Positions 1-35,801 of a stretch of 35,801 bases of DNA are shown here, in pieces. Position numbers and translations under genes: made by a program. The first letter of the stretch is position 1, and each line of letters starts with the position of its first letter. The DNA is from Moorena bouillonii PNG. GTDB lineage: Bacteria; Cyanobacteriota; Cyanobacteriia; Cyanobacteriales; Coleofasciculaceae. The notes below the pieces were generated by a model, which was not told the origin of the DNA, searched no databases, and saw only the letters and a program-made list of their open reading frames with translations. The stretch is taken from positions 312,533 to 348,333 of the forward strand of contig NZ_MKZS01000001.1 of NCBI RefSeq assembly GCF_001942495.1. The letters are read 5' to 3'.

Positions 1-176
1 ATCCATCTGACAAACAGTTTGACAAAACAGTGACCGCCTTTTGTCAGTCAGTCAGGGTCTTAACCTTTACTTCGACTCCTATAACTTTCAACTTTTAACT
101 TTCAACTTTCAACTCCTAACTTTCAACCTTCAACCAGTTTTAAACCTTCAACCTATTTTAAACCTTCAACCTATTT
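1..176. repeat. Tandem heptamer block downstream of priA
   Basis: From about position 85 the sequence is a run of degenerate 7-base units of the type AACTTTC / AACCTTC, reaching the priA stop codon. This is the pattern of STRR heptamers in cyanobacterial intergenic DNA. Positions 1-84 show no gene. Confidence 0.75.
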
Positions 177-2762
177 TCAACTTATATTCAACGGATTAAC
201 ATCAATAGTCAAGCTAATATCTGGAGGACACATATCCTGCAATTCCCGCCAATTCAGTAACCTGGCGGGCACAGTAGGAGAAAACTTAAGCAAAATCTGC
301 CATCGATAGCGACGAGCAACCCGAATCACACTGGCTGGTGCTGGTCCTAGGATATCGTATTCGGCTTCAGGAGTATCTAACCTGTCCGCTAAATCCTCTG
401 CTACCTTCTCCACCGCCACAGGATCCAATCCACTTATGCGCAACAGAATCAAATCACCATAAGGGGGATAGTTCAGTGCTGCCCGTTGTTCCAATTCGTC
501 CGAGATAAACGACTGATAATTATGAGTTTTGACAGCCTGAATCACAGGATGGTCTGGGGAATAAGTTTGAATAATCACCTGACCAGGGTCATCCCCACGA
601 CCGGCACGACCTGCTACCTGAGTTAAGGTTTGGAATGCCCGCTCGGATGCTCTATAGTCTGACAAATACAGTAGTCCATCTGCTGCTACTACTCCCACCA
701 GTGTCACCTGAGCCAGATCTAATCCTTTGGTCAGCATTTGGGTCCCCACCAACAAGTCAGCTTCCCGATTAGCGAATTGAGTTAACAAAGTGCGATGAGA
801 ATTCTTGGTACGAGTGGTATCACTATCAAAGCGGATAATTCGCAACTCTGGAAACAGCTTCGCCAAATCTTGAACAACCCGCTGAGTACCACTACCGAAA
901 AATTTCAGGTAGGGAGAACTACATTCTGGACAACTACGGGGATGGAGTTGTCCGAAATTGCAATAGTGGCACCGCAATACTTGAGTAGCGCCTTCATGAG
1001 TATAGTGATAGGACAAGGAAACATCACAGTTAGGGCACTCCACCACATGACCACAACTACGACAAGACACAAACGTACTGTGTCCCCTGCGGGGGATAAA
1101 TAAAATCCCCTGTTTCTCTTGTTCCTTTAGTCGTCTCAAGCTGTCTTGGAGAGAACGGCTAAAAATCGACCGATTCCCAGCTTTTAACTCCTGCCTCATA
1201 TCCACAATTTCCACCGGTGGCAGGGGTCTGGATTGAATCCGTTCCGGTAGGGATAAGTAATGAGTGTTAAGTTCTGGATGCTGAGGAGGTGAACAGGTAA
1301 AGGGTTGAACCTCAGGAGCTGAAGAAATAAGCGGATTAATTTCACTATCAATCTCACCATCTCTCGCTCCCCCCATCACCTTAATACTGACCCAGCTTTC
1401 CACCGAAGGAGTAGCGGAACCTAAAATAAGGGGACAATTTTCTAATTCTGCTCGCCACTGAGCAACGGTGCGAGCGTGGTAAGTAGGAATGGGTTGGTCT
1501 TGCTTGAAGCTGGAATCGTGTTCTTCATCTAAAACAATTAATCCCAACTGGGGCAAAGGGGCAAAAACAGCAGAACGAGTGCCAATCACCACTTGTGGCT
1601 CACCTGGGATCATCTGTCGCCAGGTATCATAGCGCTCCCCTTTATTCAAGGCACTGTGGTAAACCCGAACTTTGTCACCAAAGCGAGCCCGGAAACGGTC
1701 AGTAATTTGAGGAGTTAAGCCAATTTCCGGCACCAACACCAAAGCCGATTTCCCTTGCGCTAGGATTGGTGCGATCGCTTGTAGATAGACCTCAGTTTTC
1801 CCAGACCCAGTCACCCCATGCAACAGCACTTGGGCAAAGCCATCGAGATTATTAATCAGGTCTAATGCATGGGATTGGGCATTTGTCAAGTTTTTGGGGG
1901 CATCTGTAGCCATGGTTGGTGAAGTCGCACTGCGCAATACTTCCCTAGGCTCAATCACCACATATCCCTTATCTTCCAAAGAATTTATAGTTGACGAACT
2001 AACATTACAAATTTGTGATAGTTCACTCAACCACAAATCTCCTCCACGACGGCGTAGCACCTCCAATACTTCCCGTTGCCGTCGAGTCAGATTAGACCGA
2101 TTGATATCAGCCACCAGAGTCACAGCTTTCTTCAGCTTAGGACGAGTTGGCTTAGGAGCTTCCAGATAACTTTCCACCCAACCTCGCTTGAGCAAGTGAC
2201 GTAACCCTGCTTTAGCCCCCTTTACCTGACGTTGGAGGTATTGCCAGCTGTAATCCCCATTGGGTTTAGCCTGGAGAATCTCCAAAATCTGACTTGCGGC
2301 TGAATTATTGACAAAGACATGAGCCTCTTTCGGCAAAACCGACGAATTGAGGCGAATTCGACGCTGCGATCGCCCCAACAGTCCTGGAGGTAAGGCAGAC
2401 CTAATCACTTGGATTAGAGGGGTGCAGTAGTACTGAGCCACCCGCTCTAACAGTTGGCAGTAGGAACTGGGAAAGAAACCGGGACTGATCACCTCTTCTA
2501 CGTCCTTAATTTTCTCCAGTGGTAAGTCTGGTGGTGGAGAGTCTACAATCCGAATAGCGATCGCTCCTAGCTGTTGAGTCCCGAATGACACACTCAGAAC
2601 ATCTCCAGGATTGATTGATACATCCAATGAATTACGATAAGTATATATACCTTGAACTCCTGGACAATCTACTAGGACTTCAACCCACTTTTCTTGGCCA
2701 CCACCAGAAAAGTAAAGTGCTCTAGGTTCAGCTAACAGTAGACCTAAAGGAGGATTAGACAT
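177..2762 (-). CDS. priA: Primosomal protein N' (replication restart helicase PriA)
   Basis: PriA is a 3'-to-5' superfamily 2 DNA helicase that recognises stalled forks and reloads the replicative helicase. The 861-residue product has the N-terminal DNA-binding domain (roughly residues 25-120), a winged-helix region (about 220-275), Walker A GVTGSGKT (316-323) and the DEEH box (412-415). It also has the eight-cysteine zinc-binding insertion, with CRSCG, CPNC, CHYC and CPEC pairs near 565-615, and a C-terminal helicase lobe with the QVAGRAGRG motif. It is somewhat longer than the roughly 730 residues of the enterobacterial protein, partly because of a loop of about 45 residues just after the GSATPS motif. 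It starts with ATG. The gene is divergent from the sigma factor gene at 3233 and ends inside a heptamer repeat block. Confidence 0.96.
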   Translation of the reverse strand: MSNPPLGLLLAEPRALYFSGGGQEKWVEVLVDCPGVQGIYTYRNSLDVSINPGDVLSVSFGTQQLGAIAIRIVDSPPPDLPLEKIKDVEEVISPGFFPSSYCQLLERVAQYYCTPLIQVIRSALPPGLLGRSQRRIRLNSSVLPKEAHVFVNNSAASQILEILQAKPNGDYSWQYLQRQVKGAKAGLRHLLKRGWVESYLEAPKPTRPKLKKAVTLVADINRSNLTRRQREVLEVLRRRGGDLWLSELSQICNVSSSTINSLEDKGYVVIEPREVLRSATSPTMATDAPKNLTNAQSHALDLINNLDGFAQVLLHGVTGSGKTEVYLQAIAPILAQGKSALVLVPEIGLTPQITDRFRARFGDKVRVYHSALNKGERYDTWRQMIPGEPQVVIGTRSAVFAPLPQLGLIVLDEEHDSSFKQDQPIPTYHARTVAQWRAELENCPLILGSATPSVESWVSIKVMGGARDGEIDSEINPLISSAPEVQPFTCSPPQHPELNTHYLSLPERIQSRPLPPVEIVDMRQELKAGNRSIFSRSLQDSLRRLKEQEKQGILFIPRRGHSTFVSCRSCGHVVECPNCDVSLSYHYTHEGATQVLRCHYCNFGQLHPRSCPECSSPYLKFFGSGTQRVVQDLAKLFPELRIIRFDSDTTRTKNSHRTLLTQFANREADLLVGTQMLTKGLDLAQVTLVGVVAADGLLYLSDYRASERAFQTLTQVAGRAGRGDDPGQVIIQTYSPDHPVIQAVKTHNYQSFISDELEQRAALNYPPYGDLILLRISGLDPVAVEKVAEDLADRLDTPEAEYDILGPAPASVIRVARRYRWQILLKFSPTVPARLLNWRELQDMCPPDISLTIDVNPLNIS

Positions 2763-3232
2763 AGGGCAGCTTTGGTTTGGGAAGGCTCCTATTCTATCAC
2801 TATTGATAGATAGGAAAATTCTAAAATATGTGAGATCCTGTTTCCAGAGTCAAAATAAATAATAAAAGCAATGGAAAGAGAATTATCTCTCCTGCTTTCA
2901 CCCGCTTACTGTAACTAAAATCTATGTAATTAAACATTTCGTAATTACAGATACAACTAGCCAAACTGCTTCTGGTAAGCTTAAAATCATTAATTTATAA
3001 TCACGTCAATCACACATAAACTACTTGAAGCAGGTTGGGTCACTGATATTTGAGGGTTTGGAGCATGTTTTAGCTACTCTGTCTAGAGTATTAAGTTCTT
3101 TGTGAAACCAACAACACCCATTTTTGATAACAGATTTCTCATTAACGGCCAATTTTCAGCAACAGACAGCCTCAATCCCTCAGGGCAACGGTTTTAACAA
3201 ACTTAAAATACACTTGCAACTCACACATCCCT
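2763..3232. other. Divergent intergenic region priA / sigma factor
   Basis: This 470-base AT-rich spacer must hold the promoters of priA (leftward) and of the sigma factor gene (rightward). I see no convincing ORF, RNA gene, repeat or clear -35/-10 pair. Confidence 0.5.
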
Positions 3233-4354
3233 ATGAATATTACAGAATTAAACCAGACTCATACAATGCCTTCTACGGAAGAGAAAGATTTTTTTGTTAG
3301 TGATCACATTGAGCCAGAGGAAACTGATTTACAGCGTGTAGCCGTCGAATTCACCGAAGACGATGAACTAGTGGTCTCTACTTCCCATAATTTCCGGAAA
3401 AGCGGCTCTGATGACACGGTGGGTGCATTCTTCAAGGAAATGGCTCGTTACCCATTGCTCAAGCCAGACGAAGAAGTAGATTTAGCCCGTCGGGTTAAGT
3501 TCCTAGTAGAAATCGACCAACTCCGGAACAGCTTACAGGAAAAATTAGACCGTAAACCAACCAAGGCTGAGGTAGCTGCAGCGGTCGAGATGACAGAACG
3601 TCAGTTGGAGGGGAATTTATATCGTGGTCGTGTGGCAAAACGCAAGATGATTCGCTCGAACTTGCGCTTAGTGGTTTCAATTGCTAAACGATATATTAAT
3701 CGGGGTGTACCATTTCTAGATTTGATTCAAGAAGGTGCGTTGGGCTTAAACCGAGCAGCAGAAAAGTTTGACCCAGATAAGGGTTACAAGTTTTCTACCT
3801 ATGCTTATTGGTGGATTCGTCAAGCCATTACTCGTACTATTGCCAATGATGCCCGAACTATTCGTCTACCAATCCACATTGTAGAAAAGCTCAATAAACT
3901 TAAAAAAGCTCAGCGGGAACTGAAACAACAACTGCAGCGCAATCCTAATGAAATAGAACTTGCTCAAGCGCTAGAAATTTCCCCCTCCCATTTGCGTCAG
4001 TTACTAGAATTGCGTAGGCGTTCCCTTTCTTTGAATCACAGAGTTGGTAAAGGGGAAGACACAGAACTGATGGATTTGCTCGAAGACAATGATCTACGGT
4101 TGCCCGAAGATAAGATGAATGAATCCATGATGCGCCAGGAGATTTGGGAAGTTCTGAGTGATGTCCTGACTGAGCGGGAAAAAGATGTGATTTCTTTACG
4201 GTATGGTTTAGCCAGCAGTGAACCCTACACCCTAGAAGAAGTAGGAGGCATGTTCAATCTCTCTCGGGAACGGGTGCGTCAGATTCAAAGCAAGGCCATG
4301 CGTAAGCTACGCCGTCCCCAAGTGGCTCGACGGCTTAGAGACTGGTTGAACTAG
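3233..4354 (+). CDS. Group 2 (RpoD-like) RNA polymerase sigma factor, possibly SigC type
   Basis: This is a sigma-70 family subunit that directs RNA polymerase to promoters. The 373-residue product has region 1.2 (DTVGAFFKEMARYPLLKPDE, from about residue 61) and region 2 with NLRLVVSIAKRYINRG, DLIQEG and the -10 recognition helix YAYWWIRQAITR. Region 3 follows, then region 4 with LTEREKDVISLRYG and the helix-turn-helix EEVGGMFNLSRERVRQIQSK. The long N-terminal domain of a primary sigma is replaced by about 55 acidic residues, which fits a non-essential group 2 factor. The FFKEMARYPLL form of region 1.2 resembles cyanobacterial SigC, but this assignment is from memory and is tentative. It stands alone, divergent from priA. 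Confidence 0.93.
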   Translation: MNITELNQTHTMPSTEEKDFFVSDHIEPEETDLQRVAVEFTEDDELVVSTSHNFRKSGSDDTVGAFFKEMARYPLLKPDEEVDLARRVKFLVEIDQLRNSLQEKLDRKPTKAEVAAAVEMTERQLEGNLYRGRVAKRKMIRSNLRLVVSIAKRYINRGVPFLDLIQEGALGLNRAAEKFDPDKGYKFSTYAYWWIRQAITRTIANDARTIRLPIHIVEKLNKLKKAQRELKQQLQRNPNEIELAQALEISPSHLRQLLELRRRSLSLNHRVGKGEDTELMDLLEDNDLRLPEDKMNESMMRQEIWEVLSDVLTEREKDVISLRYGLASSEPYTLEEVGGMFNLSRERVRQIQSKAMRKLRRPQVARRLRDWLN

Positions 4355-4687
4355 TGCAACAGATCTTAGGTCAGCTCGTGACTCCTGGATAAAGGGTAAG
4401 CTATCAGCTATCAGCTATCAGCGCTGTAGCCACGCTACCGGAACAGTTTATGCCCATAACCAAAGCTACACCGAACAGCTTTTGAATAAAATAAACTGAC
4501 GGCTGATGAATAAAATAAGCTGACGGCTGACGGCTGACGGCTGTTGGCGTAGCCTGCGCGTAGCGCATATGCTTACGATAAAGGTTATGTCGAAATCAGG
4601 TAATTCCAGTTAATTAGTTACCCATTACCCAAGAAGGTATATGATAATTAATCAAATTGTCTTTTTGATTGTCCCTTTGCCAGCACT
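4355..4687. repeat. Repeat-filled spacer with heptamers and a 36-bp interspersed repeat
   Basis: The spacer carries short runs of the heptamers AGCTATC (about 4399-4421) and GACGGCT (about 4498-4543). A 36-bp sequence at 4541-4576 recurs with one difference at 29721-29756. It also carries a fragment, GCTGTAGCCACGCTACC, typical of HIP1-linked cyanobacterial interspersed repeats. No gene is seen. Confidence 0.7.
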
Positions 4688-5182
4688 ATGGGTAACTTTA
4701 CCTTAAGACCAGCTACAGAAGCTGATGTAGCGATTCTGTTTAATTTGATTAAGGCTCTAGCAGAGTATGAAAAACTCTCCGACGCTGTCACTGGCAATGC
4801 TGATCACCTGAAAGAACACCTGTTTGGCGCTAAACCCTATGTAGAGGCGATTATCGTTGAGCAGGCTGGTCAAGGAGTGGGATTTGCACTGTTTTTTAAC
4901 AACTATTCCACATTTCTAACTAAGCCAGGAATTTATCTAGAAGATTTATTTGTGCTACCGGAATATCGCCGCCAAGGCATCGGTAAAGCTATACTCAGCT
5001 ACCTGGCTCAGCTAGCAGTGGAGCGTGGCTATGGGCGTTTAGAATGGAGTGTGCTGGATTGGAATGAACCTGCCATCGCATTTTATAAACGTATGGGAGC
5101 AGCAGTATTGCCAGACTGGAGAATTTGTCGAGTGACTGGGACGGCTCTCAATCAGCTAGCTGAGTATACTAATCCGAATTAG
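4688..5182 (+). CDS. GNAT family N-acetyltransferase (diamine/thialysine acetyltransferase-like)
   Basis: The product is a 164-residue single-domain acetyl-CoA-dependent N-acetyltransferase. The acetyl-CoA binding motif A is visible as EDLFVLPEYRRQGIGKAIL (about residues 81-99), with the Q/R-x-x-G-x-G/A signature as RRQGIG. Motif B follows as DWNEPAIAFYKRMGA (about 124-138). The N-terminal half, with LRPATEADVAILFNLIKALA and the AEYEKL segment, is the form seen in the spermidine/spermine-thialysine acetyltransferase (SSAT-like) subgroup. The true substrate cannot be read from sequence. It begins with ATG and is a single-gene unit flanked by repeats. Confidence 0.87.
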   Translation: MGNFTLRPATEADVAILFNLIKALAEYEKLSDAVTGNADHLKEHLFGAKPYVEAIIVEQAGQGVGFALFFNNYSTFLTKPGIYLEDLFVLPEYRRQGIGKAILSYLAQLAVERGYGRLEWSVLDWNEPAIAFYKRMGAAVLPDWRICRVTGTALNQLAEYTNPN

Positions 5183-5312
5183 ACTCACTAATGTAGGTCA
5201 AATGCTATACTACAACCTATATACAGCTGCGACCCTAAACATCTAGTTGCAGGTGAACGGCAAAAATGACATAGGGTAATTTACATATCGGTTTATATTA
5301 AAATAATCACTA

Positions 5313-5519
5313 ATGACTATTTGGGTAAACGAGCAGATTGATCCATCCGGTCTTCTCTACTCTTGTATTGCTACTTGCAACGAAGAGCAGGCGAGGGATT
5401 GCCACGAGTCGTTTCAGAATAACTTGACTGATCAGCAAAAAGCAGCGGGTTGGGTTGCCCGATTACGCACAGTTAAGTCTTGGGATGAAGTGCCCGTTAA
5501 TACCTTGAAACTTAATTAG
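5313..5519 (+). CDS. Small conserved cyanobacterial protein of unknown function
   Basis: This 68-residue ORF reads as a compact soluble protein with no signal peptide or membrane segment. It has the segments MTIWVNEQIDPSGLLYSC, NLTDQQKAAGWVARLRTV and SWDEVPVNTLKLN. It looks like a small protein family I associate with cyanobacteria, but I know no function. It starts with ATG 130 bases after the acetyltransferase gene and ends just before a heptamer repeat block. Three cysteines (two as CIATC) are present without a recognisable metal site. Confidence 0.6.
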   Translation: MTIWVNEQIDPSGLLYSCIATCNEEQARDCHESFQNNLTDQQKAAGWVARLRTVKSWDEVPVNTLKLN

Positions 5520-5520
5520 A

Positions 5521-5660
5521 TCAAATTAGAATTAAGAATTAAAAATTAAAAATTAAGAATTAAGAATTGAGAATTGAGAATTAAGAATTGAGAATTGAGA
5601 ATTATACATTCATTCTACATTCTGCATTCTAAATTCTACATTCTACATTCTGCATACTGA
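5521..5660. repeat. Tandem heptamer blocks AATTAAG/AATTGAG and ATTCTAC
   Basis: Two abutting blocks of 7-base units lie here. About ten copies of AATTAAG, AATTGAG or AATTAAA (5527-5602) are followed by about six copies of ATTCTAC or ATTCTGC (5612-5657). They lie between the small ORF and the convergent channel gene. Confidence 0.85.
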
Positions 5661-5677
5661 CTTTCTAAGCCCAAGAT

Positions 5678-6742
5678 CTATTTGGGCTTGGGCAGTCGTA
5701 GCAAGTTCGAACGGATTGGACCGAGAATCTGGTTTAGCTCACGCAATTGATCAGCTGTGCCCATACAAATCAGTAGGTCTCGTGACATGAGTTTAGTGTC
5801 ACCGTCTGGTCCAGCAATCAGACGACCGGAATCCCGGCGAATTGCTAGGACCATAGCACCAGTTTGCGATCGCAGTCGGGCTTCCCTGAGGGTTTTGCCC
5901 ACGCAAGGACAGGTTTCGGGGTCTAGCAGAAACTCTTCCATATAAAAAGAGCTATCAGTTCCGGTTAGAATCCCATCCACAAAATCCATGACTTGGGGTC
6001 TAAGGGCTGCAGCTGCCAAGCGTCTACCACCAGTGATGTAGGGAGAAACTACAGCATCTGCACCAGCTCGCTGCAATTTTTGAACAGCTTCTTCAGAGCT
6101 AGCACGAGCGATGGCTCGAATTCGGGGATTGAGGGTTTTGGCAGACAAGATAATATAGAGATTTTCGGCATCTGAGGGCAGGGCAGCCACCAGACAAATT
6201 GCCCGTTCAATCCCCACATTTAGCAGAGTTTCATCCAAGGTGGCATCTCCGTGTACAGAAATACAACCCATATCCTGGACAGCTTGAACCTGTTCCAATC
6301 GGGAGTCAATTGTCACAAATGGGATTCCCTCAGCCTTAAATTCTACAGCAATCTGACGCCCAGTCCGTCCAAACCCACACAAAATGTAGTGTTTCGTCAA
6401 ACTATCTAGCAAGCGCTTCTGTTGCCTCATGCGAATTCCATCTTGAAAGTAGCCTTGAATTAGGGCTTCTGTAAACCGGTTAACAATGTAACCGATACTA
6501 ATAATGCCCATAAAAATCAGAGAAATGCTGAATAGTCTTGCCCGATCTCCCATCGGCCGTACTTCTTGATAGCCCACTGTCGAAAGCGTGATTACCGTCA
6601 TGTAGGCTGAATCCAACCAGCCCCAGCCTTCAACCACCCGATACCACAGAGTTCCAATCAGAAATACACCCCCGAGAGTGATCGCACCGGCAATCAGCTC
6701 TTGGCGAAGACGTCGATATTTTTGCTCAAGGGTTGAATACAC
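5678..6742 (-). CDS. Potassium channel protein with RCK (TrkA-N/TrkA-C) domain
   Basis: The 354-residue product is a two-helix pore with a cytosolic regulatory domain, the architecture of prokaryotic RCK-gated K+ channels. TM1 covers about residues 15-33, the pore loop carries the filter STVGYQE, and TM2 (about 67-90) contains the gating-glycine-like segment IFMGIISIGYIVNRF. A Rossmann RCK-N domain starts at YILCGFGRTGRQIAVEF (about residue 118), with a following acidic residue as expected for NAD-type binding. A TrkA-C domain occupies about residues 255-340. The filter's last position is Q-E rather than the common G-D. The reading starts at GTG (6742). Ion selectivity and ligand are inferred from the family only. 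Confidence 0.92.
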   Translation of the reverse strand: MYSTLEQKYRRLRQELIAGAITLGGVFLIGTLWYRVVEGWGWLDSAYMTVITLSTVGYQEVRPMGDRARLFSISLIFMGIISIGYIVNRFTEALIQGYFQDGIRMRQQKRLLDSLTKHYILCGFGRTGRQIAVEFKAEGIPFVTIDSRLEQVQAVQDMGCISVHGDATLDETLLNVGIERAICLVAALPSDAENLYIILSAKTLNPRIRAIARASSEEAVQKLQRAGADAVVSPYITGGRRLAAAALRPQVMDFVDGILTGTDSSFYMEEFLLDPETCPCVGKTLREARLRSQTGAMVLAIRRDSGRLIAGPDGDTKLMSRDLLICMGTADQLRELNQILGPIRSNLLRLPKPK

Positions 6743-7215
6743 CGTTGCTTGTCATGGGTTAATTTAACTTATTACCTAGAGAAAATTCAGGTCAAACTGG
6801 CAACACCGAAAGCTGACACTGGTTTTTAATATTACATATATAAATATGATTAAGTTTATTGCTTTGCTATCGGTATAGTTCACAGATATAGTTCACAGAT
6901 ATAGTTCACAGATATAGCAGTTCTAAATGATTTCAAAAATATAGTGCCCTGATCGAACGCGATCGCGTCGGCTGTGGCCGTAGGCCACGCTGCGCGATCG
7001 CTTAATCGCTATAACCCTTGCCCAGCAAGGATTAAATAGTTTGCAAATTTTAAAACTGATTTAGTATTGCTATATAATTTACAGATATAATTTACAGATA
7101 TAATTTACAGATAGAGTTCACAAATATAATTTACAGATAGAGTTCACAAATAGAGTTCACAAATAAAGTTCACAAATAGAGTTCACAAATAGAGTTCACA
7201 GATATAGTAAAGTGT
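6743..7215. repeat. 13-bp tandem repeats around a HIP1 palindrome
   Basis: Two arrays of a degenerate 13-base unit, TTCACAGATATAG or TTTACAGATATAA, lie at about 6875-6917 and 7079-7207. Between them is a GC-rich palindrome (6960-7000) with outer arms CGATCGCG / CGCGATCG and inner arms GTGGCC / GGCCAC, ending in a HIP1 site. No gene is seen in this 473-base spacer. Confidence 0.8.
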
Positions 7216-7773
7216 TCAAGACATATGAAACCAGGCGGTCAATGCGACTGCCAAGGCATCTGCTAAATCATCTGGTTTGGGGATGGTGTCTAAATTTAAC
7301 TCCCGCATAACAGCCTGCTGAACGTCATATTTATCGGCATTACCATATCCGGTCATTGCCTGCTTAATCTGACCCGGTGTAAACTCTACCATTGGAACTC
7401 CATGTTGTGCTGTTACTAATACCACAACACCCCGTGCCTGAGCTACGGAGATCGTAGTACTCATACGGTAGAAAAAAAGTTTTTCAATCGCTACCAGATC
7501 CGGTTGGCAGTGTTCAAGCAGGGTGTGTAAATCCTCGTAAATCGTACACAGTCGTGAGCCGTAATCAGTCTTGGCAGGGGTTTGGATGATACCAAAATCT
7601 ATCAACTGCAATGGTTCAGGGGTTGCCTGTATTGGTGACTGGCTAGAACGCTTTGGCACTCCTAAGGAGCCTTCTGTTTTTCCTAACTTACTAATTTGGG
7701 TTGTTTGGCAACTAATTGCGCCAAAACCTAAAGTAGCTAGTCCTGGGTCAATTCCCAAAATTCGCTTTTCCAT
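7216..7773 (-). CDS. ruvC: Crossover junction endodeoxyribonuclease RuvC
   Basis: RuvC resolves Holliday junctions as a dimer working with RuvAB. The RNase H-fold catalytic residues are visible: the first Asp in [14 protein letters not shown] near the N-terminus, the Glu in [11 protein letters not shown], and the two C-terminal Asp in [13 protein letters not shown]. The QARGVV and [16 protein letters not shown] segments are also typical. The N-terminal part carries an insertion of about 30 residues, rich in Ser, Gln and Pro, between the first and second beta strands, making it longer than many RuvC. I prefer the ATG at 7773 ([11 protein letters not shown]) to an in-frame GTG nine bases upstream, because RuvC normally begins a few residues before the first catalytic Asp. 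Confidence 0.94.
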
Positions 7774-8424
7774 CTGGCTCACTACAGTTAATCCCTTTCC
7801 AGTCTAATCACTAGATTAGGTTAATGGTGTTAGTGCTATCATCCCTAGTACCTAGGCTAGCGCACAGCATTAAGTCAAGAGCTCGGACCAGCTACACCTT
7901 AACGAAAATCAGAGAAGTATGGGGTAGCTGACTACTTGGGATTATTCTGTTTCACCCCGTATTTTTTTGGGTTACGCCACTACTCTCATACCCTAAATGG
8001 CAACTCAACCGACCTCACCACTTTCCGCATATCCACGAGCAAATTCTGATCATAACGTCTAGGTACCGGATATTGTATTAATCACACCTTAGCCTAATTA
8101 TCTGAAACTGTCGTGATCAGTACCAGCTTCATGGTGAATTCACTATTGAGGTGCGACCCTAGGGCGCGAGCAATCCCTCGCGCCCTAGGAGGCGCGCACC
8201 TTGATCAGTAATATCAATGAAAACCGCTATACCTGAAGGGTGAGCGGCTATGTGAATCACGCACTTTTCACACGAAGGTTTGATTAGGCAAAGAAAGTAC
8301 CAATCTGACAGGCACTTCCGGAGCCTGAGCCGTTCCTCACTACATGCATCGCCTCCTTGTTAAGTGCTGGAGTTCGACCAGCAATGTCTATCCAGCTTTT
8401 GTACTTACCATACTCAGTGTAGTT
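7774..8424. other. Long divergent spacer ruvC / yvcK-like gene
   Basis: A 651-base region without a convincing gene. It holds the strong palindrome at 8148-8202 and must contain the promoters of the flanking divergent genes. I could not match any known riboswitch or RNA by eye. Confidence 0.5.
8148..8202. repeat. REP-like palindromic element (copy 1)
   Basis: A nested palindrome has outer arms AGGTGCG (8149-8155) and CGCACCT (8195-8201), plus a perfect 13-bp inner stem (8158-8170 with 8177-8189) and a 6-base loop. Its outer layout (GAGGYGCGACCC ... GCGCGCCTC/CACCT) matches the palindrome at 14650-14697, so the two are members of one dispersed family. Confidence 0.8.
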
Positions 8425-9792
8425 ATGTCCTCAATCAGTCTTTTCAAAAGAGCTCTACGTACCCTACAAAATGAATCGAGAGGTCGAATTCCTCAGCGGG
8501 TCAACCGTTGGTTTAAGTGGTTAGCCCCTGGATTACTGGTGAAGCGTTGGATACTTTTAAGTGCTGGTGGTGTAGTGCTAACAAGTTTGGGATTAGCGAT
8601 TTGGGTAAAGCTGACCCCAGTTTTTTACATCATTAAATTCACAGCCCAAGTTTTAGAGAAAATTACAACCATTATTCCTAACCATGTCTCTGGTCCAATT
8701 GCGCTGATCTTGGGTCTGGTTTTCATCTTCTGGGGGCAAACCCGGACGGTAGGATCAATTACGGAAGTTTTAAAACCCGACCACGATCGAAAACTGATTG
8801 ATGTGCTGATGGATCATCGTCGGTTAAACCGGGGACCGAAAATTGTAGTCATTGGGGGTGGCACTGGTCTTTCTAGTTTACTTAGAGGACTAAAGGTTTA
8901 TAGTGCTAATATCACTGCTATTGTTACGGTAGCTGATGATGGGGGTTCCAGTGGACGGTTGCGACGGGAAATTGGAGTGTTACCACCGGGGGATATTCGT
9001 CACTGTTTAACAGCACTGGCAGACCAAGAAAAGTTGTTAACCGAACTGTTTGAATACCGTTTTCGAGCTGGTAGTGGTTTAGTCGGTCACAGTTTTGGAA
9101 ACCTCTTCCTGACCGCAATGAGTGATATTACTGGCGATCTAGAACAAGCTGTTGCTGCTAGTTCTCAGGTATTAGCAGTGCGAGGAAGAGTCTTGCCAGC
9201 TACCCTAACTGATGTTAGCCTTTGGGCTGAATTAGCTGATGGACGTCGCATCGAAGGAGAGTCTAATATTACTGAGGCTCGGGGAGTGATCAAAAAAATT
9301 GGTTGTACTCCCGAACATCCACCTGCTTTACCAGCAGCACTCAAGGCAATTAAGCAAGCTGATTATATTATAATAGGACCCGGTAGCCTCTATACCAGCA
9401 TTATTCCCAATCTGTTGGTGCCAGAAATTACCGATGCGATCGCAGCTCGCTTGATACCCCGCATCTACGTTTGTAATATCATGACCCAGCCAGGAGAAAC
9501 TGATGGATATAGTGTCTCTGACCATATCAAAACTATTGATGAAGCCTGTGGAAAAAGGCTATTTAACGCGGTACTGGTGAATCGAAAATACCCCTCAGCT
9601 GGGTCACTAATTAAGTATGCTCAAGTTAAGTCTCATCCAGTGTTTCTGGATCGAGAAGAAACTTCTAAATTAGGGCGTCGCATTGTAGTGACCAATGTAA
9701 TGTATGAAGATGAGGAAACTCATTTAGTGCGGCACAATTCGGAAAGGCTGGCACGGGTTTTATTACGATGGTATAGTCGAGCACATGCTTAG
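8425..9792 (+). CDS. YvcK/CofD-like family protein (gluconeogenesis factor type) with N-terminal membrane segments
   Basis: The C-terminal 320 residues form a nucleotide-sugar-binding YvcK domain: [63 protein letters not shown] and [16 protein letters not shown]. In Bacillus, YvcK binds UDP-sugars and is needed for growth on gluconeogenic carbon and for cell-wall synthesis. Here about 120 residues precede it, with two hydrophobic stretches ([20 protein letters not shown] and [15 protein letters not shown]), so the protein is probably membrane-anchored. An in-frame ATG at 8344 would add 27 residues; I chose ATG 8425 (MSSISLF) because the extra residues look unlike coding sequence. tsaE follows 96 bases later. 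Confidence 0.88.
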
Positions 9793-9888
9793 ATAAGGTG
9801 AGTGCGAGGAAAATTTTTAAAGGAAAATAAAAGCTGAGATATTAACTCAGAATAACCATTATTCGAGGTACTCTATTGCTAATAACTA

Positions 9889-10383
9889 ATGACCAAAATT
9901 TTTCTAGCTGATACTCAAGCAACGCGATCGCTAGGTGTGGAATTGGGTAAATCTCTGCCAGCTAGTAGCATCATTTTGCTGGAGGGAGACTTAGGGGCTG
10001 GCAAAACAACCCTAGTTCAGGGTATTGGTGAGGGACTAGGCATAACTGATGCCATTGTCAGTCCCACCTTTACTCTGATCAATGAGTATACAGAGGGACG
10101 TATCCCCCTGTATCACCTCGATTTGTACCGCTTATCCACCTCAGAAGTAGAGTCATTAAACCCAGAAAACTACTGGGAGGCAATTGAGGTTGCTCCGGGA
10201 ATTGTGGCCATCGAGTGGGCTGAGCGCCTACACTATTTGCCATCCAGTTATCTACATCTAAGACTAACCTATTCCCAGGAAGGTGGACGTCAGGCTCAAT
10301 TCACTTGTAACGGTAAGTTTGATTTAACTTGGCTGTTGGATAGGTTATCTGGTTGTTCGCCCTTGGCCTCCAGTGTAGAGTAG
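9889..10383 (+). CDS. tsaE: tRNA threonylcarbamoyladenosine biosynthesis ATPase TsaE
   Basis: TsaE is the small ATPase that cycles the TsaB-TsaD complex making the universal t6A37 modification of ANN-decoding tRNAs. The 164-residue product has Walker A GDLGAGKTTLVQGIG (about residues 34-48), the family motif VSPTFTLINEY, LYHLDLYRL, and the segment VAIEWAERL in the Walker B/W region. Length and motif order match the family. It begins with ATG and is codirectional with the yvcK-like gene. It ends nine bases before the convergent dihydroorotase gene. Confidence 0.95.
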   Translation: MTKIFLADTQATRSLGVELGKSLPASSIILLEGDLGAGKTTLVQGIGEGLGITDAIVSPTFTLINEYTEGRIPLYHLDLYRLSTSEVESLNPENYWEAIEVAPGIVAIEWAERLHYLPSSYLHLRLTYSQEGGRQAQFTCNGKFDLTWLLDRLSGCSPLASSVE

Positions 10384-10391
10384 GTTAAATC

Positions 10392-11747
10392 CTAACTAGT
10401 AAAAGTTAAAGCTTCACCTCGCACGTCTGTGTTCAATTTTCCTCTGTCGTAGACTACTTGACCTCCAACAATGGTCATCACTGGCCATCCGGTTAATTTC
10501 CAACCTTCAAAAGGACTCCATCCGCATTTTGTTAAAAGTTCTTCCCGTAACACTGGGTGGTAAGTTTCCAAATCTACCAGTACCAAATCCGCATCATAGC
10601 CAGGAGCGATCGCACCTTTGTTAGGAATTCCATAGGCCTTAGCAACTGCTGTAGACATCCAGTGAGATACTTGAGGCACACTACACCGTCCCTCTATGGC
10701 TTGAGTAAGCATCAGTGGTAGAGATGTTTCTACTCCAGGCATTCCCGAAGGAGTGTGGGGGTACCCTTTAGCTTTTTCCTCCAAGGTGTGAGGAGCATGG
10801 TCTGTAGCGATAAAATCGATCACGCCATCGAGTAGAGCTTGCCAAAGAACTTCGTTGTCGTGGGAGGAGCGCAACGGCGGATTCATCTGTGCCAGGGTAC
10901 CAATCTCTGCATAGGCATCGGTATTTAGTAATAAGTGCTGGGGAGTCACTTCCGCCGTCACCCAGCTAGGTTTGTCTTCCCTAAGCAATTCAGCTTCTTC
11001 AGCGGTGGATAGGTGCAATATATGCAACCGCCGCTGATATTTTTTAGACAACTTCAGGGCTAACTTGGTGGCATTAAGAGCAGCTTGATTGTCCTGAATC
11101 TTAGAGTGAACAGCAGGGTCAGTAATTCCAGCAAATTCCTTACGTCGCTGATTAATTCTAGCTTGGTCTTCCGCGTGTACTGCAATTAAGCGATTGTACT
11201 TCCGAGAACCTCCGCTAAAACCTTCAGCAAAAATTGGTTCTATCACTGCTTCATGATCTACCAATAGTGCACCATGAGCTGAACCCATGAATATCTTAAT
11301 CCCACAAGTCGGCTGGGCATTGTGCAAATCTGGCTGATTTGCTGGTGTTGCACCGATAAAAAAGCCATAATTAACTAAACACTTATCTGCCGCTCGCTTG
11401 AGCTTGTCATCCAGTGGGGCTTGGGTTGTCGTCGGAGGACGAGTATTCGGCATCTCTAAAAAGGACGTCACTCCACCCTTGGCACAGGCACAACTGGCAG
11501 TAAATAAGTCTTCCTTATGTTCTAGACCTGGTTCCCGAAAATGGACTTGGGGATCAATTACCCCTGGCAACAAAGTTAAGCCAGTAGCGTCTATTTCTTT
11601 ATATGCCGTAACGTCCGTTGGCACTGGGATGTCTGGGGCAACCTGAACAATCCTTCGACCGCAGGTGTGGATATCCCCCAGTAAAAATTCACCAGAGGGC
11701 AATAGAATACGAGCATGGCGGATAAACAAGCAAAAGTCAGACAACAT
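10392..11747 (-). CDS. pyrC: Dihydroorotase (amidohydrolase superfamily, likely active paralog)
   Basis: Dihydroorotase closes carbamoyl-aspartate to dihydroorotate in pyrimidine synthesis. The 451-residue TIM-barrel amidohydrolase shows DPQVHFREPGLEHKED near residue 65, GGVTSFLEMPNTRPPTT and the lysine in GIKIFMGSAHG, which is a candidate carbamylated Lys. It also has histidines in IAVHAED and LHILHLST and the catalytic Asp in IATDHAPHTLEEK. The first ligand of the usual H-x-H pair is Gln (QVH), a variant I recall in a known dihydroorotase subgroup, so activity is still likely. It starts with ATG at 11747. A second, degenerate paralog lies at 12715-14013. Confidence 0.9.
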   Translation of the reverse strand: MLSDFCLFIRHARILLPSGEFLLGDIHTCGRRIVQVAPDIPVPTDVTAYKEIDATGLTLLPGVIDPQVHFREPGLEHKEDLFTASCACAKGGVTSFLEMPNTRPPTTTQAPLDDKLKRAADKCLVNYGFFIGATPANQPDLHNAQPTCGIKIFMGSAHGALLVDHEAVIEPIFAEGFSGGSRKYNRLIAVHAEDQARINQRRKEFAGITDPAVHSKIQDNQAALNATKLALKLSKKYQRRLHILHLSTAEEAELLREDKPSWVTAEVTPQHLLLNTDAYAEIGTLAQMNPPLRSSHDNEVLWQALLDGVIDFIATDHAPHTLEEKAKGYPHTPSGMPGVETSLPLMLTQAIEGRCSVPQVSHWMSTAVAKAYGIPNKGAIAPGYDADLVLVDLETYHPVLREELLTKCGWSPFEGWKLTGWPVMTIVGGQVVYDRGKLNTDVRGEALTFTS

Positions 11748-12075
11748 AGGAGGATGTTAAAATTTGACAGTGTCCCTGCTCGGTGTCTAGGTAGATACAG
11801 TAGATACAAACCTGAGATATAGCTAAATACAGACAACCGCAGCTAACCTACCACCATGGCACAAAGAAACAGGGTTGTCCTGCCAAATTGACATTATTGA
11901 CAAAACTTTACATAATCTTCATTTAGGCTCCCCTACTAACTTGAAATTTTTAAGATCTAGCTACAAAACCCCAAAGGTTTAAATTTGCTGTTAAATTTGC
12001 TGTTAAATTTGCTGATAATTTCCCAATCAGCTATTTGTTGAAATTTCCTCAATCTTGTGTATCGGTAGTATTTGA
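11748..12075. promoter_or_regulatory. Divergent spacer pyrC / lepB with three 12-bp direct repeats
   Basis: This 328-base region separates two divergent genes and must hold both promoters. Three perfect or near-perfect copies of AAATTTGCTGTT stand in tandem at 11981-12016, about 60 bases before lepB. They could be a binding site array or a simple expansion. No gene is seen. Confidence 0.5.
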
Positions 12076-12690
12076 ATGGATATGAGTCGTGTACCAGATA
12101 AAAGACCAGAAAAAAAACCTACACAGCCTTCTAAAGACAATGCTTGGGTAGAAGGGATTAAAACGATTACCTTGAGTGCTGTTCTTGCCTTTGGGATTCG
12201 CACGTTTGTGGCAGAAGCGCGATACATCCCATCGGGATCAATGCTACCGACACTACAGATTAACGACCGCTTGATTATTGATAAGATAAGTTATCGCTTT
12301 TTCCAAGACCCACAACGAGGAGAAATTGTGGTATTTGCTCCCACTGAAAGGCTGAAAGAGCAAAATTTCAAAGATGCTTTTATCAAGCGCGTAATTGGGT
12401 TACCCGGTGACAAAGTTTTGGTTAAAAATGGTCGAGTTTATATCAATGATCAAGAAATAGAGGAAAAGTATATCGAAGAAGCACCACAGTACGATTTTGG
12501 ACCGGCAACAGTACCAGCAGATCAATACCTAGTACTGGGAGATAACCGTAACAATAGTTACGACTCTCACCACTGGGGCTTTGTCCCTCGTGACAAAATT
12601 ATCGGTCGTGCGGTAGTGCGGTTTTGGCCATTAAATCGGATGGGGAAATTGAAACCAAATCCGAGTTACCCTGAAGGCTTGAATCAGTAA
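12076..12690 (+). CDS. lepB: Signal peptidase I
   Basis: Signal peptidase I is a membrane-bound Ser/Lys protease that removes signal peptides at the periplasmic or lumenal side. The 204-residue protein has a basic cytoplasmic N-terminus, one membrane helix (about residues 29-46), and the catalytic Ser55 in [10 protein letters not shown]. The catalytic Lys103 lies in [13 protein letters not shown], and the conserved box E is [19 protein letters not shown]. This is the single-TM form usual in cyanobacteria. It begins with ATG at 12076, though a second in-frame ATG lies six bases downstream. It is convergent with the dihydroorotase-like gene, sharing a hairpin. Confidence 0.96.
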
Positions 12691-12695
12691 ACTGG

Positions 12696-12721
12696 CTTAT
12701 GAAGTCTCAGTACTTCATAAG
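12696..12721. terminator. Shared hairpin between convergent lepB and dihydroorotase-like gene
   Basis: A perfect 9-bp inverted repeat, CTTATGAAG / CTTCATAAG, has an 8-base loop and lies just after the lepB stop. It overlaps the stop codon of the minus-strand gene. A T-rich tract is weak on both sides, so termination is probable but not certain. Confidence 0.5.
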
Positions 12722-14013
12722 TCATATTTACGACTTGCTGGACACCAAGTTTGCACGACACGACCAATTAATTCTTGCCCTAGCCAGGGGGTATTACTAG
12801 AAAGGGATTTAAGGTTTTTTTGGTGAACAATCCAAGGGGATTGAGGATTGAATAAGACTAACTCAGCCGATTGACCAGGAGCAGTGCTAGGGGGGTCTTG
12901 CTGTAGGCAAATAGCAGGATTTGTGCTAAGACTTTTCCAAAGTTCTAAGGCTGACCAATCCCCTGTCTCGACTAGAGTATGCCAGAGTAGGGGTAGGACT
13001 AGCTCTAAACCAATCACTCCTGGTGGTGCTTCCGCAAAGGCAACGGTTTTTTCTTCATAAGTGTAGGGAGCGTGGTCAATTGCGATCGCATCAATAATCC
13101 CCTCCCGAACACCTCGGATCAGTGCAGCTTGGTCAACTGGGTTTCCCAACGGCGGTTCCAAGCGCAAATTGGAGTTGTAACTGCATAAGTCTTCCGTATT
13201 GAGCAATAGATGCATCCAAGTGGTACTGGCTGTTACTGGCAACCCCGCTGCTTTGGCTGATTCAATCAATTGGACAGCGCGACTGGTGGAGATACGCATG
13301 AGATGGACTGGTGTGCCAGTTGTTGCTACAACTTCTAATAAGGCAGCGATAGCGGATGATTCTGCGATCGCAGGATTCCCTGGCAAACCCAAACCAATTG
13401 ATTGGATACCTTCTCGCATCACTCCCCCATTTGCCAACTTAGGGTCACAAGCCCAAAGTGCCACTGGTTTACCCAAGGGTTGTAGGTATTCCAACAACCG
13501 GCGAACTAGCCCTAAATTACATAAAGGACCTTGATCCGTAAATCCCACTACTCCCCCTAGAGCTAGTTCGGCTAATTCAGTCATTTGCTGTCCTTCTAAA
13601 GCGATGGTGAAGGCACCCCAGTGATAGAGTTGAGGTGAGGAAGGGGGGAGGGTCAGATAGGCAGAGTTTTGGAGTTCTTGCCGTTGTGCTAAAACAGCAG
13701 CATTGTCTAGGGGGGGGTTAGTGTCAGGCAAAATGGCTAAGCGAGTAAAGCCTCCATTTGCCCCTGCTGCCAGTAGTGAAGACCAGGTTTCCCGCTGTTC
13801 ATGTCCTGGTGCACCAGAATGGCTGTAGAGGTCTACTAGTCCTGGTCCTAAAATGTGTCCCTGACAATCTTGCACCACTGTATCCCCAGAGATTTCTTTG
13901 ATTTGAGTTTCCACTGCCGTGATTACACCATCAGTAATCAGCACATCAGCGAGTTGGTCAATTCCAGAAACTGGGTCTAAAACGCGGACTTGTTGAAGTA
14001 GTTTACTATTCAT
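12715..14013 (-). CDS. Dihydroorotase-like protein, probably catalytically inactive (PyrC'-type)
   Basis: This 432-residue amidohydrolase-superfamily protein aligns throughout with dihydroorotases: an N-terminal beta-sandwich, GPGLVDLYSHSG, GGFTRLAILPDTNPP, IAIDHAPYTYEEK and a C-terminal composite domain. The metal site is largely gone. The D-x-H-x-H strand reads DLYSHS, the histidine-bearing strand IAVHAED of its neighbour is ALWACDP, and LHILHLST is replaced by VHLMRIST. Such pseudo-dihydroorotases are known elsewhere (PyrC' in Pseudomonas), where they serve as structural partners of aspartate transcarbamoylase. That role here is an inference. It starts with ATG. Confidence 0.82.
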   Translation of the reverse strand: MNSKLLQQVRVLDPVSGIDQLADVLITDGVITAVETQIKEISGDTVVQDCQGHILGPGLVDLYSHSGAPGHEQRETWSSLLAAGANGGFTRLAILPDTNPPLDNAAVLAQRQELQNSAYLTLPPSSPQLYHWGAFTIALEGQQMTELAELALGGVVGFTDQGPLCNLGLVRRLLEYLQPLGKPVALWACDPKLANGGVMREGIQSIGLGLPGNPAIAESSAIAALLEVVATTGTPVHLMRISTSRAVQLIESAKAAGLPVTASTTWMHLLLNTEDLCSYNSNLRLEPPLGNPVDQAALIRGVREGIIDAIAIDHAPYTYEEKTVAFAEAPPGVIGLELVLPLLWHTLVETGDWSALELWKSLSTNPAICLQQDPPSTAPGQSAELVLFNPQSPWIVHQKNLKSLSSNTPWLGQELIGRVVQTWCPASRKYDL

Positions 14014-14380
14014 TGGGGAAAGGGAAAAGGAACAATAATTGGCTTTTAACTCAATCCCCCTTTCTAGGTACTCATATCTAAATTACTTGTTATGACGACT
14101 TATTTTTTACCTTACTACGTACAATTTTAAAATACCACTTTGCCAGATTATGTCAGACCTCTGAAGAGGTGACGAAATAGCCGGAAACCCTTTACGCTTA
14201 AAAGACATCTCCAGGAATTGCTAAGCAAGTCCATAACTAGGTTTGAGATGTTTGCGATAGTTTACAAATTCTTGAGTTTTAAACGAAAAAATAAGGATTT
14301 TAAGTATTTATTGACACTAATTTAACAGAAAAATACTAAGCCAATATCTAAATTAGAATTACACTTTTTGAACAAGATAA

Positions 14381-15353
14381 CTAAATAATCAAAGCCCCTA
14401 TTCTCAGTCTTACTAATCCGCAAACTGTCAAAATTACTTTTTCGTAATTTTGGCTGTTTAGGCGAAATCTCTCCGAAGCAACTCTAAAAACTTTGATCAC
14501 TCTAATCATATGTTCCACAAAGATTCGTTCGCGAGATTTTTTCTTATTATCTTCTTTTATTTCTGGTGGCATTTCTTTATTTCTTGGTTTCTTTTTTGGG
14601 GTTTTTATTCGGTCTTCTCCACAGTAAGCTTTATCTCCACTATACTTTTGAGGCGCGACCCAAGGGCAGTTTATCTGCCCATTGGAACGCGCGCCTCTGG
14701 TTTCGTCTAAATTTTTTGACTGTTGTCGCCATAAATTAATATCACTATTATGTCATTGATGTCCTACGGTAATATCAACTATTTCTTGACCATTTGGAGT
14801 TGTAATTAATTGATTTTTAAAAGTGTGCCTTTTCTTTTTGCCGGAGTAATACTTTTTTTGTTTTTCGTAAGACGAAGGTCTTTCTCTATCTTGTTCACAG
14901 CTATCTACAATTAATTCAAATTCTGTTAAAAGTTCCTTGACCCATTTCTCGTCACTTGGATGTTTTTTTACTTGTTCTAGCAAGCTGCTAGGTAAGATAT
15001 CACTCAAAATATTGAGCCAATGATGAAAAACATTGTTAGCTGTAGATTCGCAGACATTAAAATGAATTCCTAAGATTTCAAAGGTAGGATGATTGTGTAA
15101 ATAATATAAGGTAAGAATGATTTGTTCCTCTGTATTTAAAAGGCTTTTTCTTCCACCACCAGCTTTGATTAATCTCCGTTCTGATTTAGCCAGTTCTGAC
15201 TTTTTTTTCTGGTGGTATTCCTGACCTTTGTTAATGAGTTGTTCGAGTTGTTGATAACTTAATCCTATTAATCTCTTTGTTGACCTGGGATTACGTTTAA
15301 TATAGCTGACAATTGGAATCCTTGTTTTTTTTTAAATTGTAATTAAATTTCAT
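14381..15353 (-). pseudogene. IS5-like DDE transposase, broken, with in-frame palindrome insertion
   Basis: The gene can be followed from ATG at 15353. There the frame changes in a run of nine A (15325-15333 on the plus strand), and the main frame then continues from IPIVSYIKRNPRSTKRLIGL. Visible parts are an N-terminal helix-turn-helix segment (EEQIILTLYYLHNHPTFEIL), a first catalytic Asp in LIVDSCEQDRERP, a second in YSGDKAYCGEDR and a Glu in RERIFVEHMIRVIK. An in-frame TGA (14753-14755) interrupts VGHQ-stop-HNSDINLWRQQ. A palindromic element at 14650-14697 is inserted in frame between LDET and KYSGDKAY. This looks like a DDE_Tnp_4-type protein. With these lesions it is a pseudogene, although the A run might once have been a programmed frameshift. 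Confidence 0.85.
14650..14697. repeat. REP-like palindromic element (copy 2) inside the transposase reading frame
   Basis: The outer arms GAGGCGCG (14650-14657) and CGCGCCTC (14690-14697) are perfect complements. The inner stem GGGCAG / CTGCCC (14664-14669 and 14675-14680) is extended by CCAA / TTGG. It is related to 8148-8202 in its outer GAGGYGCGACCC boundary. Read on the minus strand it is open in the transposase frame and adds about 16-18 residues. Confidence 0.85.
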
Positions 15354-15533
15354 TATAACATAAAGCAAATATAGTTTTTTATTTTTTGGAGATGTCTAAA
15401 GGGTACTGAATCATTGCAGACTTTCTTGGAGCATCCAAATTTGGACTAAACATACCACATTAATCTGTATGAACGCGATGTTAATGCCCATATAAAAAGA
15501 TATATTTTCAAAAATGGGGTGCTCCCGAATTTC

Positions 15534-15980
15534 TTAATTTTTATTGGCAGCAAATACGTTAATCAATTTTACCACTTGTGCGGGTCTATGATAAAATGTC
15601 CAATGCGGCGGAGACTCTGTTATAGCATCAGTGTTGGATATTTTCAGCCTTTTTGTTATGTCTTCACTATTCGAAAAAGTTGCTAAGTAAGTTGTTATTT
15701 CCCTAGCGCTGTAAGTAACCGAATCATCATCATTTTCTATTTGGCCGTTTCTATTTCCTGGAGCATCATTTTTCAAAAGAAGAAATGAGATGTGGTTAGG
15801 GGGAGCAATAAGTTCCACATATTGCGTCGGCAAAAGATCACGGTCACAAAATGAGTGTAGAGTTAAGTCACATATTTCCATTTCAGTTTCACTACTCGCC
15901 AGGGCATTCATCACATTGATCGTTAGCAGTAGCATAGAGGTTACTAACGTTACAAAACAAGTTTTGATAATTTTTTCCAT
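15534..15980 (-). CDS. Hypothetical exported protein
   Basis: This 148-residue protein begins with a good Sec signal peptide: basic MEKIIKT, hydrophobic CFVTLVTSMLLLTINVMN, then a likely cleavage after ALA (about residue 28). The mature part has two cysteines close together (EICDLTLHSFCDRDLL), which could form a disulfide. It also has a hydrophobic strand (YVELIAPPNHISFLLL) and a polar, loop-rich middle. I do not recognise a family. It lies alone between a dead IS5-like element and the disrupted transporter gene, so it may be accessory cargo or a remnant. ATG start at 15980. Confidence 0.6.
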   Translation of the reverse strand: MEKIIKTCFVTLVTSMLLLTINVMNALASSETEMEICDLTLHSFCDRDLLPTQYVELIAPPNHISFLLLKNDAPGNRNGQIENDDDSVTYSAREITTYLATFSNSEDITKRLKISNTDAITESPPHWTFYHRPAQVVKLINVFAANKN

Positions 15981-16199
15981 TTCTTTTTTGATTCTCCTAC
16001 TTCTGGCAGACTGTAGTCAATTAACTATTTTTTTAGCACTACTAGGTTTTCTACCTGAAAGTTGAGGTGTAAAACCTAATAGTTGAGGTCAAAAAGTTTT
16101 TTAGTGAAGGCTACAATCCATCACTGTTAAACTTTTATCAGTATAAACGACTTGTTCGAGTTTAAGAGCACTTGCTGCAAATAAGTCCTCAGCTAACCT
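15981..16199. other. Short spacer without recognised gene
   Basis: Between the exported protein gene and the 3' fragment of the EamA gene. An open stretch of about 32 codons continues past the EamA stop on the minus strand (RLAEDLFAASALKLEQVVYT and beyond), but it has no start of its own and I recognise nothing in it. Confidence 0.35.
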
Positions 16200-16748
16200 T
16201 CAACCTTTTTTCAAATTAGATCCATAAACCGCTACTGCCACCCCAACTAACAATACCACGGCACCTACCAGCACCAATACCCCTGGCACTTCCTGAAAAA
16301 CCAGATAGCCCAAAAAACAAGCACCAACGGGTTCAAACAAAATAGCCAGGGTCACCAGGGTAGGATTAATCCAGCGTACCAACCAGTTAAAACTGGTATG
16401 TCCCACCATTTGGGGGAAAAGTGCCAATAACAAGATGTAGACGTAAACTCCTACCGGATAATTGAGATAACTGACACCCCAGAGTAAGGATAACAGTAAC
16501 AACACTAACGCCCCCATACTGTAGGCGACAGCACTATAGCTACCGATACTCAAACCCCGTTGCTGTGCTTCACGTCCCCAAAGTACATACAAACTTGCTA
16601 TCACTGCTGCCATCAATGCTAGAGAATTCCCCAACAGAGGATTACTGCCACCACTGAGAGAACCCCCATCCCCCAAAGTAATCAAGACAGCACCTACAAA
16701 GGCCACACCAATTCCCAAAACCGTCAGCCTAGTTAGTTTTTCCGATAC
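16200..16748 (-). pseudogene. EamA/DMT family transporter, 3' fragment
   Basis: This is the C-terminal half of a drug/metabolite transporter superfamily permease, cut off from its start by the IS607-type element. Reading resumes as VSEKLTRLTVLGIGVAFVGA, the end of the first EamA repeat. It is followed by the second repeat with about five hydrophobic helices (ALMAAVIASLYVLWG, MGALVLLLLSLLWG, YILLLALFPQMVG, FEPVGACFLGYLVF and LVLVGAVVLLVGVAVAVYG). The last part of the first repeat and the whole second repeat are intact, so the disruption looks recent. The 5' fragment is at 18736-19114. Confidence 0.88.
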
Positions 16749-16781
16749 TTTTTAGCTACCAAAATCTACAAAACGCAGATC

Positions 16782-17874
16782 TTAGTCCACTAATGCAAGC
16801 TGCTCTCGCAGCCAGGGGGTATCTCCCAATGCTCGTAGAAATATTCCACGAGCGCCGTTGATGTCTCTATCCATAGATCGACCATCAACTTTAGATTTGA
16901 TAATTTTGCTTCCGCCAATGTTCACCATTTCACCCGTCCAGCTGACAGTCTTGCTGGTATAAGCTTGCGCTTTCATCCACCACCGTTTTACCTGTCTCTC
17001 TAGCTTTATGCTTTAGGAATTCTTTAAAACGATAATGTGCAAAGCTAAGCATATTGCGAACAGTTTTAGATCTGATCTTCCTATTTCCTTTTTTCGACAT
17101 TTGAGATGTCTCAAAAGTAGGAAGTAATATCACATCAAAATTGTCTACAAAGAACCTGGCAGCTTTGTGGTGTAGATCACTTATCAGGTTTTGAATCCTG
17201 ATAACCATCCGGCGAGCCGCCTTCCTCATTCGGCGTTTCCGGCCACGTTTCGCTTTACTTATCTTGGAGAGTAGAGCGTCTAAGTGTTGGCATAGCCTTT
17301 GAATTTGAGAAAAGTCTCCATTCCCAATTTTCCCAATAGAAGTTTCGCTAAAAAAGGTGACAAAGGTTCTTACTCCAGGATCTAAAGCAACTACTCGCCC
17401 TTGGCTATCGGTTTGCTCTTTCGTTGCTTCATGAGGAACTACCAAGTAATAGTCCCCATTATGGCTGGTCAATCTACAGTCGCCAATATTATTTGGGAGA
17501 GGTTCGGCATAGGATACTTCCCCTAATTTGGTGTGGTAGATCCCTTTGTTCGATACTGCTGATTTTGGAATATAGCAAGACTGTTTGGGATTTTTACGAG
17601 ACCTAAATCTAACCCGATTAATCTGAGCAGTCTTCTTGTACTTCTTTTTAGCCTCCCGAACTGCGGTGCAAGCATCCTTTATCGCTATCGATTTAATTTG
17701 ATAAGGTACTGACTTGCACCACTCAGGGAGGTCGTTTAAGATATCGGTCTTGATCGCTTTCCAGTTAGCTTTAACTTCGCCACTTTGAAGGATCTTGACG
17801 GTCTTGTTGAAAACATAACGGGATACCCCAAACCATTTGCGAGCAAGCGTACGCTGTTCAGGGTTTAGGAACAC
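16782..17874 (-). pseudogene. tnpB: TnpB (RuvC-like RNA-guided nuclease of IS605/IS607), frameshifted
   Basis: TnpB proteins are RuvC nucleases guided by an RNA from the element's 3' end. The main frame (17874-16930) shows an N-terminal domain (KWFGVSRYVFNKTVKIL), RuvC-I VALDPGVRTFVTFF with the first Asp, an arginine-rich bridge-like segment, and RuvC-II ILLPTFETSQMSKK with Glu. The frame breaks after GKTVVDE near 16961-16972 and continues in another frame as AYTSKTVSWTGEMVNIGGS. RuvC-III follows as MDRDINGARGIFLRALGD, to a stop at 16782. The usual zinc-knuckle cysteines are absent (TSKTVSWTGE). The only start before FLNPEQR is GTG at 17874. Conserved-looking residues (VRKSKKIR) precede it, so the true N-terminus may have been lost to the adjacent cloverleaf. 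Confidence 0.85.
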
Positions 17875-17947
17875 TCTGATCTTCTTTGATTTTCTTACCG
17901 TACTTTCTGAGTCCGTGGACTCGGCAAGAAAAGACGTGAATGATTTT

Positions 17948-18235
17948 GAAGTTACCGTAAGAATAAAGAAGCCTTTATAGGCGACAGGCTATGGGTAAAA
18001 AGGTTAAAACTCATGAAATAAGGCTTCTTTATTCTAAGGTTTCGTCTCCGGAGAGAAGATCTGCGGTAAGTTCGGATTCGGGGCAACTTTCAGGTTGGTC
18101 GGATCCCATGATTTTTCCACCGTTGAGACTGACCGGAGATGAAACCTTAGAGTAGTGCAGCCTTACTACAAAACCTTTACCCTATGCTGCATAATTTACC
18201 AACTATAAAGGCTGCACTACTCTTACGGTAACTTC
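17948..18235. repeat. 288-bp nested inverted repeats forming a potential four-way cloverleaf
   Basis: A perfect 15-bp outer pair, GAAGTTACCGTAAGA (17948-17962) and TCTTACGGTAACTTC (18221-18235), encloses three consecutive hairpin arms with essentially no spacers. Arm 1 pairs 17960-17975 with 18020-18035 (16 bp). Arm 2 pairs 18034-18051 with 18133-18150 (18 bp, one G-T). Arm 3 pairs 18149-18164 with 18208-18223 (16 bp). The single mismatch becomes a G-U wobble if the plus strand is transcribed. It sits between tnpA and tnpB and overlaps the end of the tnpA frame. It may be a structured RNA, a cruciform DNA site or a miniature inverted-repeat insertion. Confidence 0.85.
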
Positions 18236-18668
18236 TAACCAAGTACTCAATGAGTTCAAACCCGAATCGGGTGAGTCTGTCTCTACAGGTAACAATAATT
18301 GTGAGCTTATCTCCGCGCACAATTCGTTCCAATATGGCTCTAAGCCCTTTCCTTTTGTAGTTGAGTCCGGAACCGATGTCTTTGATGATTTCCGCTTGAG
18401 GGAAGAGTGAGTGGAGGTAGGCAACTTGCCTGGCGAGGTCGTCTTTTTGCTTGTGGGTACTGACTCTGCAATACCCAATACTGAATTCACGAACTCGATC
18501 CACGTTTCCTTTGAAACTACCAAATCGGAGCAAGCTCTCCGTGTCAAAGAGTCTGGTTCCACCGGGAGTTTTTTCGCATCTGATTGTGCCATTGTCCGCA
18601 TACTTCCTTAAAGTGTTCCCAGATAATCCCGTAAGTTCGACCGCCTTACGTAGAGGAACTAGTACCAT
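18177..18668 (-). pseudogene. tnpA: IS607-family serine recombinase TnpA, C-terminally altered
   Basis: TnpA of IS607 elements is a small serine recombinase that moves the element through a circular intermediate. Visible are the MerR-like helix-turn-helix (LRKAVELTGLSGNTLRKYAD, about residues 5-24) with the wing PGGTRLF, the catalytic serine in IGYCRVSTHKQKDDLARQV, and the arginine motif TCRDRLTRFGFELIEYLV. After ELIEYLV the frame runs into the outer arm of the cloverleaf (RSYRKSSAAF) and stops at 18177. The roughly 40-50 residues normally following (the long helix of the catalytic domain) are missing. The start is ATG 18668 (MVLVPLRK); an ATG at 18686 is also in frame. Probably inactive. Confidence 0.85.
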
Positions 18669-18735
18669 AATTATAATCTCACACATCTTTGGAAATAGTG
18701 CAAGATTTTTGTAGAAATTCGCTAACAGTAGCTAA

Positions 18736-19114
18736 CCTTCAACCAGAGCCAAGAAACTAGAGCAACCCAAATCGGAGTTGTGGTAACTAAGGTAGTAGAT
18801 GCCGCAATGGAGGTAAAAGATAAGGAAGTAATCCAAGCCACAAAGTGTAGCGCTAAACAAACACCAGCCCCACTGCCATAGACTAATGCACCTGGACCTA
18901 GCTGAGCTTGCCTGAGATTGCGCCAAGCTGGTAACAGTAGCATAGACGCAATAGTAAGGCGAGACCCAGCCACGAACAGGCTAAACCCTACCCCACTCAC
19001 CCCAGCGGATGCGATCGCTAATCGCACAAAAATAGCTGATGTGGAAATCGCCAACACACCAGCCAAGAAAACCAATCCCACCTGCCACCGCAGCGGCTGC
19101 TTTATAATTTTCAT
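18736..19114 (-). pseudogene. EamA/DMT family transporter, 5' fragment
   Basis: This is the N-terminal part of the permease interrupted by the IS607-type element. The coding frame starts at ATG 19114 and shows hydrophobic helices such as VGLVFLAGVLAISTSAIFV, FSLFVAGSRLTIASMLLLP, and LVTTTPIWVALVSWLWLK, the end of the first EamA repeat. It then enters element sequence and stops after VSYC. Joined to 16200-16748 it gives a normal transporter of about 300 residues. Substrate unknown. Confidence 0.88.
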
Positions 19115-19249
19115 AGCGATACAGCTTCAATCCCTAACCATTACCATTATTCCGGCAGAGGTACCAGCACAGAAGTGAATAACTCTAGATAGTCTAACTT
19201 TATCTAGAATCTACTTAATCGTTGATAAGTCCTAATTTATAATTAAAAT

Positions 19250-19627
19250 ATGTTTGAACTACCGCCACTCAATACTAATACAATTTGGGCAATTTTAAAC
19301 GAAAAAATTGATGACGATACCGTTAATAAACTACTCTGGTACTATCTAGGTTATCGTTATAACTCAACTACGCAACAGTGGGATATAACTGAGGTTAATC
19401 CTGAATGGCAAGAAGACTATCCCGAACCACCCAATTTCATAGAAAGCCGCCCTGCTACCGTAAAACTAACCCGTTCAATACCCAAAGAAAATAAACAGTT
19501 ATTGAAAGAAAAATTAGGTTTCAAAGGTTATAAAATCGGTGAATTTGGTCCTCGACAAACTCGCCGAGCTACAGCCGCAAACTGGTTACTGAATTATATG
19601 GAACAAAACGGCATTGCCTCAGTATAG
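19250..19627 (+). CDS. DUF1823 family protein
   Basis: This 125-residue soluble protein, seen in cyanobacteria and plastid-bearing lineages, has no known function. It has the family pattern: LPPLNTNTIWAILNEKIDD near the start, the WDITEVNPEWQEDYPEPP segment, and the strongly conserved C-terminal half with RPATVKLTRSIPKENKQLL and GFKGYKIGEFGPRQTRRATA. It starts with ATG at 19250 and is transcribed alone, facing the long minus-strand cluster across a heptamer array. Confidence 0.85.
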   Translation: MFELPPLNTNTIWAILNEKIDDDTVNKLLWYYLGYRYNSTTQQWDITEVNPEWQEDYPEPPNFIESRPATVKLTRSIPKENKQLLKEKLGFKGYKIGEFGPRQTRRATAANWLLNYMEQNGIASV

Positions 19628-19660
19628 CGTTTTTCATACCTATGAGGTACACAGGATTTT

Positions 19661-19714
19661 TTCCCGATTCCCGATTCCCGATTCCCGATTCCCGATTCCC
19701 GATTCCCGATTCCC
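19661..19714. repeat. Tandem heptamer ATTCCCG, about seven copies
   Basis: Perfect tandem copies of ATTCCCG (GGGAATC on the other strand) lie between the convergent DUF1823 gene and the large minus-strand gene. This is another STRR-type block. Confidence 0.9.
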
Positions 19715-19773
19715 TGTTCCCTAAAATCCAGAAATTGTTTACCTCATAGCTATGATAATTGCTATAAAACACT

Positions 19774-22700
19774 TCATCCTTCAACCGTACTAGATAAGTC
19801 AGTAGGAACAACTACACACTCCAACTCCGCCTTGTGACTCTCCTGCTGGTTCTCCAAATTAATTGCGATCGCTTCTATTCTGATTTGAGTCGTGCCTTGG
19901 GGTATAACTAATTGAGTCATTGCCTCCAGCTCCCCAGCTGCATTGGGGAGTAAATCTATAATAGAACGGGTTTCCTGAAGCAGAGAGCGAGTTTGGACGT
20001 CTTTAACCCACAATTTAATACATAAACGAGATTGACTAGGAGGAAGTTTTATGGTAACCATTACCTTTTCTCCAGCAACCAAGTCCCTAGTAGTCGGTAT
20101 TGATAAAGTCGGTGCTGCTAAGGTCGCATCCAACTCTAGGGATGAAAGATTATCCAGTTTAGCCTTAACGTCATGTTGCTTGGTTGCAGTAGCTTTTGTC
20201 GGTTGTGGGGCTATTTCTCGATCATCCACTACAATTTCCTGAGTCGTCCAATCGTGACTAGTAATACCAACTTTAGGGGGTGTCTCTGGCATTGCTAATT
20301 CTGAACTAACTAGCGACAAATCCTCAGATTCTGTCATTGACTCCAAGACCTTTTCTGGAAATTCCCTAACCTCTTCTTCGTTGCTAGCCGTTTTATTGCT
20401 CTGTTCGTTTGTCACTGGTGAGTGATCTTGCCCAGGAGGATTACTCTCTGGGGATAATTCTAACCTCAGCAATTCCATCAATTCATGATCTTCAGCTAAA
20501 GCACTCAACCGTGACCAAAAACGCTCTTCCATGTTTAAGGCTCGGAAAGCTTCTTCTAAAGCGATTGACTCAGGATCTTTTACAGAATCTGGAGTCTCCC
20601 ACCGAGTAGTATTCAATAATTGGTTTACCTTGGAATTCTTGAACTGGGTATTAACCGATTGTGAATCCTCTAACTGATCATCTGTTTCAGATTTATCAAT
20701 CTCACTAATCTCAAGATTTTGGATTCCCTCAGATTCCGTTAGGGAATTAATCAGCACTTCAGAAGCATCATTATAATTAGATAAGACCTCAGACTTTATC
20801 TGTACATTACTATCGTCATTAGTATCTTCTGAACTATCTTCCGACTGTTCTACTGTGTCTTGAATTACTGTGTCTTGAACTACTGTGTCTTGAACTACTG
20901 TGTCTTGAAGCACTGTGTCTTGAGGCTGTAACTCTGACCCAGTATCTTGCTCTCGATGATCTAGTTCTGGATTGGCTGTAGTGGAGGATTCTTGATCATC
21001 TAGGGAAACTGAATCAGATGCTTTAGACTTATCTTGGATCTCTTGGCCCTGTGCTCCAGAGTCAGCAACCGACTGCATTGTAGGCAAACTGGGCAATTCG
21101 AGGGATTTAACAGTTATATCACTCGGCTGATGGTGGTAAAGTTTTGGTGGTAAAGACCGTCCAGAGATAGGTTGCAAGAACAGAGATGGATGGTTTTGAG
21201 GTAGCTCAACCAGATCCAGCGTAGTCTGCTCTAAGGGGTCTTCATCTAATAATAGAAGGTCTTGATCAGGTTGATCAGATTTTGCAGATTCAGCGATCCG
21301 ATTAGCCAGTACTACCATGGTTTCCATTGGCATCCCCTGATTCCCTGGCACAATTACTTCTAATAAATCCTCTACATTAGCTGTAACAGTAAATTGTTGA
21401 GTGGCTAAAGGAGTTGACTGTGAATTATAAAGGGTTATTTTTCCTAAAATTAGACCACTTTTACAATCCGTCGGAATATCTAGACTATGGCTAAATCCTA
21501 AAAATAACTCCTCTTGAGATAGGGAGTACTCAATATCTAACAAACGTTTTCCTGTTTGAGGAAACCGCAATTGATAGCGTAGAGTAGCAGGAAATAAGTT
21601 TTCTAAAACACTATCTAAAACACTAACTGTTATACTATCACCATTATTATTAATTTTATCATTATCTACTACCAATTCCCCTTTGATAGTCAACGACTCT
21701 CCTCGCCTTGCCAGGAAAATATCCTTATCTAGTCTTAGGGTTAAACCGTACTGATTAACCTGTGTATCTGAAACCCAATCTAAATCAGAGGTTTTTCTTA
21801 GCTGTTGGTTATCTTCAGAGTCCCGATCTTCCAACTCATCCAATACTGGCTGAAGCACCTGTTGTAGTAGTTGCTCCAAAGTTTCCAGAGATTCTTCCAT
21901 GATGGAATTATCAACAGTCGATTGGAGTGGTAAGTCTTGCGAGATAGTTGCTGTTGGTTGTTGGTTGGTTTCAGGATTAACCGCTGCGTCTGGGTAAACC
22001 TCTTCTAGCTCTTCCAAAACCGTCTCTTGGCTAGGACTAGATTCCTCTTGGCTAACCCCAATTGTTGCTTGGGCTTGGTCAACAGGTAACTCTGGTGCAG
22101 CAATGGCTATGGGTTGTTCTTCTGGTGGTGTGATCTGACTCTCGTACTCCTGAGGGTTAGATAACTCTGAACTAGCATCTGGTCTAGCATCTGATCTCCC
22201 ATCTGAACTAGCATCTGTTGGTTTGAGGTCATTAGTAATAGTATTGGTGGAGGCAGAATCAACAGCTAGCTCAGGTGTAGTCAGTGAATTGTCTAGTTGA
22301 GGCGGCTGAGTATCAGTTTGGGTGGATTCTACTGGGGTGGATTCTACTGGGGTGGATTCTACTGGGGTGGATTCTACTGGGGTGGATTCTACTGGGGTGG
22401 ATTCTACTGGGGTGGATTCTACTGGGGTGGATACAGAGGTTTTAGGGGGTGTCTCAACATCTTTGACCTTGGGTATTACTTGTAGCGCTAAGGATTTTCG
22501 CCAGGACTCACCCATAAAATCGTCCATGATATCGTTACTGCAACGTAACTTCCACAGACCAGGGTTAATGGTGGTGAAAGGAATCACCACCATTAACCCT
22601 TCTGAGTTGGTGCGACGCCATCGTTTCTGGGACTTGCGTTTGGGTGGCACTTGCTCTGTGCTATCATAGCTGACGCAAATTTCTACATCAGTATTGGGCA

Positions 22701-22821
22701 GGTTGGAACGAGCCACTATCCGATACCGACCGGATTCAATCTCGATCTCAGAAGACTTGATTGGCTTCCAGGAGCGCTCCCCCTCTTTCTGTAGTAGAAA
22801 TTCCCAGTACTTCTTAGCCAT
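19774..22821 (-). CDS. Large acidic cytosolic-type protein with beta-rich domains and 15-bp coding repeats; function unknown
   Basis: The product is a 1015-residue protein without a signal peptide or membrane segment. Residues 1-117 form an N-terminal domain beginning MAKKYWEFLLQKEGERSWKP. A linker follows with seven exact copies of the pentapeptide STPVE, then a long acidic Ser/Gln/Glu-rich region. A beta-rich segment (about 345-490) contains LTLRLDKDIFLARRGESLTI. A second repeat (QDTVV type, five copies) comes next, and the last 120 residues look like an Ig-like or beta-sandwich domain (LSIPTTRDLVAGEKVMVTIK onward). I do not recognise the family. It is last in a minus-strand run after the MotA-like, OmpA-like and Uma2 genes, so it may be a partner of the stator-like pair. 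That is inference from position. Confidence 0.8.
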   Translation of the reverse strand: MAKKYWEFLLQKEGERSWKPIKSSEIEIESGRYRIVARSNLPNTDVEICVSYDSTEQVPPKRKSQKRWRRTNSEGLMVVIPFTTINPGLWKLRCSNDIMDDFMGESWRKSLALQVIPKVKDVETPPKTSVSTPVESTPVESTPVESTPVESTPVESTPVESTPVESTQTDTQPPQLDNSLTTPELAVDSASTNTITNDLKPTDASSDGRSDARPDASSELSNPQEYESQITPPEEQPIAIAAPELPVDQAQATIGVSQEESSPSQETVLEELEEVYPDAAVNPETNQQPTATISQDLPLQSTVDNSIMEESLETLEQLLQQVLQPVLDELEDRDSEDNQQLRKTSDLDWVSDTQVNQYGLTLRLDKDIFLARRGESLTIKGELVVDNDKINNNGDSITVSVLDSVLENLFPATLRYQLRFPQTGKRLLDIEYSLSQEELFLGFSHSLDIPTDCKSGLILGKITLYNSQSTPLATQQFTVTANVEDLLEVIVPGNQGMPMETMVVLANRIAESAKSDQPDQDLLLLDEDPLEQTTLDLVELPQNHPSLFLQPISGRSLPPKLYHHQPSDITVKSLELPSLPTMQSVADSGAQGQEIQDKSKASDSVSLDDQESSTTANPELDHREQDTGSELQPQDTVLQDTVVQDTVVQDTVIQDTVEQSEDSSEDTNDDSNVQIKSEVLSNYNDASEVLINSLTESEGIQNLEISEIDKSETDDQLEDSQSVNTQFKNSKVNQLLNTTRWETPDSVKDPESIALEEAFRALNMEERFWSRLSALAEDHELMELLRLELSPESNPPGQDHSPVTNEQSNKTASNEEEVREFPEKVLESMTESEDLSLVSSELAMPETPPKVGITSHDWTTQEIVVDDREIAPQPTKATATKQHDVKAKLDNLSSLELDATLAAPTLSIPTTRDLVAGEKVMVTIKLPPSQSRLCIKLWVKDVQTRSLLQETRSIIDLLPNAAGELEAMTQLVIPQGTTQIRIEAIAINLENQQESHKAELECVVVPTDLSSTVEG
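20851..20925. repeat. In-frame 15-bp tandem repeat (five copies)
   Basis: Five copies of the unit TACTGTGTCTTGAAC lie in the large minus-strand gene, each adding five residues of the QDTVV type. The copies differ slightly, suggesting an older expansion than the block at 22321. Confidence 0.9.
22321..22432. repeat. In-frame 15-bp tandem repeat (seven perfect copies)
   Basis: Seven identical copies of GGTGGATTCTACTGG and a partial eighth, encoding STPVE repeats on the minus strand. Perfect identity implies recent expansion or likely length variation among strains. Confidence 0.95.
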
Positions 22822-23054
22822 TGTCGATATCTATGACCCAAAGACCTGCTAATGGACTTGATTGCTTTTCCAATTAGCTTACACTTTAAGTCGAGTATTT
22901 TGTTTATCCCCACCCTCAGGATTTGTCAACCACCGGATTCGACAGAGTGACTGAAATCTACTCTGTTTAAGGGGATAAGAAAGCTATACCACAAAATTAA
23001 CCTTTAAGATGTGCCTGTTGATACTAAATTTTAGGGCTAATTTTAAGGATTATT

Positions 23055-23636
23055 CTAAGTCTCAGAGATAGCCTGTCTGAAGTGCCTAATCGCTTCAACT
23101 TTGGAAGCCATCATCAGACACCGAGACAATAAGTCAATATCCAAATCTGGCAAGACTTCACTCTGGGAAATTTTTTCGTAACCATCAGAGCGCAAGTGAT
23201 ACAAAGCAAATACACCATCCTCCCAAAACCAAACTTCGGGTACTCCTAATGCTTGGTAACGATTTAGCTTGCTCTGGTTGCCACTGGTAAAGACAACTTC
23301 AATAGAGAGGTCTGCAATCACTCCTGAGGATCTACCAATTAGGTAAGATTGGTCTGCTTGTGCAGATGCTTCCCCTTCCTTCTCTTGGGTAAAGCTACCG
23401 GTTGGAGTAAACTCAATTTGTTTTTCAACAAAATAAGTACCCAGCAACAGTGCTATGACACCACTGAACGCTTCATGCTCTTGGGAAACTGCCAATATTT
23501 CTACCTCACCCCTGTAGTAGAACAGTCGAATTCCTGGGGAGTTGACGAACCCCGCTTGAATTGATTTGAAGTTATGCCAACTTACCCCGGAGTGGACTAG
23601 CCGTTGGTCTTTTTGTTTATCTACGACATAGGTCAT
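23055..23636 (-). CDS. Uma2 family (DUF820) PD-(D/E)XK-like nuclease
   Basis: The Uma2 fold is a restriction-endonuclease-like domain hugely multiplied in cyanobacteria, with mostly unknown roles. The 193-residue product has LFYYRGEVEILAVSQEHE near residue 40, which has the typical 'G-x-x-x-x-M-S/V-P-x-x-E/H' position. The catalytic core is VIADLSIEVVFTSGN with Asp and Glu, a downstream Lys in QSKLNRYQALGVPEVWFWED, and the usual last strand (VFALYHLRSDGYEKI). The canonical P-D before the core is A-D, a mild departure. ATG start at 23636. It lies between the OmpA-like gene and the 1015-residue gene on the same strand. Because the family is so common, co-function is only a possibility. Confidence 0.85.
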   Translation of the reverse strand: MTYVVDKQKDQRLVHSGVSWHNFKSIQAGFVNSPGIRLFYYRGEVEILAVSQEHEAFSGVIALLLGTYFVEKQIEFTPTGSFTQEKEGEASAQADQSYLIGRSSGVIADLSIEVVFTSGNQSKLNRYQALGVPEVWFWEDGVFALYHLRSDGYEKISQSEVLPDLDIDLLSRCLMMASKVEAIRHFRQAISET

Positions 23637-23771
23637 GGCGATTATTCCTTATCAATGAATTTGCGATCGCAAATTCATGACTACCATCTTTGTAACCATT
23701 CAGCTGACAGCTGAGGGCTGACAGCTGACGTATCTTTCCTTACCAGATTAGCCAGATTATATCCTATTCAA

Positions 23772-24626
23772 CTATTGAACATTTGTCACCCTACCGAGAC
23801 GAGTAAACCGAATTTCAATCCTGCGCCTAGTTTGATCATCCTTCAAACTAATCGGAGCAATTTGTCCATTAGGTAAAATTAACTGGGCTGCAGAATAAGC
23901 TCGAAATTGCAGCCCCTTGAGCCGCCCTTCTTTAGCTTGAATCTCACGGAGTAATTGCACAACTGCCAACGCTCGCATCAGTCCTAAATCAGCATTAGAT
24001 CCTGGTCTAAGTTGACTGATAGAGGAATTTTTATTAACCACATTCCCAATAGTTTGGTCGATATTGCCAGCACCAAGATTAGGTTGACCATCGGTGTGAC
24101 CAATCAGTTCTACTACATTAATGTCATAATTCTTGGCATTGCTTTCAATAGCAGGGACAATTTGCTGCCGAATATAGTCCTTCATAGCTGAGGGAATTTC
24201 CGCACTGCCGGAATCAAATCGGTAAGCCCCCTGATCTTTTATTACAATAATCGGAGGTGTATCTGGTGGTTTTGGTGCTGCAGCAATCTGTACCTGCAAA
24301 GACCTAACCTGCTGTTCTAGTGACTTTTGGCGGTCAGTTGAGCGCTTTGCCCTAGCTCTCCAAATCGCTACCCCACGCTCAAGTTGATCAACCCGAGCTG
24401 CCTTAGCTCGTAATTCCGCATTCTCCCTTGCTAATTGCACCACTTCATCTTCACTTCTGGTGAGATCATCAATGGTTGATTCCAAGGCAGTTTGTGCCAG
24501 CACAGACTTCAGGATAGACAGCAACAAAAATAAGATCAGGATCATGAAGGCATTAGACATTAAGTCTGTAAAAGCTGGCCAGAGATTTATCTCTTCATTC
24601 CAATCATTATTTCGTGAACGACGCAT
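23772..24626 (-). CDS. MotB/ZorB-like OmpA-domain membrane protein
   Basis: This 284-residue protein has the arrangement of a stator B subunit: a short cytosolic N-terminus, one membrane helix with a preceding acidic residue (Asp21 in LWPAFTDLMSNAFMILILFL), a coiled coil (about residues 45-115), and a periplasmic OmpA-like peptidoglycan-binding domain. That domain shows VVELIGHTDGQP, NADLGLMRALAVVQLL and DDQTRRRIEIRFTR. In MotB, ZorB and relatives the acidic residue carries the ion flux and the OmpA domain anchors to peptidoglycan. ATG start. The MotA/ZorA-like gene lies upstream on the same strand, 330 bases away across a heptamer array. Known flagellar motors are absent from cyanobacteria, so another stator role is likely. 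Confidence 0.87.
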   Translation of the reverse strand: MRRSRNNDWNEEINLWPAFTDLMSNAFMILILFLLLSILKSVLAQTALESTIDDLTRSEDEVVQLARENAELRAKAARVDQLERGVAIWRARAKRSTDRQKSLEQQVRSLQVQIAAAPKPPDTPPIIVIKDQGAYRFDSGSAEIPSAMKDYIRQQIVPAIESNAKNYDINVVELIGHTDGQPNLGAGNIDQTIGNVVNKNSSISQLRPGSNADLGLMRALAVVQLLREIQAKEGRLKGLQFRAYSAAQLILPNGQIAPISLKDDQTRRRIEIRFTRLGRVTNVQ

Positions 24627-24956
24627 TTTATCAATTCTCTGTCAATCTTATAATTACTATTAATCATTTGCTGTAAGCATTCAGCTATCAGCTATCAGCT
24701 ATCAGCTATCAGCTATCAGCTATCAGCTATCAGCTATCAGCATTGAGTTATCAGCATTGAGTTATCAGCTCTCAGCTATCAGTTATCAGTTATCAGCTAT
24801 CAGCTATCAGCTTATGGGCTAAGGGCATATGCTTATATGGGCAAATTCCCAGACTTTCTCGAACTATTAAATTCTCCCTAAAGAGGTTTATTTTAAACTG
24901 ACGGCTGACAGCTGACGGCTGACAGCTGAAGGCTGACAGCTAACGATTTGCCAGGT
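24627..24956. repeat. Heptamer array between the two stator-like genes
   Basis: About 17 units of TCAGCTA or close variants lie at 24681-24812. After a gap comes a second block of GACGGCT/GACAGCT units at 24897-24943. No gene is present. The array separates two genes expected to be cotranscribed. Confidence 0.9.
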
Positions 24957-26486
24957 TTATCGTTCACTGCTCAAACGCCTGACTAGCTCTCCTACAGTCA
25001 TATCTTGAGTTATGCGAGTTGAACCATCGATTTGATTGGACTCAGTCAGTTTTTGGCTAATCTTAGCAATTTCCTGATTGGTGTTATTGAGATGATTGAC
25101 AACTTTTTCAAGATTGTGTCGCATAATTTCATAATTATGCTGGTCAGTATTAGCTTGCTGAGTAATACTTTGATTAAGGCGATCGCCTAAAGCCTGAATT
25201 CCCAGACTTACTCCTTCGGTATAGCTTTTCACATTTGACACTAACTTAGCCAATTCAGCTTGAACGTCACTCAAGCTATCGCTTCGAGAAGCAATCCGTT
25301 GCTCTAATTGATCAAGCCTAGCGATCGCTGACTGAAATCCCTGTGCTCCTTGCTGAAGTTGGGGGATAATCTTCCCTAAGGCTTGTTGACTGTGATGATG
25401 CTGTTTTACTACATCTAGAGAAGATTGTCTGAGGGCACTGATTTCTTCTGCCAATTTTACCAATTTAACCCCATGACGTTGAAGTTCAGCCATTGCTACT
25501 CCCATGCCTTGCACTGATTGCGATAGCATACTGGCTGACTCAGAGAAACTGCTTTGGGTTCTAGTTAAATCTACTGTAGCCTTAGATAATTTTTGAGGAA
25601 ACTGGCTATGTTCAAAGGTTTGAGCAACTTGGGTAAATTGAGCAGCAGCTAGCTGAAATTCTTCAGCACTTCTGGCGATAGTACTAGCAGCTTGGAAGAA
25701 TCTATTGTAAGAATTTTCTGCTAGTTTAAGCACTTGAATATTAGCATCAGCAATTTCTTGCACTTTTTCTTTTAGTGAGGATTCCACTGCTTCTCGAACA
25801 GTCTGACCAAATCTCGCCAAAAAGCTTTCAAAGATATTGGACATCCCCTGAACTAATACATCCAGGCGTGTTTGCCCTGCTAAACTCGGCTGATAAATAT
25901 TATCCAAGTAATCTTCTAAGTAACTAATTAGATTGTTTTTCGCTAGCCCTGTATTGAAGGCGACGTTAATTACCGTTAAGACAGCACTAAAAAAGATAGC
26001 GGTTAAGCTAGTGGTAAAAGCAATTCCCATCCCTTCTAGGGGTTGCTGTAATTGGTTAACTAAAGTATTGATATCGGTAGCATCAGACTGACTGATTGTT
26101 TGACTGAGTGCTAACAAATTGATGGTGATGCCAATAAAGGTACCTAGTAAGCCAAAGGATAACAGTAAGCTAGGCATAATCCGACCAATGTAATCAATTT
26201 GGTCACAAGATATGCCAACAACTTTTTCGTGGCTGTAGGCTTGGTCAATTAATGCGCCTGTATTGACCTGCTCTAAATGTCGGCTAGCATCTGAGAACCG
26301 TCTTTCTAGCTCTTCTACAATTCTGGGTTTTTTCCCACGAGGCTGTCCATGGATTAGTCTTCTTACTCGCTTCCCTAGGGATAAAAGATGGGTATAGAGA
26401 GCAAAACGTAGTAAAATTACGAATACTGATGGGATTACCACCAGTACTACAGTCAGGGCAATTAAGTAATCCGGTATTGGTAGCAT
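24957..26486 (-). CDS. MotA/TolQ/ExbB-family proton channel protein, ZorA-like with long coiled tail
   Basis: The 509-residue product has three membrane helices: residues 7-30, 103-127 (IMPSLLLSFGLLGTFIGITI) and 152-180 (MGIAFTTSLTAIFFSAVLTV). The last two are the MotA/TolQ/ExbB signature pair, with GLLGTFIG and the GMGIAFTTSL loop. About 320 residues of helical, Gln/Ser-rich coiled coil follow, much longer than in TolQ or ExbB. That architecture (channel plus long cytosolic tail, followed by an OmpA-type partner) is the one described for ZorA in Zorya antiphage systems and for some other non-flagellar stators. ATG start. No helicase or nuclease of the ZorC/D/E kinds is visible nearby. Confidence 0.87.
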   Translation of the reverse strand: MLPIPDYLIALTVVLVVIPSVFVILLRFALYTHLLSLGKRVRRLIHGQPRGKKPRIVEELERRFSDASRHLEQVNTGALIDQAYSHEKVVGISCDQIDYIGRIMPSLLLSFGLLGTFIGITINLLALSQTISQSDATDINTLVNQLQQPLEGMGIAFTTSLTAIFFSAVLTVINVAFNTGLAKNNLISYLEDYLDNIYQPSLAGQTRLDVLVQGMSNIFESFLARFGQTVREAVESSLKEKVQEIADANIQVLKLAENSYNRFFQAASTIARSAEEFQLAAAQFTQVAQTFEHSQFPQKLSKATVDLTRTQSSFSESASMLSQSVQGMGVAMAELQRHGVKLVKLAEEISALRQSSLDVVKQHHHSQQALGKIIPQLQQGAQGFQSAIARLDQLEQRIASRSDSLSDVQAELAKLVSNVKSYTEGVSLGIQALGDRLNQSITQQANTDQHNYEIMRHNLEKVVNHLNNTNQEIAKISQKLTESNQIDGSTRITQDMTVGELVRRLSSER

Positions 26487-26754
26487 AGCAGTAGCTGGGG
26501 AACTCTACAGGTGAGATGGCAGGTAGCGCAGCATCCTCAGGATGCTAACCCCTTTCTTTATAACCTAAGCATACCCAGACTTATCTCAAAGCATTGATGT
26601 GTGACTACGAAATAATACGAAGCTATTAAGTGTTAACACTGAACACTCAAGGGTGCATCTCCTAACAGTTGTTTGAACCAGCAGTGGTGCGTTATGGGCA
26701 GCAACCTAACCAAGGGCTAGAGGCCAAATATCAAGGCTCCCCTAACACACCCTA

Positions 26755-27999
26755 CTGGAGTGACCATGTTAAAATAGTGTAATAAAGCCAGGGAGCGGTG
26801 AGAACCATGGGTAGAGGAAGACGGGACAAGATTGCACTGAGTACAGAGCAAAGGCAAAGACTCGAAGCAATTAGCCGGAATGGACACGCACCAGCCAAAA
26901 AAATCCTTCATGCACAAATCTTGTTGATGTCCGATGAAGGAGAGCTGGCAACGAGAACATGGACAGATAACGAAATCGCTCAAGCTCTGAATCTGCATCG
27001 CAACACAGTGGGTCGAATCCGCCAGCGATTTCTAGAGAAAGGGGAAGCGCCAGCATTGGAAAGAAAAGCGAGAAGAAAGCCCCCGGTAGACCCAATCGTG
27101 GATGGAGAGACCGAAGCTCAAATTATTGCTCTGTGCTGCTCACAACCACCAGCAGGAAGAGGGAACTGGAGCATTCGCTTGTTAACCAATGAACTGAAAA
27201 AACGCAGAATTGTCACGCAAATCGGCAGAGAAACCGTGAGAAAAACACTCAAAAAAACCAATTGCGCCCTTGGAAAACCGAGAGATTCTGCATCCCTGAG
27301 CGGGACTTGCCCAGATTCGTCGCCGAGATGGAAGTGGTTCTAGACGAGTACACCCGTCCAGCCAATCCAGAGATGCCGTTAATTTGTATGGATGAAGCGA
27401 GTAAAGAACTGCATGGGCATCTATATGAACCCATTCCGATGCAGCCGGGGCTTGATGTGAAGGAAGACTATCACTACACCCGCGAAGGAGTCCAAGCCCT
27501 GTTTATGTTCTTTGACCCCAATCGAGGTTGGCGACGGGTGAGTTGTCGAGACCATCGCACCTGTGAAGACTGGGCCGATGAAATTAAGCATCTATTGGAT
27601 GTTGACTATCCAGATGCCCCCAAAATTCGCTTACTCTCAGATAATCTCAACACCCACACCATCACCTCTTTGTACAAAACTTTTCCCGCCCCCGAAGCTC
27701 ACCGTTTAGCACGGCGGTTAGAGATGATTCACACCCCACGTAATGGCAGTTGGCTCAATGTGGCGGAAACAGAGTTGTGTGTTCTGTCCAAACAATGTCT
27801 TGACCGTCGCCTGGCTACAGCCGAAGAACTTCAAAAGGAGATAGAGGCTTGGCAGCAGGAGCGGAACAATGCCTGTGCCAAAGTAGTGTGGCAATTTACC
27901 ACAGAAGATGCACGAGTCAAACTCAAACACCTTTACCCTGTTTTTGAGACTGATCAAGATTTTTCTGTATAATGCACTTTTTAAGAGTGGTCACTCCAC
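26755..27999 (+). mobile_element. IS630-family insertion sequence with TA duplication
   Basis: The inverted ends CTGGAGTGACCA (26755-26766) and TGGTCACTCCAC (27988-27999) match at 11 of 12 positions, with partial similarity continuing inward. They are flanked by TA on both sides (26753-26754 and 28000-28001), the IS630/Tc1-type target duplication. The 1245-bp element looks complete and sits in the spacer between hisS and the stator-like cluster without breaking a gene. Confidence 0.92.
26807..27972 (+). CDS. IS630-family DDE transposase in two frames (probable -1 frameshift)
   Basis: The first frame (from ATG 26807) encodes the helix-turn-helix region (LSTEQRQRLEAISRNGHAPA, WTDNEIAQALNLHRNTVGRI) up to VRKTLKK. 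At a run of seven A (27251-27257) a -1 shift joins it to the second frame (NQLRPWKTERFCIPERD). That frame contains the DDE triad: LICMDEAS, KIRLLSDNLNTH and NGSWLNVAETEL. Read through, the product is about 388 residues, normal for the family. Frameshifting on A-runs is well known in IS630 elements, so this may be a working gene. A random indel cannot be excluded. Without a shift, frame one stops at 27343. Confidence 0.87.
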
Positions 28000-28021
28000 T
28001 ACGCAACTCAACACTCAAGAC

Positions 28022-29305
28022 TCAAGGCAATTGTTCTATCTGCTCTTTTAACTGCTCAGTTTTATCCAATAAATCAGCTTGGGTCATAGTTTCTTGTTCC
28101 CCAGAGGCCAGCCATTTCAGATTCACGGTGTTGCTCTGAGCTTCAGCATCTCCGATCACTAAACAAGCCACCGCACCACTTCGGTCAGCTCGCTTAAACT
28201 GTTTACCAAAAGCACTTCCACTCAAGTCCAGTTCTACAGCTAACCCAGCTTTGCGCAGTTGCTGAGCCAGTTTCAATCCTTGAGCTTGAGCTATTTCACC
28301 TCTGGATACTAGATAAAAATCTAGCGCTAGGGTTGGTGAGGCTTGCAGTTGTTGCAGCAAAATTACCAAACGCTCTAAACCAATCGCCCAACCAACAGCT
28401 GGAGTTTTATTTCCCCCCAATTCATCGACTAATCCGTCATAGCGGCCACCACCACAAACTGTTGCTTGAGCGCCTAAGTCATCAGAGATAATTTCAAAGG
28501 CAGTGTGGGTGTAGTAATCCAACCCCCGCACCAAGCGAGGATTGAGCTGGTAACTAATCCCTAAATCTTTCAACAACTGCTTTACCTGATCAAAATGACT
28601 TTGGGACTCTGAACTTAGGTAGTCTAAAATACTGGGAGCATCCTGAGCAATTTCTTGAGTGCGTTTGTCTTTACTATCTAAAATCCTGAGAGGATTACGA
28701 GTTAAACGGTCTTGAGAATCTTCGTCCAACTCATCTTTGTAAGGAGTGAGGTAATCTACCAGAGCCTGTCGGTACTGTTGACGGTCTTCGGTACTACCGA
28801 CAGAATTCAGGTCAAGTCTCAGGTTAACTAGACCTAAGCTATTTAGAATATTCATTGCGATCGCAATTACTTCTGCATCTGCCCTAGGATCACTAGAACC
28901 AATCACCTCTACCCCCAATTGATGAAACTGTCGCTGTCGTCCAGCTTGGGGATTTTCATAGCGAAACATGGGACCAGTATACCAGAGGCGTTGTACCCCA
29001 CCAGCAGCATAGAGGCTATTTTGAATATAAGCTCGCACTACTCCCGCTGTCCCTTCTGGACGTAGTGTCACGGAACGAGGAGGGGTTGCCCGGTCGTTGA
29101 AGGTATACATTTCCTTCCCTACGACATCGGTAGCTTCCCCAATTCCCCGTTCAAACAGTTCAGTGCGCTCAAAAATGGGAGGACGAATTTCTCGATAAGC
29201 CGCTCTATTGAGAATCTGTTGTGCGATCGCTTCTACTTGCTGCCAATATCCAACTTCGTCTGGCAGGATATCCCTTGTTCCTCGTAAAGCCTGGATTAAA
29301 CCCAT
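28022..29305 (-). CDS. hisS: Histidyl-tRNA synthetase
   Basis: This is a class II aminoacyl-tRNA synthetase charging tRNA-His. The 427-residue product has motif 1 ([20 protein letters not shown]), motif 2 ([16 protein letters not shown] with [19 protein letters not shown]), the HisA signature [15 protein letters not shown] and motif 3 ([15 protein letters not shown]). A C-terminal anticodon-binding domain ([10 protein letters not shown] ... [10 protein letters not shown]) ends the protein. Length is as usual. It starts with ATG 18 bases after the small upstream gene on the same strand, so the two are probably cotranscribed. Confidence 0.97.
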
Positions 29306-29323
29306 TAACTTTTTGCTTCCCCA

Positions 29324-29602
29324 TCATGTGAGCTGCGGTCCACCATCGGAAGTGTCTTCTTCCCAGGCACCATAGCGATTTTGATAATAGGACAAAATTT
29401 GCTTGACCCGTTCTCTTTCTACTTTATCAGTAGTCTCGCCATACTCAATCCACAATCCACCAACTTGACTCTGATTGTAATCAAACTGCTGGGATGTTTG
29501 GGGTAGTAAATCAGCGTCTACCCCTGTCACTTGCCGTAAATGGGCAGCTACCTCTCGATAAACTGCCAAGGGTAAACCAGGACAACTAATTTTATAACGC
29601 AA
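29324..29602 (-). CDS. Small conserved protein upstream of hisS, unknown function
   Basis: A 92-residue soluble protein reads MRYKISCPGLPLAVYREVAA at the start, with a Leu/Gln-rich middle (TGVDADLLPQTSQQFDYNQS) and a charged C-terminus. I do not know a function. The start is TTG at 29602, supported by the ribosome-binding sequence AGGAGT (29616-29611 on the minus strand) eight bases upstream. It is 18 bases ahead of hisS and likely forms an operon with it. Confidence 0.72.
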   Translation of the reverse strand: MRYKISCPGLPLAVYREVAAHLRQVTGVDADLLPQTSQQFDYNQSQVGGLWIEYGETTDKVERERVKQILSYYQNRYGAWEEDTSDGGPQLT

Positions 29603-29629
29603 TAGTTTACACTCCTATATAATCTAAAA

Positions 29630-29650
29630 CCATTGGGATGCTCCCAATGG
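29630..29650 (-). terminator. Hairpin terminator of the lipoprotein gene
   Basis: A perfect 9-bp stem, CCATTGGGA / TCCCAATGG, with a 3-base loop, is followed on the minus strand by TTTTAGATT. It lies after the lipoprotein gene and just before the small gene of the hisS operon. Confidence 0.65.
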
Positions 29651-29720
29651 CTGGTACACTATTTATTTCTTATGTCTCACGGTAAGTAATAGCTTACGGC
29701 TGACGACTGATAGCTCATAG

Positions 29721-29756
29721 CTGTTGGCGTAGCCTGGGCGTAGCGCATATGCTTAC
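29721..29756. repeat. 36-bp interspersed repeat, second copy
   Basis: The sequence starting CTGTTGGCGTAGCCTGGGCG matches 4541-4576 at 35 of 36 positions. The copies are 25 kb apart, each next to heptamer runs of the AGCTATC or GACGGCT kind. Confidence 0.85.
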
Positions 29757-29808
29757 CTAACACCTAAAACCTAACACCTAATAGTTAACACTGTATCCTG
29801 AGGTTACC

Positions 29809-30798
29809 TCAAGAAGCTGATCCTGAGTTTTCGCCAACTCGTCTAGACACTTCAACACCGTTTTCTTCCAGAATCACCACTGGATCTAAGCCTCTATACA
29901 TTTCAATTCGCTTTACTAGCACTTGTCCGCCTAATATAAACTGTCCAACTTGAACGCTACGACTAGGCTCATTAGGGACATCTAGGATAGCGTAATAGAC
30001 ACCCCTACCATTATCAACTACCCCTGTGACACTGACATTATTGGCCAGTTCTGGTTCTGGTAGGATTGGCAGTTGCAGATCAAATTCAGGAGGGATAGGG
30101 GGGATACCATCCTCGGCAACAGAGCTATTGTCTGGTTTTGAAGCAGGTTTAGCAATGCTAGTCTCTGTAGGCCGAGTGTTCTGGGGCCTTGGCAAAACAT
30201 TCCCTCTTGATGAGCCAGGAGACTTTCTAGCGATTGAGGAGCTTGAAGGGCTAGAAGGTCTGCTAGCTCTTGAGGGGCTGGAGGGTCTGCTAGCTCTTGA
30301 GGGGCTGGAGGGTCTGCTAGCTCTTGAAGGGCTGGAGGGTCTGCTAGCTCTTGAAGGGCTGGTTGGTGTTACCGCTACACTACCTCCTGTCCCAGGACGC
30401 GATCGCAAACCCGGTGTTCGTGGTGCAGGAGTCAGAGGCTGTACCCTCGTCGGGGAACTACTTGGTCGGCCAGGATTGGGCAAAATCTCCACCTCTGGTT
30501 GCACTGAAATTGCCGCAAACGGGTCAAGACGTCCCTTATCAATCCGATTTCTTATTTCATTGCTTGGCAAGGTTGTGATCAACGGTGGTATTGGTATTAC
30601 CTTTTCCTGCTCTGGTGTTTCCGGGGGTTTAGGAGCAAATTGAGCTACAGGAGGAGAAGGTTTGGTGCTATCCGGGGAAGCCACCGGAGTAGGTTTAGGG
30701 GTAGTCTGCTCCCCCTGTTCAGCCTTTCTACCCGGTTGACAGCCTCCTATAAGCAGAGCCAGTACACTCACCCATACGATGCATGATACTTTACCCAT
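29809..30798 (-). CDS. Ser/Pro-rich lipoprotein with PilP-like C-terminal domain; function unknown
   Basis: The N-terminus has a lipoprotein signal with lipobox LIGGC (MGKVSCIVWVSVLALLIGGC), so the protein is probably lipid-anchored. A Pro/Thr/Gln-rich linker follows, then four copies of the nine-residue repeat SRASRPSSP (30259-30365 region) and another disordered stretch. The folded C-terminal part (about 85 residues) contains VTGVVDNGRGVYYAILDVPN, VQVGQFILGGQVLVKRIEM and DPVVILEENGVEVSRRV. Those segments resemble short beta domains of pilus-assembly or secretion-type periplasmic proteins such as PilP. That likeness is weak. I chose ATG 30798; a GTG six bases upstream is also in frame. The downstream hairpin at 29630-29650 is a likely terminator. 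Confidence 0.8.
   Translation of the reverse strand: MGKVSCIVWVSVLALLIGGCQPGRKAEQGEQTTPKPTPVASPDSTKPSPPVAQFAPKPPETPEQEKVIPIPPLITTLPSNEIRNRIDKGRLDPFAAISVQPEVEILPNPGRPSSSPTRVQPLTPAPRTPGLRSRPGTGGSVAVTPTSPSRASRPSSPSRASRPSSPSRASRPSSPSRASRPSSPSSSSIARKSPGSSRGNVLPRPQNTRPTETSIAKPASKPDNSSVAEDGIPPIPPEFDLQLPILPEPELANNVSVTGVVDNGRGVYYAILDVPNEPSRSVQVGQFILGGQVLVKRIEMYRGLDPVVILEENGVEVSRRVGENSGSAS
30244..30365. repeat. In-frame 27-bp tandem repeat (four copies)
   Basis: Copies of a 27-base unit beginning TCTGCTAGCTCTTGA start at 30259, 30286, 30313 and 30340, nearly identical. They encode the SRASRPSSP repeats of the lipoprotein linker. Confidence 0.92.
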
Positions 30799-31078
30799 GA
30801 CCACCTAAAAATAACGCTTTATCCGAGCATACCCTTGAACTTGAAGTTATCGATCTGTGGCACCAACTTCTTTGAAGATAGAATTTTTTTGGCAAACTTC
30901 CAAAACTGGAGACTCTCAGCAAAAAGCTGTGGGCATGCTATGGGCAATAACACCCAATCCAAGAAGCCCAAAGCGCGTTTCAGCGATGACTTAGCTATCA
31001 AGTCCAGTTACTTTGCCAGCTGTATATAATTTTCTATAATTTTAGATTATTATGCTTCACCAAATAATAGTGTTAAAA

Positions 31079-31855
31079 TTAATCTTGTGTCGGTTTCATT
31101 AACTTTTGCAACGCTTCCAAGCCTTTTTTAACGCGGCGGGATACCGTTACTACACTGATGTCTAAGCGTTGTGCTACCTCTTTTTGGGTCAAGTCATGTA
31201 AAAAAACAAATTCCAGCACTTCACGAGTGCGCTTTTCCAAATGAGCTAGGGCTTGTTGAATGCGGATTTGGTCTTCCTGTGCCAGCTGAAAACTGCGATA
31301 GCGAGGATCTGGGACTAATTCACCCAAGCTGGTGTTTCTGTCCTCTGAATCTCCCACTGGTGTATCTAAGCTCAAAGGTTCCCGATTTTGATGAGCTAGG
31401 GTAATTTCTTGCCATTCTTCTAGGGAAATGTTTAATGCTGCTGCTATTTCTTCTTCTGTCGGTTGCCGATTTAACGTTGCTCGTAAATTTCGAGTAATTT
31501 CCACAGACTTTTGCCGTAGTGCTAGCCAGCGTCGAGGAATGCGAATTGAATAACCCCGATCTCGTAAATAGTGCTGAATTTCACCACGAATGTAGGGGAT
31601 AGCGAAGGAACTAAATGCGATGCCCTTGGTGGAATCAAATCGTTCTATGGCACCAATTAAGCCAATACAGCCAACCTGAAGTAAGTCTTCGTAGCTTTCA
31701 TGACACTGCTTGACCCAATGATGAGCTTCTCTCCTGACTAGTCCTAAATTGAGAGCCACTAGCTGATTGCGAAGTTCAGCGGTGGGAGATTGCTGGTACT
31801 TTTGTAATAATGTTAAGCTTTGATACTTAAGTTTATGGTTAAGGTTAGTCGCCAT
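31079..31855 (-). CDS. sigF: SigF-type group 3 RNA polymerase sigma factor
   Basis: This 258-residue alternative sigma factor is of the SigF/SigB-like class. Region 2 is NLGLVRREAHHWVKQCHESY with EDLLQVGCIGLIGAIERFD and FSSFAIPYIRGEIQHYLRD. Region 3 is IRIPRRWLALRQKSVEITRN, and region 4 contains LEKRTREVLEFVFLHDLTQK and the helix-turn-helix VAQRLDISVVTVSRRVKKGL. In cyanobacteria SigF is linked to pilus genes, motility and cell-surface functions. The neighbouring lipoprotein gene with a PilP-like end would fit that, but this is inference. ATG start at 31855. The gene symbol is a best match by eye. Confidence 0.88.
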   Translation of the reverse strand: MATNLNHKLKYQSLTLLQKYQQSPTAELRNQLVALNLGLVRREAHHWVKQCHESYEDLLQVGCIGLIGAIERFDSTKGIAFSSFAIPYIRGEIQHYLRDRGYSIRIPRRWLALRQKSVEITRNLRATLNRQPTEEEIAAALNISLEEWQEITLAHQNREPLSLDTPVGDSEDRNTSLGELVPDPRYRSFQLAQEDQIRIQQALAHLEKRTREVLEFVFLHDLTQKEVAQRLDISVVTVSRRVKKGLEALQKLMKPTQD

Positions 31856-32402
31856 AACAAAGTTTAAGGTGGTAGATTAAAAGTAGATCACAAGTAGATA
31901 TCAATCGGCTAGGATACCCCTAACTCATCCCAATTATCCTGAATGGCTGCAACAAATTTTTTATCCCTTGTGCTAATGGGTCAGGTTGAATTGGTAATGG
32001 TTGTCGGATTACCGATTGATGTTTTCCCGGATCCAATCCCCGGACGATATTATGTTGCATCCCTTTTAGAGAAAGGGGCTCAGTTTTATTGGCGTGGGTT
32101 TATGCTGCAGTTTTGTTTGATAACATAGGTAACGAGGGTTAATCGAGTTTATTAATCTCCAAAAGCACCGCCTTGGTCATAGTTTCCTTACTTTAATTGT
32201 AGATTTACCATTAAGTTTCTTAAAACAGTAATTTCACCCTAATCCTGAATTATAAACGATGAAAGTTTATTAATAATACATACAGGATATCGAAAACGCC
32301 ACATTTTTATCAAAAAAGGGGCATACGCCCCTTAGCAATTAACGTTTTTGCAAATTTCCCATTCTGGGAGTCAGTGGCTTCAAAGACTCAAACCAACGTC
32401 AG
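31856..32402. other. Spacer between sigF-type gene and psbO, no supported gene
   Basis: This 547-base region carries the sigma-gene promoter on one side and the psbO terminator on the other. A 61-codon ORF (31943-32128, plus) looks non-coding to me. AT-rich remainder without repeats. Confidence 0.5.
32312..32333 (-). terminator. Rho-independent terminator of psbO
   Basis: On the minus strand the hairpin AAGGGGC / GCCCCTT (7 bp, 4-base loop) is followed by TTTTTTG, a textbook intrinsic terminator 70 bases after the psbO stop. Confidence 0.85.
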
Positions 32403-33233
32403 CTATGCTTGTTTTGGTTGAATGCGAGCGTAAAATATCCCCTGAACTTTCACTTCTTCTGGCTCATCAGCACCTAAGTCAGTATCTGAGGGTTGTTCAC
32501 TTATGAATGTACCAGCAATTTCTCCACTCTCGCTATCTACTTGAGCTATGCGCAGCTCAATGGTGCCTTCGCCCACATCTGCGCTCTTAACATTGGCAAA
32601 CTCTTGGCTATCCGCTTGAGATGGCAGAGCAACCGAATTATCATAACCACTAGCCAGACCTCGACCTTTGGGATCTAGGAAAACAGCACCCCGATAAGAG
32701 GGGACGTAGAAATCGCCAACAAAATCGGTGGAAGCATTGATACTTTCCAAACCAGGCTCAGTGGTGGCAATCAATTTTTTAATGGTGAACAGGAATGGGA
32801 CTTGCTCACCTCCAGGCAACTGAATAGTGATCGGTTGGAAATCTATACCATCCTCTTCCAAAAACTTCAGACTACCATCTTCTTGAAAAACTAAGTCTCC
32901 TCGCACTTGAACCAGGCTAGAGGTATAACGGGTCAATAATTTACCGGGAAGATATTCTGCCTTTTTGCGCTTAGTTCCTTCTTCCTTGACAAAGAAGCTG
33001 GTTGGCTGTAAGCAGATATCGACAATCTGATAGGACTTGTCGGGGTCTAGAGGAATAGCACCCCGAGTCATTTCTGACAGCTGTGGACAGTTATTCGCTA
33101 AACCAGTGTTTCTAATCTGGTCATAGGTGAGTCCTTCGATACTTTCCAAGCTGGCTACATCTGGAGAACAGGACGCTGTAAAAACCCCCAGACATAAAGC
33201 CAGGAAGGCACAAATCAAAGCACGATACTTCAT
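32403..33233 (-). CDS. psbO: Photosystem II manganese-stabilising protein PsbO
   Basis: PsbO is the 33-kDa extrinsic subunit on the lumenal face of photosystem II, protecting the Mn4Ca cluster. The precursor begins MKYRALICAFLALCLGVFTA, a signal peptide. The mature protein has the two conserved cysteines (NNCPQLSEM and VDICLQPTSFFVKEE) that form a disulfide. It also has the family blocks YTSSLVQVRGDL, ITIQLPGGEQVPFLFTIKKL and GDFYVPSYRGAVFLDPKGRG. Length (276 residues) is normal. I chose ATG 33233 because four upstream in-frame codons from a TTG add nothing typical. It is monocistronic, with a clear terminator. Its presence is the strongest sign that the organism is oxygenic. Confidence 0.98.
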   Translation of the reverse strand: MKYRALICAFLALCLGVFTASCSPDVASLESIEGLTYDQIRNTGLANNCPQLSEMTRGAIPLDPDKSYQIVDICLQPTSFFVKEEGTKRKKAEYLPGKLLTRYTSSLVQVRGDLVFQEDGSLKFLEEDGIDFQPITIQLPGGEQVPFLFTIKKLIATTEPGLESINASTDFVGDFYVPSYRGAVFLDPKGRGLASGYDNSVALPSQADSQEFANVKSADVGEGTIELRIAQVDSESGEIAGTFISEQPSDTDLGADEPEEVKVQGIFYARIQPKQA

Positions 33234-33544
33234 AGTCAATCTCAATCGTCAATAATCAGATCTAAAAATGTATGTTAGGTTGGTTCTGGAATTGGGTTGC
33301 TGGTGCAATAGGAGTTAAACAGCTGCTGCCCTCTAGGCATTGACCAGTATTATCCACAATTCACACCACACCCATGTTATAAGTCGGGCTACACACAAAC
33401 TATCGGGAAGCTTGTTATTTGGTTGAACTACTGCCATTGGGGCATAGGGCATGCAAAAATGGCACCGATTCCGTGAGCCTCAGCTGTTCTTTAGAGCATT
33501 GTACACGGGAAGAGCCGCCTTTACTGCGACAGTTATTTGATGGA
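33234..33544. promoter_or_regulatory. Divergent spacer psbO / small conserved gene
   Basis: This spacer must hold the psbO promoter (leftward) and the start region of the small gene (rightward). I cannot mark a convincing promoter. The rightmost 126 bases are open in the frame of the following gene. Confidence 0.4.
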
Positions 33545-33835
33545 ATGGATCGGGATAAAGATTTGGATTCAGAGCAATTACAGGCTAAATTACTAGAGAT
33601 TACCGCTGATATTCGTTCTTTGGCAAAGAATTACCAAGGTGATAACTTAGCGCTGTTGGCTATACTCAGGGGTTTAGAGGAAGTCCATGGCGAGATTCGA
33701 GACGGGTTCTTTCAAGCCTCATTGCCCGATACTCGCCAGAAACTATATGATTTGCTAAAGGATATTGAAGAAAAGGGTGGTTGGCCCTACATTGAACGCA
33801 TGAATCTAATCTCTGTACTTAAGAAGCTGCCTTAG
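33545..33835 (+). CDS. Conserved cyanobacterial-type small protein, unknown function
   Basis: A 96-residue, largely helical, acidic protein reads MDRDKDLDSEQLQAKLLEIT, then LAILRGLEEVHGEIRDGFFQ and IEEKGGWPYIERMNLISVLK. It has no signal peptide or membrane segment. The open frame extends upstream to a TTG at 33419, giving 138 residues. That extra part (with several Cys and a different composition) looks like leader sequence, so I prefer ATG 33545, but the start is uncertain. I recall similar proteins in cyanobacteria without known function. Codirectional with the sugar-phosphate mutase gene 395 bases downstream. Confidence 0.7.
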   Translation: MDRDKDLDSEQLQAKLLEITADIRSLAKNYQGDNLALLAILRGLEEVHGEIRDGFFQASLPDTRQKLYDLLKDIEEKGGWPYIERMNLISVLKKLP

Positions 33836-34230
33836 TCAGCCCGACCTAAGCAGGATATCAGCAACGACCACTAGGAAACTGTTGCCCTTGTCGGGGGATG
33901 ATTGATCGAGATTTAGAACAGAGGGAAGAGTCCGCAAGAGGGGTAAAACCTGACTATATCCCGCTTACATTTAGGAAAAACCTTGGTTGCTGAGCAACTC
34001 ATCAGTGCTAGCCAATGGTCCAACGTCAATGGTGGTAGCCAATACACCCACTGGACAAAATCCCGAAAGAGTGACTTAAGTTAAGTAATTACTATCAGTA
34101 CTACTAGATGACGACAAAATGGCGACACAAGCCAGCTCAGGCTTTGGCGGGTCACCAAGACACTAACTCTTTCCAATGCTAGGATTTTGCCGTCAGAGTA
34201 TTAAAATTTAAGTAACTATATACTACTATT
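33836..34230. other. Spacer before the sugar-phosphate mutase gene
   Basis: This 395-base region has no convincing ORF, RNA gene or repeat. It presumably contains the promoter of the following gene. Confidence 0.45.
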
Positions 34231-35673
34231 ATGGCGATTGCCGGAGATTCAATTAAATTTGGGACAGACGGCTGGCGAGGTATCATTGCCGCCGATTTTA
34301 CCTTCGAGCGCTTGGCAATAGTTGCCCCTGTTGCTGCTCAAGTTCTGGCAGATGCTTATGGGGAAACCACGGGTAGCCAAACGATTATAGTGGGTCATGA
34401 CCGACGCTTCATGGCAGAAGACTTTGCCAAAAAAACCGCAGAGGTGGTTCAAGCTGCTGGTTTTGATGTCTTACTATCTAACAGTTATGCTCCTACACCA
34501 GCATTCAGTTGGGCAGCCAAGTCCCAAAATGCTTTGGGAGCTTTGGTAATTACTGCTAGTCATAATCCTGGCAATTACCTAGGCTTAAAAGTCAAAGGAG
34601 CGTTTGGTGGATCAGTTCCTCTAGAAATAACTAAACAGATTGAAGCCAAACTTTCTCAAGCACCAGCTACACCTAAGAAAGAGGGGAGTATCAAGACCTT
34701 TGACCCATGGTCAAGTTACTGTGATGCTTTAAGACAAAAGGTTGATATTGCCCTGATTCAACAGCTGATTAGTCAGCAGAAACTGACTGTATTTGCCCAT
34801 GTCATGAATGGTGCAGCAGCAGGAGGCTTGAACAAGATTCTTGGGGTACCCATTATCGAAATTAAGGCCGAACGGGATCCCTTATTTGGTGGCAAATCCC
34901 CAGAACCTTTACCCGGTTATCTGTCTGAGCTATTTGAAGCGCTCCAGAGTCACCATAGTGAACCGGGTGGTGAATTAGCGGTTGGGTTGGCATTTGATGG
35001 GGATAGCGATCGCATTGCAGCTGCTGATGGTCAGGGCAATTTCCTTAGCCCCCAAATCCTGATTCCCATCCTGATTGAACATCTAGCATCACGGCGTAAC
35101 TTTAGTGGTGAAGTCGTCAAAACCCTTAGTGGTTCTGACCTAATTCCTAGAGTGGCAGCACTTTATAATTTGCCAGTTTATGAGACTGCCATCGGTTACA
35201 AGTATATTGCTGACCGGATGTTATCTACTCCTGCCTTGCTAGGGGGTGAGGAATCCGGAGGCATTGGCTATGGCAATCATATTCCTGAGCGAGATGCTTT
35301 ATTATCAGCACTGTATATATTAGAAGCGATCGCTAAATCTGGAAAAGACTTAAGTGAACTCTACAAGAGTCTGCAAGAGCAAACTGGCTATGCTTCTGCC
35401 TATGACCGGATCGATTTACATCTATCGGGGATGGAAGTGCGATCGCGTATACAAGAACAATTACAAACTCAGCCTCTCCAAGAAATTAATGGTCAGGCAG
35501 TGGTGGATTGCCAAACCACCGATGGGTACAAATTCCGTTTAGCTAACGACAGCTGGTTGCTGATTCGCTTTAGTGGCACTGAACCCTTATTGCGACTCTA
35601 CTGTGAAGCCGCTACCCTTGAACAGGTAACTCAAACCTTAAACTGGGCTAAAGATTGGGCCAGTAAGTTTTAG
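34231..35673 (+). CDS. Phosphoglucomutase/phosphomannomutase family protein
   Basis: This alpha-D-phosphohexomutase moves phosphate between C1 and C6 of glucose or mannose, feeding glycogen, cell-wall or polysaccharide synthesis. The 480-residue product has all four domains of the family. These are the start KFGTDGWRGIIA, the phosphoserine loop VITASHNPGNYLGLK (Ser110), the metal-binding loop AFDGDSDRIA, the sugar-recognition loop GGEESGGIGYG and the C-terminal phosphate-binding loop RFSGTEPLLRLY. The choice between glucose and mannose cannot be settled from motifs alone. ATG start. It is a monocistronic-looking gene near the window end. Confidence 0.93.
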   Translation: MAIAGDSIKFGTDGWRGIIAADFTFERLAIVAPVAAQVLADAYGETTGSQTIIVGHDRRFMAEDFAKKTAEVVQAAGFDVLLSNSYAPTPAFSWAAKSQNALGALVITASHNPGNYLGLKVKGAFGGSVPLEITKQIEAKLSQAPATPKKEGSIKTFDPWSSYCDALRQKVDIALIQQLISQQKLTVFAHVMNGAAAGGLNKILGVPIIEIKAERDPLFGGKSPEPLPGYLSELFEALQSHHSEPGGELAVGLAFDGDSDRIAAADGQGNFLSPQILIPILIEHLASRRNFSGEVVKTLSGSDLIPRVAALYNLPVYETAIGYKYIADRMLSTPALLGGEESGGIGYGNHIPERDALLSALYILEAIAKSGKDLSELYKSLQEQTGYASAYDRIDLHLSGMEVRSRIQEQLQTQPLQEINGQAVVDCQTTDGYKFRLANDSWLLIRFSGTEPLLRLYCEAATLEQVTQTLNWAKDWASKF

Positions 35674-35801
35674 AGTTAAATTTGGGATTAATGTTGGATT
35701 TTGGATTGGCTAGTTTTGGTTGGGTTATTGAAAATCTGGGCTTTGGTGAGCTTCAAGGCGGCAGCCCCGCGCTGTACCCGATAGGGTCAGCGTCGGGAAG
35801 G
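35674..35801. other. Window end, edge of a GC-rich sequence
   Basis: After the mutase stop the base composition becomes GC-rich from about 35755 (GGCGGCAGCCCCGCGCTGTA), unlike the AT-rich spacers elsewhere. This may be the border of an interspersed repeat or another element continuing outside the window. Confidence 0.35.

Follow-up and report, generated by a model that had tools for sequence, protein, structure and literature searches.

Two inverted insertions of a short Moorena hairpin repeat, probably shaped by template switching, in the tnpA/tnpB overlap of an IS607-family element

The stretch of DNA that was analysed (the window) comprises 35,801 nucleotides of the genome of Moorena bouillonii PNG and carries on its minus strand a 1992-bp element of the IS607 family at 16744–18735, bordered by the dinucleotide GG (CC on the plus strand) at 16742–16743 and 18736–18737. 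In silico removal of this carrier element, with one GG kept, restored one continuous reading frame in the flanking gene that the element interrupts, a gene which we take to encode an EamA-type transporter. The TnpA part of the carrier matched the model NF033518 (transpos_IS607) at 118.6 bits (cut-off 110), and the TnpB part matched NF040570 (guided_TnpB) at 103 bits (cut-off 100). The open frame of tnpB (16930–17874, minus strand) encodes 314 amino acids, the last of which depart from those of its relatives, suggesting that its end has probably been altered by a frameshift. The tnpA gene (18177–18686, minus strand) is truncated, encoding 169 amino acids of which approximately 150 are native and approximately 19 are contributed, together with the stop codon, by the second of two insertions described below (insert 2), while TnpA proteins free of this insertion are about 196–202 residues long and end in ...LVSLNGGKILVLD...SVPKP (L033, L152). 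As TnpA is cut by insert 2, the carrier probably no longer produces a functional TnpA protein. Elsewhere in the window, a short tandem repeat of CCCGATT (19660–19715) lies between a small open frame and a minus-strand open frame of 1015 aa.

The junction of tnpA and tnpB is occupied by a block (17948–18235) for which a preliminary description, made from the sequence alone, had proposed a four-way fold, and a base-by-base check found its four stems to be present at the positions given. The outer stem (17948–17962/18221–18235, 15 bp), arm 1 (17960–17975/18020–18035, 16 bp) and arm 3 (18149–18164/18208–18223, 16 bp) are perfect, whereas the middle stem (18034–18051/18133–18150, 18 bp) contains one G-T pair. 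The arms had been described as following one another end to end; they do adjoin, but neighbouring stems overlap by 2–3 bp, so that this holds only approximately. The predicted RNA fold of the block reached −122.1 kcal/mol, compared to −70.4 ± 5.3 kcal/mol for 200 shuffled sequences, none of which folded as low (z = −9.8), and the folding of the block is beyond chance. The unconstrained RNA optimum at this energy is a long rod, and the cloverleaf, when forced, is found at −120.8 kcal/mol, 1.3 kcal/mol above the rod, while under DNA parameters the cloverleaf is the optimal fold. When the native piece between the two halves of the middle stem was folded alone (18051–18133, 83 nt), no excess structure was observed (z = +0.4), and the pairing of the stems therefore comes from two copies of a repeat. 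Pairing between the ends of these two inverted copies gives rise to the outer and middle stems, and arm 1 is the internal hairpin of insert 1 and arm 3 that of insert 2.

The block consists of two insertions, in opposite orientation, of one non-coding hairpin repeat of about 102 bp into the tnpA/tnpB overlap of the IS607 element. Insert 1 (17945–18049, minus strand) added 105 bp and has the arms AGAATAAAGAAGCCTT, and insert 2 (18135–18240, plus strand) added 106 bp, has the arms AGAGTAGTGCAGCCTT and is bracketed by CC at 18133–18134 and 18239–18240. Between them lies the native tnpA/tnpB overlap (18050–18134, minus strand, about 84 bp), which is outside the repeat. BLASTN searches of the M. 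bouillonii genome matched the whole block to three places, while 17945–18051 and, inverted, 18133–18240 each matched many other places of about 105 bp. At three further IS607 copies of the same genome, which lack either insert, 18050–18134 is joined directly to both outer flanks, and because these empty copies show an uninterrupted junction, two insertions around native sequence are required. The suggestion that the block replaces the end of tnpA and the likely start of tnpB is thus correct insofar as insert 2 truncates TnpA, but the overlap itself is native; likewise, the alternative that a miniature inverted-repeat element had inserted here stands as to the insertion of a repeat, although there were two insertions and not one. 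A single 288-bp element was considered as a candidate and is ruled out by the empty IS607 copies and by those that carry insert 2 only.

Insert 2 without insert 1 occurs in one IS607 copy in each of three other genomes of the genus (G001 C11, G002 C369 and G003 C157), while the full block was seen only in three IS607 copies of the M. bouillonii genome, with insert 1 identical across them (105/105). Since insert 2 is found alone in related copies, the block was built stepwise, and these sequences are most simply read as the arrival of insert 2 before insert 1. The sequence at the empty insert-2 site is TGACC|AAGT in several of the copies and a variant form in others. The four-way layout is, accordingly, a by-product of two inverted insertions.

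The hairpin repeat forms a sizeable family. A strict pattern of its two ends detected 65 copies in the M. bouillonii genome (none with a reversed control pattern) and 55, 41 and 26 in G001, G003 and G002, respectively. Together with fetched matches from these three genomes, a set of 140 distinct copies was assembled, including the best 30 of the 55 matches from G001 and the best 30 of the 41 from G003, and these contain 100 distinct interiors; as the search pattern fixed more than 20 end bases, repeat identity in this set is inflated and degraded copies are excluded from it. The exact pattern was found in 4 of 57 relatives (the M. bouillonii genome included), all of one genus, and when 291 genomes of the order were sampled and searched by BLAST at E 1e-4, the repeat was found in 4 of them, representing 1 of 121 genera (Moorena), with no match in the 287 non-Moorena genomes of this sample. 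A pattern scan of named genomes returned, among the matches listed, 75 stretches, of which 70 were from Moorena; the 5 others are taken for chance, given that by our own estimate about 14 chance matches are expected collection-wide. Among the genomes searched, the family is thus apparently restricted to the genus Moorena, where it occurs in 109 distinct flank contexts across four genomes.

The repeat is short, non-coding and multicopy (65 copies in one genome, 140 gathered), as a MITE would be, and empty counterparts, which provide proof of insertion, are known for three insertion points in IS607 copies. Its outermost ends, GGAGACGAAACC and CGGTAACTTC, are only roughly alike, the perfect arms being subterminal (87 of 100 interiors). 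Copies were also observed to be clustered: on contig C1 of the M. bouillonii genome, six neighbouring pairs lie less than 500 bp apart against 0.25 expected at random (three of the six being the block itself), and 15 pairs lie less than 3 kb apart against 1.5 expected. Additionally, several kinds of tiny palindrome are inserted in one another in this genome, with palindromes of the form AGCGATGCAGCGCGGTCTTGGGG...CATCAAGACA nested in the hairpin-repeat cores of L127, L129, L132 and L142, and palindromes of the form GAGGTGCG...CGCACCT, or its reverse, in those of L128, L131 and L133.

IS607 elements have GG at both termini and use an invariant GG target without further duplication (PMC4058570 and PMC6188088, in the parts consulted), and the sites of the repeat were scored for CC immediately preceding the left end and for CC at a distance of three bases beyond the opposite end. 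CC (GG) was present at both ends in 69 of 109 distinct repeat sites, at one end in 12 (5 + 7) and at neither in 28, against a background of 6% of flanking dinucleotides, and IS607-like ends, in the sense of GG termini and a GG target with no longer duplication, are thus a feature of most sites only. The empty sites at insert 2 and at a third site within tnpB (GGCCTCC|CTGACGG) are consistent with an insertion at CC that leaves CC at both ends, while no CC is present on the outer side of insert 1. Copies without CC at both ends (28 of 109; for instance L238 and L241) show, for example, ...CA before AAGAC and AAA at the other end, and perhaps reflect another mode of insertion or a subfamily whose ends differ.

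On this basis, the repeat would be a MITE-like passenger moved in trans by a serine transposase of the IS607 type. A parent element bearing the ends of the repeat was not found at 15 tnpA loci of the M. bouillonii genome (about 3.4 kb each, with 1.5 kb per side, so that far ends may be missed), and these loci had no clear terminal motif except for nested repeats. Similarly, across 38 stretches of the same genome at stray ends (20 left and 18 right), the interval from a left end to the closest right end contained no open stretch longer than 113 aa; a right end was located within 130 bp for 19 left ends, within 2.7 kb for 21 and not at all for 7, although the motifs applied were loose and some of these are not true ends. 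As the parent search was non-exhaustive and confined to one genome, the link to an IS607-type transposase is one that we infer. An element of about 1.97 kb was encountered in two 99.9% identical copies in this genome (L175, at 464–2430, and L176), with a 438-aa open frame that was named TnpB-like by eye and a hairpin repeat in each of its non-coding flanks, in inverted orientation. It was considered as a parent and rejected, its own ends falling outside the repeats.

The arms of the repeat vary in concert. They are perfectly complementary over the first 13 bp in 87 of the 100 distinct interiors, compared to a mean of 5.3 and a maximum of 12 when the right arms were shuffled, and the perfect-armed interiors comprise 28 arm sequences, with at least two pair types at 12 of the 13 positions. 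Covariation was judged by these arm counts and the shuffle control in place of a covariance model. Non-Watson-Crick cells numbered 26 of 1300 (3 G-T, 1 A-C and 22 others). The core between the arms occurs in both orientations, 64 of the 100 distinct interiors having one and 36 the other (7 of the 140 copies were ambiguous): L227 and L231 share an identical core in opposite orientations, and L224 (G003 C116), a relative of insert 1, has the same arms with the core flipped. Furthermore, two pairs of copies at the same site (L118/L211 and L113/L252) differ by multi-base changes on both arms while the core is nearly unchanged, and hybrids in which a three-base block is altered on one arm only were recovered (L070, L081, L117 and L220).

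Template switching between inverted repeats homogenises their arms and inverts their spacers (PMC8604942), and it creates and maintains stems that resemble compensated RNA (PMC8794818), as described in the sections of these two papers that were available. Replication template switching between the arms of the repeat would likewise keep the arms matched and flip the core, and if arm matching arises in this manner the pairing needs no RNA function. A point against this explanation is that the spacer inversions reported in the available part of PMC8604942 are small (2–5 bp changed), while the core here measures about 44 nt. On a tree of 97 core sequences, which rests on about 48 columns, orientation required 20 changes compared to a shuffled mean of 29.2 (24–36), and arm sequence required 52 changes in 85 rows compared to 68.2 (63–72); orientation and arm type thus partly follow descent, indicating that switching is too slow to erase history. 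As a separate observation, the host sequence just left of the repeat in one site cluster (L037, L066, L083 and L197) alternates between GCGGAG and GGGTCG, much as the arms alternate between GTGGAG and GGGTCG. Taken together, we consider the block to be two inserted repeats of about 102 bp, belonging to a MITE-like passenger that would depend on an IS607-type mobiliser and whose arms and core would have been shaped by template switching, and we assign this reading a probability of roughly 0.88.

The notion of a structured non-coding RNA belonging to the IS607 element, such as a guide-type RNA or a translational switch between tnpA and tnpB, draws on the strong predicted fold of the block, on its position at a gene junction and on the covariation of its arms across copies. 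Yet the arms covary as a property of each repeat and not of the four-way layout, which was seen in three copies of one genome only, and insert 2 is missing from 18 of the 24 distinct IS607 copies placed in a tree (see below), while the repeat itself is spread over the 109 flank contexts of four genomes. The sole Rfam match up to E 1 in 16000–19500 had an E value of 0.51 and 22.9 bits against a cut-off of 90. The preliminary description had taken the G-T in the middle stem as a hint of selection for RNA pairing; however, this G-T joins two different repeat copies. RNA selection would tolerate G-U pairs and the counts reveal no such tolerance, G-T making up 3 of the 26 mismatched cells, and selection for RNA pairing is therefore unsupported; a conserved layout in which the arms covary by way of G-U intermediates was not found. 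The covariation test that had been proposed does give arms changing in matched pairs, but this signal is not specific to RNA, and the search for compensatory changes misleads in this case, since template switching produces an identical positive signal when it homogenises the arms. A function as RNA thus appears extremely improbable. That the block of about 290 bp is mobile as one composite unit is also very unlikely. Its three copies in the M. bouillonii genome are identical over 17931–18250, while the adjoining tnpA and tnpB segments (compared over 17500–17930 and 18240–18680) differ by about 7–39%, as a jointly moving unit might produce. All three copies nevertheless occupy the same IS607 position, with no new sites, insert 2 exists alone in three other genomes, and local gene conversion among IS607 copies explains the identity equally well; an identical block beside diverged neighbours indicates local recombination between IS607 copies.

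The behaviour of insert 2 among IS607 copies was followed using a tree built from flanks and native spacer, with the inserts excluded, from 34 loci (30 and 4 more) representing a subset of the IS607 copies, of which 10 duplicates were dropped to leave 24 distinct copies (6 with insert 2 and 18 without). Insert 2 is identical (102/102) in all six copies, which derive from four genomes, while the spacer adjoining it in the three other genomes differs from that of the window in 8–12 of 84 bases. The six copies are scattered over the tree, requiring six changes, of which at least four are forced by well-supported branches; a single clade of insert-2 copies was rejected (AU p = 1.8e-62), and no clustering was apparent, as 500 of 500 label shuffles needed as few changes. 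In the wider family, 52 of 67 pairs with identical interiors counted as same-site under the threshold applied (several of the 15 remaining pairs share the same host by eye but fall below it). The repeat was more alike than its flanks in 129 of 145 same-site pairs, and the interior was more different than the flanks in the other 16, with flank identities here and for the 67 pairs coming from a lenient alignment that overstates flank similarity; whole interiors thus seem, from these comparisons, to be replaced too at some sites. Within the 52 same-site pairs, the exact flank match extended for no more than 10 nt on the left side in 23 pairs and on the right side in 25; in 12 pairs this was true of both sides. 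An identical interior is also present at clearly different sites (L026–L028 versus L030), which speaks for movement between unrelated sites. Simple insertion and subsequent decay would not predict that repeats at one site are identical while their flanks have diverged. Any of three processes could account for this: precise insertion that occurred repeatedly, homing, or gene conversion limited to the repeat in combination with precise excision elsewhere. It was also observed that, at one host site, the terminal sequence of the repeat is TAACC in some copies and GTTCCC in others, with differing interiors (L012, L233 and L236 versus L016, L036 and L246; also L109 versus L195), as if interiors and ends had been exchanged independently or the site had been used repeatedly.

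These observations bear on three further explanations. If a transposase recognises the DNA hairpin, its perfect arms could be under selection and template switching would be unnecessary, in line with the 87 of 100 perfect arms and with the folding of each repeat as single-stranded DNA, which is better than that of shuffled sequences on both strands (z −3.0 to −5.1). Such selection leaves unexplained, however, both the flipped core and the multi-base changes on both arms at one site (L118/L211 and L113/L252), and the one-arm hybrids are as a correction route expects. As a substitute for template switching it is therefore an unlikely, if reasonable, proposal, although transposition may also select for a DNA hairpin alongside template switching. 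A homing process, in which a cut, perhaps made by a TnpB-type RNA-guided nuclease, leads to copying of the repeat into one and the same site of IS copies that have diverged, would accommodate the identity of insert 2 in the six scattered copies and the 52 of 67 same-site pairs. We regard it as decidedly unlikely, given that the flank matches of many pairs are too short for a long guide and point to little co-conversion, that precise excision and gene conversion could scatter insert 2 too, and that the same interior also occurs at different sites. A broader conjecture, which we consider doubtful, is that the repeat represents a homing-like element of about 102 nt that would combine letter-exact copying at the same site, near-zero co-conversion of flanks, matched rewriting of the stem and flipping of the loop in place, through a DNA-hairpin intermediate and by a mechanism as yet undescribed.

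The reading of the block as two passenger repeats, with arms and core formed by template switching, provides a natural case in which compensatory changes, usually strong proof of an RNA stem, are better explained by DNA copying, and repeats of this type would be misleading positives in covariation screens for structured RNAs in bacterial genomes. With more than 100 copies in one genus, many at comparable sites and including one-arm hybrids and flipped cores, the order and rate of template switching should be measurable. Furthermore, the finding of an identical insert 2 at one site of scattered IS607 copies poses a question, amenable to testing, on the spread of tiny elements.

In comparison with known systems, the repeat shares arm homogenisation and spacer inversion with the template-switched inverted repeats of PMC8604942 and PMC8794818. 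It differs in that a whole bacterial mobile repeat family with a core of about 44 nt is concerned, whereas those papers, in the text consulted, deal with coding loci of yeast in which the inverted spacers are small, and with RNA genes. Its likeness to IS607 lies in the GG (CC) at both ends of 69 of 109 sites and in the GGTTAG with which both the carrier and insert 2 begin; unlike IS607, it has no TnpA or TnpB and has a long internal hairpin, and 28 of 109 sites do not fit. No earlier description of the Moorena repeat was found in the open-licence literature searched, which is weak evidence of novelty. MITEs of 77–541 bp have been reported in Anabaena sp. 90, where "type II" denotes those with no recognised parent IS (PMC3542288). 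As far as the available text of that report describes them, they and the Moorena repeat are alike in being short, non-coding, multicopy and hairpin-forming, in having no recognised parent, and in residing in genes and other mobile elements. By the same text, the Moorena repeat differs from them in that its ends are only roughly matched, its perfect repeats are subterminal and no target duplication beyond CC was seen, and additionally in that its arms vary in matched pairs and its core occurs in both orientations. The family is thus best placed as a MITE-like passenger with IS607-like target use, and as an apparently genus-specific variant of such elements.
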